From the NCBI GenBank assembly GCA_021789895.1, contig JAJYIU010000024.1, positions 1-63,948 on the forward strand: a stretch of DNA of 63,948 nucleotides, in the 5' to 3' direction. Origin of the DNA: Acidobacteriota bacterium (GTDB lineage: Bacteria; Acidobacteriota; Terriglobia; Terriglobales; SCQP01). The notes under the pieces are model-generated. The model searched no databases. It saw nothing but the letters and a program-made list of their open reading frames with translations, and was not told the origin of the DNA. The position numbers and the translations under genes are program-made. Below, piece by piece: positions 1 through 63,948 of the stretch (position 1 is its first letter; every line of letters begins with the position of its first letter).

Positions 1-818
1 ATCTGCAGGCGCGCGTGCTGCGGCAGCGCTGGCAGGCCGGCGAGTCGGCCCGTCCACCCTGGCTGGCCGCGGCGCAGCGGGCGACCGCGGCGCGGCTGGC
101 GCTGGCCAATGCGCGCGGGCAAACCGCACAGGCGCGGGCCGGGCTGGCGGCGGCGATTGGCGTGCCCGCGCGCTGCCTGCGCGGGCTGCGCTTTGCCTGG
201 CCGGAATTTCAGGCGCCGCCGGCGCCGGCAACGCTCCAGCCGGCCCGGCTGCGGCGGCGGGCGGAGTTGAATCGCCTGGATCTGCGGCAGGCGCTGGCCG
301 GCTATGCCGTCGCCGAGGCGCAACTGCAATCGCAGATCGCGCTGCAATATCCGAATCTGCAACTCGGGCCGGGGTGGAGTTATGAGGAAGCGCACAGCAT
401 ATTTCGCCTGGCGCTGACCCTGGTGCTGCCGGTTTTCAACCGGAATCAGGGGCCGATTGCGCAAGCGGCGGCGCAGCGCAATCAACTGGCGGCGGCTTTC
501 ATAGCGCTGCAGGCGCAAGACCGCGCCGCCGCCGGCAAGGCCTGGGCGGGCTATCGCGCCGCCTGGGCGGCTTGGCAATCGGCGCGGCGCGGGGCGCGGG
601 TGGCGCAGTCGGTGCGGCGCGCGGCGCAGCGCATTTACCGGCAGGGCGAGGCCGGCCGGCTCAGCTTCAGCGCGGCCCGGCTGCAGGCCGACGCCGCCGA
701 TCAGGCCCGGTGGCAGGCGCTCACACAGGCGCAAGCCGCGCTGGGTGCGCTGGAAGACGCAGTGCAGCAGCCGCTGGCGCCCGCCTGGCGGCTGCATGCC
801 AAGGTGAGGAAACCATGA
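1..818 (+). CDS. TolC-family outer-membrane efflux channel (5' end outside the window)
   Basis: The reading frame is open from base 3, so this is the C-terminal part, about 270 residues, of a longer protein. It is rich in Ala, Gln, Arg and Leu in long amphipathic helices, interrupted by a short stretch (NLQLGPGW, then LALTLVLPVFNRNQGPI) typical of the second beta-strand and helix repeat of outer-membrane factors. TolC-family trimers form the outer-membrane channel of tripartite efflux pumps. Its TGA overlaps the ATG of the adaptor gene (ATGA at 815-818), and the RND pump follows, which supports a CusC/CzcC-like role. The substrate cannot be read from this fragment. The family call is firm; metal specificity is inferred from the pump. 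Confidence 0.8.
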   Translation, partial: LQARVLRQRWQAGESARPPWLAAAQRATAARLALANARGQTAQARAGLAAAIGVPARCLRGLRFAWPEFQAPPAPATLQPARLRRRAELNRLDLRQALAGYAVAEAQLQSQIALQYPNLQLGPGWSYEEAHSIFRLALTLVLPVFNRNQGPIAQAAAQRNQLAAAFIALQAQDRAAAGKAWAGYRAAWAAWQSARRGARVAQSVRRAAQRIYRQGEAGRLSFSAARLQADAADQARWQALTQAQAALGALEDAVQQPLAPAWRLHAKVRKP

Positions 819-1795
819 TCTGGCCGATGCTGGTTTGGGGTCTGTTGGGTTCCGGCCTGCCGGCGCGGCCGCATACCTACGCGCCGGCGGCGCAAACGCG
901 GCCCAACCCCGGCGCCGCGTTGACGCTGCGGTTGCCGGCGGGCGCGGCGCGGCGCAACGGCGTGCGCTGGCAACGGCTGCAGCGCGTCAGCCGGCGCGCT
1001 GCACGTCCCGCCCTGGGGCTGGTGCTGAGCGCCGAACCGTTGGTGCTGCTGCGGGAGCGCTATACGGCGGCGCAGGCGCGGCTGCGGCAGCAGCAACTGC
1101 ATCTGCAGTACGCGCAACGGGAACGGCGGCGGCTGCGGCGGCTTTATGCGCAGCGCCAGAACGTTTCGCTGAAGTCGCTGCAGCAGGCGGAACTGGCGGT
1201 GGCCGGCGACCGCGCCAGCGTGCAAGCCGGGCGCGCGGGGCTGGCCTTAATTGCCGCCGAGACGCGGCAGGAGTGGGGGCCGGCGGTGGCGCGCTGGCTG
1301 GCCGCTCCGGGAACGCCATTCGCGCGATTGTTGAACCTGAAGGCCTACCTGGTCGAGCTGACGCTGCCGCCGGGCACGCGGGCGCCGCGGCAAGCGCGCC
1401 TGCGCGCCCCCAGCGGCGGCGCGGCGATCACGGCGGAGCTGGTTTCCATCTATCCGCAGGTCAACCCGCGGCTGCAGGCGCCCGGCTACCTTTACCTCGC
1501 GCCGGCGCGCGGGCTGGCGCCGGGATTGAGCTTGAGCGCCGCGGTTCTCGGGCCGCGCCGTCGCGGCGTGCGCATTCCGGCCAGCGCCCGGCTGTACTGG
1601 CGGGGCGGCGCCTGGATTTTTCTGCGGCGCGCGCCGGGAGTTTACCGACTGACGCGGCTGCCCGCAACCGCGGCCGGCGGCATCACCCCCGCGCCGGGGT
1701 TGGCCGGACAGGCGGCAGTGATTGCCGGCGCGCAGCAGTTGTTTTCGCAATATCAACGCCAGAACGCCCAGGCCCCGCCGGCCGGCGCCGATTAA
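815..1795 (+). CDS. Periplasmic adaptor subunit of an RND efflux pump (HlyD/CusB type)
   Basis: The product is 326 residues. I chose the ATG at 815 because it overlaps the TolC stop codon and is followed by a hydrophobic export-type segment (MIWPMLVWGLLGSGLPA). After it come a lipoyl/barrel-like N-terminal part, a coiled-coil hairpin at about residues 75-135 rich in Gln, Arg and Leu (AQARLRQQQL, ERRRLRRLYAQRQ), and a beta-rich C-terminal half. Membrane-fusion proteins bridge the inner-membrane pump and the outer-membrane channel. It is short for the family (350-420 residues is usual), and no metal-binding Met cluster is obvious. It lies between the TolC-like gene and the RND pump, 7 bases before the latter. 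Confidence 0.78.
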   Translation: MIWPMLVWGLLGSGLPARPHTYAPAAQTRPNPGAALTLRLPAGAARRNGVRWQRLQRVSRRAARPALGLVLSAEPLVLLRERYTAAQARLRQQQLHLQYAQRERRRLRRLYAQRQNVSLKSLQQAELAVAGDRASVQAGRAGLALIAAETRQEWGPAVARWLAAPGTPFARLLNLKAYLVELTLPPGTRAPRQARLRAPSGGAAITAELVSIYPQVNPRLQAPGYLYLAPARGLAPGLSLSAAVLGPRRRGVRIPASARLYWRGGAWIFLRRAPGVYRLTRLPATAAGGITPAPGLAGQAAVIAGAQQLFSQYQRQNAQAPPAGAD

Positions 1796-1802
1796 ATTCC
1801 CC

Positions 1803-4800
1803 ATGCTCACCGCCATCGTTCGCTTCGCCCTGCGCCGCCGCGTGATCGTGCTCGCGCTGGCCGCGGTGCTGTTTTTCGCCGGCGTATTTTCGCTGACCCG
1901 GGCGCAATACGATGTCTTTCCCGAGTTCGCGCCGCCGATGGTGGCGCTGCAAACCTCGGCCCCGGGACTGGCGCCGCGGCAGGTGGAGCGGCTGGTGACC
2001 ACCCCGATTGAGGTTGCGGTGGTGGGATTGCCGGGTTTGCAGAAGGTGTTTTCCAAGTCCATACAGGGCTTGTCGGTGGTGAAAATCACCTTCCGCTCCT
2101 CGACCGGCGTGTATCAGGCGCGGCAACTGGTGGCCGAGCGGCTGGCGGCAGTGCGCCTGCCGGCGGGAGTCAAGCCGACGCAGATGACACCCCTGGTGTC
2201 GGCCACCGGGACGGCGATGGTGATCGGGTTGACCTCGCGCCGGCTGTCGCCGATGCAGTTGCGCACGATTGCCGATTGGCCGCTGCGGCTGCAGTTGCTG
2301 GCCGCGCCGGGAGTGGCGAGCACGTTGATTTTCGGCGGGCAGGTGGAGGAATACCAGGTGCAGTTCCGGCCGCGGCGGCTGGTGGCCTATCGCTTGACGC
2401 TGGCGCAGGTGCTGGCGGCGGCGCGGCGCGCCACCGCGGTGGAAGGGGCGGGCTTCATCAGCACGCCGAATCAGCGGCTGGTGCTGGAAACCAACGGCCA
2501 GTTGCAAACCGTGGCGGAGCTGGCCGGCGTGGTGGTCGCGCGCTACCAGGGGCTGAACGTCACCCTGGGGCAGGTGGCCGGAATCCGGCTGGCGCCGGCG
2601 CCGCGCATCAGCCGGGCGACGATCGAGGGCCGGCCGGCGGTGATTCTCTCGGTCAAATCGCAATATGGCTCCAACACGCTGGTGGTGACGCGCAACGTCC
2701 AATCGGCGCTGGCGCAGATCGAGCCCGGGCTGAAAAAAGAAGGCGTGCAGGTGCACATCTTGTTTCGGCCCGCCGCGTTCATCCACACCGCGCTCAACCA
2801 TCTGCGTTCGGTGCTGATCGTCGGCGGCATCCTGGTGGTCTTGGTCTTATTCCTGTTCCTGTTCGATCTGCGGACCTCGGCCATTTCCTTTACCGCCATC
2901 CCGCTGTCGCTGCTGGCGGCGGTGATCGTGCTGACCCAACTGGGCTATTCCCTGAACATCATGAGCCTGGGCGGGCTGGCGATCGCCATCGGCGAGGTAG
3001 TGGACGACGCGGTGATTGACGTGGAAAACATCGCCCGGCGGCTGCGCTTGAACCGCCAGGCGGCGGCGCCGCGTCCGGCGCTGCGAGTGGTGCTGGACGC
3101 CTCGGTGGAGGTGCGCTCGGCGGTGGTGTACGCCACCTTCGCGGTGATTCTGATCTTTCTCCCCATCCTGGGCCTGAGCGGCGTTGCCGGGCACATCTTC
3201 GCCCCGCTGGCGCTGGCCTATATCTTCTCCATCCTGGCTTCGCTGGGAGTGGCGCTGACGGTGACGCCGGCGATGGCGTATTGGCTGCTGGCGCGGCGCG
3301 GCGGCAGCGGCCCGCGGGCGGCGCAGCCGCCGCTGGTGCGAGGGCTGATCCGGCTCTACCGGCCGGTGCTGGCGCTGGTGGAGCGGGCCTATGGGATCGT
3401 GCTGCTGGCGGCGGCCGGCCTGACCGTAGCGGGCGTCCTGCTGCTGTTCAGTTTTCATACCAGTTTTCTTCCGTCCTTCAAGGAAGGGCATTTCATCCTG
3501 CATACGACCGCGGCGCCGGGCACCTCGCTGGCCGAAACCGAACGCATGGACAACCAGGTGACGCGGGCGCTGCAGCCGATTGCGCAGATCCGCTCCATCA
3601 GCGCGCGCATCGGGCGCGCCACCACCGGCGAAGCGCGCGGACCGGAGAGCGCCGAGATCGGCATTGATTTGAAGCCGCATCTTTCCGGGCCGGCGAACCA
3701 GCAGGCGGCCGCGGCGATCCGGCGGGCGCTGAAGCCGTTTTTCGGCGTGACCTTCGAGCTCAACACCTTTCTGGCGGAACGCATGTCGGAGACGCTCTCG
3801 GGCTTCACCTCGCCGGTCGTGATCAATATCTTCGGGCCGCAACTGGGGCCGGTAAACCAGACCGCGGCGCGGATTGCGCGAGTGCTGCAGGGGATTCGCG
3901 GCGCCACCGGAGTTCGCATCCAGGCGCCGGCGGGCGAGCCGCGGCTGCGGGTGCAGTTGCGGCCGGGCCGCATCGCGCGCTGGGGATTGGATCCGGTCAG
4001 CGTGCTGAACGAGATTGGCGCCGCCTTCCGCGGGGAAGTCGTGGGGCAGATTTACCGGGGAGAAGAGGCGTTCAATCTTCGCGTGATTCTGCCGCCGCAG
4101 CAGCGGCACAACGGCGGCCTGCGCGCGCTGCGGCGGCTGCAGATTGCCGCGCCGGGCGGGAATTACGTCCCGCTGGCCCGACTGGCGACGATCCGCGAGG
4201 CCTCCGGACCGGAGACAATTCTGCACCAGGGAGCGCGGCGGGCGCAGACGGTGACGACCAATCTGCGCGGCATATCGGTGGGCCGGTTCATGACCGAGGC
4301 GCGGGCGGCGGTCGCAACGCAGGTTCCCTTGCCGCCGGGAGTCTATCTGCAATACGCCGGCGCGGCGGCAGCCGCGGCGCGCTCGCAACACCAGCTGCTG
4401 ATCGCGGCCGGCTTCGCCCTGGTGGGCATCGTGCTGCTGCTCTCGGTGGTGGTGATGAACGGGCGCAATCTGCTGCTGGTGCTGGCCAACATGCCCTTCG
4501 CGCTGGTCGGCGGGGTGATCGCGGTCTGGCTGCTGGGCGGCCGCCTGTCGCTGGGGCCGATGGTGGGCTTTATCACCCTGTTCGGCATCACCATTCGCAA
4601 CTCGATGATGCTGATCTCGCATTACGAGCACCTGGTCAGCGAGGAAGGAATGCCGTGGGGGTTGGAGGCGGCGCGGCGGGGAGCGGAAGAACGCCTGGCG
4701 CCGATCCTGATGACCGCCTCGATCACCGGGCTGGGGCTGCTGCCGCTGGCGCTGCGCCGCGGCGCGCCGGGGCTGGAAATCGAAGGCCCGATGGCGGTGG

Positions 4801-4907
4801 TGATTCTGGGCGGGCTGATCACCTCGACCGCGCTCAATCTGCTGGTGCTGCCCGCGCTGGCGCGGCGGTTCGGGCGCTTCGCTCCCCATACGGCCGGCGA
4901 AATTTGA
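1803..4907 (+). CDS. RND efflux pump, heavy-metal (CzcA/CusA-like) type inner-membrane transporter
   Basis: The product is 1034 residues, the normal RND length. The ATG at 1803 gives the usual short cytoplasmic start (MLTAIVRFALRRRVIVLA) running into TM1. Two porter-domain repeats follow, each flanked by membrane segments. The TM4 region reads AIGEVVDDAVIDVENIARR, the acidic proton-relay motif of the heavy-metal/HAE RND group. A second-half repeat is visible around VLANMPFALVGG and ITIRNSMMLISHYEHL. RND pumps exchange periplasmic substrate for protons. Together with the preceding genes it forms a CBA-type operon. Whether the substrate is a metal or an organic compound is not settled by the sequence. 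Confidence 0.9.
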   Translation: MLTAIVRFALRRRVIVLALAAVLFFAGVFSLTRAQYDVFPEFAPPMVALQTSAPGLAPRQVERLVTTPIEVAVVGLPGLQKVFSKSIQGLSVVKITFRSSTGVYQARQLVAERLAAVRLPAGVKPTQMTPLVSATGTAMVIGLTSRRLSPMQLRTIADWPLRLQLLAAPGVASTLIFGGQVEEYQVQFRPRRLVAYRLTLAQVLAAARRATAVEGAGFISTPNQRLVLETNGQLQTVAELAGVVVARYQGLNVTLGQVAGIRLAPAPRISRATIEGRPAVILSVKSQYGSNTLVVTRNVQSALAQIEPGLKKEGVQVHILFRPAAFIHTALNHLRSVLIVGGILVVLVLFLFLFDLRTSAISFTAIPLSLLAAVIVLTQLGYSLNIMSLGGLAIAIGEVVDDAVIDVENIARRLRLNRQAAAPRPALRVVLDASVEVRSAVVYATFAVILIFLPILGLSGVAGHIFAPLALAYIFSILASLGVALTVTPAMAYWLLARRGGSGPRAAQPPLVRGLIRLYRPVLALVERAYGIVLLAAAGLTVAGVLLLFSFHTSFLPSFKEGHFILHTTAAPGTSLAETERMDNQVTRALQPIAQIRSISARIGRATTGEARGPESAEIGIDLKPHLSGPANQQAAAAIRRALKPFFGVTFELNTFLAERMSETLSGFTSPVVINIFGPQLGPVNQTAARIARVLQGIRGATGVRIQAPAGEPRLRVQLRPGRIARWGLDPVSVLNEIGAAFRGEVVGQIYRGEEAFNLRVILPPQQRHNGGLRALRRLQIAAPGGNYVPLARLATIREASGPETILHQGARRAQTVTTNLRGISVGRFMTEARAAVATQVPLPPGVYLQYAGAAAAAARSQHQLLIAAGFALVGIVLLLSVVVMNGRNLLLVLANMPFALVGGVIAVWLLGGRLSLGPMVGFITLFGITIRNSMMLISHYEHLVSEEGMPWGLEAARRGAEERLAPILMTASITGLGLLPLALRRGAPGLEIEGPMAVVILGGLITSTALNLLVLPALARRFGRFAPHTAGEI

Positions 4908-4939
4908 AAGGCCGCCCGCGCGGGTAGCGCGCTCCGGGC

Positions 4940-5980
4940 TCAGCGAACGGCGGCGGCGGCGGCGGGCGCGACCTGGCGGTGCACGGCGGCGGCAATCTGG
5001 CGCAGTTCCTGCATCAGCGCCTCGAACTGCACCAGGTCGAGCGTCTGGGCGCCGTCGCTGAGGGCGTGGTCGGGGTCGTAATGCACTTCCATCAGCAGGC
5101 CGTCGGCGCCGGCGGCCACCGCGGCGCGGGCCATCGGCGGCACCTTGTCGCGCCGCCCGGTGCCGTGGGAAGGATCGGCCAGGATGGGCAGATGCGAGAG
5201 TTTCTGCACCACCGGGATGGCGGAAAGATCCAGCGTATTGCGGGTGTAGTTTTCGAAGGTGCGGATGCCGCGCTCGCAAAGCATGACGTCGTAGTTGCCG
5301 CCGGCCAGCAGGTATTCGGCCGAGAGCAGCAACTCTTCGATGGTGGCGGAGATGCCGCGCTTGAGCAGCACCGGATGCCGCTGCCGGCCCAGTTCGCGCA
5401 GCAGGTTGAAGTTCTGCATGTTGCGGGCGCCGACCTGGAGCACGTCCACGTAGTCGAGCATCATCGGAATCTGGGTCTCCGACATCACCTCGCTGACGGC
5501 GATCAGGCGGTAGCGGTCGCAGACCCGGCGCAGAATCTTCAGCCCTTCCTCGCCCAGGCCCTGGAAGCTGTAGGGCGAAGTGCGCGGCTTGAAGGCGCCG
5601 CCGCGGAGGCCGCGGGCGCCGGCGGCGGCGACGGCGGCGGCGATGCGGTCGAGTTGGTCTTCGGATTCCACCGAACAGGGGCCGGCAATGATGGCGACCT
5701 CGTCGCCGCCGACGAGCATCGGGCCGATCTGCAGGCGCGTGCCGCCGGGCCGGAAGGCGCGCCCGACCAGCTTATAGGGCGAAGAGATGCGGTGGGCTTC
5801 GGCGACGCCGGGCAGCAGCTCGATGTCGCGCACATCGAAATCAATGGTGCGGCCCACGCAGCCGAGCACGGTATGCTCGACTCCGGTGGAGCGGTGGATG
5901 TCGAAGCCCAGCCCCACCAGGCGGTCAATCACCTGTTGAATCTGCTCTTCATCGGCGCCGGCTTGCATGACTACGATCAT
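4940..5980 (-). CDS. aroF: 3-deoxy-7-phosphoheptulonate (DAHP) synthase
   Basis: The enzyme condenses phosphoenolpyruvate and erythrose-4-phosphate in the first step of the shikimate pathway. The product is 346 residues from the ATG at 5980. An N-terminal ferredoxin-like regulatory domain (about residues 1-70, MIVVMQAGADEEQIQQV) precedes a KDO8P/DAHP-synthase barrel containing IAGPCSVES, GGAFKPRTSPYSFQG, QVGARNMQNF, LLKRG and DPSHGTGRR. This is the Thermotoga/Bacillus AroA(G)-like class. Its start lies 16 bases after the chorismate mutase stop, so the two are probably co-transcribed. A monofunctional chorismate mutase next to this class of synthase often participates in feedback control; that is inference here. 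Confidence 0.93.
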   Translation of the reverse strand: MIVVMQAGADEEQIQQVIDRLVGLGFDIHRSTGVEHTVLGCVGRTIDFDVRDIELLPGVAEAHRISSPYKLVGRAFRPGGTRLQIGPMLVGGDEVAIIAGPCSVESEDQLDRIAAAVAAAGARGLRGGAFKPRTSPYSFQGLGEEGLKILRRVCDRYRLIAVSEVMSETQIPMMLDYVDVLQVGARNMQNFNLLRELGRQRHPVLLKRGISATIEELLLSAEYLLAGGNYDVMLCERGIRTFENYTRNTLDLSAIPVVQKLSHLPILADPSHGTGRRDKVPPMARAAVAAGADGLLMEVHYDPDHALSDGAQTLDLVQFEALMQELRQIAAAVHRQVAPAAAAAVR

Positions 5981-5996
5981 AGATTTGCGTACGACC

Positions 5997-6323
5997 TCAA
6001 TCCCGTTCGTCGGGCAGCACCGCGGAGGGATACCCATCCGCGCGGGACGCGGCTTCGCCCAACGCTTCGGTCTTCTGTATGGCGCGCATCTCGTCAATGA
6101 TGCGCTCGAAAATATGCTGCAGCGCGCGGTCGCTCAAGGGGCCGGCATTGGCTTCGGCCACCTGGTGCAACACCTGCTTTTCCCGCAGCGGCTCGTAGAT
6201 CGGCAAATCGCCGCCGCGCTTGAGCACGCCAATCGCCATGGCGCAACGGCAGCGCTGGTTCAACAACTCGACCAGTTGACGGTCGAGCGCGTCAATTTTC
6301 ACCCGCCATTCGGCAATGTCCAT
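5997..6323 (-). CDS. aroQ: Chorismate mutase, AroQ class
   Basis: This small all-helical enzyme converts chorismate to prephenate, on the way to phenylalanine and tyrosine. The product is 108 residues and begins MDIAEWRVKIDALDRQLVEL, with the usual Arg (WR), the basic segment VLKRGG (the Lys of the active site), REKQVL, and a last helix IFERIIDEMRAIQ. It stands alone rather than fused to prephenate dehydratase or DAHP synthase. It is encoded between trpA and aroF on the same strand (40 bases after trpA, 16 before aroF), the last but one gene of the aromatic operon. The C-terminal 20 residues are extra and variable. Confidence 0.9.
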   Translation of the reverse strand: MDIAEWRVKIDALDRQLVELLNQRCRCAMAIGVLKRGGDLPIYEPLREKQVLHQVAEANAGPLSDRALQHIFERIIDEMRAIQKTEALGEAASRADGYPSAVLPDERD

Positions 6324-6363
6324 GGAATTTCAATTATAAAGCGAGCTGCGGCCGCATGCGGGC

Positions 6364-7200
6364 TCAGCCGCGGGGAGCGGCGAAGCTGAGGCCGGCGCGC
6401 AGTTCGGCCAGCAGGGCGGCAGCGGCCGGCGCCGCGGCTTCCGGGCCGCGTTCCAGGCTGGCGGCATGCATGCGCTCGACCATGGCGGTGCCGACCACTA
6501 CGCCATCGGCGAAGCCGGCGGCTTCCCGCACCTGCTCGGGCGAGGCGATGCCGAAGCCCAGCGCCAGCGGCAGGGCGGTGTGGCGGCGGAGGCGGGCGAC
6601 CAGTTGGCGGGCGCTTTCGGGCACCTGCCGGCGCGCCCCGGTGACGCCGGTGCGCGAGACGGCGTAGAGGAAGCCGCGGCCGGCGGCGGCGATGCGTTCC
6701 AGCCGGGCGTCGGGACTGGTCGGCGCGGCGAGAAAGACCGGATCGAGCCCGCGGGCGGCGAGCGCGGCGCAATATTCCTGCGCCTCCTCGGGAATGAGAT
6801 CGGTCACCAGCACGCCATCGGCGCCGGCGCGGGCGGCGGCTTCGGCGAAGCGAGGCAGGCCGTAGCGCAGGATGGGATTGAAATAGCCGAACAGCAGGAT
6901 GCCGAGCGCGGGCGCGGCGCGGCGCAGTTGGGCGGCCATCGCCAGCACGCCTTCGAGCGTCATGCCCTGCGCCAGGGCGCGCTCGCTGGCGCGCTGGATG
7001 ACGGGGCCATCCGCCAGCGGATCGCTGAAGGGAATGCCCAGCTCGACGATATCGGCGCCGGCGGCGGCCAGCGCCTGGGCGGCGCCGAGCGATGCCGCCG
7101 GAGTGGGGTCGCCGGCGGTGAGGTAGGGAATCAGCGCGCCGCGGCGCTCGGCGCGGGCGCGGGCGAAGATGGCGTCAAAACGGCTCAGGCTCGATTCCAT
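6364..7200 (-). CDS. trpA: Tryptophan synthase alpha subunit
   Basis: The subunit cleaves indole-3-glycerol phosphate to indole and glyceraldehyde-3-phosphate and channels indole to TrpB. The product is 278 residues from the ATG at 7200. Diagnostic segments are ALIPYLTAGDP, VELGIPFSDPLADGPVIQ (with the catalytic Glu and Asp), GVLVTDLIPEEA, FLYAVSRTGVTG and ALGFGIASPEQV. It starts 5 bases after the trpB stop. The long open frame that reaches upstream of this ATG is only an alternative-frame reading across trpB. Confidence 0.97.
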   Translation of the reverse strand: MESSLSRFDAIFARARAERRGALIPYLTAGDPTPAASLGAAQALAAAGADIVELGIPFSDPLADGPVIQRASERALAQGMTLEGVLAMAAQLRRAAPALGILLFGYFNPILRYGLPRFAEAAARAGADGVLVTDLIPEEAQEYCAALAARGLDPVFLAAPTSPDARLERIAAAGRGFLYAVSRTGVTGARRQVPESARQLVARLRRHTALPLALGFGIASPEQVREAAGFADGVVVGTAMVERMHAASLERGPEAAAPAAAALLAELRAGLSFAAPRG

Positions 7201-7205
7201 AGGCG

Positions 7206-8399
7206 TCACAGCCGCAGCTCGCGCTGCAGGATTTCCATGTCCTTGTCGCCGCGGCCGGAGATATTCACGATCACGCCCGCCGTGCGCGGCAGCGCGGGAG
7301 CGCGGCGGCAGGCTTCGGCGACGGCATGCGCGGATTCCAGCGCGGGAATGATCCCTTCGGTGCGCGCCAGCCGGCGGCAGGCCTCCAGCGCGGCGGTGTC
7401 GCCGGCGGAGACGTATTCCACCCGCCCGGCATCGTGCAAGGCGGCGTGCTCGGGGCCGATCGAGGGGTAATCCAGGCCGGCGGAAACGGAATGCGTGCCG
7501 GCGATCTGTCCCCATTCGTCCTGCAGCACGTAGGTGAAGGTGCCTTGCAGCACGCCGGGGCTGCCGCCCTGGAACCGCGCCGCATGCTCGCCCAGCCGGA
7601 GGCCGCGCCCGCCCGCCTCCACGCCCACCATCTTGACCTCGCGGTCGCCGAGAAAGGCGGTGAAGAGCCCGATCGCGTTCGAGCCGCCGCCGACGCAGGC
7701 GATGAGCATTTCCGGGAGCCGTCTGGCGGCGGCCAGATACTGCCGCCGTGCTTCTTCCCCGATGACGGCGTGAAAATCGCGCACGATGAGCGGATATGGA
7801 TGCGCGCCCAGCACCGAGCCCAGCAGGTAATGCGTGGTTTCGCAGTTCGTCACCCAATCGCGCATGGCTTCGTTGATGGCGTCTTTCAGCGTCCGGCTGC
7901 CGGCGGCCACCCCGCGCACTTCGGCTCCCAGCAGCCGCATGCGGGCGACATTCAACGCCTGGCGGGCCATGTCGGCTTCGCCCATGTACACCACGCACTC
8001 GAAGCCGAACAGGGCGCAAACCGTAGCGGTGGCGACGCCATGCTGGCCGGCGCCGGTTTCGGCGATGATGCGCCGCTTGCCCATGCGCCGGGCCAGCAGC
8101 GCCTGGCCCAGGCAATTGTTGATTTTGTGCGCGCCGGTGTGCAGCAGGTCCTCGCGCTTCAAATAAAGACGCGCGCCGCCCAGCTCTTCCGAGAGCCGGG
8201 CGGCATAGGTCAGCGGCGTCGGCCGGCCGGCGTAGTTTTCCAGCAGCGAACGGAATTCGTCCTGGAACGCCGGATCGCGGCGCGCGGCCTCGTACGCGGC
8301 GGCCAACTCGTCCAGCGGGGCGACCAGCGTTTCGGGGACGTAGCGCCCGCCGTAGGCGCCAAAGCGTCCGGCGGCGGTGGGTTGGGATGCAGGGCTCAT
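7206..8399 (-). CDS. trpB: Tryptophan synthase beta subunit
   Basis: This PLP enzyme joins indole and serine to give tryptophan. The product is 397 residues from the ATG at 8399, whose ATGA overlaps the trpF stop. Landmarks are [29 protein letters not shown] (the PLP lysine is in HKINN), [25 protein letters not shown] and [14 protein letters not shown]. It is the standard TrpB1 type. The overlap with trpF and the 5-base gap to trpA indicate one transcript with coupled translation. Confidence 0.97.
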
Positions 8400-9172
8400 G
8401 AAGTGGCTTTCCGCGGCGCGGCGGTCCATGCCTGAAAAGCCGCGCGGGCGTTGGTGATAAATTCGCGCAATTTGGCCGGGTCTTTCACCCCCGGGCGGGC
8501 TTCGATGCCGGAAGCGGCATCCACGCCCCAGGGGTGCAGGGCGGCGATGGCGCGCGGCACGGTTTCGGGCAGCAGGCGCCCGGCATAAATCCAGCGGGCG
8601 TCGCCCGGAAAGCGCCAGTTATCGGCCGCCTCCCGGGGACCGGTTTTTTGCTCGAACAGCCAGGCATCGGCCCGCTCGCGCCATTGCCAATAATCGCGGG
8701 CGGGAAATTCGCCGGTCCCGTTGCCCGCCGCCTGGCGCGGCTCGTTCGTGAAAAGCATCGGATTGAGATCGCCGCCCGGGGGCTGAACCTCCATTTGAAT
8801 ATCGGGAGGGATCAGCAGGGTTTTGATCAAAACGTACGCGCTTAGCGCTTCCATGCCGGCGGCGGGCTCATGCCCGTGCAGTTGCAGGGCGCGCACGCCG
8901 GAACGCTGGGCCGCTGCGAGCATCTCCGCGGCCGAGGCGTTGACAAAAACGCCAACCGGCAGCACCTCGGGCGGGAGCCGGGCAATGATGGCGGCGGCGG
9001 CTTCGGGCTCAATGCGGCGCGGCGATGGGGCGAAGATAAAGCCCGCGGCGTGCGCGCCGCATTCGGCCGCGAGCAGGGCGTCTTCGAGCCGGGTCATGCC
9101 GCAGATCTTGATCCAGCCGGGGTGCGAAGCCGGCGGCAGCGCGGGTTTGGCAAAATGCGGGGCGCCGCTCAT
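8396..9172 (-). CDS. trpF: Phosphoribosylanthranilate isomerase, enlarged and with altered active-site loop
   Basis: TrpF catalyses the Amadori rearrangement of phosphoribosylanthranilate. The product is 258 residues from the ATG at 9172, against about 200-210 for the family. Conserved parts are IKICGMTR with the catalytic Cys24, [29 protein letters not shown] and, near the end, [16 protein letters not shown]. Between IKTLL (to 120) and WLFEQKT (171-177) there is an insertion of roughly 45-50 residues. By my alignment the general-acid Asp (Asp126 in the Thermotoga enzyme, within LLDTKT) is Glu174 here, and the following Gly-rich phosphate loop (GGSG) is not recognisable. Context (ATGA overlaps with trpC and trpB) still argues that it works as TrpF. 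Confidence 0.88.
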
Positions 9173-10026
9173 GTCTGCTCTCCGGGCGCGGCCGCGTGCG
9201 CGGCCACGCCGGCCAGCAGATCCGCCAGCGCGGCGCCAGGGTCGGCGGCGCGCATGCAGTGCTCGCCGATGAGCGCGGCCTCGTAGCCGGCGGCCTTCAG
9301 GCGCGCCAGCATGGCTGGCGAGCCGATGCCGCTCTCGGCCACGCGCACCACCTCCGGCGGCAGCGCCGCCGCCAGGCGCAGACATAATTCGGGGTCCACC
9401 TGGAAGCTGCGCAGGTCGCGATTGTTGACGCCGACCAGCCGGGCGCCCGCCTGCAAGGCGCGCGCCAGCTCGGCGGCATCGTGTACTTCGACCAGCGCCG
9501 CCAGGCCGGCGGCCGACGCTTCGGCCTGTAGCGCGCGGAGTTGAACGTCGTCGAGCATGGCGGCGATCAGCAAAACCGCATCGGCGCCGGCGGCGGCCGC
9601 TTCCCAGATCTGATAGGCGCTGAAGACGAAATCCTTGCGCAGCAGCGGCAGCGCCACGGTCTGGCGGGCCTGGCGGAGATGCTCCAGGCTGCCCAGAAAA
9701 TAATCTTCTTCGGTCAGGATGGAAAGCGCCGCGGCCCCGGCGCGCGCATAAGCGCCGGCCAGGCGTGGAACGTCATAGTCGTCGCGCAAGCGCCCGCGGG
9801 AAGGCGAAGCGCGCTTCAGTTCGGCTACGATGGCCGGGGCGGCGCCCGGCCGGCGTAGCGCCGCGGCAAAATCGCGCGGCCGGCGGCCCTCGGCCAGCCG
9901 GCGCAATTCGGCTTCGCTGACCACCGCCTGCGCCTGGCGCACCCGTTCGCGCCGGCGCGCCAGAATCTGCCGCAGGAACGCGGCGGGAGATAGCACGCCG
10001 CCGGCGGATGGAGTTGCAGTATTCAT
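9169..10026 (-). CDS. trpC: Indole-3-glycerol-phosphate synthase
   Basis: The enzyme closes the indole ring to give indole-3-glycerol phosphate. The product is 285 residues, starting at the ATG at 10026. Landmarks are IVAELKRASPSRG (catalytic Lys), ALSILTEEDYFLGS, LPLLRKDFVF (second catalytic Lys), AGADAVLLIAA, LVEVHD, GVNNRDL and VAESGIGSP. It is the first gene of the trpC-trpF-trpB-trpA-aroQ-aroF operon, with an ATGA overlap to trpF. The anthranilate genes trpE, trpG and trpD are not in the window. Confidence 0.97.
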   Translation of the reverse strand: MNTATPSAGGVLSPAAFLRQILARRRERVRQAQAVVSEAELRRLAEGRRPRDFAAALRRPGAAPAIVAELKRASPSRGRLRDDYDVPRLAGAYARAGAAALSILTEEDYFLGSLEHLRQARQTVALPLLRKDFVFSAYQIWEAAAAGADAVLLIAAMLDDVQLRALQAEASAAGLAALVEVHDAAELARALQAGARLVGVNNRDLRSFQVDPELCLRLAAALPPEVVRVAESGIGSPAMLARLKAAGYEAALIGEHCMRAADPGAALADLLAGVAAHAAAPGEQT

Positions 10027-10158
10027 GTGCGGCTAAATTAGGTTCTTTTATGGTAAACGGCGCCAATCCCCAGCGCAAAGGGCGGCGGGGATGGAAGGTC
10101 TTTCCGTTACGGCCGGCAGCCGGACATAATGAAAGGATCGGATTGGATTGGAGCGGGC

Positions 10159-11031
10159 ATGAAAATCGCATTTCTGGGTTTGGGAATTATGGGGCGCCCG
10201 ATGGCCGCGCGGCTGGTCGCCGCCGGGCACGAGGTTACGGTCTGGAACCGCACCCCCTCGCGGGCCGATTTGCCGGGTGCTCGCACGGCTGCCACGCCGG
10301 CCCAGGCCGCGGCGGGGGCGGAGGTGGTTTGGGTTTGCGTCAGCGATACCGCCGCAAGCGAGCGCGTGTTTCTGGCCGAAGATGGCGTGCTGGCCGCCGC
10401 GGCTCCGGGCCTGCTGGCGGCCGATTCCTCCACCATTTCACCCCAGGCCAGCCGGCGCATCGCCGCGCGCCTGGCCGAGCGCGGCGCCACTTTGCTCGAT
10501 TGCCCGGTGACCGGCTCGAAGCAGGGCGCCGAGTCCGGCAAGCTGGTATTTATCGCCGGCGGCCCGAAAGAAGCCGTGGCCCGGCTGCAGCCCTTGTTTC
10601 AGGTCATGGGCCAGCGCGTGTTCCATATCGGCGGCAACGGCATGGGCCTGGCTGCGAAACTGGCCATGAATTTGAATATCGCACTCATCTATCAAGGCTT
10701 TTGCGAGGGGCTGGTGCTGGCGGAAAAATCGGGCGTGAGCGCCGGCCAGATGCTCGAAATCATCGGCGCCACCATGCTGCGCTCGGGCGTGATCGAATAT
10801 AAAGCTCCCTTCATTCGCGCCCGCGATTACAGTCCGAATTTTCCCTTGAAGCTGATGTTGAAAGACATACGCCTGATGCTGGAGCATGCCCGCAGCCTCC
10901 AGACCGAACTGCCGGCGTTGCAGACGGTTGCAGGCATTTACGAACAGGCGGTACGCCAGGGACTGGGCGAACAGGATTATGCCGCCACGCTGGGGCTGAT
11001 GGAGCGGCAGTCAGGGCTGGCCGAAGCTTAG
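10159..11031 (+). CDS. NAD(P)-dependent beta-hydroxyacid dehydrogenase (3-hydroxyisobutyrate dehydrogenase / glyoxylate-succinic semialdehyde reductase family)
   Basis: The product is 290 residues. I place the start at the ATG at 10159, which has a GGAGCG ribosome site just upstream and begins directly with the Rossmann strand MKIAFLGLGIMGRPMAARL (GxGxMG). Other family marks are the NRTPSRA cofactor segment, STISP, the substrate loop DCPVTGSKQGAESGKL, and the catalytic Lys in GLAAKLAMN. The family reduces or oxidises short 3-hydroxyacids. NRT after the beta-2 strand suggests NADP preference, as in glyoxylate/succinic-semialdehyde reductases, but the substrate is not determined. It is transcribed divergently from the trp operon. 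Confidence 0.87.
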   Translation: MKIAFLGLGIMGRPMAARLVAAGHEVTVWNRTPSRADLPGARTAATPAQAAAGAEVVWVCVSDTAASERVFLAEDGVLAAAAPGLLAADSSTISPQASRRIAARLAERGATLLDCPVTGSKQGAESGKLVFIAGGPKEAVARLQPLFQVMGQRVFHIGGNGMGLAAKLAMNLNIALIYQGFCEGLVLAEKSGVSAGQMLEIIGATMLRSGVIEYKAPFIRARDYSPNFPLKLMLKDIRLMLEHARSLQTELPALQTVAGIYEQAVRQGLGEQDYAATLGLMERQSGLAEA

Positions 11032-11473
11032 TCCAGATTCTGTATTCTTTCCCGCCGGCTTTTCCCAAATTGCTCACGTCTCCATCGCTGCCGGGAAAGG
11101 GATCGCCCCGGAATTCCGCGGTGCCGTTTTATCCCGGCCGGTGCCGTTTTAAAAACGAAAACGGCACCGGTGGAAGTCATAGATATTAAATAAGTTAATG
11201 TGAATTTTTCCCTGTGGGTGCCGTTTTGCTAAAAAAATTTCAATAAGAGATTTTTCAAATCGTCTCATTTGTCTCTTTTTTCACGCAATAGTCTCGTATC
11301 TTTAACTTTTATATACGGCTTAGCGGGTTTCATTCGGCGCTCAACGTGTCTCTTTTACATTCCGATCAAGCGGCGCGCCACTGCCGCGGGCGTGTATGCA
11401 GCAGGTGGGGCCAACAACCGGGGATGCGGGCTTCATCCGATCTACTGTGTCAGCCAGTCGCCTTCGCCGAGGT
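11032..11473. other. Intergenic stretch before the methyltransferase, AT-richer than its surroundings
   Basis: About 440 bases separate the dehydrogenase stop from the preferred methyltransferase start. The middle part (about 11150-11370) is clearly AT-richer than the flanking DNA and holds the GTGCCGTTTT repeats described separately. Short open frames exist (for example from 11269 and from 11396), but none resembles a known protein. The methyltransferase could start earlier, at the ATG at 11396. Confidence 0.5.
11121..11227. repeat. Four copies of a 10-base motif GTGCCGTTTT, one inverted, forming a 13-bp perfect inverted repeat
   Basis: GTGCCGTTTT occurs at 11121-11130, 11141-11150 and 11218-11227, and as its complement AAAACGGCAC at 11158-11167. 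The second and inverted copies form perfect 13-bp arms (11138-11150 and 11158-11170) around a 7-base loop. The structure lacks a following T-run on the plus strand, so a simple terminator is doubtful. It could be a cluster of operator sites or a small mobile-repeat remnant. The arrangement is read directly from the sequence; its function is unknown. Confidence 0.75.
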
Positions 11474-12301
11474 ATGTGGAGCTGCGCCCGCGCGCTGCCG
11501 CTGTCCATTCGCAAGCCGCTGGCCATCGCGCTCGATCGCTATACCCGCCTGAAAAAACGCCATTGGTACACCACCCGTTTGTTGGAAGATTACGCCCGCC
11601 GGCATCCGGAAAATTTTCAGCGCTTTTTATGGCGCTATCACCTCGGGCGCGCGGCGGAATACGCGCGCGCGCATGGGCTGGATGGCGGGCAATTATCCGC
11701 CAGCCGAATTTTATTCGCTCAAGACCTGGGTACTTTGTTGCAGGCGCACGCGCTGCGCCCGCGAAGCGTGCTAGAAGCCGGCTGTGCGGACGGGAATTTT
11801 TTGCATTACCTGGAAATCGTCCTCGGCCTCGATGATGCGGCCTGGCTGGGGATGGATATAGATGCCCGGGCGCTGGCGCGAGGGGCGCGCCAACTGGCGG
11901 CGGCGGGATCTCGCCTCTGCCTGCGCCAGGGCGATCTATGCCAAATTCCCGATTGTCTGGACGGACAGGCGTTCGATCTGACCATCTGCGCCGGCGTGCT
12001 GCGATTTTTCAATGCCGGCCATGCAGCCGGAGTGGTGGCGATGCTGTTGCGGCACACCCGCCAACTGCTGGCGCTCTCCGGGCCGGCGCACCCGCAATAC
12101 GATAATGCCCGGCTGGCAGATTCCGTACTGGGCGCCGACCACAGTTACCGGCATAATCTCGACGCCCTGGTCGAGCGCGCGGGCGGCCGGGTGCTGCGGC
12201 GGCGCTGGCAGGGCGCCGAGCGCCTCGGCGGCCAATCCATCTACTTCGTGTTCGCGGCGCCAGGCCTCAGCCGCCCAGGCGGCGGCGCACCAACTCGCTA
12301 A
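11474..12301 (+). CDS. Class I SAM-dependent methyltransferase
   Basis: The product is 275 residues if started at the ATG at 11474; an upstream ATG at 11396 would add 26 residues without recognisable sequence. The methyltransferase core begins near residue 98 with motif I VLEAGCADGNFLHYLE, followed by LGMDIDARAL (acidic end of strand 2), QGDLCQIPDCLDGQAFDLTICAGVL and a later GGQSIYFVFAAP strand. The N-terminal 90 residues (RKPLAIALDRYTRLKKRHWY, FQRFLWRYHLGRAAEYA) are helical and may bind the substrate. The target molecule is unknown. Its 3' end overlaps the convergent yqeY by 35 bases. Confidence 0.75.
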   Translation: MWSCARALPLSIRKPLAIALDRYTRLKKRHWYTTRLLEDYARRHPENFQRFLWRYHLGRAAEYARAHGLDGGQLSASRILFAQDLGTLLQAHALRPRSVLEAGCADGNFLHYLEIVLGLDDAAWLGMDIDARALARGARQLAAAGSRLCLRQGDLCQIPDCLDGQAFDLTICAGVLRFFNAGHAAGVVAMLLRHTRQLLALSGPAHPQYDNARLADSVLGADHSYRHNLDALVERAGGRVLRRRWQGAERLGGQSIYFVFAAPGLSRPGGGAPTR

Positions 12302-12719
12302 GCTGCTTGCCATCCACCCGCGCGCCCTGCTGTTGAAAGCGGCTCATGGCGGCTTTCATCACCGCGCCCAACTCGCGCGCGGTCTGGGCCCCGGTTTCGG
12401 CAATCACCGCATCCACCACCGCGGCCATCTCGTCCGGCGAAAGCTGGCGCGGCAGATAGCTTTCCAGAATGACGATTTCGGCTTGTTCCTTGTCGGCTAA
12501 ATCCTGGCGCCCGCCCTGCTGAAACTGCGCAATCGAATCCTGGCGTTGCTTGATCTGCGAGGCCAGCACCTGCTGGGCTTCGGTCTCATCCAGCGCCCGG
12601 CGCTTCTCGATTTCCCGGTTCTTCAACGCGGCTTTCGCCATCCGCAAGGTGGAAAGCCGGAGCTCTTCGCGAGCGCGCATCGCCGCCACCAGGTCTTGTT
12701 GAATGCGTTCGCTCAGCAT
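12267..12719 (-). CDS. GatB/YqeY-domain protein
   Basis: The product is 150 residues from the ATG at 12719 (MLSERIQQDLVAAMRAREEL). It shows the whole YqeY pattern: KNREIEKRRALDE, VLASQIKQRQDSIAQFQQGGRQDLADKEQAEI, ILESYLPRQLSPDE, and the C-terminal domain shared with GatB, GAVMKAAM...GARVDGKQLSELVRRRL. YqeY-like proteins resemble the tRNA-binding tail of the Asp/Glu-tRNA amidotransferase subunit GatB; their exact function is not established. It is encoded convergently with the methyltransferase, sharing 35 bases at the 3' ends. Confidence 0.9.
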   Translation of the reverse strand: MLSERIQQDLVAAMRAREELRLSTLRMAKAALKNREIEKRRALDETEAQQVLASQIKQRQDSIAQFQQGGRQDLADKEQAEIVILESYLPRQLSPDEMAAVVDAVIAETGAQTARELGAVMKAAMSRFQQQGARVDGKQLSELVRRRLGG

Positions 12720-13048
12720 AGCCAGTAGCTCCAGCAAAATTCCACGCCGGTGAAGTTTTATTCTAAAACGGGCCGAAGGCCGGCGCCGCAGGCGCGATGA
12801 AACTTAAAACGGAGACGCCGAATAAAAAAGGTAGCCACACACTCGACCGGTTGGCTACCTTTCCAATGGCTAACAATTTCCCACTGACCGTATGATAGCT
12901 TTTAAGCAATTTACAAACCGAACCATTGATATTGTAAATTACTGATATGAAAGACTTTTCATGGGTTTGCCCGGTGATGGACTGTAAATTTCCATAGAAC
13001 CGCGCGGACTGGAATTCCATTAATTGTAGTCTCGCGGGAAGGGGCGCC
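12720..13048. other. AT-rich spacer between topA and yqeY
   Basis: About 330 bases with no credible protein gene. The half next to topA (about 12863-13010) is distinctly AT-rich for this genome and contains an imperfect hairpin with arms ATTTACAA and TTGTAAAT (about 12909-12946). A strong factor-independent terminator on the minus strand lies at 12823-12862. A 103-codon open frame crosses the region on the minus strand, overlapping the topA end, but it has no family resemblance and atypical composition. Confidence 0.5.
12823..12862 (-). terminator. Factor-independent terminator downstream of topA
   Basis: A perfect 11-bp inverted repeat (AAAGGTAGCCA at 12827-12837 and TGGCTACCTTT at 12852-12862) has a 14-base loop. 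Read on the minus strand it is followed by a T-rich run (TTTTTTATT). It lies about 187 bases past the topA stop, leaving a long 3' untranslated tail or an independent short transcript. Confidence 0.75.
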
Positions 13049-15511
13049 TTAGGCGTTTTTCGGCTCGGCCTCATTTTCCTCGAGCGGGCGTTCGTAGCTG
13101 CAAGCCTCGTTTTCGCAAACCAGCTTGGAGCCGGCCTTGGAGAATTTCCGGATCAGGTACGGAGCTTTGCATTCCGGACACGGTTCCGGCACGGGGCGCT
13201 GCCATTTGCTGAACTTGCACTTGGGATAGCGGTTGCAGCCGTAAAATACTTTGCCGCGGCGCGAGCGTTTTTCAATCAACTCGCCTTCGCCGCATTCCGG
13301 ACACTTCATGCCGATGAAATTCTGCTTGATGTACTTGCATTCCGGATAGCCGCTGCAGGAGGTGAACTCGCCGTAGCGGCCGTGCTTGATGACCAGGTTG
13401 CGGCCGCACTGCGGGCAGGTTTCCGTCAATTGCACGTCCGGCTGTTTCTGCCCGCTGGCGTCCAGCCGGCGCGTGGTCTTGCATTCCGGATAGCCGGTGC
13501 AGGCCAGGAACTGGCCAAAGCGGCCGCGCTTCAACGCCATCGGCCGGCCGCAGTTTTCGCAATATTCATCCTGGTTTTGATCGGTCAGCTCGGCCTGGTC
13601 CAGATCGGGCAGATCCACGGTCAGTTCGCGGGTATTGGTGCACTCCGGATAGCCGCTGCAGCCGAGGAAGGAGCCGTGTTTGCCCCAGCGAATCACCATC
13701 GGCTTGCCGCATTTTTCGCACACCAGCTCGGTCGGGCGCTCCATGCGCTTGATGTCGGTCATGTGGCGCTCGGCGTAGGCGAGGCTGCGCGAAAATTTCT
13801 TGTAGAAATCCTTCAGCGTGTCGGTCCAGCGCTCGCGGCCATCCTCGATCTCGTCCAGTTTTTCCTCCAACTGGGCGGTATAGGCGGTATCGAAGATTTC
13901 CTGAAAGTTTTCCACCAGCAGGTCGTTGACGACAAAGCCCAGCTCGGTGGGAATGAATTTGCCGCCCTGCTTGTTGGCGTAGCCGCGATCCTGGATGGTG
14001 GTCAGGATAGTGGCGTAGGTGGAAGGCCGGCCGATGCCTTTTTCCTCCAATTCCTTCACTAGCGCGGCTTCGGTGTAACGCGGCGGCGGCTCGGTAAAAT
14101 GCTGTTCCGGTTTGAGCTCGAGCAGCTTCAGCGCCTGCCCGGAAGCCAGCGGCGGCAGCTTGTGCTTGAGCGAGTCGTCTTCTTCGTCCTCTTTTTCCTT
14201 GCTCTCTTCGTACACCTTCAGGAAGCCGTCGAATTTGGGCACCGTGCCGGTGACGCGCAGGCGATAGCCCGCGTCGCCGGCAGGATGCGCATCGATTTCC
14301 GCCACGGTCTGGTCGAATACTGCGGCGGGCATCTGTGAAGCGACGAAGCGCTGCCAGATGAGCTTGTAAATCTTGTATTCATCCTCGGCCAGAAACGGTT
14401 TCACCGATTCCGGATCGCGGGCGACGGCGCTGGGGCGGATGGCTTCGTGCGCATCCTGCGCGCCTTTTTTGCTGGGATGGCGGTTCGGCTCGGCGGGCAG
14501 ATAGCCGGCGCCGAAATGGCTTCCCAGATAATCCCGCACCTCGCGCAAGGCTTCATCGGAGATGCGGGTCGAGTCGGTGCGCATATAAGTGATGAGGCCG
14601 ACCAGGCCCTCTTGCCCCAGTTCTTTGCCTTCATAGAGGCGCTGGGCCAGCATCATCGTGCGCTTGACGCTGAAGCGCAGCTTCCGGCCGGCATCCTGCT
14701 GCAGCTTGCTGGTGATAAACGGCGGCGGCGGATTGCGGCGGCGTTCCCGGGTCTCGACCGAGCGCACCTGGTAGTTGGCGCCTTGCAGCGCCGCTTGCAA
14801 CTGTTTGGCCTGGGCCTCATCGCCAATGACGAGCTCGTCTTTTTCCGGAGTGCCGTCGGCCTGCAGCCGGCGGGTCAGGCGGGCATTGAAATACGGCGGC
14901 TTGCCGGCGGAAAGATGGGCGTCCAGGGTCCAGTACTCGCGCTTGACGAAGGCGCGAATTTCACGCTCGCGCTCGACCACCAGGCGCAGCGCCACGGTCT
15001 GCACGCGGCCGGCGGAGATGCCCCGCCGCACGCGATCCCAAAGTAGTGGCGAGATCTGGTAACCCACCAGGCGGTCGAGCACCCGCCGCGCCTGTTGCGC
15101 GTCCACCAGGTTGCGGTCAATCACGCTGGGATGGGCAAAGCCCTGTTCCACGCCGTGCCGGGTGATTTCGTTGAAGCTGACGCGCTGGATTTTGCGCTTG
15201 CCGCCGTCAGCCAGCTCTTCGGCCAGGTGCTGGCAGATCGCCTCGCCTTCCCGATCCGGATCGGCCGCCAGGTAGATCGAATCCGCGCCGCGGGCGGATT
15301 TTTTCAACTGCGCCAGCACCTTCTCTTTGCCCGGAATGACGGTATACGTCGGCTCGAATCCGTGCTCGATATCCACGCCCAGATCGCGTTTGGGCAAATC
15401 TTTGATATGCCCCAGCGATGCGAGCACGTTGAAGCCGGGGCCGAGATATTTGGTGATAGTTTTTGCCTTCGTCGGCGATTCGACAATGACGATGGCTTTC
15501 GTTTTGGGCAT
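13049..15511 (-). CDS. topA: DNA topoisomerase I with five C-terminal zinc-finger repeats
   Basis: The enzyme relaxes negative supercoils by nicking one strand. The product is 820 residues. The TOPRIM domain opens the protein (KAIVIVESPTKAKTI, LAADPDREGEAI), and the catalytic tyrosine is Tyr309 in GLITYMRTDSTRIS. VGYQISPLLW, SAGRVQTVALRLVVERE and GRPSTYATILTTIQDRGY are type IA hallmarks. From about residue 590 there are five Cys4 repeats (CEKCGKPM, CENCGRPM, CPQCGRNL, CPECGEGEL, CPECKAPYL), one or two more than many homologues. The gene stands alone, 228 bases downstream of dprA on the same strand. Confidence 0.97.
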   Translation of the reverse strand: MPKTKAIVIVESPTKAKTITKYLGPGFNVLASLGHIKDLPKRDLGVDIEHGFEPTYTVIPGKEKVLAQLKKSARGADSIYLAADPDREGEAICQHLAEELADGGKRKIQRVSFNEITRHGVEQGFAHPSVIDRNLVDAQQARRVLDRLVGYQISPLLWDRVRRGISAGRVQTVALRLVVEREREIRAFVKREYWTLDAHLSAGKPPYFNARLTRRLQADGTPEKDELVIGDEAQAKQLQAALQGANYQVRSVETRERRRNPPPPFITSKLQQDAGRKLRFSVKRTMMLAQRLYEGKELGQEGLVGLITYMRTDSTRISDEALREVRDYLGSHFGAGYLPAEPNRHPSKKGAQDAHEAIRPSAVARDPESVKPFLAEDEYKIYKLIWQRFVASQMPAAVFDQTVAEIDAHPAGDAGYRLRVTGTVPKFDGFLKVYEESKEKEDEEDDSLKHKLPPLASGQALKLLELKPEQHFTEPPPRYTEAALVKELEEKGIGRPSTYATILTTIQDRGYANKQGGKFIPTELGFVVNDLLVENFQEIFDTAYTAQLEEKLDEIEDGRERWTDTLKDFYKKFSRSLAYAERHMTDIKRMERPTELVCEKCGKPMVIRWGKHGSFLGCSGYPECTNTRELTVDLPDLDQAELTDQNQDEYCENCGRPMALKRGRFGQFLACTGYPECKTTRRLDASGQKQPDVQLTETCPQCGRNLVIKHGRYGEFTSCSGYPECKYIKQNFIGMKCPECGEGELIEKRSRRGKVFYGCNRYPKCKFSKWQRPVPEPCPECKAPYLIRKFSKAGSKLVCENEACSYERPLEENEAEPKNA

Positions 15512-15739
15512 GGCTTCGCTCTACCCTTTTAACCTATACGCCAGTTGGTTTGAATCCCGAAAGGGCCCGGCAATCGGTAGGGCAGTCTTGATGGGAGCGT
15601 AGCATATCTGAGAGGCTCTGTGCGCCGCAGTACTAAATGTCCCTTATTTTTCAGTAGTTTGCGCAAATCGTGAAGAATCCATCCGAAAAGGGCAGTCCGG
15701 CCGTCAGTGGCAGAGTGGTAAACCAGAGCGCGCCGATGT

Positions 15740-16888
15740 TCATTGAGCGCGCACATAAAATTGGCCGGGCAACTGGCGCACCCATCCCGATAGTTCCAGC
15801 TCGAGCAAAAGCGCCAGCAGTTGCGGCGCGTCCATCCCGCCGGGCAGAAGCTGCTGCAACTGCTCCAACTGAGTGGCCTCTTCCAGCCGCAGCACCGATA
15901 AAATGCGGCGGGCGGGCTCGGCCAGGGAAGAGACCGCAGAGTTGGGATTTTCGCTCGCGGCCGCGGCGCCGGGCTTCGGCTGCAGCCGCTGCCGCGCCCA
16001 CGATGGAAGCTCCTCCACCACGTCCGCGGCCGTGCGCACCAGCTTGCCGCCTTCGCGAATCAGGTGATTGGGCAGCCAGGCCTGTTTTTGCGTCACCAGT
16101 CCGGGCACGGCGAAGAGGTCGCGGTTTTGCTCTAACGCCAGCCGCGCGGTAATGCGTGAGCCGCTGTGCTCGCCGCCTTCCACCACCAGCACGCCGAGAC
16201 TCAAGCCGCTGATCAGGCGGTTGCGTATGGGGAAATTCTGCGGGGTTGCGGGAGTGCCCAGAGCAAATTCAGATATCAACACTCCGCCCCGGGCCAGCAT
16301 GGCTTCAGCCAGGGGCGTATGCTCGCGGGGATAAACCAAATCCACGCCGGTTCCCATAACCGCAATCGTCAAGCCGCCGGTCTCCAGACAGGCTTTCTGC
16401 GCCAGAGCATCAATTCCTCGGGCCAATCCGCTGACCACCGCCAGACCTGTTTGCGCCAGCCCGGCGCCCAGGCGTTCCGCCATCAGCCGTCCATAGGGCG
16501 TAGGATGGCGGGTGCCCACTACGGCGACGCTCAACTCGCACAATTTTTCCACTGCGCCGCGGGCATAAAGCACAAAAGGAGGATCGGGAATTTCGGCCAG
16601 CAGCGGCGGGTAATTCCGGTCGCTGCGGGTCAGGATTTCAATCTTTTGGGCCTGGGCCGATTCCCATTCCTTCATTCCGGCCGCGAGCGCGCGGCCATCG
16701 TGTATGAATTGGGCCGCCGGGGCGGTGAGCTGGCACGCTTCCAGTTCCGTCAGGCTGGCCTGGTAGATGGCTTCCACCGTGCCCAACGCTTCCAGCGCGC
16801 GCTCGATACCGCGCGGGCCTAAACCCGGCGTCAGCAGCAAACCCAACCAAAGCGCGCGCGGATCGGCGGCCTGCGGCGACGGATTCAC
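15740..16888 (-). CDS. dprA: DNA-processing protein DprA
   Basis: DprA protects incoming single-stranded DNA and loads RecA during natural transformation. The product is 382 residues. An N-terminal SAM-like helical part (LLLTPGLGPRGIERALEALG) is followed by the Rossmann core VAVVGTRHPTPYG, VVSGLARGIDALAQ, TIAVMGTGVDLVYPREH, GGVLISEFALGTPATPQNFPIRNRLISGLS, VVEGGEHSGSRITARLALEQNRDLFAVPG, and a C-terminal winged-helix domain (about 320-382). It suggests the organism may be transformable, though no other competence gene is in the window. Confidence 0.95.
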   Translation of the reverse strand: MNPSPQAADPRALWLGLLLTPGLGPRGIERALEALGTVEAIYQASLTELEACQLTAPAAQFIHDGRALAAGMKEWESAQAQKIEILTRSDRNYPPLLAEIPDPPFVLYARGAVEKLCELSVAVVGTRHPTPYGRLMAERLGAGLAQTGLAVVSGLARGIDALAQKACLETGGLTIAVMGTGVDLVYPREHTPLAEAMLARGGVLISEFALGTPATPQNFPIRNRLISGLSLGVLVVEGGEHSGSRITARLALEQNRDLFAVPGLVTQKQAWLPNHLIREGGKLVRTAADVVEELPSWARQRLQPKPGAAAASENPNSAVSSLAEPARRILSVLRLEEATQLEQLQQLLPGGMDAPQLLALLLELELSGWVRQLPGQFYVRAQ

Positions 16889-17008
16889 GCGGCGAGACTA
16901 GCAGGAAATACGGGCAGGAACAAGGAACGGCGGGGCCTCGGCGCTGCGGGCCGTCGTTTCCGCGATCGGCGGAAACCGCCCTATGCGCTTCATATTCGGC
17001 GATTTAAG

Positions 17009-17329
17009 CTACTTCTTTTTCTTTTTATTGACGGCTGGCTTGGCGGCCGGTTTGGGCTTGGGCTTGCGTTCCAAATGATGCTCCACCAACTGCAGATAAT
17101 CGCCCACGGTCCGCACCTCTTCCCATTCGGCGTCGCTGAATTCGCGCGCGCCCAATTGCCGCTCCGCCTGCATTAACAACTCGGCAATGTCGATTTCATC
17201 CAGGTTCAAATCATCGCCGAAGGAGACATCGGGCGAGAGCTCGGCCTCTTCGATCGCCATTTCCTCGGCGATCAGATGCAGAATTTTGGCAGTCTGCTCG
17301 GTTTTCGACGCTTCAGATTTGTTCGCCAC
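17009..17329 (-). CDS. Acyl-carrier-protein-like protein lacking the phosphopantetheine serine
   Basis: The product is 106 residues. Residues 11-88 align without gaps of consequence to acyl carrier protein: SFGDDLNLDEIDIAELLM corresponds to SFVEDLGADSLDTVELVM of E. coli ACP, so the Asp-Ser-Leu attachment motif is Asp-Glu-Ile (Glu45). The codon is GAA, two or more changes from any serine codon. The fold pattern and acidic helix 2 are kept, but 4'-phosphopantetheine cannot be attached there. A Lys/Pro-rich tail (KPKPKPAAKPAVNKKKKK) is added. It may be a structural or regulatory ACP relative. It sits between dprA and prmC on the same strand. Confidence 0.7.
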   Translation of the reverse strand: MANKSEASKTEQTAKILHLIAEEMAIEEAELSPDVSFGDDLNLDEIDIAELLMQAERQLGAREFSDAEWEEVRTVGDYLQLVEHHLERKPKPKPAAKPAVNKKKKK

Positions 17330-17418
17330 AGTACCACCTGAATGTGCAGTCCATAAAACAGGCTAACATTGCCGCGAAAACTGCGCTTGAACTCCGCGGC
17401 CGGGTCGGGCCGCTGCTG

Positions 17419-18318
17419 TCATCCAAGCCCGCCGGCGTGCCCGGGGCGTCGCGCCCTGAGCACGCGCGGCAATCCCTGAAGATCGTTTTTGATTTCGACC
17501 AACTCCCAATCGCGCAGGGCGGGCAGCAACTGCCCGGCGGTGTTGTACCCCAACTCTAGCACCAGGCCGCCGCCCGGACGCAGTAGGTGGAACGCCTGCG
17601 GCAGCAGCCGCGCATAAATTTCCGTGCCGCTGGGGCCGGCGATCAGCGCGGATCGAGGCTCGTATTTCTGCACCTCCGGCGGTAACGATTCCAATTCCGA
17701 TTCGGCGATGTACGGGGGATTGGAGACGATCAAATCCAACTGCCGGGGCAGCGAGTGCCGGCGTTGCGCCTCTGCCGCCAACCAGGGCGCCATCAAATCG
17801 CCGTGCAGCCAGGCCACTTCCGCCTGCAGCCGTGCCGCGTTGCGTTCGGCCACGCGCAATGCGGATTCAGACAGGTCCACGCCCCAAAGGCGCGCCGGAT
17901 GGCGGCGCTGGACCAGTTCCAGTGCCAGCGTTATGGCGATGCAGCCGGAGCCTGTGCCCACATCCACGATCTGCGGCGAGGGCATGGTCAATGCGAGTTC
18001 AAGGGCGGCTTCGACCACCAGTTCCGTTTCCGGCCGTGGGATCAGCACGGCGGAGGTGACGGCGAATTCGCGGCCGAAAAACTCCTGCACGCCGGTGAGG
18101 TACTGCGCCGGCGTTCCCTGGGCGCGCTGTTCCAGCCACCCGTCCACGAGGCGCCCGGCTTCCGGCGGGATTTCCGCCTCCGGATGCGCGTACAGCCAGG
18201 CCAGATCCCTTCCTAATGCGCGCGCGAGCAGCAGATCGGCCGAAGCCTCCGGCTGGCTGATTGCCGCCTCGCGCAATCGGGCGCGGGCGGCGTTTCTCAA
18301 CTCCTGCAGGCGAGGCAT
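17419..18318 (-). CDS. prmC: Release-factor glutamine methyltransferase
   Basis: PrmC methylates the Gln of the GGQ motif in peptide release factors. The product is 299 residues from the ATG at 18318. An N-terminal helical domain (MPRLQELRNAARARLREA, GRDLAWLYAHPE) precedes the methyltransferase fold: GREFAVTSAVLIPRPETELVVE, VDVGTGSGCIAITLALEL, WGVDLSESAL and the N6/amide signature LIVSNPPYIAESEL. A longer open frame exists upstream but lies in poorly coding AT-rich DNA. Confidence 0.95.
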   Translation of the reverse strand: MPRLQELRNAARARLREAAISQPEASADLLLARALGRDLAWLYAHPEAEIPPEAGRLVDGWLEQRAQGTPAQYLTGVQEFFGREFAVTSAVLIPRPETELVVEAALELALTMPSPQIVDVGTGSGCIAITLALELVQRRHPARLWGVDLSESALRVAERNAARLQAEVAWLHGDLMAPWLAAEAQRRHSLPRQLDLIVSNPPYIAESELESLPPEVQKYEPRSALIAGPSGTEIYARLLPQAFHLLRPGGGLVLELGYNTAGQLLPALRDWELVEIKNDLQGLPRVLRARRPGHAGGLG

Positions 18319-18684
18319 AGCGGAGGGGTCAGCTTGACGGACCTGCCCGCGGCCGCGATATGCAAAATTTTGCACTTTCTCTGGCGCGAGCCTGTCTTGC
18401 GATGACCTTAGATATATTTTGCGTGAATTCGTGCGGCGAGGCGGGACGGGATTTCGGTGCAACTGCCTTATGAATCGAGGTAATAAAAAACTGCACAACC
18501 TCGTCGCTTTTACTCGACCCCAGCCCAAAATTCGCCGCCATTGAGCGTGGAGATTCGCGTCGTTCACCGGCGTATCACTCGTAAGACTCGCTATTTCAAA
18601 GATTTAATCTCGTTGTCCCCGTTCCCCAAAAGAAACAAATCGGGTTTGCGTCTATGGCGCTGAACGTGCACCGAAGTTGAAAAA
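18319..18684. other. Divergent control region between prmC and tonB
   Basis: The 366 bases are AT-richer than the neighbouring genes and should hold promoters for both directions. The clearest element is the 14-bp palindrome at 18361-18374. I cannot name a confident sigma-70 promoter. A weak sigma-54-like string at 18655-18670 is too close to the tonB start to be convincing. Confidence 0.5.
18361..18374. promoter_or_regulatory. 14-bp perfect palindrome TGCAAAATTTTGCA, possible operator
   Basis: The site is symmetrical over all 14 bases and has the form TGCA-N6-TGCA. It lies 42 bases upstream of the prmC start and about 310 upstream of tonB. Two further TGCA-N6-TGCA sites lie in front of the sigma-54 promoter at 30009-30024. 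No binding protein can be assigned. Confidence 0.4.
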
Positions 18685-19803
18685 ATGGTCGAACTTCAAT
18701 TCAAGACGAAGCCGGACCCGCTGCCTCGCGAGAGGATCGATCCCCAATACGTGCCGCAGTTCAGCAGCTTGGATATCGGCAAGCCGCCCTGGAAGGGCTA
18801 TGGTGTCGGGTTCGTGCTGCAGTGCATTCTGATCGCGCTGATGATCGTTTTCGGCGTCAAGATCGGAAGCCAGAAGATTTTTCACCAGCGCTACGAGACT
18901 TTGCTGTTTCCGGTCACGCCGCCGAAGCCGCCGGCGATCCGTCCCATGCATATGCCCCGGGCATTACGCCGTCTGGAGGCATATAAGGCGCCGCCGCCGC
19001 CCAAGCTGCATGTAATCCATCCGCCCCGGACGCGTCCGCTGCCGAAACCGGCCGCGGTGGTCATGCGCAATCCACTTCGGCTGCCGAAAATCAACTTGCC
19101 GAAGCCCAAACGGATCGTGCGCAAGGTGCATTTCAATTCCAACGTCAGGGAAGCGATGCGCCGCCCTGCGGCGCGCGTGCACACCGGCGCGTTTTTTGGC
19201 GCGCCCACCGCCGATCCGCGGCACCAACTGGCGCCGCGTCAGGTCCAGACCGGCGGATTTGGCGACCCCAACGGCATCCACGGCCCCCAAACCACGCGGC
19301 ATGGCAACGTGACCGCGGTGGGCTCGTTCGGGCTGCCGGAAGGACCGGGGCACGGCAATGGCTCGGGCGGGCGGCATGGGGCCTCCGGCGCCATTGCCAG
19401 TGTTGGCTTTGGCAGCGGCATCAGCGGCGGCGTCTCCAGCGGGCCGGGCGGTTCGGTGCAAAGCGCCGGATTCAACAATCAAACGGAAACCGCCACGCGG
19501 CGGCGAAGCTCGCGCGCGGCGGTGCAGCCGCTGACGCGGAGCGTCGTCATCCTGTACAAACCCCATCCCGGTTACACCGCCGAGGCCCGGGCGAAGCACT
19601 TGCAAGGTGAGGTCTGGCTATCGGTCATTTTTCTGGCCAGCGGCCGCGTGCAGGTCCGGCATGTCATTCAGGGCCTGGGGGCCGGCTTGGATCAATCCGC
19701 CATTCAGGCGGCGCGAGCCATTCGTTTTCAACCCGCTCTGCGCGGAGGCAAGCCGGTGGATTTTCCGGCCCGGATTCGTATCCGGTTCCAGTTGGCGCAC
19801 TGA
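18685..19803 (+). CDS. tonB: TonB energy-transducing protein
   Basis: TonB couples the proton motive force of the ExbBD motor to outer-membrane receptors. The product is 372 residues. There is a cytoplasmic N-terminus of about 38 residues, longer than usual, one membrane anchor (about 41-62, VGFVLQCILIALMIVFGV), a Pro/Lys-rich periplasmic stretch (about 75-140), a Gly/Ser-rich linker (about 190-275), and a TonB C-terminal domain (about 280-372) with YTAEARAKHLQGEVWLSVIFLASGRVQ and FQPALRGGKPVDFPARIRIRF. exbB and exbD are not nearby. The secreted M48-like gene follows 19 bases later. Confidence 0.88.
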   Translation: MVELQFKTKPDPLPRERIDPQYVPQFSSLDIGKPPWKGYGVGFVLQCILIALMIVFGVKIGSQKIFHQRYETLLFPVTPPKPPAIRPMHMPRALRRLEAYKAPPPPKLHVIHPPRTRPLPKPAAVVMRNPLRLPKINLPKPKRIVRKVHFNSNVREAMRRPAARVHTGAFFGAPTADPRHQLAPRQVQTGGFGDPNGIHGPQTTRHGNVTAVGSFGLPEGPGHGNGSGGRHGASGAIASVGFGSGISGGVSSGPGGSVQSAGFNNQTETATRRRSSRAAVQPLTRSVVILYKPHPGYTAEARAKHLQGEVWLSVIFLASGRVQVRHVIQGLGAGLDQSAIQAARAIRFQPALRGGKPVDFPARIRIRFQLAH

Positions 19804-19822
19804 GCCAATAGTCGAGGTGATC

Positions 19823-21595
19823 ATGTTGCGACGTTTACCGTTTCTGGCACTGCTCATCGGCAGTCTAGGTTCATTCCTGCTTTTACCGGCGCAGACGGCG
19901 AACGCCCCGGCGCCGCCGAGGCAGACGCCGGCGGCCCAAACCCCCGCCCGCAGCGCGCCGGCCGCGACCACCCCGGCCGCCCCGCCTGCTCCGCAAGCCA
20001 ATCCCAATGCGGGCGCGGCGAATGCGGGGATGACGGTTCCAGCCATCATCGACACCATGGCGCGCCAGGAAAAACAGCTTTATCAAACGATGAAGAAGTA
20101 TCACCCCATCGTCGAAACCTACATCCAAAATTTCCGGCTTGATCCGGTGCTCGGCCAGGTGCCGATCAACGATCACTATTACCTGGGGCAACTGAACTAC
20201 AGCCGCGGCATCGCACAGGACCGCTCCTTTTTGAGCAAGCCCGGCTGGGGCGTCGGGATTTTCACCGCCTTGAGCCGTTTTTATTCGTTGCATTACCTTT
20301 CGGCCGGCTTCGTGGACATGCTGTTTCCCGATCCGATGCGTTTCGACCGGAACCATTACCAGTTCAAGTATCTGCGGCAGGATTTTCTCGGCAGCGTGCG
20401 CTGTTACGTCTTCAATGTGCAGCCCAAAAAAGGGGTACACGGAGCCTTTTTAGGCCGGATCTGGATTGAGGCGCAACACCTGCACCTGGTCCGCTTCAAC
20501 GGCACTTTCGTGCCGCAGCCGCTGTTCAGCCGCTACTTCCACTTCGACAGTTGGCGCATCAATACCCAGCCCGGATTATGGGTGCCGGCCTTCGTCTACA
20601 GCGAAGAATCGGACGTGAAGGGATCCACCATGTTCGGCTTCGCCGGGCACGCCCGCTTCGGCGCGGAAACCCATATCTGGGGTTACGGTTTGAACCTGCC
20701 GCAATCCACTTCAACCGCCTCGCAGTTGACCGTGGAGGGAAGGGTCCAGGACCAAAGCCGCGCCGCGGATGCCTATTCCCCGATTCAGGCCGCCCGGCTG
20801 TGGCAGCGCGAAGCCGAAGACAATGTGCTGCACCGCTTGCAGCGGGCGGGCATGCTGGCGCCGCCGGGCCCGGTGGATAAAACCCTGGAAACCGTGGTCA
20901 ACAATCTGGAAGTCACCAACAATCTCGACATCCATCCCCGCGTGCGCTGCCGCGTGCTGCTGGTGACGCCGATGGTGGTCTTCAATATCGGGCATACGAT
21001 CGTGGTCAGCCGCGGGCTGATTGACGTGCTTCCGGATGAGCCCACGCTGGCGATGGTGCTGGCGCATGGGCTGGCGGCAATTGTCAAAGGCATGCCGATC
21101 GACACCAAATTCGCCTTCTACGACCGCATGCTGATCCCCAACGACGAAGTGTTCACCAAATTTCACCTGCAGCATAATCGCGCGCAGGAATCGTTGATCA
21201 ACGCGGAAACCGTGCAGTTGATGGAGAAATCGCCGTATAAAGACAAACTCGACAAGGTGGGCCTGTTCTTAGAAGCGGTGAACGCCCGCGCCCGCGCGCT
21301 GCCGCACCTGATGGGCCCCAATTTCATCGGCAACCCGCTTATTCACAATCAAGTCGTTCAGGGGCTGGGGCCGCTGGTGCAGAAAGGGCCGCGGCTGCAA
21401 TTCGCTTCCTTGAAACAAATCGAAGCCCTGCCGCTGGGCAGCCGCATCCAACTCGAACCCTGGAATGACACGGTGGAGATGCTGCATGCGCCGCCGGTGA
21501 CCTTGTACTCGGCGGCGGAAAAGATGCCCTTCCAGGTCACGCCCCAGCGGCCTTACCTGCGGCGCGCCTCGCAGATGCAAGTGGCGGCCCGCTGA
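19823..21595 (+). CDS. Secreted M48-peptidase-like protein without the zinc-binding motif
   Basis: The product is 590 residues from the ATG at 19823. A signal peptide (MLRRLPFLALLIGSLGSFLLLPAQ) is followed by a Pro/Ala-rich low-complexity linker (about 25-65), then a large domain of unknown function (about 70-360). The C-terminal part has M48 metalloprotease layout: GHTIVVSRGLIDVLPDEPTLAMVLAHGLAAI corresponds to the usual vocabulary around LAHELGH. Here the HExxH zinc site reads His415-Gly-Leu-Ala-Ala419, so catalytic Glu and the second His are missing and proteolysis is unlikely. It may be a periplasmic binding or scaffold protein. Its position directly after tonB suggests an envelope role. 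Confidence 0.65.
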   Translation: MLRRLPFLALLIGSLGSFLLLPAQTANAPAPPRQTPAAQTPARSAPAATTPAAPPAPQANPNAGAANAGMTVPAIIDTMARQEKQLYQTMKKYHPIVETYIQNFRLDPVLGQVPINDHYYLGQLNYSRGIAQDRSFLSKPGWGVGIFTALSRFYSLHYLSAGFVDMLFPDPMRFDRNHYQFKYLRQDFLGSVRCYVFNVQPKKGVHGAFLGRIWIEAQHLHLVRFNGTFVPQPLFSRYFHFDSWRINTQPGLWVPAFVYSEESDVKGSTMFGFAGHARFGAETHIWGYGLNLPQSTSTASQLTVEGRVQDQSRAADAYSPIQAARLWQREAEDNVLHRLQRAGMLAPPGPVDKTLETVVNNLEVTNNLDIHPRVRCRVLLVTPMVVFNIGHTIVVSRGLIDVLPDEPTLAMVLAHGLAAIVKGMPIDTKFAFYDRMLIPNDEVFTKFHLQHNRAQESLINAETVQLMEKSPYKDKLDKVGLFLEAVNARARALPHLMGPNFIGNPLIHNQVVQGLGPLVQKGPRLQFASLKQIEALPLGSRIQLEPWNDTVEMLHAPPVTLYSAAEKMPFQVTPQRPYLRRASQMQVAAR

Positions 21596-21638
21596 ACCCG
21601 CGGCCGGACCGGCGGCGGCCGTGCCGGCGCCGAAGCGG

Positions 21639-22976
21639 CTACTGGCCGATGGCCGCCTGGATCGCTTGCGCGATGGAGCCGGCATGATGCTTCACTTCCG
21701 CATCGTCGCCGGCTTCCACCATGACCCGCGCAAGCGGCTCGGTGCCGGAATACCGCACCAGCACCCGCCCGCGGCCCTGGAAGAAGCGTTCCGCCTCGGC
21801 GATCAACTGGCAAACGGCGGGCAACTGTTCGAGCGGGCGCTTTTCCCGCACCCGCACGTTGATGATTTTCTGCGGGAAAGCAGTGTAGCCGGAGCGTAAT
21901 TCCGCCAGCCGGGCGCCCTCGCCCAGCAATTCCAGCACGCGCAGGCCGGTGAGCAGGCCATCGCCGGTGGTGGCGTCGGCCAGGCAGATGACGTGGCCGG
22001 AAGGTTCGCCGCCCAACTGGGCGCCGGTTTCCAGCATGCATTGCAGCACGTATTTGTCGCCTACGGCGGTGCGCCGCAGCTCGACCCCCTCATCCCGCAG
22101 CGCCAGCTCGAGCGCCAGATTCGACATCACCGTCGCGATCACCAGCGCCGGGTCGAGCCGATGCTGCCCCCGCAGCGCCCGCGCCAGAATCAACAGCGCC
22201 TCGTCGCCGTCCATGACGCGGCCAAGATGATCGGCGAAAATCACCCGGTCCGCATCGCCATCGAAGGCCAGCCCGCAGGATGCGCGGTGGGCGACGACGG
22301 CGGCTGCCATGGCTTCGGGGTGGAGTGAACCGCAGGCATGATTGATGTTGCGTCCATCCGGCGCCGCGTTCAGCACGGTGGTGCGGCAACCCAGGCGCTG
22401 CAGCAACGCCGGCGCCAGTTCGCTGGCGGCGCCCTGGGCGCAATCGAGCACGACGTGGAGTGAAGCTAAGCCGCCGTGGTTGAGCCGGCGCGTGAGAAAT
22501 TCCAGATACGCTTCCTTGCCGGCGGGCTCCAGCGACAGCGGGAGCGATTGCGGGCGGGGGGACTGGGCGCGCAGGGCTTCGATGCGCGACTCCAATTCCA
22601 ATTCCACCGGGTCGGGCAGTTTATAGCCATCATGGCCGAAAATCTTGATGCCGTTATCGTGGTAGGGGTTATGCGAGGCCGAAATCATGACGCCGGCGAC
22701 CATGCCATTGTGGCGGGCCAGGTAGGCAATGCCGGGAGTGGTGATCACTCCGGCAAAAGTACAGGCGCAAGATTGGCTCTGAAGTCCGGCGGCCAAAGTT
22801 TCGGCGATCCAGCGCCCGCTTTCGCGCGTGTCCTGGCCCAAGATGACCGGGCCGGTGTCATGGTGATCGTGCAGCCAACCGCCTAGAGCGGCGCCAATGG
22901 TGTAAACCGTAGCGGCGTCAAGCGGATATTGTCCGGCGACTCCGCGGATGCCATCGGTGCCGAAATAACTGGGCAT
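21639..22976 (-). CDS. glmM: Phosphoglucosamine mutase
   Basis: GlmM converts glucosamine-6-phosphate to glucosamine-1-phosphate for UDP-GlcNAc, peptidoglycan and LPS. The product is 445 residues from the ATG at 22976 (MPSYFGTDGIRGVAG). The phosphoserine is Ser101 in GVMISASHNPYHDNGIKIF. The metal loop is FDGDADRVIF, the sugar-binding loop GGEPSGHVI, and the phosphate-binding loop RYSGTEPLARVMVE. It is the last gene of the cdaA-cdaR-glmM set, an arrangement known from Firmicutes, where CdaR and GlmM both regulate the cyclase CdaA. Confidence 0.96.
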   Translation of the reverse strand: MPSYFGTDGIRGVAGQYPLDAATVYTIGAALGGWLHDHHDTGPVILGQDTRESGRWIAETLAAGLQSQSCACTFAGVITTPGIAYLARHNGMVAGVMISASHNPYHDNGIKIFGHDGYKLPDPVELELESRIEALRAQSPRPQSLPLSLEPAGKEAYLEFLTRRLNHGGLASLHVVLDCAQGAASELAPALLQRLGCRTTVLNAAPDGRNINHACGSLHPEAMAAAVVAHRASCGLAFDGDADRVIFADHLGRVMDGDEALLILARALRGQHRLDPALVIATVMSNLALELALRDEGVELRRTAVGDKYVLQCMLETGAQLGGEPSGHVICLADATTGDGLLTGLRVLELLGEGARLAELRSGYTAFPQKIINVRVREKRPLEQLPAVCQLIAEAERFFQGRGRVLVRYSGTEPLARVMVEAGDDAEVKHHAGSIAQAIQAAIGQ

Positions 22977-23044
22977 AAAGATTTTACGAGCTCCAACGCT
23001 GCAGGTACGACCAGTGTAGCAGTTGACCGCCGCTCCTCGCAGAG

Positions 23045-23764
23045 TCAGTGAGGAAGGCGCCGCAGGCGATGGGGCGGATGATGCGGCTTGGGTGCAGGCA
23101 GGCGGCTCGCATGCGCAATCCGAACCCAAGCAAAGGCATCCGGAGGATATTTCAGCCGCACCGAAGGATCGGGACTGGCGGGCAGCATCGGCAAGCGCTG
23201 ATCGGCATGCAGGCCGGCGATATCCAGCGGCAAGCGTATCCGGCCATGCAGCCTGGCCAGAACCGGAGCCGGCCCGGTCGCCTCCACCCAAGGCGGGAAC
23301 ATCTGCACGCGCTCCAAGCGGAAGCCGGGCGCGGGCAAGCCTACCGGCTGAGCTTGCAGCTCCAGCCGAACGGTCAAGATCCGCTCCAGGTCGATGGACA
23401 ACATATTCGGCCGGATGCTGGCGACATGCAAATCGAAGGGGACGGCGACATTGGCCGCGGTCAGGTAAACCGGATGGCGTCCGGGTTTCAGCCCGGTTAA
23501 TTCCACGCTGACGCTGAGCGCGGTATAAGCTGCCCGCGAGACCAAATCCGCCGGGCCGATCAGGCGCACTTCGACGCGATGCAAATGAACGTTGGTGATT
23601 TCCATGCCGGCCGGCAGGTCGCGAAAAACGATGGGCGCGGTCAGCCCGACTTCGGAGCGAGGCTGGCCGGAGATGGCGATATAAAGCAGCAGGCTGAGGC
23701 CGAGAGCCAGCAGTTTCAGGTTCCAATGCCGAATCAGCTTCTGCAGCAGGAACTTCATCGGCAT
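23045..23764 (-). CDS. cdaR: CdaR-like YbbR-domain protein, regulator of diadenylate cyclase
   Basis: The product is 239 residues. I place the start at the ATG at 23764 (or the ATG at 23758), because the membrane anchor KFLLQKLIRHWNLKLLALGLSLLLYIAI-type segment begins at once after it; the longer frame to 23869 would overlap cdaA. After one N-terminal membrane helix there are two extracytoplasmic YbbR-like beta domains (LTAPIVFRDLPAGMEIT..., VYLTAANVAVPFDLHVASIRPNMLSIDLERI). In Firmicutes CdaR binds CdaA and modulates cyclic di-AMP synthesis. The identification rests on the domain pattern plus position between cdaA and glmM. Confidence 0.82.
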   Translation of the reverse strand: MPMKFLLQKLIRHWNLKLLALGLSLLLYIAISGQPRSEVGLTAPIVFRDLPAGMEITNVHLHRVEVRLIGPADLVSRAAYTALSVSVELTGLKPGRHPVYLTAANVAVPFDLHVASIRPNMLSIDLERILTVRLELQAQPVGLPAPGFRLERVQMFPPWVEATGPAPVLARLHGRIRLPLDIAGLHADQRLPMLPASPDPSVRLKYPPDAFAWVRIAHASRLPAPKPHHPPHRLRRLPH

Positions 23765-23837
23765 CTCCCGCCCGCCCCCAGGGGCCGGCCCCGCGCCGCG
23801 CGGGAAAATCCAATTCGCATCCGGCAACGATGGTACA

Positions 23838-24701
23838 TCATGAGTACATCCCTTGCGACGAGCCGCCATCCGCCGGCGGATGCGATTGGGTTGTCGGCAG
23901 CGCCAGCGGCGGCAGGTATTGCCGGAACAGTTCTCCCAGGCGCTGGCGCAAGCGCTCGACGCTCAAATCAGGTTCCAGCTTGCCGCCGGCCGCCAGGCTG
24001 ATGCCGCCGTGGGCTTCGCTGACCGCAATCGCCACCGCATCCGTCTCTTCGCTGATGCCGATGGCGGCGCGGTGGCGCGTGCCCCATTGCGGGGAAAGCA
24101 GCGGATTGGTGGAAATCGGCAAAAAACAGGCGGCGGCGGCAATCCGGTTGCCGCGAATGACGACGGCGCCGTCGTGCAGCGGGGCGCCGGGCCGAAAGAT
24201 GGTGATCAGCAGGTCATAACTGAGATGGGCTTGCAGCGGCACGCCGCTTTCGATGTAGGTGCGCAATCCGGTTTGGCGCTCCAAAACCATCAGCGCGCCA
24301 ATTTTGCGGCTGGAAAAATAATTGGCCGCCAGCACGACGTCTTCATAGCTTTCACCGGCGTCGTGATCGCGCGCCAGCCCCAGCGTACTGCGTCCGATTT
24401 TGGCCAGCCCGGTACGGATTTCCGATTGAAATAGCACCAGAATGGCAATGAACAGATAGGGCAAGGCGGTGCTGAGCAGCCAATGCAGCATGGCCAAGCC
24501 GACCCATTGCGAGCCGTAATAGGCCAGGACGAGCAGGAAAATGCCGAGCAGCACCTGGCTGGCGCGGGTGCCGCGCACCAGCAGCAGGCATTGATAGAGC
24601 ACGGCGGCCACGAGCAGAATATCGAGCACCGCCAGCGGCGTCAGGTGGCGCAGGCTCAGCCAGATTTCGTGCCAGTGGGCGGCGCCCATCGTTGAACGCA
24701 T
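23838..24701 (-). CDS. cdaA: Membrane diadenylate cyclase CdaA (DisA_N domain)
   Basis: The enzyme makes cyclic di-AMP from two ATP. The product is 287 residues. Three membrane helices lie in residues 22-42, 49-68 and 76-92, followed by a short linker and the DAC domain. The catalytic Asp-Gly-Ala is at 177-179 (PLHDGAVVI) and the Arg-His-Arg motif at 209-211 (WGTRHRAAIGISEETDAV). Both motifs are intact, so activity is expected. The start could be the ATG at 24701 or 24689. It is preceded 39 bases upstream by a STAS-domain gene and followed by cdaR and glmM. Confidence 0.93.
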   Translation of the reverse strand: MRSTMGAAHWHEIWLSLRHLTPLAVLDILLVAAVLYQCLLLVRGTRASQVLLGIFLLVLAYYGSQWVGLAMLHWLLSTALPYLFIAILVLFQSEIRTGLAKIGRSTLGLARDHDAGESYEDVVLAANYFSSRKIGALMVLERQTGLRTYIESGVPLQAHLSYDLLITIFRPGAPLHDGAVVIRGNRIAAAACFLPISTNPLLSPQWGTRHRAAIGISEETDAVAIAVSEAHGGISLAAGGKLEPDLSVERLRQRLGELFRQYLPPLALPTTQSHPPADGGSSQGMYS

Positions 24702-24740
24702 CTCCTTGCCGTCTGGCCCATGGGACGGGGGCGCGGCCGA

Positions 24741-25088
24741 TCAGGCGAAGGCGGCGATGGCTTCCGCCTCGTCGTCGTGGATGTCAAAAACCGTGTACAG
24801 CTTCGTGATCTGCAGCAGGTCGTGCACCTTCCGCGTCAGGCGCAGCAACTTCAATTCGCCTCCCTGACGGCGAATCGCGGCAAAGGCGCTGACCAGCTCG
24901 CCCAGCCCTGAGCTATCAATATATTGCACTTCGGAAAAATTCAACAACACGCGCGCATTTGGCTGCTGCGCGTACGGTTTCAGCGATTCGCGCAGCCGCG
25001 TGCTGGCTTCCCCCAGGATGATGCGGCCGGTCAGGTCCAATATGTCCACATCATCCACCTGGCGGGTTTGGATGCGCAGGGTATTCAT
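24741..25088 (-). CDS. STAS-domain anti-sigma factor antagonist (SpoIIAA/RsbV-like)
   Basis: The product is 115 residues from the ATG at 25088. It has the whole STAS fold: VDILDLTGRIILGEASTRLRES, VLLNFSEVQYIDSSGLGELVSAFAAIR, and a C-terminal LLQITKLYTVFDIHDDEAEAIAAF. The loop IDSSGLG contains the serine that partner kinases phosphorylate. The start overlaps the stop of the upstream RsbW-like kinase gene (ATGA), which supports a kinase-antagonist pair. No sigma factor or PP2C phosphatase of the switch is in the window. Confidence 0.92.
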   Translation of the reverse strand: MNTLRIQTRQVDDVDILDLTGRIILGEASTRLRESLKPYAQQPNARVLLNFSEVQYIDSSGLGELVSAFAAIRRQGGELKLLRLTRKVHDLLQITKLYTVFDIHDDEAEAIAAFA

Positions 25089-25552
25089 TCGCGGTTGGCG
25101 CCCGGGCCGGAATGGCTGCAACCCCGGCCATCCAGGGACGGCCGGTGTTTACACATCCGGACGCTGGTGCCATGCGGGCTGGGATAAAAATCAATCTGAT
25201 CCATAAACGCCCGGGCTAAGAGCATCCCGCGGCCGGATTGCCGCATCAGGTTTTCCGGCGCCAGCGGATCGGGTTGATGGTTGGGATCGAAACCGGCGCC
25301 TTCATCCTGGATCTCGATCACCAATTCTGCCGGCGTGAGCTCGAATTCCAGCTTGACCCGCTTGGCCGGGTCGTAAGCGTTGCCGTGGGCGATGGCATTG
25401 ATGACGATTTCGCGCACCGCCATCGCCACCTCGTGCCGGTCGGCTTCGCTGAAACCGGCTTCGCTGGCGAAATATTGAGCTTGGGTCTGCGCGCGGTCTA
25501 CGCTTTCGAGCCGGCTTTCTAAACGTAAGACTTCGTGTTTGGATTCAACCAT
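25085..25552 (-). CDS. RsbW/SpoIIAB-like ATP-binding anti-sigma kinase
   Basis: The product is 155 residues from the ATG at 25552. It is a GHKL ATPase domain: the N-box is MAVREIVINAIAHGNAYDP, the G1 box IQDEGAGFDP, and the G2 region MRQSGRGMLLARAFMDQI. This group phosphorylates STAS antagonists and binds sigma factors in partner switching. The 3' end overlaps the STAS gene start by 4 bases. It is the first gene of a probable operon leading into cdaA, cdaR and glmM. Confidence 0.9.
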   Translation of the reverse strand: MVESKHEVLRLESRLESVDRAQTQAQYFASEAGFSEADRHEVAMAVREIVINAIAHGNAYDPAKRVKLEFELTPAELVIEIQDEGAGFDPNHQPDPLAPENLMRQSGRGMLLARAFMDQIDFYPSPHGTSVRMCKHRPSLDGRGCSHSGPGANRE

Positions 25553-25633
25553 AGCGGCCCGAAACCGTGCCGGCTCAAGCAAAAACAAGATGGCATGGGG
25601 AGCGCATCCTGTCAAATGCCCATTCGGCGGCGT

Positions 25634-26551
25634 TCAGGCGATGGTGGAAAAAGGTGGTGGAAACTGCCGCTCCGACAGCCATTCGACAATCGCGCTCCAG
25701 CGCATGTTGGCGGCGAGGCGTTCGGCGGGGCTGCGGAATTGGCCCTCCAGCCCGCTTTCCCAACGGATACGGCGGGCTAGATAAAGATAAAAGCATTGCG
25801 CCGCGGTTTCCGCCGTCCAGCCTAGCCGGCGGATGCTCTGCCGCCAACTGGCGGCCGTCCAGGGCCGATGCCAGAACTGTAGAAAGGATTCCAAGTCCCC
25901 GCGGCCGGAGATGGATGGCCGGCTCTCTGCTTTCAGCAACAGCGTCAGCATATCCTCCAGGGGCGGGCGGGACCCCATGCACGGCCAATCCACTACATGG
26001 ATTTTATCGCTCGTAAATAACAGGTTGCCGATCCAGAAATCGCCATGGCTGACGGTCACCGGCAGCGCGGCCGCCGGCTGATGCCGCAGCCAGTCCAGCA
26101 GGCGATGCGACAGCCGAAAGGGATCCGGATTCTGCTGCGATTGCTGCCAGTCCTGTGCGATCAATGCGGGCAAAGTAATCGGATGCGGGGGCGGCACCAG
26201 GCGCTGAAACCGCACCAGCCAATCCAGCGCCTGGCGCAGGGCGGAATGGCTGTATTCTCCCTGGCAAATCCCCGCCATTCCCTGCTGCAGCAGGCAGCAA
26301 ACGCCGTTGCTTTCCGCCCAATCCCAGCCCTGAGGAATGCCCAGCGGTTCAGCCCAGGGTTGCAGATAAGCCAGCGCATCGCGTTCCTGGCGCAGCAACT
26401 GATGGCCGGTCTCGTGATGGCTGAGCTTGGCGATCCACAGCGGGGTGGGCGAGTGGCCGAAGCAGGCGATCAAGGCCATTTGCGTGCCGGTCACCAGCCG
26501 GAGCATCCGGCCGCCGGTCAGCCGCTGCCAGCGCCGCACGCAATCATGCAT
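25634..26551 (-). CDS. Aminoglycoside-phosphotransferase-like small-molecule kinase
   Basis: The product is 305 residues. The phosphotransferase (APH/choline kinase) core shows TPLWIAKLSHHETGHQLLRQERDAL (ATP-binding Lys), the Brenner motif VSHGDFWIGNLLF (catalytic Asp, Asn) and the metal-binding Asp in IHVVDWPCMGSRPPLED. Family members phosphorylate hydroxyl groups of sugars, choline or antibiotics; the substrate is not predictable. The start overlaps the end of the methyltransferase gene by 8 bases, so both probably modify one metabolite or surface glycan. Resistance is not implied. Confidence 0.78.
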   Translation of the reverse strand: MHDCVRRWQRLTGGRMLRLVTGTQMALIACFGHSPTPLWIAKLSHHETGHQLLRQERDALAYLQPWAEPLGIPQGWDWAESNGVCCLLQQGMAGICQGEYSHSALRQALDWLVRFQRLVPPPHPITLPALIAQDWQQSQQNPDPFRLSHRLLDWLRHQPAAALPVTVSHGDFWIGNLLFTSDKIHVVDWPCMGSRPPLEDMLTLLLKAESRPSISGRGDLESFLQFWHRPWTAASWRQSIRRLGWTAETAAQCFYLYLARRIRWESGLEGQFRSPAERLAANMRWSAIVEWLSERQFPPPFSTIA

Positions 26552-27692
26552 CGGCGGACTCCAGCAGAAACAGGAAATCCGCGCCGAACAGCCGCCACAG
26601 CCACTCCCGGCCCAGTTGCCGCTTGAGCCACTGCCGCCAGGGCGCGCCGCGGTGAAGGTTATGCCGGCGCAGCGCGTATCGGATCACATCCTGCTGCAGC
26701 GGCAGAATCTCCTGCGGGTTGTTGTACCCGCTGGGACACAGCCAGGTTTCGCGGCAGCGCAGCCCGGCGGCGCGAAACAGCCGCTGATAGCCGTAATAGG
26801 AATAGGTGTAAGTTCGATAGCCGACGTTCTGCCGCGAACGATACAAAAAGCTGTTGCCGGCGACGATCCAGCGGGCCAGAAAACGGGGCATCAGGCTGGT
26901 GTAGCGCAGGCCGCTATGATCAATCGAGCCCCGCAATTCCGGCCAGCCGAAGCGGTTTTCAATCGCAAGATAGATGGCGCCGCCGGAACGCAGCAGCCGG
27001 CGCATTGAAATCAAAAAATCAAGCTGCGCCCGGCGGGGCGGGATCTCCGGCTGCCAAACGCCCACCCATTCGAGCACTCCGTTCAGGACAATGCCATCGA
27101 ACTGCTTCGGAGCGAGGCTGGACCGGGGAAGAGCAGCTCGCACCGACAGCAAGTGCGACAAGCCATCCTGATGCGCCCGCAAATCCACAAAGCGCGCTCG
27201 TTCCTCCACTCCTTCCAGCGCGAACACGCAATATTCGCGCGCCAGCCCGGCGCTAATGGCTCCCAACCCGCTGCCGACTTCGAGAATGCGGCTGCCCGGC
27301 GGCCAAGGCATCAAATCCATGAACGCGCCGCGCTCGGATTGCTCCACGTAAGCATGCAGCGAAGGCGGAAAACAACAGCGTACTGCATGCCGCCAGCCTT
27401 CGCGCTGCGCCATCTGCAGAGCCAGCAGCATCTGCGGCTGTTCGATTTCGCCCCAATAGGGCAAGGCCGGGCCCAGGCGCAGCAGTGTTCCCTCAAATTC
27501 TCCCAACTGCCGGCCGCATTCGCAGCCGATCGGCCGGCGAGCGGCCATGCCCGCCTCCGAGCCGGCTTTGGAGAGCGGCGGAAAAACGGCATTCACCCTG
27601 CGCCCGCACTCGCAAGCTAAAGCCAATTGACGCGCGGGGTCGGGCGCGAACGCAGCGGATGAACGGCCCAGGTCGGAGGTGGCAGTGCTCAT
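26544..27692 (-). CDS. SAM-dependent methyltransferase with N-terminal double CECG motif
   Basis: The product is 382 residues from the ATG at 27692. Two identical CECGR motifs (Cys27/Cys29 and Cys57/Cys59) suggest a small zinc-binding module before the enzyme. The methyltransferase domain starts near residue 130 with SRILEVGSGLGAISAGLAREY, FALEGVEERARFV, FDGIVLNGVLEWVGVW and LLRSGGAIYLAIENRFG. The C-terminal region (SYYGYQRLFRAAGLRCRETW) is typical of small-molecule or glycan methyltransferases. It overlaps the kinase gene that follows. Role unknown. Confidence 0.75.
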   Translation of the reverse strand: MSTATSDLGRSSAAFAPDPARQLALACECGRRVNAVFPPLSKAGSEAGMAARRPIGCECGRQLGEFEGTLLRLGPALPYWGEIEQPQMLLALQMAQREGWRHAVRCCFPPSLHAYVEQSERGAFMDLMPWPPGSRILEVGSGLGAISAGLAREYCVFALEGVEERARFVDLRAHQDGLSHLLSVRAALPRSSLAPKQFDGIVLNGVLEWVGVWQPEIPPRRAQLDFLISMRRLLRSGGAIYLAIENRFGWPELRGSIDHSGLRYTSLMPRFLARWIVAGNSFLYRSRQNVGYRTYTYSYYGYQRLFRAAGLRCRETWLCPSGYNNPQEILPLQQDVIRYALRRHNLHRGAPWRQWLKRQLGREWLWRLFGADFLFLLESADA

Positions 27693-27831
27693 GCAAACCA
27701 ATTGCGCGGGCTGCCGACCTGTGGCCGCGCCCGAAAATCCACACGGTAATATTGCGCTTAGTTGGAGGCGGCTTCTCCGGCCGGGGCCGCCCTGCAATGA
27801 GTTTGCCGGCTGAAATTAAACCGAAGGTAGG

Positions 27832-27855
27832 AAAAAATCCGCGGCGCAATGCGCC
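27832..27855 (-). terminator. Possible terminator after leuD
   Basis: On the minus strand a short hairpin (arms GGCGC and GCGCC, loop ATT, 27843-27855) is followed within 6 bases by a run of six T. It lies 18 bases after the leuD stop. The stem is short but GC-rich. Confidence 0.5.
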
Positions 27856-27872
27856 ATTCCAGCCATCAGCGA

Positions 27873-28469
27873 TCAATGCCCGGCTCTGGAACTTTCGTAG
27901 GAGGCGATCTCGTCCGCGTGCTGCAGCGTCAAGGCAATGGCGTCCAAGCCGTCCAGCAGGCATTGCTTCTGATACCCATCCAACTCGAAATGAAATTTCC
28001 GCCCGCCTCCGGCGGGGCCTACCTGCTGCCGTTCCAGATCGATTTCGATCTGCGCGCCCGGCGCGGCGCTCACCGCCTGGAACAGGCTATCTACCTCGTC
28101 GCCGGGCAGGCAGATTGGCAGCATGCCGTTTTGCAGGCAATTGTTAAAGAAAATATCGGCAAAGGAAGGCGCGATCAGGGCGCGGATGCCGAAATCCTTC
28201 AGCGCCCAGGGGGCATGCTCGCGCGAGCTGCCGCAGCCGAAATTTTCCCGCGCCAGCAGGATTCCGGCGCCACGGTACTCCGGACGGTTGAGCGCGAATT
28301 CCGGATTGGGCGAGCCGTCTGGCAGATAGCGCCAGTCGAAAAACAATCCCCGGCCCAGGCCCGAGCGCAGCACGCTTTTTAAAAACTGCTTGGGAATGAT
28401 CTGGTCGGTATCCACATTGGCCCGGTCCAGGGGAACGGCGACGGCGGTAAGTTGGCGGAAGGGTTCCAT
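27873..28469 (-). CDS. leuD: 3-isopropylmalate dehydratase small subunit
   Basis: LeuD pairs with LeuC to isomerise 2-isopropylmalate to 3-isopropylmalate in leucine synthesis. The product is 198 residues. Landmarks are [58 protein letters not shown] and [21 protein letters not shown]. It is encoded 6 bases after leuC on the same strand. Confidence 0.97.
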
Positions 28470-28475
28470 ATCAAC

Positions 28476-29879
28476 TCAATGCGGCCACTCGCGCACATCC
28501 ACGAAGTGGCCGGCGATGGCGGCGGCGGCGGCCATGGCCGGGCTGACCAGGTGCGTGCGTCCCAGCCGGCCTTGCCGGCCTTCGAAGTTGCGATTGCTGG
28601 TTGAGGCGCAGCGCTCGCCCGGTTGCAGGATGTCGGGATTCATGCCCAGGCACATGCTGCAGCCGGATTCTCTCCACTCAAAGCCGGCGGCGCGAAAAAT
28701 TTTATCCAAGCCGCGTTTTTCCGCTTCCGCCTTGACCTGGCGCGAGCCGGGGACGACCATGGCGCGCACTCCTGCTGCGACCTTGCGGCCGGCGGCGTAG
28801 CGGGCGGCGGTTTCCAGGTCGCTGAGACGGGAATTCGTGCAGGAACCGATAAAGACGCGATCAATGGCGAGGCCGCGCAGCGGCGTGCCCGGCCGCAGGC
28901 CCATATACTCCAGCGCCAGTTCGGCCGAGCGGCGGGCAACCGGATCGTGGTACTCCGACGGGTTCGGGACCGTGCCGGTAATCGAGGTCACCATGCCGGG
29001 ATTCGTTCCCCAACTGACCTGCGGCGCTATCTGTTCTGCGCGGAACGCCACCTGGCGATCGAACTCCGCGTCCGGATCGCCGGCCAGGCTTTCCCAATCC
29101 GCCACGGCGCGGTCAAAGGCGGCGCCCTGGGGGGCTTTCGGCCGGCCTTTCAGCCAGGCATAAGTGGCGCCATCGGGGGCAATCATGCCGGCCCGCCCTC
29201 CCGCTTCGATGGACATGTTGCAGACCGTCATGCGTTCTTCCATCGAGAGCGCGCGAACCGCCGTGCCGGCGTATTCGATGACGCATCCGGTCGCGCCCCC
29301 GACGCCGATCTGGCCAATGATATAGAGGATCAGGTCTTTCGCGGAAACGCCCTCTGGCAGGTGGCCTTCGACCCGGATTTGCATGGTTTTCGGCCGCCGC
29401 TGCCAAAGGCATTGGGTAGCCAGCACATGCTCGACTTCGCTGGTGCCGATGCCAAAAGCGAGCGCCCCCAGCGCGCCATGCGTGGCGGTATGGCTGTCGC
29501 CGCAGACAATCGTCATGCCGGGCTGCGTCAGGCCCAGTTCCGGCCCGATGACGTGCACGATCCCCTGATGCGGGCTGTCGAGGTCATACAGCGTGATGCC
29601 GAATTCCCGGCAATTGGCGGCCAGCACCTCGATCTGCCGGGCGGAATTGGGGTCTTGGATCTGAAAAGGCCGCGGGTCCGTCGGCACATTGTGATCCATG
29701 GTGGCGTAGGTGCGTTCCGGACGGCGCACCCGGCGCCCGGCGGCGCGCAAAGCTTCGAAGGCTTGCGGCGAGGTCACTTCATGCACCAGGTGCAGATCGA
29801 TATACAGCAGCGCGGGCCGGCCCGCTTCTTCCCGCACCCGATGCTGCTCCCAGATTTTGTCGAACAGCGTCTTTCCCAT
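28476..29879 (-). CDS. leuC: 3-isopropylmalate dehydratase large subunit
   Basis: LeuC is the 4Fe-4S aconitase-family subunit of isopropylmalate isomerase. The product is 467 residues from the ATG at 29879 (a TTG two codons earlier is possible). Landmarks are [87 protein letters not shown] with one cluster Cys, and GCSMCLGMN with the other two. It forms leuCD with the next gene. The divergent neighbour is the sigma-54-promoted beta-barrel gene. Confidence 0.97.
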
Positions 29880-29909
29880 GAACAAGCTATTTTACCAGCA
29901 GCCTGCCTC

Positions 29910-29975
29910 TGCAATTTTGTGCATGCCGGGCGGGAATTATTACCTCCGCACCTGGCGGCTGTGCAGCATTTTGCA
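29910..29975 (+). promoter_or_regulatory. Two TGCA-N6-TGCA sites upstream of a sigma-54 promoter, candidate activator sites
   Basis: Copies at 29910-29923 and 29962-29975 share the form TGCA-N6-TGCA and a TTTT core. They are spaced 52 bp start to start, almost exactly five helical turns. Their centres lie about 94 and 41 bp upstream of the GG of the -24 element. This is where sigma-54 enhancer-binding proteins usually bind, but the binding protein is not known. Confidence 0.45.
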
Positions 29976-30008
29976 GCTATAAGTGCTTGAATACCGGGAA
30001 TCTGCAAC

Positions 30009-30024
30009 TGGCACGCCGATTGCA
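30009..30024 (+). promoter_or_regulatory. Sigma-54 (RpoN) -24/-12 promoter of the beta-barrel gene
   Basis: TGGCACGCCGATTGCA matches the sigma-54 consensus TGGCACG-N4-TTGCA at every fixed position, with GG at 30010-30011 and GC at 30022-30023 in correct spacing. The predicted start near 30035 would give a leader of about 33 nt containing a GGAG ribosome site ahead of the ATG at 30069. Confidence 0.8.
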
Positions 30025-30068
30025 CTCCCCACCGGTTATTTCACGAATCCCCCTCTGGAGAGCGAAGC

Positions 30069-30551
30069 ATGCACTGGCGAAAAAACAGGAAATTCAGCAT
30101 CTTCGGGTTCGGACTGCCGGCGGCGCTGTTGCTGCTGGCCCTGAGCGGCGAGCCATGCTTGGCGCAACACGCGAACAACTGGACGCTATTTGGCGGCGCG
30201 CTGCTCAGCAGCCCTTCCGGCTTTGTTCTCGGCGGAGGCTTGGGCCTGCACGTCACCCCCAACGTATATTTTGAGCCGACGCTGGCGCTGGGACGTAAAG
30301 ACAGCCATGGGCTGTTTTCGCTGGATGGCAGCTTTGAATACGTGTTTCACCTCTCCGACACCCGCATCCGGCCCTACGTGTTGGGGGGCGTGGGGCTGGC
30401 GCAGATCGGCGGCGACACCCACGGCTCGCCGATTATCGGCGTGGGCGCCTTCTTTCCGCTCGCAAGCGGCGGCATATCCATCCGGCCCGAAGTGCGCGTC
30501 GCCGGCGACGGCTTGAGCCGCTTCACCATTGGCATCAGCAAAAGCTTCTAA
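30069..30551 (+). CDS. Small outer-membrane beta-barrel protein
   Basis: The product is 160 residues with a signal peptide (about 1-32, ending PCLAQ) and then alternating hydrophobic/polar strands rich in Gly and aromatic residues (NNWTLFGGALLSS, FVLGGGLGLHVTPNVYFEPTL, PYVLGGVGLAQIGG). It ends in Phe after FTIGISKSF, the usual signal for insertion by the BAM complex. Length and pattern suit an eight-stranded barrel. The GGAGAG ribosome site lies 8 bases before the ATG. Transcription should depend on RpoN. Function is unknown. Confidence 0.75.
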   Translation: MHWRKNRKFSIFGFGLPAALLLLALSGEPCLAQHANNWTLFGGALLSSPSGFVLGGGLGLHVTPNVYFEPTLALGRKDSHGLFSLDGSFEYVFHLSDTRIRPYVLGGVGLAQIGGDTHGSPIIGVGAFFPLASGGISIRPEVRVAGDGLSRFTIGISKSF

Positions 30552-30587
30552 GCGCGTTCCGCTTCGCCGCCGGCCAATGACGGTAAG

Positions 30588-31880
30588 ATGATTCAGGCGC
30601 GGCTCGCCGCGAAGAAAGCGGCAGTTCTGGAACGTGTGGTCATCACCGGAATGGGCGCGGTCAGCCCCAATGGCATCGGGCGCGAGGCTTTTTGGGCCGC
30701 GACGCGGCAGGGGCAAAGCGGCGTGCGCCGCATTGATCCCCTGCTGCCGGCCGACCTCAACGTCCGCATCGGCGGTTTTGCCGCGAATTTCGATCCGCTG
30801 CGCCACATGGAAGAACGCGATCTGGCGCACGTCGGCCGGGTGGTGCCGCTGGCGTTGGCGGCGGCCGGCGAAGCCATCGCCGACGCCGGCTTCGAGCCGG
30901 AGCGCTTCTCCCTGGCCCAGCGGCGGGATTGGGGCGTGGTGCTGGGCAGCGGCGGGGGAGCGCTGGCCTTTGTGGAAGAACAGTTCTCGACTTACTTCAG
31001 CGGCCACGAACGCCGCTGCAGCGTCTATACCATTCCCTCCGCCACGCCCGGCACGCTGGCCAGCGAAATCTCCATGCGTTTCGGCTTGCGCGGTTGCAGC
31101 CACCTGATCTCCACCGGCTGCACTTCCTCCACCGATGCGTTGGGCTATGCCCGCCTGGCCATCGCCACCGGCCGGCTGGGACACGCGCTCGCGGGCGGAG
31201 CCGATGCCCCGCTGGCCCCGCTGATTATCCGCGCCTTCGCCTTGATGAAGATTCTGACCACCTCGTGGAGCCAGCAGCCGGAGAAAGCTTCCCGCCCGTT
31301 TTCCGCCGACCGCGACGGCTTCGTGCTGGGCGAAGGCGCCTGGATGTTCGTGCTGGAAAGCCTGGCGAATGCCCGCGCCCGCGGGGCGCGCATCTACGCC
31401 GAAATCGCCGGCTACGGATCCACCTGCGAAGCCTATCACCGCGTCCGCCTGGAAGAATCCGGCGAAGAGCCCGCGCGCGCCATGCAACTGGCCCTGGCCG
31501 AAGCCGGCATCGAGCCGCAACGGCTCGATTACGTCAATCTGCACGGCACTTCCACCGTGCTCAACGATCGCATCGAAACCCGGGCGCTGAAGCTGGCGCT
31601 GGGACGCCAGGCCTATCGCGTGCCCGCCTCGGCTTTGAAATCCCTGATCGGACACCCGCAAGGCGCCTCCGGCGCCGCCGGCGTCGCCGCCAGCCTGCTG
31701 GCCATGCGCGACGGCTGGCTGCCGCCGACGCTGAACCTGGAAACCCCCGATCCGGAATGCGACCTCGACTATGTCCCGGTGCACGGCCGCGCCCAGGCCG
31801 TGGGCCATGCCCTGTGCAACTGCATCGGCTTCGGCTCGAAAAACTCGGCGCTGGTGCTGTCGCAGCTCGCCGCGGCTTGA
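30588..31880 (+). CDS. Beta-ketoacyl-ACP synthase, FabF-like
   Basis: The enzyme family performs Claisen condensation of malonyl-ACP with acyl-ACP. The product is 430 residues. The core begins ERVVITGMGAVSPNGIG near residue 16, the nucleophile is Cys178 in STGCTSSTDALGYA, and the two histidines are in YVNLHGTSTVLNDRIE and LKSLIGHPQGASGAAG. The Cys-His-His triad is complete. It follows the barrel gene and precedes a LarA-like gene, not other fatty-acid genes, so a specialised role is possible; housekeeping FabF is not excluded. Confidence 0.87.
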   Translation: MIQARLAAKKAAVLERVVITGMGAVSPNGIGREAFWAATRQGQSGVRRIDPLLPADLNVRIGGFAANFDPLRHMEERDLAHVGRVVPLALAAAGEAIADAGFEPERFSLAQRRDWGVVLGSGGGALAFVEEQFSTYFSGHERRCSVYTIPSATPGTLASEISMRFGLRGCSHLISTGCTSSTDALGYARLAIATGRLGHALAGGADAPLAPLIIRAFALMKILTTSWSQQPEKASRPFSADRDGFVLGEGAWMFVLESLANARARGARIYAEIAGYGSTCEAYHRVRLEESGEEPARAMQLALAEAGIEPQRLDYVNLHGTSTVLNDRIETRALKLALGRQAYRVPASALKSLIGHPQGASGAAGVAASLLAMRDGWLPPTLNLETPDPECDLDYVPVHGRAQAVGHALCNCIGFGSKNSALVLSQLAAA

Positions 31881-31941
31881 AGCCCCGCCCGCGCGCCGAC
31901 GTACACTGGGGTTTTGCCGTTGGTGGAGTCGAGATTGTCCC

Positions 31942-33246
31942 ATGCCCTGGTTCATCCATGAAGAAGAGAGCATCGCGCCGGCGACGCTCGATCGCTTAAC
32001 CGCCCGCCTGCTGCAGCAAGCCGCCGAGCGGTTTCATCGCCGGCCGCGCCGCGCTCTGCTGCTGCCGCCGGATTTGACCCGCGCCCACAGCGGCGCGGGT
32101 GAGCTGACCGCCGCGCTCTTTCGCCAGCTCGGCGAAAGCTGCGACACCCACGTCATGCCCACTCTGGGCCAGCACCGGCCGCATACCGCGAAAGAAAATC
32201 GCCGCATGTTCGGCGAAATTCCCCATGCCCGCATCCACGCCCACGACTGGCGCGGCGGGGTGCGCCGCCTGGGCGCGGTGCCCGCCGCCCGCGTGGCCGA
32301 ATGGAGCCAGGGGCGCGCCGACTGGGAGATCCCAATCGATCTCAACCGCATGGTCGTAGATGAGCCCTGGGACCTGATCGTTCACATCGGGCACGTGGTG
32401 CCGCACGAAGTGCTGGGCTTCGCCAGCCACAATAAGAACTACTTCATCGGCGTCGGCGGCAAAGAAACGCTTTGCGCTTCGCACATGGCCGCCGCCGCCT
32501 GGGGCATCGAGAACAACCTTGGCCGGCTGGTGACCCCGCTGCGCGCCTGCTTCAACTGGGCGGAGGAACAATACCTCTCGCACCTGCCCGACGTGTACTT
32601 GCTGATCGTCATGCGCGTCCAGCCCGACGGCGCGCCGGTAACCTGCGGCATCTATGTGGGCGACGATCTGGAAACCTACCTGGCCGCCGCCCGCGCCAGC
32701 CGCCGCTGGAACATCCACCGGCTCGATCAGCCGCTGCCGCGCGTGGTGGCCTACATGCAGCCGGATGAATATCGCAGCACCTGGGTGGCGAACAAAGCCA
32801 TCTACCGCACGCGCATGGCCCTGGCGCAGGGAGGCGAGTTGCTGGTGCTGGCTCCGGGCGTGGAGCGCTTTGGCGAACAGCCCGAAGTGGATGCGCTGAT
32901 TCGCCGCTATGGCTACTGCGGAACGCCGCGCGTGCTGGAACTCTATCGCCGCAATGCCGACTTGCGCGACCTCGGCCATGCCGCCGCCCACCTGATGAAC
33001 GGCTCCTCGGAAGGGCGGTTCACCATCCGCTACGCCGCCGGCGGCCTCAGCCAGGCCGAGATCGAAGGCGTCAATTTTGCCTGGGCCGAGGCCCAAACCG
33101 CCATGCAGCGCTACCACCCCGGCCGGCTCCCGCCCGGCTTGCAGCGCTGGCCGGACGGCGAAACCGCTTATTTTGTCCATAGCCCCTCGCTGGGTTTGTG
33201 GGCCGCCGCCGATCGCCTGCCGGAGGAAGAAGCCGCTTCCGTCTGA
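31942..33246 (+). CDS. LarA-family (lactate racemase-like, DUF2088) protein
   Basis: The product is 434 residues from the ATG at 31942, preceded by a weak GA-rich site. LarA-type enzymes use the nickel-pincer nucleotide cofactor to racemise or epimerise hydroxyacids. Visible family pieces are LLPPDLTRAHSG, THVMPTLGQHRPHTAKEN, LIVHIGHVVPHEVLGFASHNKNYFIGVGGKET (His and the cofactor-tethering Lys region) and ASHM. The Lys region differs from the SGGRK form of true LarA, so the substrate is probably not lactate. Genes for cofactor synthesis (larB, larC, larE) are absent from the window. Confidence 0.72.
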   Translation: MPWFIHEEESIAPATLDRLTARLLQQAAERFHRRPRRALLLPPDLTRAHSGAGELTAALFRQLGESCDTHVMPTLGQHRPHTAKENRRMFGEIPHARIHAHDWRGGVRRLGAVPAARVAEWSQGRADWEIPIDLNRMVVDEPWDLIVHIGHVVPHEVLGFASHNKNYFIGVGGKETLCASHMAAAAWGIENNLGRLVTPLRACFNWAEEQYLSHLPDVYLLIVMRVQPDGAPVTCGIYVGDDLETYLAAARASRRWNIHRLDQPLPRVVAYMQPDEYRSTWVANKAIYRTRMALAQGGELLVLAPGVERFGEQPEVDALIRRYGYCGTPRVLELYRRNADLRDLGHAAAHLMNGSSEGRFTIRYAAGGLSQAEIEGVNFAWAEAQTAMQRYHPGRLPPGLQRWPDGETAYFVHSPSLGLWAAADRLPEEEAASV

Positions 33247-33358
33247 ACCGCGCCAGCGATCGGGGGCCGGCTGACCGCTCGGTCGCTTCCTTCCGCCTGC
33301 GGCGGCGCCGCCTTGCCCGCGCTGGGCGGCTTGCATAAACTCGAATCAGAGGCCGCGC

Positions 33359-35110
33359 ATGCCGATAAAATCCGCCCCGGAGTCGTCCAACCAGACTGCA
33401 CCGCCGGATCGCCGCCCGGCCGCCGGCGGCGCGGAGCCGGCTTCGCCGCCCCGCCCGGTCAGCCCCGCCGAGGCCGCCTGGGAACGGGATACGCTGGCCC
33501 CGGCGCTGGAACAAACTCCCGAGCGCGATTGGGATTTCACCACCCTTAGCAGCCTTCCCATCCGCCGTCTCTACACCGCCGCCGATCTTCCTCCCGGCTT
33601 CGATTTCGAGCGCGAGACCGGCTTTCCCGGCGCGCCGCCTTATGTGCGCGGCATCCATCCCACGCTCTACCGCGGGCGGTTGTGGACGATGCGGCAGTTT
33701 TCCGGCTTTGCCACCGCGGAAGAAACCAACGAGCGTTACCGCTACCTGCTGAGCCAGGGCCAGACCGGGCTCTCGGTGGCCTTCGATCTGCCCACCCTGA
33801 TGGGCTACGACAGCGACCATCCGCTCAGCGAAGGCGAGGTGGGCAAATGCGGCGTGGCGATCGATTCGCTGGCGGATATGGAGCGCCTGTTCGCCGGCAT
33901 CCGGCTCGATCAGGTCACCGTCTCGATGACCATCAATGCGCCGGCCGCCGCCATCTGGGCGATGTACCTGGTGGCGGCCGAAAAGCAGGGGCTGGATCTG
34001 CGCCGCCTTTCCGGCACGCTCCAGAACGACATTCTCAAGGAGTACATTGCGCAAAAGGAATACATCTATCCGCCCGCGCCCTCGATGCGCCTGGTGGTGG
34101 ATACGATCGAGTTTGCCGCCCGCCAGACGCCCCGCTTCAACCCGATTTCCATCAGCGGCTATCACATCCGCGAAGCCGGCTCGACCGCGCTGCAGGAACT
34201 GGCGTTCACGCTCCGCGACGGCATGGAATACGTGGAATGGACGCTCCGCCGCGGCCTGGCGGTGGATGAGTTTGCGCCCCAGCTTTCGTTCTTCTTCAAT
34301 GCCCACAGCGATTTTTTCGAGGAGATCGCCAAATACCGCGCCGCGCGCAAGCTCTGGTATCGGGTCATGACCGAGCGCTACGGCGCCCGGCTGGCGCGCA
34401 GCGCCCGCCTGCGCTTCCATACCCAGACCGCGGGCGTTTCGCTGACCGCGCAGCAGCCCTATAACAACGTGGCGCGGGTGGCGCTCCAGGCGCTGGCCGC
34501 GGTGCTGGGCGGCACCCAATCGCTGCATACCAACTCGCTGGATGAGGCGCTGGCGCTGCCCACCGCCGAGGCCGCCACCATCGCCCTGCGCACGCAGCAG
34601 ATTCTGGCCTACGAAACCGGCGTGACCAACACCGTCGATCCGCTCGGCGGCTCCTTTTTCGTCGAGCGGCTGACGCTCGATCTGGCCGCGGGCGCGGAAG
34701 CTTACTTCCGCCGGATTGATGATCTGGGCGGCATGGTGGCGGCGGTCGAGCGCGGCTTTCCGCAGCGCGAAATCGCCGATGCCGCCTACCAGTATCAATG
34801 CGCCCTGGAGCGGCGGCGCAAGGTGATGGTGGGCGTCAACGAGTTCGCCACCGAAGAACAGCCGCTGGAAACGCTCTACATTGACGAGCGCGTGCGCGCC
34901 CGGCAGGCGGAGCGCCTGCGCCGGCTGCGCGCCGAGCGCGACGGGGGCGCGGTCGAGCGCGCGCTGGCGGCGCTGCGCCGCGCCGCCGGGGGCGAAACCA
35001 ACACCATGCCGGCGCTGCTCGATTGCGTGCGCGCCTATGCCACCCTGGGCGAAATTTCCGAGGCGCTGCGCTCCGTCTTCGGCGGCTATACCGAAACCAG
35101 CATCACCTGA
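33359..35110 (+). CDS. B12-dependent acyl-CoA mutase large subunit, isobutyryl-CoA mutase-like
   Basis: The product is 583 residues, a TIM-barrel mutase subunit without its own B12 domain. An AGAGG ribosome site precedes the ATG. Overall it resembles methylmalonyl-CoA mutase ([80 protein letters not shown]). Two pocket residues differ: the Tyr89 position is Phe114 ([13 protein letters not shown]) and the Arg207 position is Gln232 ([13 protein letters not shown]). Phe plus Gln is the published signature of isobutyryl-CoA mutase; their spacing (118) equals that in methylmalonyl-CoA mutase. An automatic methylmalonyl-CoA mutase label would probably be wrong on substrate. Confidence 0.82.
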
Positions 35111-35150
35111 AGCGGCCGCGGCGGCCGGCGCGGCGGCCGGATCGGGGATA

Positions 35151-35576
<426 letters not shown>

Positions 35577-35590
35577 AAACCGCTATCCCC

Positions 35591-36280
35591 ATGCAACTCA
35601 TCCTGGTCGGCTATGGAAAAATGAACCGCCTGGTCGAGACGCTGGCCGCCGAGCAGGGCCATCGCATCGCCCGCATCATCCGCCGGCCGGCGGACTGGAA
35701 CCAGGGCTGGTCGCCCGGCCTGGTGGCAGTGGATTTCAGCGTGCCCCAGGCAGTGATTGAAAACCTCGAGCGCGCGCTCGCCGCCGGCATCCCCGTCGTG
35801 CTCGGCACCACCGGCTGGCTGGAACAGCTTGAGCGCGTGCGCCGGCTGGTGGAATCGGCTTCGGTCGGCGTGGTTTACGGCGCCAATTTCTCGATCGGGG
35901 TGCAGTGGTTTTATCGCATCCTGGCCGAGGCGGCGCGCCGCATGCCGGCCGGCTACGAGCCTTACCTGCTGGAAACGCACCACCGGCAGAAGCGCGATGC
36001 TCCATCCGGCACCGCCCGCCATCTCGCCGGTCTGCTCGCCGCCGCCGGGCATCCCGCCGTCTCCACCGCCAGCCTGCGCGCCGGGTCGGTTCCCGGCACC
36101 CACACCGTCGGCTTCGAATCCGCCGACGACAGCCTCAGCCTGACCCACACCGCCCGCTCTCGCCGCGGCTTTGCCGCCGGCGCGCTGGCCGCGGCGCAAT
36201 GGATACTCGGCCGCCGCGGCCTGCATGAGTTCGGCGAAGTGCTGGATGACGCCGGCGCCAGCTCCAATCCCGGCTTTTGA
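35591..36280 (+). CDS. dapB: 4-hydroxy-tetrahydrodipicolinate reductase
   Basis: DapB reduces hydroxytetrahydrodipicolinate in the lysine and meso-diaminopimelate pathway. The product is 229 residues from the ATG at 35591; this is shorter than E. coli DapB (about 270). The NAD(P) site is MQLILVGYGKMNRLVE, and the catalytic and substrate loop is LETHHRQKRDAPSGTARHLA. GTTGW and GANFSIGVQWFY are also conserved. It starts 14 bases after the mutase small subunit. dapA and dapD lie further on, beyond the hydroxyproline operon. Confidence 0.93.
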   Translation: MQLILVGYGKMNRLVETLAAEQGHRIARIIRRPADWNQGWSPGLVAVDFSVPQAVIENLERALAAGIPVVLGTTGWLEQLERVRRLVESASVGVVYGANFSIGVQWFYRILAEAARRMPAGYEPYLLETHHRQKRDAPSGTARHLAGLLAAAGHPAVSTASLRAGSVPGTHTVGFESADDSLSLTHTARSRRGFAAGALAAAQWILGRRGLHEFGEVLDDAGASSNPGF

Positions 36281-36311
36281 ATCGCTCCGGGATTCGCGCT
36301 AGGCTGTAACC

Positions 36312-36545
36312 ATGGGCTGGCCCCAAACCATCGCGATCATCGCCACGATTTTAATTTCGGTGATCGGCGGCATTATTTATAACAATCGGCGCTTGGATGA
36401 TTTGCGAAATGACATGAATGCCCGTTTTGCTGATTTCAACGCCCGTTTTGCCGATATCAATACCCGCTTTGCCGAAATCCACGATGACCTGCGCGAGATC
36501 CGGGCGATGTTGAATGAACTGCTGCGCGCCCGGGAAACGCGCTGA
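36312..36545 (+). CDS. Small membrane-anchored coiled-coil protein
   Basis: The product is 77 residues. One membrane helix (about 5-23, QTIAIIATILISVIGGIIY) is followed by a charged coiled coil (about 25-73) built on seven-residue repeats: NARFADF, NARFADI, NTRFAEI, HDDLREI. The coding DNA for these is a 21-bp tandem repeat. Proteins of this layout are common and uncharacterised. It lies 31 bases after dapB and converges with the aldehyde dehydrogenase gene 27 bases away. Confidence 0.6.
   Translation: MGWPQTIAIIATILISVIGGIIYNNRRLDDLRNDMNARFADFNARFADINTRFAEIHDDLREIRAMLNELLRARETR
36417..36500 (+). repeat. 21-bp tandem repeat encoding coiled-coil heptads
   Basis: Three clear 21-base units at 36417-36437, 36438-36458 and 36459-36479 (each AAY-RCC-CGY-TTT-GCY-GAN-WTC) and a decayed fourth unit to 36500. 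Each unit encodes one coiled-coil heptad in the small membrane protein, so the coil probably grew by unit duplication. Confidence 0.75.
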
Positions 36546-36572
36546 AACTCATCGCATGATTCTGTTTTTTCG

Positions 36573-38162
36573 TTATGGATGGCTCCAGCTTCCGTCCATT
36601 AGCCGCCAGATTCGCCGCGGATTGGCTTCCTGCAGTTCCTCCGGCAGCAGCGCGTCCGGCCAGTCTTGAAAGCACACCGGGCGGGCAAAGCGCGCGAGCG
36701 AGCGCGTTCCCACCGAGGTGCTGCGCGCATCCGTGGTCGCCGGCCAGGGGCCGCCGTGCACCATGGCGTGGTTGACCTCGACTCCGGTGGGATAGCCATT
36801 CACGACCAGGCGTCCGGCGCGGTCTTCCAATGCGGTTAGCAGTTCCGCCGCCGAGGCCAATTCCTCCTCCGTGCCGTGCACGCTGGCGGTGAGGTTGCCT
36901 TCGAGCGCGCGGGCCAGCGCCAGCATGTCGCCGCGGCCCTGGGTGCGCGCCAGCAGCGTGGCCGGGCCGAAGATTTCCTGCTGCAGTTCGGGACGCCGGC
37001 GCAGGCTTTCGGCCTCAACCTCGAAGAGCGCCGCGCCGGCGGTGCATCCCTGTCCGCTGGCGGGAGCGCCGGAGGGCGCGGCCAGCACCCGCAGGCCCGC
37101 GTCTGCCGCGCGTCCCGCGATCGCCTGCCAGTAAGCGGCGTGAATTTCCGGGTTCAGCATCAATCCCGGAGGGGCGGCGCGCAGCCGCTCGGCCAGCAAA
37201 GTCGCCAGCCGGTCGCCCGCCTTTCCGGCGGGTAGGGCCACGATGCCGGGATTGGTGCAAAACTGGCCTACGCCCAGCGTCACCGCAGCCGCCAGGCCGG
37301 CGGCAAGCGCCTCGGCCCGTTCAGCCACCGCCCGTTCCAGCAGGAAAACGGGATTGACGCTGCTCATCTCGGCGTAGATCGGAATCGGCCGCGGTCGGGC
37401 CGCGGCCAGGCGCGCCAGCGCCATGCCGCCGCGGCGCGAGCCGGTGAAGGCCACGGCTGCCACTGCCGGCGCTTCCACCAGGCGTTGTCCGGTTTCATAG
37501 CCGACGCCGAAGAGCAGCGAAAACACGCCTTCCGGCATTTGCAGCCGCCGCGCCGCCTGCAGAATGGCGGTGCCGGCCATTTCGGCGGTGCCCGGGTGCG
37601 CGCTATGCGCCATCGCCACCACCGGGCAGCCGGCCGCGAGCGCGGCGGCGGTATCGCCGCCGGCGACGGAAAAGGCAAAGGGAAAATTCGCCGCGCAAAA
37701 CACCGCCACCGGCCCCAGCGGGCGCAGCATCGAGCGGACATCGGGCTTGGGTTGCGGCTGGCGTTGCGGATCGCCATGATCAATGCGCGCCTCGACCCAC
37801 GAGCCTTCTTCGATCCAGGCGGCCAGCAGCCGCAATTGCGCGCAGGTGCGGGTGCGCTCGCCGCTCAGGCGCGCCCGCGGCAGCGCGGTTTCCAGCTCGG
37901 CGCGCGCCAGCCAGGCGTCGCCGAATTCCTCCAGCCCGGCCGCGATGGCGCGCAAAAATTCCGCCCGCCGGGCCGGCGCCAGGCGATGGTAGGCGGAAAA
38001 GGCCGCCTGCGCCAGCTCCGCCGCGCGCGTCACTTCGGCAGCATCGGCGCTCGAATATTCCGGCGGCAGGCGCTCGCCGGTGGCGGGGTTCACCCCCGCG
38101 CCCCGCAGCGCCGACTCCGCGCCGCGCCCATAGCCCAGGATCGAGCGTCCGGTCAGTTCCAT
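36573..38162 (-). CDS. 2,5-dioxovalerate (alpha-ketoglutarate semialdehyde) dehydrogenase
   Basis: The enzyme oxidises 2-oxoglutarate semialdehyde to 2-oxoglutarate, the last step of hydroxyproline breakdown. The product is 529 residues from the ATG at 38162. It has the long N-terminus of this aldehyde dehydrogenase subgroup (MELTGRSILGYGRG, INPATGE-like VNPATGERLPPEYSSA), FCAANFPFAFSVAGGDTAAALAAGCPVV, the Glu-containing EMSSVNPVFLLE and the nucleophile Cys302 in GQFCTNPGIV. It starts 5 bases after the deaminase gene and ends the operon. Confidence 0.9.
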   Translation of the reverse strand: MELTGRSILGYGRGAESALRGAGVNPATGERLPPEYSSADAAEVTRAAELAQAAFSAYHRLAPARRAEFLRAIAAGLEEFGDAWLARAELETALPRARLSGERTRTCAQLRLLAAWIEEGSWVEARIDHGDPQRQPQPKPDVRSMLRPLGPVAVFCAANFPFAFSVAGGDTAAALAAGCPVVAMAHSAHPGTAEMAGTAILQAARRLQMPEGVFSLLFGVGYETGQRLVEAPAVAAVAFTGSRRGGMALARLAAARPRPIPIYAEMSSVNPVFLLERAVAERAEALAAGLAAAVTLGVGQFCTNPGIVALPAGKAGDRLATLLAERLRAAPPGLMLNPEIHAAYWQAIAGRAADAGLRVLAAPSGAPASGQGCTAGAALFEVEAESLRRRPELQQEIFGPATLLARTQGRGDMLALARALEGNLTASVHGTEEELASAAELLTALEDRAGRLVVNGYPTGVEVNHAMVHGGPWPATTDARSTSVGTRSLARFARPVCFQDWPDALLPEELQEANPRRIWRLMDGSWSHP

Positions 38163-38167
38163 GGCGC

Positions 38168-39121
38168 TTAGCTCCTGACCGCAGCGGGCTGCGCCGCCCG
38201 GTTGCCCGCCGCAGTATCTCGCGGGCGCAGCTTCGGCCGCGCCGCCAGGGCGGCGGCAATGAGCTGGCGCGTGGCTTCCAGTTCCGCTCCAGCCAACTCC
38301 AGCCGCGGCGGGCGCACCCGCGCCGGGCCCGTGCCGCACATGGCTTCGACCAGCTTGATCAACTGCACGAATTTGGGCGTCGTGTCCAGCCGCAGCAGCG
38401 GCAAAAACCAGCGGTACAGCTCAAACGCTTCCGGGCGCCCCTGGCTTGCGGCTTCAAACAGTGCCACCGATTCCTGCGGCAGCGCGTTCGCCAGCCCCGC
38501 AACCCAGCCTTGCGCGCCCACCCCGATGCCTTCCAGGATGCAATCGTCCATGCCCACCAGCAGGGATAGCCGCTCGCCCGCCAGCGCGCGAATGGCGGCC
38601 ACCCGCCGCGCATCGCCGCTCGATTCCTTCACCGCTTGCAATTGCGGGAACTCCGCCGCCAACTCGGCAATCTGCTCCGGCAGAAAGTCGGTGCCGTAGG
38701 CGATGGGGTTGTTATAGAGCATCGCCGGCAACGCGGTTGCCTCCAGCATGGCGGCCATATGCGCCTTCATCTCCCGCCAATCGCCGCGATAGACATACGG
38801 CGGCAGCGCCATCAAGCCGCGGCAGCCGGCGGCTTCCGCTTGCCGCGCCAAGGCGGCGGCTTGGGCCGTGCTCAAGGCGGAGATGCCCGCCACCACCGGG
38901 ATGCGGCCGTCGAGCGCCTCGGCACAGGTGGCGAGAATCGCTCGCTTTTCTTCCGGCTCGAGCGTCGCGCCTTCGCCCAGCGAGCCGAGCGCGACCACCC
39001 CGGTGCAGCCGGCATCGGCCAGGCGCCGGCATTTTTGCGCCAGCGCCGCATGGTCCACGGATAAATCCGCCTGAAATGGAGTCGTAATCGCCGGAATCAC
39101 CCCGCGCCAGTTCATGCTCAT
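38168..39121 (-). CDS. DapA-family deaminase, probable 1-pyrroline-4-hydroxy-2-carboxylate deaminase
   Basis: The product is 317 residues from the ATG at 39121, which overlaps the previous gene (ATGA). It has the aldolase-family barrel with catalytic Tyr136 (AMLYNNPIAYG) and Schiff-base Lys165 (LQAVKESSGD). The DapA substrate arginine (YNVPGRTG) is absent, so it is not dihydrodipicolinate synthase. In known hydroxyproline operons such a protein (LhpC/HypD type) converts pyrroline-4-hydroxy-2-carboxylate to 2-oxoglutarate semialdehyde. The assignment combines sequence and operon context. A real DapA is encoded at 42838. Confidence 0.85.
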   Translation of the reverse strand: MSMNWRGVIPAITTPFQADLSVDHAALAQKCRRLADAGCTGVVALGSLGEGATLEPEEKRAILATCAEALDGRIPVVAGISALSTAQAAALARQAEAAGCRGLMALPPYVYRGDWREMKAHMAAMLEATALPAMLYNNPIAYGTDFLPEQIAELAAEFPQLQAVKESSGDARRVAAIRALAGERLSLLVGMDDCILEGIGVGAQGWVAGLANALPQESVALFEAASQGRPEAFELYRWFLPLLRLDTTPKFVQLIKLVEAMCGTGPARVRPPRLELAGAELEATRQLIAAALAARPKLRPRDTAAGNRAAQPAAVRS

Positions 39122-40377
39122 TGCGCCTCTCCCGTTTCCGTCAGCGCCAGCGTGCCCACCCGGACCGGTACGATCGGCGGCCGCACCCCGGCCGCCTCCC
39201 AGCCCCATAGAAAACGTCCCGCTGCGCCGCAAATCCGTCCCTGGCAGGCGCCCATGCCGCAGCGGGTCTGCAGTTTCGCTTCCCGCCAACTGGCATAAGC
39301 CTGCGCTTCGCCGATGGGAACATCTTCGCAGCGGCAGAACCAGGTATCGTCGGCGGCCAGGCGGCGCAATTCCTGCCGCAGCGCCAGCCGGCGCAACAGC
39401 CGCCGGCTGGCGCGCTGCTGGCGGTCGCGGCGGGCGATGAACGCCGCCGCCAGGTCCTGGCGGCCGGCGGCTGCATAGCCGGCAATCTGGCCCGCCAGCA
39501 AGGCCGCTTCCACCCCGGCAACGCCGGACGCATCGCCGGCGCACCAGATGCGCGCCACGCTGGTCTGCTGCCAGCGGTCCACCTGGAGGCCGGCTTCGGC
39601 GTTGAGCGCGCAGCCCAGCAGTTGTCCCAACTCGCTGTTGGGCCTCAACCCGAAGCCGCAGGCCAGGTAATCGCACTCCAGGCTCCAGCGCCGCCGGCCG
39701 CGGCGCAGGCGGACTCTTTGCAAGCGCTCCGCGCCTTCCGCCGCCTCGACCCAGCAGCCGGCCTGTATTTCCACCCCGCGCAGCGCGTCGCGCATCCGCC
39801 AGGCCTGGCGCACGCGGGCGGGCGAAGAAAACAATAGCAGCGCGGCCGCGGCCGCCTGCATCGGCGCCGCCTGTTCGGCCACCAGCAGCACGCGCGCGCC
39901 CTGCTGCTGTAAATAGGCCGCCACCGCCAGCGTCAGCGGGCCGCTGCCGGCGACCACGACGCGTTGCCCCGCAATCGCCAGCCCGGCCTTGACCAGCGCC
40001 TGCAATCCGCCCGCCCCGCAGCAATTGGGCAAGGTCCAGCCGGGAAAAGGCAGCAGCAGCTCGCGCGCGCCGGTGGCCAGGATTAATTGTTCCCAGGCCA
40101 GGGTTTCCGCTTCCCCTGCCGATTCCAGCCACAGCCGCTCCGGCGTTGCCTGGGCCGCCTGGCATCCCGTGCGCCACTCGACCCCCGCCGCCTGCGCCCG
40201 CCGCCGCCACGGCTCGGTTTCGATCGCCGGCAGATTTTTTTTCGCCCGCCAGATTTGCCCGCCGGGCAGCGGATTTTCGTCCACCAACACCACGCGCCGG
40301 CCGCACTCGGCCGCGCACACCGCCGCGGCCAGCCCCGCCGGGCCGGCGCCGATCACCGTAATCGCGGCGCGCGCCAT
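39118..40377 (-). CDS. D-hydroxyproline dehydrogenase, FAD/pyridine-nucleotide-type subunit with C-terminal 2Fe-2S domain (HcnB-like)
   Basis: The product is 419 residues from the ATG at 40377, coupled to the previous stop as TGATG. The N-terminal FAD motif is ITVIGAGPAGLAAAVCAAECG with VLVDENPLPGGQIWR; a second dinucleotide fold is at RVVVAGSGPLTLAVAAYLQQQG. LACGFGLRPNSEL and CAGDASGVAGVEAALLAGQIAG are also typical. A BFD-like 2Fe-2S domain near residues 340-385 has cysteines in WFCRCEDVPIGEA and TRCGMGACQGRICG. The three-subunit enzyme feeds electrons from D-hydroxyproline to the respiratory chain. Confidence 0.86.
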   Translation of the reverse strand: MARAAITVIGAGPAGLAAAVCAAECGRRVVLVDENPLPGGQIWRAKKNLPAIETEPWRRRAQAAGVEWRTGCQAAQATPERLWLESAGEAETLAWEQLILATGARELLLPFPGWTLPNCCGAGGLQALVKAGLAIAGQRVVVAGSGPLTLAVAAYLQQQGARVLLVAEQAAPMQAAAAALLLFSSPARVRQAWRMRDALRGVEIQAGCWVEAAEGAERLQRVRLRRGRRRWSLECDYLACGFGLRPNSELGQLLGCALNAEAGLQVDRWQQTSVARIWCAGDASGVAGVEAALLAGQIAGYAAAGRQDLAAAFIARRDRQQRASRRLLRRLALRQELRRLAADDTWFCRCEDVPIGEAQAYASWREAKLQTRCGMGACQGRICGAAGRFLWGWEAAGVRPPIVPVRVGTLALTETGEAQ

Positions 40378-40619
40378 CAACACTCAATCTCCATGCCTTC
40401 GCGGCAGCGCAGTTGGCAGGCGCGCAATTGCGCCCGTCCATCCACGGTGATGCGGCATTCCATGCAGGCGCCCATGCCGCACACCGGCCCGCGCGGCTCG
40501 CCCGTGCGCGAGCGCCGCATTCCGCGGATGCCGGCATTGAGCAGCGCCGCGGCCACGCTCGTTCCGGCCGCTACCGCCAGCTCGCGCCCATTGACCCGGA
40601 TGCGCAGCTCTTCAGGCAT
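40377..40619 (-). CDS. D-hydroxyproline dehydrogenase, small 2Fe-2S subunit (HcnA-like)
   Basis: The product is 80 residues, a compact plant-type ferredoxin-like fold with Cys47, Cys52, Cys55 and Cys68 (CGMGACMEC and RAC), the CX4CX2CX12C ligand spacing for one 2Fe-2S cluster. The start overlaps the end of the FAD subunit upstream by 8 bases and its stop is coupled to the next gene. Such small subunits link the two flavin subunits in hcnABC, opine oxidase and D-hydroxyproline dehydrogenase complexes. Confidence 0.88.
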   Translation of the reverse strand: MPEELRIRVNGRELAVAAGTSVAAALLNAGIRGMRRSRTGEPRGPVCGMGACMECRITVDGRAQLRACQLRCREGMEIEC

Positions 40620-41745
40620 GCTCCAGCACTGCCTCCGTTTTGCGGCTGGGAAGATAGGGCGTATAGGGGATGGCCGCCGCCTGGCCGGTCAATTGCGCCA
40701 GCAGCAGCGCGGCGGTTCCGGTCGCGGTCGTGATGCCCAGGCCCTCATGGCCGGCGGCCAGCCAAACGTGCGGCGGGTCTTCCACCGGGCCGATCAGCGG
40801 CAGCTTGTCCGGCGTGGCGGGTCGGAACCCGGTCCAGGCCCGCACGCAACTCATCGCCGCCAGGCCGGGCATGAATTCAATCGCGCGCTGCAGCATGCGG
40901 GCCAGCATCGCCGGTTCCACCTCCGCCGTGGCGGCGCCGAACTGGCGCGAGGAGCCGATCAGGATTTGGCCGCTCAGGCGCGGCTGCAGGTTGAAAGCCA
41001 CCGAATCTTCGCTGAGCGCATGCGCGCTGCGCAAGTATCCCAATTCGACCAATTGATGATGCAGCCGGCCGGGGTAACGGTCGGTGATCAACAGGTGCCC
41101 TTTGCGCGGCGCGATCGCCGCCCCGGGCGCCAGTTCGGCGGCGCGGGTTCCGGTGGCGATGATCACTTCCCCGGCGGCGACCTGCGTGCCGTCCCGCAGC
41201 CGCAGCCCGCGGGCTTCGATGCGTTGGCACTCCCCCGCCAGCAGCCGCGCGCCGCGCGCCCGCGCCCGGTCGAGAAAAAATTTCGCCGCCGCGGGCGGAT
41301 AGAGCACCCCATCCTCCGGCGCCAGCATCGCTCCCGCCAGGCCCGGCCGCAGGTGCGGTTCGGCCGCCGCCAGCGCCCGCGCATCGAGCATTTCCGCCGG
41401 CACGCCCTGGGCGCGGTAAGCTTCCCGCTTGGCCGCCGCCAGGCGCCATTCGTCTTCGTCGCCGGCCAGCCATAGGGTGCCGCAGCGCTCGTATTCCACC
41501 TGCCGCGGCAGCTCCGGCGCCAACTGCTGCCAAAGTTGCTGCGAGTAACGCGTCAGCGCGAATTGCGCCGGCGAGTCGTCCATCGCCACAATGTGGCCCA
41601 TGCCCGCCGCCGTGGTGCCGCCGCCCGGGACGCCGGCTTCGATGAGGAGGGTGCGCAGGCCCGCTTCCGCTGCCGCCGCCGCGCAGGCGCATCCGATGAT
41701 GCCCGCGCCGGCGATGGCTACGTCCCAGGCTTCCGGCTTAGCCAC
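40612..41745 (-). CDS. D-hydroxyproline dehydrogenase, DAO-type FAD subunit (HcnC-like)
   Basis: The product is 377 residues. I choose the GTG at 41745 because it is directly before the FAD motif ([20 protein letters not shown]) and overlaps the epimerase stop by 8 bases; the longer frame is in the wrong context. Typical amino-acid-oxidase segments are [54 protein letters not shown] and, C-terminal, [18 protein letters not shown] and [19 protein letters not shown]. It should be the catalytic subunit that oxidises cis-4-hydroxy-D-proline. Confidence 0.88.
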
Positions 41746-42682
41746 AAATACCCCAGCGGAACGGATCGCGTTCGTCCAGCACCAGCTCGGATTGGCCGGT
41801 GATGTAGGCCGTGCCGGTAATGTGCGGCTGCACCCGGCCGTCCACCACCGTAATCCGGCCTTCAAAGCGGGTGCCTAAAATCCCTTCCTGGCGCCATACC
41901 TGGCCGGGAGCGAGCTTGCCGTCGGCATAGAGGCAGGCCATTTTGGCGCTGGTGCCGGTGCCGCAAGGCGAGCGGTCGTAGGCGCGCCCCGGGCAGAGTA
42001 CGAAATTGCGGGAATCCCCGCCGTTCCGCGGCGGCCCGAAAAGCTCGATATGGTCAATCTCCGCGTCCCCTTCGCCGCGAATGCCGGCCTGCGTCAGCGC
42101 CTGCCGCACCTGCCAGGCGTAGTTCGTCAGCGCTTCGAGCCGTTCGAATTCCAGCGCCTGGCCGTGGTTTTCGATTAGGTAAAACCAGTTCCCGCCCCAG
42201 GCGACGTCGCCTCGCACCTCGCCCAGGCCGGCGGCTTCCAACTTCACCGCTTTCGCCAGCCGGTAGCTGGGGACATTATTGACCGTCACTTTTCCGCCGC
42301 CGTGCAGCTCGGCGGTCACCACCCCCACCGGAGTCTCGATGCGATGCAGCCCCGGCTGGATGCGGCCCAGCCATTCGAGCGTCGCCACCAGCCCGATCGT
42401 GCCGTGCCCGCACATGCCGAGATAGCCGACATTATTGAAAAAAATCACCCCCGCGGCGCACGCCGGGTCGCAGGGCGCGCAAACCAGCGCCCCCACCAGC
42501 GCGTCCGATCCGCGCGGCTCGTTGACCACCGCCGAGCGGAAATGGTCGTGCTGCCGCTTCAGCCCTTCCAGCCGCTCGCGCATCGGCCCCCGGCCCAGCT
42601 CGGGCCCGCCCGCCAGCACCACCCGCGTGGGCTCGCCTTCGGTGTGGGAATCGATCACTTGCAGTCGGCTGGAAGTGGGCAT
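41738..42682 (-). CDS. lhpA: 4-hydroxyproline 2-epimerase (proline racemase family)
   Basis: The enzyme converts trans-4-hydroxy-L-proline to cis-4-hydroxy-D-proline. The product is 314 residues from the ATG at 42682. Both catalytic cysteines are present: Cys91 in GMCGHGTIG and Cys240 in [11 protein letters not shown], which excludes the Ser/Thr trans-3-hydroxyproline dehydratase. [12 protein letters not shown] and NNVPSYR are family segments. Proline racemase cannot be excluded from the protein alone, but the downstream D-hydroxyproline dehydrogenase, deaminase and semialdehyde dehydrogenase make hydroxyproline the probable substrate. First gene of the operon. Confidence 0.9.
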
Positions 42683-42738
42683 GAGGCAAGTATGGTCCGG
42701 CCCCGGCCCGCCGCGGCCGGTAAATTGCAATCCAATAT

Positions 42739-42746
42739 TGTATACA
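42739..42746. promoter_or_regulatory. TGTATACA palindrome in the divergent region, possible operator of the hydroxyproline operon
   Basis: TTGTATACATTT contains the 8-bp palindrome TGTATACA, about 57 bases upstream of the epimerase start and 92 upstream of dapA, within an AT-rich island in otherwise GC-rich DNA. GntR-family regulators often recognise sites of this sort and often control hydroxyproline operons. No regulator gene is present here. Confidence 0.3.
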
Positions 42747-42837
42747 TTTTGCCCCGATTTCAGGTGGCGACGCGCGGCAATTCCTCGCGCCTGCACCTAT
42801 AATGATGTCCATTGTCAAACGAGGGTGGATTTCGGCT

Positions 42838-43740
42838 ATGGCTAGCAAACCTCCTGACTGGCTGCGCGGTTGCGGCACCGCCTTGATTACCCCGTTTCAG
42901 GCCGATGGCGCGCTCGATGAGCCCGCCTTCCGCCGCCTGGTGCGTTTTCAATTGCAGGAGGGAATTGATTTTCTCGTGCCCGGCGGCACCACCGGGGAAA
43001 CCCCGGCGCTCTCGCTGGAGGAGCATGCGCGCATCGTGGCGGTCACGGTCGAGGAAGCCCGCCGGGACTCGCGGCCGGTGCCGGTGCTGGCCGGCGCCGG
43101 CGGCAACAACACCGGGCACGTGATCGAGCTGGCCCGCCGCATGATGGAGGCCGGCGCGGACGCCATCCTCTCCGTCTCGCCGTATTACAACAAGCCCAAT
43201 CCCGCCGGCCTGGTGCGGCACTATGCCGCGATTACCCAGGCGGTCAAGCTGCCGCTGGTGGTGTATAACGTTCCCGGCCGCACCGGCAGCAACATCCTCC
43301 CCGCCACCCTGGCGCAACTCGCGCGCATTCCCGGCGTCGTGGGAGTCAAGGAGGCCAGCGGCAATATCCTGCAGATGGCGGAAATCATCGCCGCCCTGCC
43401 CGGCTTCCGCGTCCTCTCCGGCGATGATTCGCTGGCGCTGCCGCTGCTGGCGCTGGGCGGGCATGGGCTGATCAGTGTCGCCTCCAACGAAATCCCCCGC
43501 GCCATGACTGCGCTGGTGCATCATGGCCTGAACGGCGACTTTGCCGCCGCGCGCAAGCTGCATTACCGCTATCTGCCGCTCCTGCAGGCCAACTTCGTCG
43601 AGTCCAATCCGATCCCGGTGAAAGCCGCGCTGGCGCGCATGGGGCTCTGCCAGGAAGTCTATCGCGCCCCGCTGGCGCCGCTCGCGGAGTCCTCGCGCCG
43701 CGTGCTCGAGGCCGCGCTCGAATCGGCGGGCTTGATTTGA
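42838..43740 (+). CDS. dapA: 4-hydroxy-tetrahydrodipicolinate synthase
   Basis: DapA condenses pyruvate and aspartate semialdehyde in lysine/diaminopimelate synthesis. The product is 300 residues from the ATG at 42838; an ATG at 42802 would add 12 residues. All key residues are present: Tyr143 and the carboxylate-binding Arg148 in VVYNVPGRTG, Schiff-base Lys171 in VGVKEASGN, and VPGGTTGETPAL with the Thr-Thr pair. This contrasts with the DapA-like deaminase at 38168. It is divergent from the hydroxyproline operon. Confidence 0.94.
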   Translation: MASKPPDWLRGCGTALITPFQADGALDEPAFRRLVRFQLQEGIDFLVPGGTTGETPALSLEEHARIVAVTVEEARRDSRPVPVLAGAGGNNTGHVIELARRMMEAGADAILSVSPYYNKPNPAGLVRHYAAITQAVKLPLVVYNVPGRTGSNILPATLAQLARIPGVVGVKEASGNILQMAEIIAALPGFRVLSGDDSLALPLLALGGHGLISVASNEIPRAMTALVHHGLNGDFAAARKLHYRYLPLLQANFVESNPIPVKAALARMGLCQEVYRAPLAPLAESSRRVLEAALESAGLI

Positions 43741-43798
43741 GCCCTCGCCGTCGCGCTCAGCTCGACCGCGGGGAAACCGGAGCCGCTTTCGACTTTCA

Positions 43799-43827
43799 AG
43801 TAAATTAGGAAGAAGCAGTAATTTACT
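43799..43827. repeat. 9-bp inverted repeat downstream of dapA
   Basis: AGTAAATTA (43799-43807) and TAATTTACT (43819-43827) form perfect arms around an 11-base loop. It is AT-rich without a T-run, so a terminator is unlikely; it may be an operator or an mRNA hairpin. Confidence 0.45.
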
Positions 43828-44002
43828 CCCGGGCTGACTCACGATAACGATACTTTCGATGCATCCCAATCCCCCCCGCTGACTTAAGTCCACTGCCCAA
43901 AGTTGAAATAGTGAGAGTGGAAGTCTATTTCGTTGCCGTGTTATTTCCCGGCCAATTACATTCGTTCTCGACCGAATTCCTCCTGCGGGAAAGGAACTTT
44001 CT

Positions 44003-44806
44003 ATGCGAACTGTTTTGCGAACTCTCTTGCAGCTCGGAGTGGTGGCCGCGTTGGCGGCTGCCATGGTTTGGGGGCAGAACTCCACCCCCAGTTCCAAGGC
44101 CACCTACGCGATCAACACCGCGGTGGGCTGCACCGCCTCCCAGAATGGGAGCACCAGCACGACTTCGATTTTGTACGACTGCCATGACATCTTCACGGGT
44201 GCCACCATCACTCCGGATGCGAATAACTTTGTGACCATCATGACTGCGACGGTCAAAGTCTCCAACAGCGAATCGCTGTTTGTCTCGCCGTCGCTGGTCA
44301 CCGGCCTTTACACCGACACCAAGGTCAAAACCAGCACCGGCTCAACCTCCACCGCAACCGCAATGGGCGGCGTTTATCTGACCGCGGACCTGGTCGATTC
44401 GAGCGGTAATGTGATCTATGCCGATCCAGTTGACGACTGCGCCACGGAGATCCTGGGCTGCCAACAGGTCACCGGCGGTTCCGGCAACGAATGGGGTGTG
44501 ACGCTGGATTCGCGGATTCAGACCTTGACGCAAACTTTGAGCGATTGCGTCGTTTCCACCGGCGGTTCCTGCAATTTCAGCTCGACCATCGATCTTTTGC
44601 TGAATACTACCAGCGCCCATACCTTCAACTTCATTTTTGCCAACGTGGGCGTGGGCGTCTATACGCTCGAGATCAAGGCCGCAGTCAACAGCAATGCCAC
44701 TGCTACCAGCGGCAGCTCGGCGATTGCGGGCGCGGCTTTTGGGTTGGGTTCGGTCACCGCCGATGTCGTACGGCTGCTGCAGGGCTCCAATAGCTTTTCT
44801 TTTTAG
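44003..44806 (+). CDS. Secreted protein of unknown function
   Basis: The product is 267 residues. A signal peptide (MRTVLRTLLQLGVVAALAAAMVWGQ) is followed by a Ser/Thr-rich beta-type protein with five cysteines visible in pairs (GCTAS, YDCHD, DDCATEILGCQQ, DCVVSTGGSCNF), consistent with periplasmic or extracellular disulfides. The composition (many Thr, Ser, Asn, Val and Ala) suggests a beta-sandwich or adhesin-like fold, but I recognise no family. An AAAGGAA ribosome site precedes the ATG. A good terminator follows the gene. Confidence 0.65.
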   Translation: MRTVLRTLLQLGVVAALAAAMVWGQNSTPSSKATYAINTAVGCTASQNGSTSTTSILYDCHDIFTGATITPDANNFVTIMTATVKVSNSESLFVSPSLVTGLYTDTKVKTSTGSTSTATAMGGVYLTADLVDSSGNVIYADPVDDCATEILGCQQVTGGSGNEWGVTLDSRIQTLTQTLSDCVVSTGGSCNFSSTIDLLLNTTSAHTFNFIFANVGVGVYTLEIKAAVNSNATATSGSSAIAGAAFGLGSVTADVVRLLQGSNSFSF

Positions 44807-44819
44807 CGGCGGCTTGCGC

Positions 44820-44865
44820 ACTGTCCGGGGTTGGCCAGGCCCGCCCCGGATAGTGCCCATTTGTT
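44820..44865 (+). terminator. Terminator after the secreted-protein gene
   Basis: Arms ACTGTCCGGGG (44820-44830) and CCCCGGATAGT (44844-44854) pair over 11 positions with one G-T pair and are followed by GCCCATTTGTTT. It lies 14 bases past the stop codon. Confidence 0.65.
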
Positions 44866-44948
44866 TATATATAAATGTTAAGCAATAAAATCGGGACGAG
44901 CCGTCCATCTCCCGCGGCCGGGCTTGCATGCTAAATTAGCTGCAGATT

Positions 44949-45116
44949 ATGCTCAGGCCGAAGCCGAAGGAACGCGCGAACCATCACGATAGCCCGGATG
45001 AGGCGCTGCCCAACCTGCTGCTCGCCCAGGCGAATCTGGTCAGTATCCGGCACGAACGCATTCTGCCAGCCATTCCGGAAGCCCTGCGCCAGAAAATCGG
45101 TTTGCAACAGCGCTAA
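44949..45116 (+). CDS. Possible 55-residue protein directly upstream of dapD
   Basis: An ATG at 44949 opens a frame of 55 codons (MLRPKPKERANHHDSPDEAL, ending IGLQQR) that stops 4 bases before the dapD ATG. The peptide is charged at the start and helical after that (LPNLLLAQANLVSIRHERIL). I recognise no family. The tight spacing suits translational coupling, but a chance frame in a leader cannot be excluded; the opposite strand also has a short open frame here. Confidence 0.35.
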   Translation: MLRPKPKERANHHDSPDEALPNLLLAQANLVSIRHERILPAIPEALRQKIGLQQR

Positions 45117-45120
45117 GCTC

Positions 45121-45975
45121 ATGTCCACCATGCATGCCCTCAGCCTGGCGGAACGGTTGCAGCTTTATTACCAGGCGGCGACGCTCGATCCGGTGCGCGC
45201 CGAGGCCCAGGCCGCCTTTGCCGAGCTGCGCGCCGGGCTCAGCCGCGGCGAAATTCGCGCCGCCCAGCCCACCCCCGAAGGCGGCTGGCAGGTCAACGCC
45301 TGGGTGAAGGCCGGCATCCTGCTCGGCTTTCGGCTGGGCAAGCTGCAATCCGCCGGTCAGGCCGGGCCGCTCGAATTCTTCGATAAAGATACTTTGCCGC
45401 TGCGCCATTTCCAGCCACCCGATCGCGTGCGCCTGGTTCCCGGCGGCTCCAGCGTGCGCGATGGCGCCTATCTGGCGCCGGGCGTCATCGCCATGCCGCC
45501 CGTCTTCGTCAATATCGGCGCCTGGGTGGGGGAAGGCTCGATGCTCGATTCCCACTCCCTCGTCGGCTCCTGCGCCCAGATCGGCCGCCGTGTCCATCTC
45601 AGCGCCGCCGCCCAGGTGGGGGGAGTGCTCGAACCCGTCAACGCCCGCCCGGTCATTATTGAAGATGACGTCCTCGTCGGCGGCAACTGCGGTATTTACG
45701 AAGGCACTCGCATCGGCGCCGGCGCGGTGCTGGGCGCGGGCGTCATCCTCACCCGCTCCACCCCGGTGTACGACCTGGTGCGCGAAACCATCCATAGCGC
45801 TTCCCCCGAGCAGCCGCTGGAAATCCCCGCCGGCGCGGTGGTGGTGCCTGGCGCCCGCGCCATCACCCGCGGCCCCGGGCCGGCCTGGGGACTTTCGCTG
45901 GCCACCCCGGTGATTGTGAAATACCGCGATCGCAAGACCAGCCAGGCCGTTTCCCTGGAAGACTGGCTGCGCTGA
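45121..45975 (+). CDS. dapD: 2,3,4,5-tetrahydropyridine-2,6-dicarboxylate N-succinyltransferase
   Basis: DapD succinylates tetrahydrodipicolinate, so this organism uses the succinylase branch of diaminopimelate synthesis. The product is 284 residues. The N-terminal helical domain (LSLAERLQLYYQAATLDP) is followed by the left-handed beta-helix of hexapeptide repeats: VRDGAYLAPGVIAMPPVFVNIGAWVGEGSMLDSHSLVGSCAQIG, AAQVGGVLEPVNARPVIIEDDVLVGGNCGIYEGTRIG. NAWVKAGILLGF and VIVKYRDRKTS are also characteristic. The ATG at 45121 is chosen over a longer frame because it starts the conserved N-terminus. Confidence 0.95.
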   Translation: MSTMHALSLAERLQLYYQAATLDPVRAEAQAAFAELRAGLSRGEIRAAQPTPEGGWQVNAWVKAGILLGFRLGKLQSAGQAGPLEFFDKDTLPLRHFQPPDRVRLVPGGSSVRDGAYLAPGVIAMPPVFVNIGAWVGEGSMLDSHSLVGSCAQIGRRVHLSAAAQVGGVLEPVNARPVIIEDDVLVGGNCGIYEGTRIGAGAVLGAGVILTRSTPVYDLVRETIHSASPEQPLEIPAGAVVVPGARAITRGPGPAWGLSLATPVIVKYRDRKTSQAVSLEDWLR

Positions 45976-46009
45976 AGACTCGGCCCAGCCGCGGCTGCAC
46001 TCTTCGAAA

Positions 46010-46030
46010 AGTGTCGCGTTTTGCGACACT
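46010..46030. promoter_or_regulatory. Perfect 8+8 bp palindrome, candidate enhancer site for the sigma-54 regulator
   Basis: Arms AGTGTCGC (46010-46017) and GCGACACT (46023-46030) flank a GTTTT spacer. The centre is 93 bp upstream of the GG of the -24 element at 46112-46126, a normal distance for a sigma-54 enhancer. The operon downstream encodes its own sigma-54 activator, the obvious candidate ligand. Confidence 0.6.
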
Positions 46031-46111
46031 CCAATCCCGGATTCGAACACCTGCTTCCGCCTGGTTTGCCCTAAGTCGCTGATGGCCTTATATTTATTTA
46101 TCCGGATCACT

Positions 46112-46126
46112 TGGCAGCCAGCGTGC
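46112..46126 (+). promoter_or_regulatory. Sigma-54 -24/-12 promoter of the ABC efflux operon
   Basis: TGGCAGCCAGCGTGC carries GG at 46113-46114 and GC at 46125-46126, the obligatory 12-base phase, and matches TGGCA and TGC of the consensus. Expected transcription start is near 46138, only about 17 nt before the ATG at 46155, and no clear Shine-Dalgarno sequence is visible. The match is good but not perfect. Confidence 0.55.
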
Positions 46127-46154
46127 GTATAAGATTAGTGCGGTAGTCATTACT

Positions 46155-47402
46155 ATGGATATTGCTCGTCCTGATATCAGTCGCAAGAAGCGCCGCCGGC
46201 GGATCTGGCTGGCGACCATCGCGGTGCTGGCGATTGCCGGCGTCTCAATAGCGGTTTCGCGCTTGCGCCCGGCGCCGCCCACCGTCACCGGCGCCTGGAT
46301 CGAACACGTACACCGCGGCGATCTGGTGATCAACGTGCGCGGTTTGGGCAAGCTGGTGCCGAAAAACATCCTGTTCATTCCCGCTGCCGGCGAGGGCCGG
46401 GTGGTGCAGCGGTTGCTGGAACCGGGCGCAATCGTGCATCCGCATACCCTGCTGCTGCGCTTGTCCAATCCCCAACTCCAGCAGGCGGCCGCCAGCGCCC
46501 GTTTCAATCTGGCCGGCGCGCAAGCCACTTACCGGCAATTGCAGGCGCAGTTGCAGGCGCAACTGTGGCAGCAGGAATCCACGCAAGCCGACCTCGAAGC
46601 CAAGTACAAGCAAGCGGAAGAAAAAGCCGCTACCGATCAATCCTTGCTGGCGCGGGGCCTGATTGCCGCCTTCGATGCCAGCCAGGACCGGAGCCAGGCC
46701 GGGGCCTTGCATCAGCAGGTCGAGGATGGCCGGCAAAGCCTCGACAATACGCGCCACTCCATCCAGGCCCAGCTCGCCGCGCAAGCGGCCAAAGTCCAGG
46801 CCGAACAGACGCTTTACCGGCTGGCGCAGACTCAGGCCGACCAACTGAATGTTTATGCCGGCGATAATGGCGTGCTGCAGGAGCTGCCGGTGCAGGTGGG
46901 GGAATGGGTCACGGCGGGGAAAATCCTGGCCAAAGTCGCCCAGCCGCAGCATCTGAAAGCCCAGATCGAGATTCCCGAAAACCAGGCGCGGGATATTGCC
47001 ATCGGCCAGCCGGCCTCAATTGATACCCATAACGGCTTGATTCCCGGCCACGTGTTGCGCATTGATCCCGCGGTGCAAAACGGCTCCGTGCTGGTGGATG
47101 TCTCGCTCGATGGCGCGCTGCCGCCCGGCGCTCGTCCTGACCTCAGCGTGGAAGGCACCATCCGGCTGGCCCGCCTCAGCAACGTGCTCTATGTGGGCCG
47201 TCCCGCCGAGGCCCGCCGCAACAGCAGCATCAGCCTGTTTAAAGTTCTGCCCGATCGCACCGCGGTGCGGGTGCGGGTGGATCTCGGCCTGACCTCGGTT
47301 GGCGAAGTGCAGATCGTGCGCGGCCTGCGCGCCGGCGATGCGGTGATTTTGTCCGACATGTCGGCCTGGGATGGTTATAATCGCGTCCGCGTGGGCAGTT
47401 GA
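46155..47402 (+). CDS. HlyD/MacA-like periplasmic adaptor of an ABC efflux system
   Basis: The product is 415 residues. A basic N-terminus (SRKKRRRRIW) leads to one membrane helix (about 18-36). Then come the lipoyl-like half (LVPKNILFIPAAGEGRVVQRLLEPGAIV), a long coiled-coil hairpin (about 110-230, rich in Gln and Ala), the second lipoyl half (VYAGDNGVLQELPVQVGEWVTAGKILAKVAQP) and beta-barrel domains. It is the first gene of an operon with two ABC ATPases and a TolC protein. Confidence 0.88.
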   Translation: MDIARPDISRKKRRRRIWLATIAVLAIAGVSIAVSRLRPAPPTVTGAWIEHVHRGDLVINVRGLGKLVPKNILFIPAAGEGRVVQRLLEPGAIVHPHTLLLRLSNPQLQQAAASARFNLAGAQATYRQLQAQLQAQLWQQESTQADLEAKYKQAEEKAATDQSLLARGLIAAFDASQDRSQAGALHQQVEDGRQSLDNTRHSIQAQLAAQAAKVQAEQTLYRLAQTQADQLNVYAGDNGVLQELPVQVGEWVTAGKILAKVAQPQHLKAQIEIPENQARDIAIGQPASIDTHNGLIPGHVLRIDPAVQNGSVLVDVSLDGALPPGARPDLSVEGTIRLARLSNVLYVGRPAEARRNSSISLFKVLPDRTAVRVRVDLGLTSVGEVQIVRGLRAGDAVILSDMSAWDGYNRVRVGS

Positions 47403-47423
47403 AGAGGGGAGCCTTTCGATACC

Positions 47424-48134
47424 ATGACTACCGAACCAACACCCGTTATCCACCTGGATGGTGTCACTAAGGTCTTTTACACCGACGAGGTCGAGACCCA
47501 CGCCCTCGCCAATATCCATCTGGATATTCAACCCGGCGAGTACGTCTCCATCGCCGGCCCGTCCGGCTGCGGCAAATCCACCCTGCTCTCCATCCTGGGC
47601 CTGCTCGACAGCCCGACGCAGGGCGCTTATCAGTTGCAGGGCCAGGCGGTCGAAGCGCTCAGCCTCAGCCAGCGCTGCCGCATTCGCAATCGCGAGATCG
47701 GATTTATCTTTCAGAATTTCAACCTGATCGGCGATCTCAGCGTCTGGGAAAACGTCGAGCTGCCGCTCACCTATCGCGGTATGCCCGCGTCCGAGCGCAA
47801 AGAGCGCGTGCAGCAGGCGCTGGAGAAGGTGGGCATGCTGCATCGCGCCAAGCATCTGCCCAGCCAGCTCTCCGGCGGCCAGCAGCAGCGCGTGGCCGTG
47901 GCCCGCGCCCTGGTCGGCCACCCCGCCATCCTGCTCGCCGACGAGCCCACCGGCAACCTCGATTCCGCCAACGGCGAAGCCGTCATGGAGCTGCTGCGCA
48001 GCCTGCATCGCGAGGGCGCCACCATCTGCATGGTGACCCATGATCCGCGCTTTGCCCGCCACGCCGATCGCACCGTGCATCTGTTCGACGGCCAGGTGGT
48101 GGAGGAGGAAAAGGCCGCCGGGCAGGTGCCCTGA
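47424..48134 (+). CDS. ABC transporter ATPase, MacB/LolD type (first)
   Basis: The product is 236 residues. Walker A is GPSGCGKST, the Q-loop FIFQNFNLIGDLSVWENVELPL, the signature LSGGQQQRVAVARAL, Walker B ILLADEPTGNLDS and the H-loop MVTHDP. This sequence belongs to the type VII (FtsX-like permease) exporters that act with HlyD/MacA adaptors. The gene starts 21 bases after the adaptor stop. All catalytic motifs are intact. No permease domain is fused. Confidence 0.93.
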   Translation: MTTEPTPVIHLDGVTKVFYTDEVETHALANIHLDIQPGEYVSIAGPSGCGKSTLLSILGLLDSPTQGAYQLQGQAVEALSLSQRCRIRNREIGFIFQNFNLIGDLSVWENVELPLTYRGMPASERKERVQQALEKVGMLHRAKHLPSQLSGGQQQRVAVARALVGHPAILLADEPTGNLDSANGEAVMELLRSLHREGATICMVTHDPRFARHADRTVHLFDGQVVEEEKAAGQVP

Positions 48135-48247
48135 GTTCTCGCCCGGCCCGTTTCCCTGGCTTTTCCGTCTGCCGCGCCCGAAGTGTGCCTGCGCCCGGTC
48201 CGGCGGCTGAACCTGGCCCGGCGCCGGCGGATGAGAAAGAAAATCCC

Positions 48248-48964
48248 ATGATTCGCCTGGACCACCTCGAAAAATCCTATCCCCTGGCCGGCGGCCGCTA
48301 TTACGTGCTGCGCCGCATCGAGTTCCAGGTCGCCGAAGGCGAGTTCGTCACCATCATGGGCCCCTCCGGCGCCGGCAAATCCACCCTGCTCGGCATCCTC
48401 GGCATGCTCGACGCCGACTGGTCCGGCGAGTATTGGTTTGCCGGCCAGCCGGTTCACCGGCTCAAGCCCCGCCAGCGCGCCGAGCTGAACAAACACAATA
48501 TCGGCTTCGTGTTTCAGAGCTATCACCTGCTCGACAATCTGACCGTGTACGAAAACCTCGACGTCCCGCTCAGTTACCGCAACCTGCGCGCCTCGGAGCG
48601 GGCGGCGATGGTGGCCGATACCCTCGACCGTTTCCATATCGTCGCCAAAAAAGATCTGTTTCCCAGCCAGCTTTCCGGCGGCCAGCAGCAGTTGGTGGCC
48701 ATTGCCCGCGCCGTCATCGCCCGCCCCAAGCTCATCCTGGCCGATGAGCCCACCGGCAATCTGCATTCCGAGCAGGGACGGGAAATCATGGAACTGTTCA
48801 CCCGCCTCAACCGCGAGGGCGTCACCATCGTGCAAGTGACCCATTCGGAAACCAATGCCGCCTACGGCCGGCGCATCCTTCGCATGGCCGACGGTTGGAT
48901 TGTGGGCGAAACCTCTTCCGGCTCCCCCGCTCCCGGGCAGGGCGGCAGCGCCGCGGCTTCATAA
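48248..48964 (+). CDS. ABC transporter ATPase, MacB/LolD type (second)
   Basis: The product is 238 residues from the ATG at 48248; the longer frame adds a Pro/Ala-rich stretch without conservation. Walker A is GPSGAGKST, Q-loop FVFQSYHLLDNLTVYENLDVPL, signature LSGGQQQLVAIARAV, Walker B LILADEPTGNLHS and H-loop QVTHSE. The signature has Leu where Arg is usual (QQQL instead of QQQR). It is clearly homologous to the first ATPase but divergent, so it is an old duplication or a partner forming a heterodimer. Its stop overlaps nothing but is directly followed by the TolC ATG. Confidence 0.92.
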   Translation: MIRLDHLEKSYPLAGGRYYVLRRIEFQVAEGEFVTIMGPSGAGKSTLLGILGMLDADWSGEYWFAGQPVHRLKPRQRAELNKHNIGFVFQSYHLLDNLTVYENLDVPLSYRNLRASERAAMVADTLDRFHIVAKKDLFPSQLSGGQQQLVAIARAVIARPKLILADEPTGNLHSEQGREIMELFTRLNREGVTIVQVTHSETNAAYGRRILRMADGWIVGETSSGSPAPGQGGSAAAS

Positions 48965-50914
48965 ATGGAACTGAAACTTATGCGGAATCTTCAGCGGCTT
49001 CTTCTCGCGTTGGGCGCGCTGCTGGTGCTGGCCGGAGCGCAGCAATCCGCCCCGCCCGCGGCCAAACCGCAGCCCTCGGCGTCATCCTCGGCTTCCGTCC
49101 AGTTGCCCCCGCCGCGGCTGCCGCGGCGCGGCAGCGCGCTCGATTTCTGGAACGACTATCGCCCGCTGCCGCCGCTGGTGCTGCCCGGCGCCAATCCCTG
49201 GGTGCTGACTATGGCGGAACGCACCGGCCGCCTGCCGCTTTCCTTGCGCCAGGCGGTGCAGCTGACCCTCGCCGACAATCTCAATCTGCTGGCGGATAAT
49301 TACGAGCGCGTCATTGCGCAGATTGAAATGTTGCGCACGGCCGGCGGCGGCGCGGCCCGCGGCATCGCCGGCGCGGCCATTTCCAACAGCTTGTTTAGCG
49401 GCGCCATCGGCGCCAGCAACGCCGGCGGCGGCGGCAACAACAGTAATGGCAGCGGCGGCTTCCTGGGCGGCGGCAGTCTGTTCATTCCCGGCGGAGGTTC
49501 CTACGATCCTGCCGTTTCGATGAGCGCTTACAGCATCCATTCCCGCTCCCCGCTCAACTCGCCCGCTCTATTGGGCGTTCCCGTGGCGGTGGAAAATGAC
49601 CAGGGTTTCAATTTCAATTACAGCCAGGCTTTCTCGACCGGGACTTCCTTTGGGATTGGAGTCTTCGGCTCCCGTTCCTTTGTCAATTCCAATGAACTGT
49701 TTTACAACCCGAATGTTTCCACTACGCTGGCCATCGGTTTCTACCAGCCTTTGCTGAAGGGCTTCGGCGCCGCGGCCAATCGCGGCTTTATCGATACCGC
49801 ACAGAACGAAACTGTCATCGCGGCCGCGATCTTCCGGCAAAAAGTGCTGCAGCGCGCGGCCGCTGCCGCCGATCGCTACTGGAAACTGGTGGAAGCGCAG
49901 CGGCTGGCCGCGCTCGCCTCCTCGGCCGCCGCGGCTTCGCAGCAGCTCGTGGCGGATACGCGTCAACTGGTGGCCGCCGGGCGCAAGCCCGAGTCGGATC
50001 TCATCAAGGCCCAAGCCGCCCTGGCCCAGGCGCGGCAGGCGGAACTGGATGCGCAAACCAACGCCGGCACCAGCGGCATGAAACTGGCGCTGCATCTTTC
50101 CCGCCGCCTCTCCCCGGCGCTGCTTTCGGCGCAGATTGTCACCCTCAATCCGCTGCCGCATCGCACCGCGTTCAGCCGCCTCCCGGCCGGCGATCCGGCG
50201 CCGACGCTGGCGCAGATTGTTCAACAAGCGGTCGCCAACAGCCCCGCGCTGGCCCAGGCGCGCCTGGAACTCGCCAACGATGGAATTGCCTTGGCCAGCA
50301 CCCGCAATGCCCTGTTGCCCAGCTTCGGCGTTGGCGGCTCGTATGCCACCACCGGCCTTTCCGGCATGCAATTGAACTGCGCCGTACCGCAATTCCCCTG
50401 CCCCAACGGCGACCTGCTGCCGCGCCGCGCCGGCGGCGTCCTCCAGTCCCTGACCCAATCGCTGCACGCCAATTATCCCGATTACGGGCTGGGATTCTCG
50501 CTTTCGTTTCATGTGCTCAACCGGGAAGCCCGCGCCGATCATGCGCGTGCGGCGGTGGAATATGCGCAGCAACGGTTGCGCTACCGCGCCCGGCAAAACC
50601 AGGTGGCGCAGCAGGCCGCCGCCGCCTATCTGGCCTGGCGCAATTCCGCCCTGGCGCTGCGCCAGGCGGGCGATCAATATCGCCTCGCCCGCCGCACCTA
50701 CGCCGGCGCCCGCTATACCTACGCACACGGCCGCGCCAGCATCCTGGACGTGCTCACTGCCGCCCAGGCGGAAAATCAGGCCGCCGTCGCCGACGCCGCG
50801 GCCCGCTTGGCCTATGCCCGGGCCCAGGACCAGCTCGATCTCCAGACCGGCGCCATCCTGGCCCGCTTCGCCATCCATATCCGTCCCCTGCCGCCCCCGC
50901 GTGCGGGAAGGTAA
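48965..50914 (+). CDS. TolC-family outer-membrane channel with Gly-rich insertion
   Basis: The product is 649 residues, long for TolC (about 450-500). It starts at the ATG at 48965, one base after the ATPase stop, or at 48980. A signal peptide (MRNLQRLLLALGALLVLAGAQQ) is followed by a Pro-rich segment, LSLRQAVQLTLADNLNLLADNYERV (first helix), then a Gly/Asn/Ser-rich low-complexity insert near residues 120-180. The two TolC repeats follow (RYWKLVEAQRLAALA..., AAAYLAWRNSALALRQAGDQYRLARRTYAGARYTYAHGRASILDVLTAAQ). It completes the envelope-spanning exporter. Confidence 0.9.
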   Translation: MELKLMRNLQRLLLALGALLVLAGAQQSAPPAAKPQPSASSSASVQLPPPRLPRRGSALDFWNDYRPLPPLVLPGANPWVLTMAERTGRLPLSLRQAVQLTLADNLNLLADNYERVIAQIEMLRTAGGGAARGIAGAAISNSLFSGAIGASNAGGGGNNSNGSGGFLGGGSLFIPGGGSYDPAVSMSAYSIHSRSPLNSPALLGVPVAVENDQGFNFNYSQAFSTGTSFGIGVFGSRSFVNSNELFYNPNVSTTLAIGFYQPLLKGFGAAANRGFIDTAQNETVIAAAIFRQKVLQRAAAAADRYWKLVEAQRLAALASSAAAASQQLVADTRQLVAAGRKPESDLIKAQAALAQARQAELDAQTNAGTSGMKLALHLSRRLSPALLSAQIVTLNPLPHRTAFSRLPAGDPAPTLAQIVQQAVANSPALAQARLELANDGIALASTRNALLPSFGVGGSYATTGLSGMQLNCAVPQFPCPNGDLLPRRAGGVLQSLTQSLHANYPDYGLGFSLSFHVLNREARADHARAAVEYAQQRLRYRARQNQVAQQAAAAYLAWRNSALALRQAGDQYRLARRTYAGARYTYAHGRASILDVLTAAQAENQAAVADAAARLAYARAQDQLDLQTGAILARFAIHIRPLPPPRAGR

Positions 50915-51073
50915 TTCGATGCCTTGCTTATATGCTGTTTATGCCAGGATGAACTTTATTGCCATGCTGGGCATTGAAGGAAGCCACGCCCGAACCAAGG
51001 GTGAATTGGTTAAATCATCGCCAAGGGGGTTAAGTAGAAAGCTGGAGGAATAACTTCAGCGGATCATTGCGCC

Positions 51074-52450
51074 ATGCCGAATGCTGATCCATCGGTCTCC
51101 CCGCCGCGCATTCTGATCGCCGACGATCAGCCGGCGGTGCGCGAGGCGCTGCGCCTGCTGCTCAAGCCTGCCGGCTATGAGTTGGAAACCGCCGCCTCGC
51201 CTGCCGCCCTGCTGGCCGCCGCCGAGCGCAGCGAGTTCGACCTGGTGCTGATGGATCTGAACTACGCCCGCGATACTACTTCCGGGCGCGAAGGACTGGA
51301 ACTGCTGCCGCGCTTGCTTCAGCTCGATGCCACCCTGCCCATCGTGGTCATGACCGCCTGGAGCACGGTGGACCTGGCGGTCGAGGCCATGCGCCGCGGC
51401 GCCCGCGACTTCGTGCAGAAGCCTTGGGACAACGCCCGCCTGCTGGCCACCGTGCGCACCCAGATCGAGCTGGGTTCGGCGCTGCGCCGCAGCCAGCGCC
51501 TGGAAGCCGCCAACCAGATGCTCCAGCCGCCGGGCGCGCCTCCCCTGATCGCCGAATCGCTGGCCATGCGCCCGCTGCTGCAACTCTTGCGCCAGATCGG
51601 CCCCTCCGACGCCAATGTCTTGATTGCGGGCGAGCATGGCGCCGGCAAGGAAGTCATCGCCCGCCATCTGCACGCGCTCTCGCCCCGCGCCGCCCGCCCG
51701 CTGGTCACCGTGAACCTCGGCGGCCTGCCCGAAGGCACCTTCGCCAGCGAGCTCTTCGGCCACGTCCGCGGCGCCTTTACCGACGCCCGCACCGACCGCA
51801 TCGGACGCTTCGAGTTGGCCGACCAGGGCACCTTGTTCCTCGACGAAATCGCCAACATTACCCTCGCCCAGCAGGCGCAACTGCTGCGCGTGCTGCAAAC
51901 CGGCGAGCTCGAGCGCCTCGGCTCCTCCCGCACCCTGCGCGTCCGCGTCCGCGTCATCTCCGCCACCAATGCCGACCTGCGCGCCGCAGTCGCCGCCGGC
52001 CGTTTCCGCGAAGATCTGCTCTTCCGCCTCAATACCATCGAAATCGCCGTCCCGCCGCTGCGCCAGCGGCGGGAGGATATTCCCCTGCTGGCGGCGCACT
52101 TCCTGCGCCTCTTCGCCCAGCGCTACAGCCGCCCGCAGCAGGGCTTCAGCCCCGCCGCCATGCAGCGCCTGCTCGACTATGGCTGGCCGGGCAACGTGCG
52201 TGAGCTCGAGCATGTCATCGAACGCGCCTTGCTGCTGGCCACCGGCGATACGATCGAGCCCGGCGAGTTGGGCCTCGAGGCCCAGGCCGCCGAGTCGCCG
52301 CCGCGCTGGGAAGACATGCGCCTGGAAGAGGCCGAGCGGCTGCTGATCGAAAAAACCCTGGAGCGCTATCAGGGCAATATCCATCGCACCGCCCAGGCGC
52401 TGGGCATCAGCCGCAGCGCCCTCTACCGCCGCCTCCAGCGCGAGCCCTGA
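51074..52450 (+). CDS. Sigma-54-dependent response regulator (NtrC type)
   Basis: The product is 458 residues. A receiver domain (about 10-125) has the acidic pair Asp17-Asp18, phosphorylation site Asp61 (LVLMDLNYAR) and the Lys in FVQKPW. The AAA+ domain (about 160-385) has Walker A GEHGAGKEVIARHLH, Walker B GTLFLDEIANI and arginine finger region. The sigma-54 contact loop reads GAFTDA (233-238) instead of GAFTGA. A Fis-type helix-turn-helix ends the protein (IHRTAQALGISRSALYRRLQ). It likely activates the operon promoter at 46112. Confidence 0.93.
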   Translation: MPNADPSVSPPRILIADDQPAVREALRLLLKPAGYELETAASPAALLAAAERSEFDLVLMDLNYARDTTSGREGLELLPRLLQLDATLPIVVMTAWSTVDLAVEAMRRGARDFVQKPWDNARLLATVRTQIELGSALRRSQRLEAANQMLQPPGAPPLIAESLAMRPLLQLLRQIGPSDANVLIAGEHGAGKEVIARHLHALSPRAARPLVTVNLGGLPEGTFASELFGHVRGAFTDARTDRIGRFELADQGTLFLDEIANITLAQQAQLLRVLQTGELERLGSSRTLRVRVRVISATNADLRAAVAAGRFREDLLFRLNTIEIAVPPLRQRREDIPLLAAHFLRLFAQRYSRPQQGFSPAAMQRLLDYGWPGNVRELEHVIERALLLATGDTIEPGELGLEAQAAESPPRWEDMRLEEAERLLIEKTLERYQGNIHRTAQALGISRSALYRRLQREP

Positions 52451-52562
52451 AGAGGCGGGCCAGGCAGGCGCCGGCCCGCCGCTTGGCTGCGGGAATTGTG
52501 CTTTTGCCTTCGACTCGTGTAGCTTGCCACTAGCCGTCCGGCGCCGGCCGCCGCGCTTGCCC

Positions 52563-53927
52563 ATGCCCCGTGTTCGCTCCCAACCCCGCTTCCGCTTCGA
52601 GCTGCGGCTCTATTTCCTCGCCTTGGGTGTGGGCATGCCGCCTTTGGCCGTGGCCCTTTGGCTGCTCGCCTCCAGTCCTCGGTTCCCGGTGCTGCGCGGT
52701 GTGCTCGAGCTGCTGCTGCCGCTGGTCTGGCTCGCCGGCGCCTGGAGCCTGCGCCAGCACGTGGTGCGCCCGCTGCAGACGCTGAGCAATTTGCTGGCTT
52801 CGCTGCGCGAGGGCGATTACGCCGTGCAGGCCCGCGGCGCGCGCCATGGCGACGCCCTCGGCGAAGTCTTGTTCGAGCTCAATGCCCTCGCCCGCCATCT
52901 GCATGTGCAGCGCCTGGAAGCGTTGGAAGCCGGCATGCTGCTGCGCAAAGTCATGGCCGAAGTGGATATGGCGGTGATGGCCTTCGACGCCGACGACCGG
53001 CTGCGCCTGCTCAATCCCGCCGCCGAGCGCTTGCTGCAGGCGCCGCTCGAGCAGTTGCGCGGCCGCCGCGCCGCCGAGCTCGGCCTCGCCGCCTGCCTCG
53101 AAGGCGAGCCCGCGCGCACCCTCGCGCTCGATCTGCCCGGCGGTTCCGGGCGCTGGGAGATGCGCCGCGGCGGCTTCCGCGAACACGGCCTGCCGCTGCA
53201 ACTGCTGCTGCTCAGCGATCTCAGCCGCCCCTTGCGCGAGGAAGAGCGCCGCGCCTGGCAGCGCCTGCTCCGCGTCATCGGCCATGAGATCAACAACTCG
53301 CTGACCCCGATCAAGTCCATCTCTTCCAGCCTGCGCCAGTTGCTCGCCCTCCAGACGCCGCCCGCCGACTGGCGCGACGATATGCAGTCGGGGCTGGATA
53401 TCATCGCCTCGCGCAGCGCCGCCCTGGCGCGCTTTCTGGAAACTTATACCCGGCTGGCGCGCTTGCCGCCGCCCCAGCCCCGGCCGTTTTCCGTTGAGGA
53501 ATGGATCGGCCGGGTGGCGCGCCTGGAAACCCGCCTGCCGGTGCAGGTCGAGCCCGGGCCGCCGCTGACCTTGGTCGCCGATCCCGACCAGATGGAACAA
53601 TTGTTGATCAACCTGGTGCGCAATGCCGCCGACGCCGCCCTCGAAACCGGCGGCGGCGTGCGCTTGCGCTGGCGTCAAAATGGCGGCGCGCTCACCCTCG
53701 AAATTGACGATGACGGCCCCGGGCTGGCCAACCCCGCCAACCTGTTCGTCCCTTTCTTTACCACCAAACCGGGCGGCACCGGCGCCGGCCTGGTGCTCAG
53801 CCGCCAGATCGCCGAGGCGCATCGCGGGACGCTGACGTTGGAAAACCGCGCCCCCGGCCCCGGCTGCCGCGCCCGCCTGCGCCTTCCCCTTACCCGCCCT
53901 GAGCGGGCCCCTGCCGCGACGGCATAG
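52563..53927 (+). CDS. Membrane histidine kinase partner of the sigma-54 regulator
   Basis: The product is 454 residues from the ATG at 52563. Two membrane helices (about 16-38 and 44-62) have almost no periplasmic loop between them, so sensing is probably within the membrane. A HAMP-like segment, a PAS domain (about 125-215, AVMAFDADDRLRLLNPAAERLL), and the kinase follow. The H-box is GHEINNSLTPIKS with His241, the N-box LLINLVRNAADAALE, and the G-boxes DDDGPGL and PGGTGAGLVLSRQIAEAH. NtrY-like architecture. It lies 112 bases after the regulator gene. Confidence 0.92.
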   Translation: MPRVRSQPRFRFELRLYFLALGVGMPPLAVALWLLASSPRFPVLRGVLELLLPLVWLAGAWSLRQHVVRPLQTLSNLLASLREGDYAVQARGARHGDALGEVLFELNALARHLHVQRLEALEAGMLLRKVMAEVDMAVMAFDADDRLRLLNPAAERLLQAPLEQLRGRRAAELGLAACLEGEPARTLALDLPGGSGRWEMRRGGFREHGLPLQLLLLSDLSRPLREEERRAWQRLLRVIGHEINNSLTPIKSISSSLRQLLALQTPPADWRDDMQSGLDIIASRSAALARFLETYTRLARLPPPQPRPFSVEEWIGRVARLETRLPVQVEPGPPLTLVADPDQMEQLLINLVRNAADAALETGGGVRLRWRQNGGALTLEIDDDGPGLANPANLFVPFFTTKPGGTGAGLVLSRQIAEAHRGTLTLENRAPGPGCRARLRLPLTRPERAPAATA

Positions 53928-53990
53928 CCCGCGCTGCGAACTCGCATCTGCGGCGATGACGGTAAACTGATATTCGATCGCCGTTTTTCC

Positions 53991-55790
53991 ATGGACGCGC
54001 AACGCATCCGCAATTTCGCCATCGTCGCCCACATAGACCATGGCAAAAGCACCCTGGCCGACCGCCTGCTCGAGCTGACCGGGGCGCTGGAGCCGCGGGA
54101 AATGCAGGCCCAGGTGCTCGATGCCATGGACCTGGAGCGCGAGCGTGGCATCACCATCAAGGCCCATGCCGTGCGGCTCAACTACCGCGCCGTCGATGGC
54201 GAAACCTACCAGCTCAACCTGATCGACACCCCCGGCCATGTGGATTTCTCCTACGAGGTCTCGCGCAGCCTGGCCGCCTGCGAGGGGGCGCTGCTGCTGG
54301 TGGACGCCGCCCAGGGCGTCGAAGCCCAGACCGTCGCCAATGCCTACCTCGCCGTCAACCAGGGGCTGGAAGTGGTGCCGGTGATCAATAAGGTGGACCT
54401 GCCCGGCGCCGATCCGGAACGCGTCAAGGAACAGATCGAGAGTGTCATCGGGCTCGATGCCTCCCAGGCCCTGCCGATCAGCGCCAAAACCGGGCTGGGG
54501 GTCGAAGCCGTGCTCGAGGCCGTGGTCCATCGCACCCCCCCGCCCAAAGGCTCGCCCGCCGCCCCGCTGCAGGCGCTGTTGTTCGATTCCTGGTTTGATT
54601 CCTACCGCGGCGTGATCCTGCTGGCGCGCCTGGTCGAGGGAACCCTGCGCCGCGGCGACAAAATCCGGCTGATGTCGAATGGCATGTGCTATCAGGTCGA
54701 AACCCTGGCAGTGCGAACCCCGAAGACCATCGAAGTGGACGAGTTGGCCGCCGGCGAGGTGGGCTTGATCGTCGCCAATATCAAGCGCGTCGGCGATGCC
54801 CGCATCGGCGATACCATCACCTCCGATCTCCGCCCCGCCGCCGCCCCCCTGCCCGGTTTTCAGGAAATCAAGCCCATGGTCTTCGCCGGCCTCTATCCGG
54901 TGGATAGCGACCAGCACACTCTGCTGCGCGACGCGCTGGAGAAATTGCGCCTCAACGACTCCGCCTTCTTCTTCGAACCGGAAAGCTCCGTCGCGCTCGG
55001 CTTTGGCTTCCGCTGCGGCTTTCTCGGCCTGCTGCACATGGAAATCGTGCAGGAACGGCTGGAACGCGAATTCAACCTCGATCTGCTGGTCACCGCCCCC
55101 GGCGTGCGCTACCGCGTGACCTTGACCGATGGCAGCCTGGTCGAAGTGGATAATCCCGCCCGCCTGCCTTCGCCTTCCGAGAGGCGCTCGATCGAGGAGC
55201 CGGTGATCCGCGCCACCATCATCTCGCCGGAAGAATATCTGGGCGGCCTGCTGCCGCTGTGCGAGGAAAAACGCGGCCGCCAGCAGGGCTTCGAATACCT
55301 CGGCCCCGGCCGCGTCATGCTGACCTACCTGCTGCCGCTGAATGAAATCGTCTTGGATTTCTACGACCGGCTCAAAACCGCCTCCCGCGGCTACGCCTCG
55401 CTCGATTACCACCTCAGCGGCTATCAGCCCGCCGACCTGGTCAAGCTCGATATCCTGGTCGCCGGCGAGCCGGTGGATGCGCTCTCGCTCATCGTGCATG
55501 CCGAACAGGCCTACGAGCGCGGCCGCGCCCTGGCCGCCAAAATGAAGGAGCTGATCCCCCGCCAGATGTTCGAGGTGCCCATCCAGGCTGCCATCGGCGG
55601 CAAAATCATCGCCCGCGAAACCGTCAAGGCGATGCGCAAAAACGTGCTCGCCAAGTGCTACGGCGGCGACATCACCCGCAAGCGCAAGCTGCTGGAAAAA
55701 CAAAAGGAAGGCAAGCGGCGGATGAAAAAGCTGGGCAAGGTGGAAATCCCTCAGGAAGCTTTTCTGGCGGTGCTCAAGATGGGCGAGTGA
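53991..55790 (+). CDS. lepA: Elongation factor 4 (LepA)
   Basis: LepA is a ribosome-bound GTPase that can back-translocate stalled ribosomes and influences 30S assembly. The product is 599 residues. G-motifs are [28 protein letters not shown] and NKVDLPGA; the C-terminal LepA-specific domain contains [27 protein letters not shown] and [22 protein letters not shown]. It stands 63 bases after the kinase gene on the same strand. Confidence 0.98.
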
Positions 55791-55851
55791 TGGCGGGGCG
55801 AAACACCGGGGCTATACTGGCCCTTGCCGGCGCCCGGAGAGGATTTTCAGC

Positions 55852-57120
55852 ATGAGCGTCGCAACCACCCTCGAAACCGAAACCAACCCCTGGACGGCGC
55901 AGGCCGCGCGCTTCGACTTGGCCGCGCGCAAGCTCAATCTCGACGAGGGGCTGTGGAAGGTGCTCCGTTACCCCAATCGCGAGCTTACCCTCCACATCCC
56001 GGTGCAGATGGACGACGGCCGCTTGGAAATCTTTACCGGCTACCGCGTGCAGCACTCCATCGCCCGCGGCCCGGGCAAGGGCGGCATCCGCTTTGCCCCC
56101 GACGTCACCCTCGACGAGGTGCGCGCGCTGGCCACCTGGATGACCTGGAAGTGCGCCGTCGTCAATATCCCCTTTGGCGGCGCCAAAGGCGGCATCATCT
56201 GCGATCCGCGGCTGATGTCGCTGGGCGAGCTGGAACGCCTCACCCGCCGTTATACCGCCGAGTTGATGGATTTCATCGGCCCCGAGCGCGACGTGCCCGC
56301 GCCCGACGTCAACACCAACGAGCAGGTCATGGCCTGGATCATGGACACCTACTCCATGCACATGCGCCAGACCGTCCCCTCGGTCGTCACCGGCAAGCCG
56401 CTCGACCTCGGCGGCTCGCGCGGCCGGCGCGAGGCCACCGGGCGCGGCTGCATGATCGTCTGCGACCAGGCCTCGAAAAAGCTCGGCCTGCAGCGCGACC
56501 AAACCCGCGTCATCGTGCAGGGTTTCGGCAATGTCGGCAGCCATGCCGCCCTGCTGCTCGCCCGCGAAGGCTACAAAATCGTCGGCGTGGATGAGCTGGA
56601 CGGCGGACTCTACCACCCCAAAGGCCTGTCCATCCCTGAATTGATGTCGTGGCGCGCCAAAAACGGCACCCTCCAGGGCTTCCCCGGTGCCGAGTCCCGC
56701 CCGCCGGGCGATCTGCTCACCGCGCCCTGCGATATCCTGCTTCCCGCCGCCACCGAAAACCAGATCACCTCCCACAATGCCGCCCGCATCCAGGCGCGCA
56801 TCGTCTGCGAGGGCGCCAACGGCCCGACCACCGCCGCCGCCGACGAAATCCTGCAGGAAAAACAGATCTTCGTCATCCCCGACATCCTGGCTAACGCCGG
56901 CGGCGTCACCGTCTCCTACTTCGAATGGGTGCAGGACCGGCAAGGCTATTTCTGGAAGGAAAACGACGTCAACTCGCAATTGCAGCACATCATGGAATCT
57001 TCCTTCCAGGATGTCGTCGGCTACGCCGAGCGCCATGCCGTCAACAACCGCATCGCCGCCTACATGCTGGCCATTGACCGCGTCGCCTTCGCCATTCAGT
57101 TGCGCGGCATCTACGCCTGA
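55852..57120 (+). CDS. gdhA: Glutamate dehydrogenase (Glu/Leu/Phe/Val family)
   Basis: The enzyme interconverts glutamate and 2-oxoglutarate plus ammonia. The product is 422 residues, the length of hexameric catabolic-type enzymes. Landmarks are [54 protein letters not shown] (catalytic Lys), [34 protein letters not shown] (Rossmann) and [12 protein letters not shown]. Coenzyme preference is not clear. An AGAGG ribosome site precedes the ATG. It could use the 2-oxoglutarate made by the hydroxyproline operon, but that link is only metabolic. Confidence 0.95.
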
Positions 57121-57150
57121 AGCGCGGCTTAGGGTTGCAACCGGCCTGCT

Positions 57151-57537
57151 TCACGGGTGGCGGCCGGGCCGCTGCAATGGAGCGCGGATTTTAAGAGCTT
57201 CTGCGACTGCTGCCAGTTTGGCATCGGCGGTCCAAAGTAAGGTGCCGGGGGTGGCCAGGCAGGCGGCGAGTAAATGCGCATCCGTCAGCCCAATCCCGGA
57301 CGCCCATAATTTGCGGACCTTGATCATCCGCCGTATTTCGCTAAGCGCGAGAACTCGCAGCATGGGCAGGCTGTCCAGCAGGGCCAGGGTCTGCGCGCGA
57401 TGCTGCAGCGAACCGAGCGCTAGTTCCGCCGCGACACAGGGATGCATCGCCACGCGGTTGGCTTCGAGCAATTGTCGTAAAAAGGGTTGGCGAATTCTGA
57501 AATAAAAAATCCCAATGCTGGTATCTGCAAGAATCAC
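57151..57537 (-). CDS. VapC-like PIN-domain ribonuclease toxin
   Basis: The product is 128 residues. The four PIN acidic residues are in place: Asp5 (MILADTSIGIFYF), Glu38 (VAAELALGS), Asp86 (GIGLTDAHLLAAC) and Asp105 (WTADAKL), which suggests an active Mg-dependent RNase. Its start overlaps the antitoxin stop (ATGA), the normal vapBC arrangement. It converges with gdhA at a distance of 30 bases. Confidence 0.9.
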   Translation of the reverse strand: MILADTSIGIFYFRIRQPFLRQLLEANRVAMHPCVAAELALGSLQHRAQTLALLDSLPMLRVLALSEIRRMIKVRKLWASGIGLTDAHLLAACLATPGTLLWTADAKLAAVAEALKIRAPLQRPGRHP

Positions 57538-57731
57538 AGATCGCTGGCTCGCAATCGTCGGACCGGTTCCAGCTTGGGCATCGTGCCTTCCAAGCGGGAA
57601 AGCCGGCGTGCGGCTTCGCGTTCGATCAGGGCCTTGAGCGCCTCGCGCAGCAAAGCCGTCCGTTGCTTGACCCCGCTATATTCTTCGGCGCGGCGCAACA
57701 ATTCATCGTCCAGGGAAACGGTAGCCCTCAT
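57534..57731 (-). CDS. VapB-like ribbon-helix-helix antitoxin
   Basis: The product is 65 residues from the ATG at 57731. MRATVSLDDELLRRAEEYSG followed by TALLREALKALIEREAARRL is the ribbon-helix-helix DNA-binding pattern of the type II antitoxins that accompany PIN toxins. The C-terminal tail (RLEGTMPKLEPVRRLRASDL) should wrap the toxin. It begins 14 bases after the cca stop, so the pair may be read from the cca transcript as well as from its own promoter. Confidence 0.87.
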   Translation of the reverse strand: MRATVSLDDELLRRAEEYSGVKQRTALLREALKALIEREAARRLSRLEGTMPKLEPVRRLRASDL

Positions 57732-57745
57732 GTGAAAAGTTGTGT

Positions 57746-59104
57746 TTAGTTTAATCCCGGCCAATGTCGCTTCACCCACTCGATTGCCTGCGCGCGCTCC
57801 GCCAGCCGTCCCTCGAGCTGTTCCTCCTCCACCGCCGCCAGCATCGCTTTGAATTGCGGCCCCGGTGTGTAGCCCAGCCGGATCAGATCGTCGCCGGTCA
57901 CCAGCCGCGGCGGATGCAGTTCGACCTCCGATAGCTCCGCCCGCTTGGCGGCGACGTACTCGTGCGTGCTCAGGTTGCCGTGGCTCATGCGGCAGTCCAG
58001 CCGGTGCAGCTCCAGATGCTCGTCGAAGCCCGGCAGGCGGAGAAACCGTTTCAGCGTGCTCGGCTTCATCCGCGGGGCGTCAATGAAGCGCAGGTGGTTC
58101 TCCACCAGCGCCTCCACCTGGGCGCAGACGGCGTTCGGCAGGCGCAGCCGGCTGCCGGCCTCGGCGGCGATTCTCGCGCCCACGCTGGCGTGGTGGTCGA
58201 AGCGTATGCGGTCGGGAGCGCGGCGGAAAGTGGGCGGCTTGCCGATATCGTGAAACAGCACCCCCAGGGCGAGCGTCGCGCTGCAGCCGGCCGGCAGCGC
58301 TTCCAGCATCATCAGCGTATGCGTCCAGACGTCGCCCTCGGGATGGAATTGCGGCGGCTGCTCGACCCCTTTCATGCGCTGCGCCTCGGGCAGGATGACG
58401 GCCAGCAGTCCGCTCGCTTCCAGCAACTCGAAGGCGCGGCGGGCGCGCCCCTCGGTCAGCATCTTTAAAATCTCGTCGCGGATGCGCTCCGGGCTGCATG
58501 CGGCGATTCGCGGCGCCGCCTCGCGCAGCGCCGCCCAGGTCGCCGGCTCGATTTCGAAGCCGAAGCGTGCCGCGAAGCGCAGCGCCCGCAGCAGCCGCAG
58601 CCGGTCTTCGCCAAAACGCTCCTCCGGGTTGCCGATGGCGCGCACGATGCCCCGCTCGAGGTCGCTTTGTCCGCCGACGTAATCGAGCACGCGCTCGCGT
58701 TCCGGATCGTAGAGCAGCCCGTTGATGGTGAAGTCGCGCCGCGCGACGTCGTCCTTCGCTTCCCGCGCGAACGTCACCGCGTCCGGATGCCGCCCATCGC
58801 GGTAGGCGGTCTCGGTGCGGAACGTGGCCACCGCGATGTCGCCTCCGCCGGCCTGGTGCACCAGCACCACGCCGAACTGCGCCCCGACCGCCGAGTGCCG
58901 CGGGAACAGCCGCATGACCGCTGCCGGCTCGGCGTCGGTGGCGACGTCGTAATCCACCGGCGCGCGCCCCAGCAGCCGGTCGCGCACGCAGCCGCCGGCC
59001 CAATAGGCCTGGTGTCCGGCCGCCGCCAGCCGGCGCACCACTGCCCGCGCCTGCTGCTCGGCCGCCGCCGCTTCCGGCGCCGGTTTTTCGCTCGCATCGG
59101 TCAT
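57746..59104 (-). CDS. cca: CCA tRNA nucleotidyltransferase / poly(A) polymerase family with HD domain
   Basis: The product is 452 residues from the ATG at 59104. The nucleotidyltransferase head has AYWAGGCVRDRLLGRAPVDYDVATDA with the catalytic Asp pair, VATFRTE, RRDFTINGLLYDP and the neck motif RFGEDRLRLLRALRFAARFGFEIE. A C-terminal HD domain follows (FHPEGDVWTHTLMMLE, LGVLFHDIGKP), so it may also have phosphohydrolase activity. Enzymes of this group add or repair the tRNA 3' CCA; split A-adding function cannot be excluded. Confidence 0.93.
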   Translation of the reverse strand: MTDASEKPAPEAAAAEQQARAVVRRLAAAGHQAYWAGGCVRDRLLGRAPVDYDVATDAEPAAVMRLFPRHSAVGAQFGVVLVHQAGGGDIAVATFRTETAYRDGRHPDAVTFAREAKDDVARRDFTINGLLYDPERERVLDYVGGQSDLERGIVRAIGNPEERFGEDRLRLLRALRFAARFGFEIEPATWAALREAAPRIAACSPERIRDEILKMLTEGRARRAFELLEASGLLAVILPEAQRMKGVEQPPQFHPEGDVWTHTLMMLEALPAGCSATLALGVLFHDIGKPPTFRRAPDRIRFDHHASVGARIAAEAGSRLRLPNAVCAQVEALVENHLRFIDAPRMKPSTLKRFLRLPGFDEHLELHRLDCRMSHGNLSTHEYVAAKRAELSEVELHPPRLVTGDDLIRLGYTPGPQFKAMLAAVEEEQLEGRLAERAQAIEWVKRHWPGLN

Positions 59105-59188
59105 GGCCAAGCTTCATGCTACGCCGGTTGTCCCGGCGGCTGGGACCGCTGCGGCGGAGCCGCACGCCGAAGCTGCTAAGCTGGCCGC

Positions 59189-60361
59189 ATGCTGTCGGCT
59201 CCTGATCTAGCCGCGCTGGCGCGCGAATATGGCGTCAGCCTCGACCGGCTGCGCGCCGCCCGCCGCTACCTTTACGGCGGGCTGCTTTGGAGCACGCTCA
59301 GCCAGCTCTGGCTGCTGGCCGTGTTGGCGCATCTGGCCTTTCGCGGCTGGGGCGTGCGCATCCGCGGCTGGCTCGGCGCCCGCATGCGAACCGGCTGGCG
59401 CCTGTATCTGTTCTTCAGCCTCGCTTTGCTGGCCGCGCTCGAGCTGGCGCTGCTGCCCTGGGCGCTCTGGCTCGGTTGGGCGCGCGAGTCGCTCTACGGC
59501 TTCGAGCGCCTTTCGCTCGCCGGCTGGCTGCTCGACTGGCTGAAGTCCGCGCTCATCGGCGTGTTGGCCGGAGCGCTGCTCGCGCTGGTCTTCTACGCCC
59601 TTGCCCGGCGCTTTCCCCGCCGTTGGTGGCTGGCCGCCTGGGGGCTGGTCGCGTTGTTCATGGCCGTGGCCACCATTGTCGAGCCGATCTGGATCGAACC
59701 GCTCTTCAACCGCTTCACCCCGGTGCAAAATCTCCAGATCCGGCGCGAGCTGCAAGCCGAGGCGCGGCGCGCCGGCGTGCCCGATGCCGCGATTTACCAG
59801 ATCAACCGCAGCCGCCAGTCCTCGCACACCAATGCCTACGTCGTCGGCCTGTTCGGTACGCATCGCATCGTGGTCTATAACACCTTGTTGCGCGAAGATT
59901 CGCCGCGCGAGATCCGCTTCATCGTCGCCCACGAACTCGGCCATTACGTGCTGCATCATCTCTGGATCGGGCTTGCCTTTGGCGCCGGCTGGCTGTTGCC
60001 GCTCTTCTGGCTGGGCGCCTGGCTTTTTCGCCGCGCCCTGCGGCGCTGGCCGCATCGCTTCGGCGCCGGCCCCGCCGATCCGGCCGCCCTGCCGTTGCTG
60101 CTCTTCTTGCTGGCCGCCCTGTTGTTTCTTTCCACCCCGGCTTTCAACGCCTTTTCGCGCTGGGAAGAGCATCAGGCCGATGCCTACGCGCTCCGGCTCG
60201 ATCCCGATCCAGCCGCCGGCATTGCCGCCTTTAAAGGATTCGTGCGCAGCGATTTAAGCGATCCGGCCCCTCCGTCCTGGATGATCTGGTGGGCCTTTAC
60301 CCACCCCAGCCTCCAACAGCGGGTGCGCTTTCTGGAAAAATCCGCTCGGCCGCCCCGTTAG
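59189..60361 (+). CDS. M48-family membrane metalloprotease (Ste24/CAAX-protease-like)
   Basis: The product is 390 residues. An N-terminal multi-helix region (several membrane segments between about 28 and 175, as in the CAAX protease N-terminal domain) precedes the zinc protease domain. The zinc site is complete: His248-Glu249-Leu-Gly-His252 (FIVAHELGHYVLHH), and the third ligand Glu lies in WEEHQADAYAL. RQSSHTNAYVVGLFGTHRIVVYNTLL is the typical strand before it. It should act in quality control of membrane proteins. It is transcribed divergently from cca. Compare the degenerate M48-like protein at 19823. Confidence 0.92.
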   Translation: MLSAPDLAALAREYGVSLDRLRAARRYLYGGLLWSTLSQLWLLAVLAHLAFRGWGVRIRGWLGARMRTGWRLYLFFSLALLAALELALLPWALWLGWARESLYGFERLSLAGWLLDWLKSALIGVLAGALLALVFYALARRFPRRWWLAAWGLVALFMAVATIVEPIWIEPLFNRFTPVQNLQIRRELQAEARRAGVPDAAIYQINRSRQSSHTNAYVVGLFGTHRIVVYNTLLREDSPREIRFIVAHELGHYVLHHLWIGLAFGAGWLLPLFWLGAWLFRRALRRWPHRFGAGPADPAALPLLLFLLAALLFLSTPAFNAFSRWEEHQADAYALRLDPDPAAGIAAFKGFVRSDLSDPAPPSWMIWWAFTHPSLQQRVRFLEKSARPPR

Positions 60362-60375
60362 CGCGGGTATGATTT

Positions 60376-60405
60376 TTGACAATTCGGCGCGGCTTTTGGT
60401 AGCAT
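60376..60405 (+). promoter_or_regulatory. Sigma-70 promoter of the str operon
   Basis: TTGACA (60376-60381) and TAGCAT (60400-60405) are separated by 18 bases. The -35 box is perfect and the -10 box is one base off TATAAT-type at two positions. It lies just after the protease stop and about 400 bases before rpsL. Confidence 0.65.
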
Positions 60406-60806
60406 GAATTGGTTTCGCGAGCTTTACGTGTGATCTGTCCGAAGCCGCCCTTGGGCGTCTTCGCTCCATCCTCTCGCTGAAACGGCTGCGAACCTCCCCC
60501 ACTCCCGGGGGCATATGCAGTCGTTGCCGCCGTGAAACGGAGCCCCTCCCGCTAACCGCGGGACGCGGGCGCGACGTCCGGCGGGAACCTATTTGTGGTC
60601 GCGGCGCTGTTGCCGTGGGAGCGCGTGTGCGCTTCCCGGTGCCGAGCGGCTGCGCATCAATTCTGGCGGGCGGCGGCCCGCTGGTGCAATCCCGCAAGGC
60701 GGGATGGCGGGTGGGCGTTGTGGCCGCCCGTTTGTGCGTGCCCTCGCGGGCGCGCCGACGTTCGTGCGTTTGGAACGAGCAAGCATACGAGCAAGGAGCC
60801 GATAAC
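60406..60806 (+). other. Long untranslated leader of the str operon
   Basis: About 400 bases between the promoter and the rpsL start hold no convincing protein gene. The GC-rich sequence can form several hairpins, including a perfect TCCCGC-AAG-GCGGGA stem-loop at 60690-60704. Its length points to post-transcriptional control of the ribosomal genes, for example by a ribosomal protein, but I cannot match a known leader class. AAGGAG at about 60792 serves rpsL. Confidence 0.5.
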
Positions 60807-61181
60807 GTGCCTACCTTCAGTCAACTGGTGCGCCGCGGACGCGAGCAGGCGCGCTACAAGACCGCCTCGCCGGCCCTGCAGCAATGCCCGCAGAAGCGCG
60901 GCGTCTGCACCCGCGTGTACACCCAAACGCCGAAAAAGCCCAACTCCGCCCTGCGCAAGGTGGCGCGGGTGCGCCTCACCAACGGCATCGAAGTGACCAC
61001 TTATATCCCCGGCATCGGCCACAACCTGCAGGAACACTCGATCGTGCTCATCCGCGGCGGCCGGGTCAAAGACCTGCCCGGGGTGCGTTATCACGTCGTG
61101 CGCGGGGCGATGGACGCGGTCGGCGTGCAAAATCGCAAGCAGGCGCGCTCGAAATACGGCGCCAAGCGGCCCAAGGCCTGA
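60807..61181 (+). CDS. rpsL: Ribosomal protein S12
   Basis: The product is 124 residues and starts with GTG at 60807, 9 bases after an AAGGAG site. It is highly conserved: [82 protein letters not shown]. Lys residues at the streptomycin-sensitive positions ([15 protein letters not shown]) are wild type. First gene of rpsL-rpsG-fusA-tuf. Confidence 0.98.
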
Positions 61182-61198
61182 TTCCGGAGATAGCAGCC

Positions 61199-61669
<471 letters not shown>

Positions 61670-61693
61670 GGAGATCGCAAGAGTTTCGCAGTT

Positions 61694-63787
<2,094 letters not shown>

Positions 63788-63827
63788 ACCCAGGCGAAAG
63801 TTCGAGACAAGCGAGGAACATCCTTCC

Positions 63828-63948
63828 ATGGCGAAAGAGAAATTTGACCGCAGCAAGCCGCACGTGAACGTGGGCACGATCGGGCACATCGATCACGGGA
63901 AGACGACGCTGACGGCGGCGATCACGAAAGTGCTGTCGAAGCACAATC
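63828..63948 (+). CDS. tuf: Elongation factor Tu, N-terminal fragment (cut by window end)
   Basis: The first 40 codons are present: [20 protein letters not shown] followed by [16 protein letters not shown], the EF-Tu P-loop. The frame is open at the last base. A GCGAGGAA ribosome site precedes the ATG. Position after fusA confirms the assignment. Confidence 0.97.

Follow-up and report, generated by a model that had tools for sequence, protein, structure and literature searches.

A LolA-like/M48-like protein encoded behind tonB in Acidobacteriota, with a zinc site that appears to have been lost repeatedly

What a protein of the M48 metalloprotease type can still do once its zinc site has been broken, and what its gene is doing directly behind tonB, is the question raised by a locus in the 63,948-nucleotide stretch of acidobacterial DNA that was analysed as a whole (hereafter, the window). 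The first gene of the pair, tonB (18685–19803, forward strand), encodes an N-terminal membrane segment recognized by eye, a Pro/Gly-rich middle and a TonB_C domain (4.2e-14). After a gap of 19 bases, exactly the spacing given in the original prediction, a second gene on the forward strand starts with an ATG at 19823 and ends with its stop codon at 21595, encoding a protein of 590 amino acids (hereafter, the window protein). The genes flanking the two on both sides, which are presumably prmC-like and glmM-like (judging from their translations), run in the opposite orientation, so that tonB and the window gene form a separate two-gene unit. Between 18400 and 21900, no sigma-70-like sites are found (shuffled mean 1.1), and terminator-like matches, at five, are close to the shuffled mean of 3.7, so that neither scan is informative. 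The genome from which the window is taken (G000) consists of 79 contigs, the window being contig C74, and is 95.5% complete; TonB_C is found at only eight places in this genome, one of which is the tonB of the pair, and an adjacency by chance would thus be rare.

The window protein begins with a probable Sec signal peptide (residues about 1–28, 19823–19906, forward strand, as are all features below), read from the sequence by eye, and a lipobox-like motif is found in none of the 69 family rows scanned. The remainder can be differentiated by means of an AlphaFold2 model (mean pLDDT 79.1, pTM 0.79) into a Pro/Ala-rich stretch of low confidence (residues 25–69, 19895–20029; pLDDT mostly below 50 up to residue 65), a predicted LolA-superfamily-like domain (residues about 70–296, 20030–20710), an M48-like domain (residues 320–500, 20780–21322), and a C-terminal segment (residues 505–590, 21335–21592) that is common to the family in alignment and model and has no assigned domain. 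In the M48-like part, residues 323–558 of the model match Escherichia coli BepA (6ait; Z 14.4, 188 aligned, rmsd 3.5 Å) and residues 320–556 match 3c37 (Z 12.5). The M48 context, originally described as well preserved, is therefore preserved in the predicted fold and not in the sequence, in which Pfam M48 (PF01435) reaches 12 bits, under its gathering cut-off of 20.3. Among 45 aligned relatives, 26 match the same profile at E ≤ 0.01 (best 4.5e-9), so that descent from M48 is sound, though the window copy no longer scores. Matches to eCIS_core (9 of the 45 members, best 0.0013) and Peptidase_M78 (2 of 45, best 0.0033) are weaker than those to M48 and are taken to reflect a shared HExxH stretch.

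The N-terminal domain had been regarded as a domain of unknown function; its model now gives a fold match to the LolA superfamily. Its VIA-align matches are 3buu (Z 9.3, 185 aligned, rmsd 5.8 Å), 4z48 (Z 9.0), 9tp6 (Z 8.7) and LolB 8cm1 (Z 8.5, 138 aligned, rmsd 3.5 Å), and 3buu is likewise the first match in Foldseek (2.2e-4); these structural matches lie at rmsd values of 3.5–5.8 Å and approximately 10% identity. A second model, that of a relative with FQIAH at the zinc site (L067, pLDDT 76.0), again matches BepA (Z 13.3), with LolA-type matches at Z 7.5–8.0 that are borderline by the aligner's own scale. A LolA-type Pfam profile (PF17131 or related) matches neither the window protein at E ≤ 5 nor the 45 members at E ≤ 0.01, and all six stand-alone relatives of the N-terminal domain that were scanned match PF17131 (LolA_like) weakly, at 2.1e-5 to 0.0092 and below its cut-off. 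As a search of PDB sequences with the family profile returns nothing at E ≤ 1, the fold assignments rest on models, and on this fold evidence the N-terminal domain is most likely LolA-like.

In place of HExxH, the window protein carries HGLAA at residues 415–419 (21065–21079); His415 remains, the catalytic Glu is replaced by Gly416, and the second His is replaced by Ala419, precisely the losses that had been predicted. The third-ligand position is kept as Glu456 (21188–21190), which hhalign pairs (probability 52%, E 1.4e-4) with the Glu in the ELEAD stretch of an M48-TPR protein encoded by the window genome, and the Asp of the ExxxD context is Asn460. No other HExxH is found over all 590 amino acids, so that an alternative site of this type elsewhere in the protein, which would have spoken against the original prediction, is absent. 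Moreover, the orthologue in a congener (G001), which is 76% identical, also has HGLAA, and the motif is thus not a sequencing slip. Judged by these residues, the M48-like domain of the window protein appears to be non-catalytic, as had been proposed.

Whether this loss is peculiar to the window was addressed with a wider set of homologues. A match to the window protein is present in 59 of 60 genomes searched, the window genome included, with partial matches only in G007 and G034 and a match split over two contigs in G032. A genome collection contains 427 stretches that encode relatives; among the 80 best ones retained, 79 are titled acidobacterial and one Betaproteobacteria, the latter being taken as a labelling problem. 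In a phylum-wide draw, the family profile matches 90 of 297 genomes: by count from the listing, 37 have a near-full-length protein, two (G032 and G228) have a split or partial one, and the remainder have only an N-domain-like protein, mostly of about 300 amino acids. Altogether, 162 matches were collected from 161 sources, namely the window, 68 regions from relatives, 80 loci from public records and 12 additional regions; the removal of L084 (no site columns), L085 (short) and eight identical duplicates left 152 distinct rows. The rows had been picked by similarity to the window from the 60 genomes, the best 80 of the 427 one-pattern loci and the 12 regions of the phylum search; because this sample is biased toward the relatives of the window, the resulting ratio of 87 rows with an intact HExxH to 65 with a broken one is not a census.

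Of the 87 intact rows, 84 also keep the third-ligand Glu. The broken rows are heterogeneous: 37 have F, L or M followed by Q or E at the first two places, and the other forms include HGLAA, RGLAA, RGLAD, HELAT, HELAR, HALAR, RELAH, HQLGS and QELAQ. When the motif columns are masked, a minimum of 12 changes from one state to the other is needed on a FastTree tree of all 152 rows, and of 11 on a 96-row IQ-TREE tree, whose rows are a chosen subset from which L177_5 was deliberately excluded; both trees have long branches and lack bootstrap support, and joins of long branches are flagged in the FastTree tree. Since HExxH is the ancestral M48 form, these changes are read as losses, and a zinc site originally present in the family appears to have disappeared repeatedly. 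The clade of the window comprises eight rows (support 100 in both trees), and the most similar intact relative seen, L052 with HELGH, is about 50% identical (49–52%). Orthologues with an intact site, which would have weakened the original prediction, are accordingly present in the wider family (87 of 152 rows) and absent from the window's own clade (0 of 8).

The family is also present in multiple copies. In the window genome, three full copies are seen, all of them broken (HGLAA, RGLAA and HALAR); the RGLAA copy has no tonB in front, and a true M48-TPR gene adjoins it in tail-to-tail orientation (L044:6655-8382 and L044:8636-10492 on G000:C19; M48 1.8e-26). Two further contigs of this genome, C37 (L012) and C28 (L013), end within further copies that are 71–72% identical over residues 515–583, so that the number of copies in the genome is probably higher than the three full ones seen. 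In the congener, two RGLAA copies (L047:5646-7406 and L048:6256-7986 on G001:C29) are 98% identical, stand about 15 kb apart and each have their own tonB, and are the product of a recent duplication of the tonB pair.

The association with tonB, on which the original prediction also relied, is borne out across the family. When the 141 rows with 700 or more bases of upstream sequence are counted, 132 have a TonB_C gene immediately in front, about as often for intact (74 of 79) as for broken rows (58 of 62); without the edge cut, by which 11 rows with less than 700 bases upstream were removed, the count is 137 of 152, some of the rows without TonB being contig edges. Shared descent inflates this count. 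Nine rows have no upstream TonB_C despite enough sequence (L062, L167, L122, L135, L044, L049, L063, L177_5 and L230), and two of these, L044 and L049, are members of the window's clade of eight. The distance from the tonB stop to the following start is measurable in 62 of 69 rows with picked starts and falls between −4 and 123 bases in 58 of them, with three more at 179–198 bases and one at −200, probably owing to a badly picked start. When neighbouring genes are clustered, TonB is found in 136 loci, and the next cluster in no more than 38, the gene itself and antisense frames having been set aside by reading.

A second line of support for this link comes from genomes of another acidobacterial family (f22), in which LolA-like proteins are fused to TonB_C. 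One such protein (L252:3288-4508, G128:C34), a relative of the stand-alone LolA-like protein, has a C-terminal TonB_C (2.5e-9), and matches spanning LolA-like and TonB_C parts occur in 9 of 60 f22 genomes (G128, G354, G334, G362, G337, G082, G348, G374 and G369), that of G354 having one stop inside the matched stretch. A TonB profile built in this work is found in 12 of 52 LolA-like frames, which correspond to nine distinct proteins since two genomes are listed under several loci, and it matches none of the 152 rows of the window protein's family. By eye, the fusions have a signal-like start and apparently no membrane anchor of the TonB type. TonB_C occurs on many exported proteins, and the fusion is for this reason support for the link to TonB and not proof of it. 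As a separate observation, a stand-alone LolA-like gene of the window genome stands directly behind a receptor-type gene (L267:2619-6245, G000:C21; CarboxypepD_reg 6.2e-10, OMP_b-brl_4 3.6e-16); a general placement of such genes beside TonB-dependent receptors was considered and rejected, for a neighbour listing read by eye shows it at 1 of 20 loci, that of the window genome only.

A gene that has lost its catalytic residues may simply be on its way out, and its constraint was estimated by pairwise Nei-Gojobori dN/dS with the first 70 codons excluded, the values being rough because dS is often near or above 1. Between the window gene and its congeneric orthologue, dN is 0.136 and dS 1.212, a ratio of about 0.11; by part, the dN/dS pairs are 0.123/1.765 for the LolA-like domain, 0.116/1.073 for the M48-like domain and 0.206/0.898 for the C-terminal segment, whose constraint is weaker, and the dead M48 domain is hence under purifying selection as well. 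The broken pairs (0.136/1.212, 0.031/0.544, 0.028/1.267 and 0.136/1.552) are not under weaker constraint than three intact pairs (0.015/0.144, 0.317/1.505 and 0.133/0.763), with the exception of the recent RGLAA duplicates of the congener (0.019/0.018, near 1). In the alignment, 75 columns hold the same letter in at least 90% of rows across both intact and broken forms. The mean share of the commonest letter in the M48 core is 0.735 in intact and 0.613 in broken rows, as compared with 0.615 and 0.576 in the N-terminal domain, and of 38 columns in which intact rows reach 90% fixation and broken rows do not retain it, 25 lie within residues 319–500. The M48 core thus seems, from these columns, relaxed in broken rows, yet the gene is not decaying. 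The columns retained in broken rows include G390, T392, I393, S396 and D401, on the strand beside the site, a strand that is read here as lying at or next to the edge-strand of BepA.

This strand is of interest owing to what has been described for BepA. According to PMC8423444, BepA of E. coli has a double role in the assembly and degradation of the outer-membrane protein LptD, and the edge-strand next to its active site touches LptD and is reportedly required for both the chaperone-like activity and degradation. The edge-strand columns kept in broken rows, taken together with this role, suggest by analogy that client holding may be conserved in the family and cutting optional. On this basis, a periplasmic binding or assembly factor that works with TonB, and for which proteolysis is dispensable, is proposed with an even degree of confidence; it would combine a LolA-like pocket with a BepA-like client groove. 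The protein would be exported, its LolA-like half might bind a lipid, an acyl chain or a hydrophobic segment, and its M48-like half might hold an envelope client along the groove at its edge-strand, in the way that BepA holds immature LptD. TonB, if in physical contact with the protein, would provide a link to, or work at, the outer membrane. Proteolysis would be an ancestral extra that was lost many times, with the fold and the partner gene staying in place. An envelope location and a binding role, as originally suggested, are plausible for the window protein.

Several observations count against this proposal. The site is retained in most of the sampled rows (87 of 152), and proteolysis may thus be what the family chiefly does; broken rows show weaker conservation of the M48 core; the structural matches of the N-terminal domain are distant, as their rmsd and identity show; and two of the eight rows of the window's clade lack tonB. 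In addition, the protease-dead BepA variant E137Q is described as promoting LptD maturation weakly (PMC8423444) and as failing to complement (PMC7950410), and since it is impaired, a dead M48 protein is not automatically a chaperone. The active site of BepA is further described as capped by an HPx4R plug, a motif stated to be conserved in Pfam M48 (PMC7950410). This plug is found in none of the 152 family rows, the intact ones included, in the stretch about 35–150 residues past the start of the motif, and even intact members may therefore be regulated differently.

Alternatively, the LolA-like half could do all the work, carrying lipids or lipoproteins to a TonB-linked machine, with the M48-like half retained as a scaffold or lid whose catalytic residues drift; this is a possible reading, though on the doubtful side. 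The larger fall in conservation from intact to broken rows in the M48 core than in the N-terminal domain agrees with it, as do the stand-alone LolA-like relatives that do without an M48 half, some of which carry TonB_C directly. In the window pair, however, constraint is equally strong in the M48 and N-terminal parts (dN 0.116 versus 0.123), and a mere scaffold would have no need of the new letters that the clade of 37 broken rows has fixed around its old site.

It could also be supposed that the broken copies act on an active member of the family within one cell, regulating or titrating it as a decoy or dominant-negative pseudoprotease. The congener, which has four broken copies and an intact one (L050, HELAH), would suit such an arrangement, and so would the window genome, in which the full copies are three broken ones and a BepA-like M48-TPR gene adjoins one of them. 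The 37-row clade with FxxAH-type sites, on the other hand, represents 37 genomes for which no second full-length family match is listed, so that in these genomes the family seems to be represented by the broken protein only, and regulation by decoys is considered unlikely.

The 37-row clade itself, in which His415, Glu416 and Glu456 are mostly replaced (e.g., L067:5950-7809), raises the question of a rebuilt site. Phe415 is found in 32 of its rows and Gln416 in 30, His419 is kept in 36, His451 is present in all 37 (compared with 10 of 87 intact rows), Asp453 in 34 and Ala460 in 37; such fixed letters at the old site look like reuse rather than drift, and a site rebuilt around His419 and His451 is possible in this clade, as far as residue patterns can indicate. 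As a rival reading, this would mean that other residues bind a metal and that the protein is still a hydrolase, a view for which the remaining His415 and Glu456 of the window protein could be cited along with the residues of the 37-row clade. It is decidedly unlikely for the window protein, in which the catalytic Glu, the second His and any other HExxH are missing and in whose clade His451 occurs in only two of the eight rows; moreover, the sets of putative ligands vary among the broken lineages. A decaying gene or an assembly error, which might be suspected from the sub-threshold Pfam score, the 79-contig genome with two contigs ending inside further copies, and the one recent duplicate pair with dN about equal to dS, is highly improbable and largely contradicted by the open frame, the identical motif in a second genome and the dN/dS ratio of about 0.11.

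The proposed TonB-associated binding or assembly factor can be placed among known systems by its parts. With BepA (YfgC), a periplasmic M48 metalloprotease of E. coli with TPR, the window protein shares the M48 fold and, presumably, the periplasmic location, but it has no TPR match, bears a LolA-like domain in front, has lost its zinc site and is encoded by a gene that follows tonB. The fold of residues 70–296 is, according to the model, shared with the superfamily of LolA, LolB, RseB (MucB) and LppX-LprG, from whose members the window protein differs in being fused to an M48-like domain and in having no LolA-type Pfam match of its own. Among TonB_C proteins, the relationship is one of direct upstream adjacency to the window family and of fusion to LolA-like proteins in f22; unlike in those fusions, TonB_C and the window-family protein are products of separate genes. 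Bacterial pseudoproteases such as the pseudo-orthocaspases described in PMC6426788 are likewise prokaryotic, devoid of catalytic residues and kept in evolution, whereas their fold and catalytic class are different, and in the present family the loss recurs about 11–12 times within one gene pair. In the titles and abstract starts of open-licence PubMed Central literature, no description of a pair of tonB with a LolA-like/M48-like gene was found; as far as these literature searches show, the parts are known, and the architecture, the partnership with TonB and the repeated loss are undescribed.

Taken to its furthest extent, the proposed role would be that of a TonB-coupled periplasmic delivery factor. 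Its LolA-like pocket would carry cargo, its M48 groove would hold clients without cutting them, and together with a dedicated TonB it would supply the outer membrane of acidobacteria with lipids, lipoproteins or barrel proteins that are still incomplete. Proteolysis would have been given up about a dozen times, and in one large clade the former zinc site would have been reshaped around His419 and His451 for a new purpose; this full version is speculative and, as a whole, doubtful. If the general proposal is true, evolution has removed the protease activity about a dozen times within a single conserved gene pair, a natural experiment that allows a direct test of whether client holding is the main action of an M48 envelope protease. 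At the same time, a LolA-like/M48-like, TonB-linked factor would be added to outer-membrane biogenesis in Acidobacteriota.
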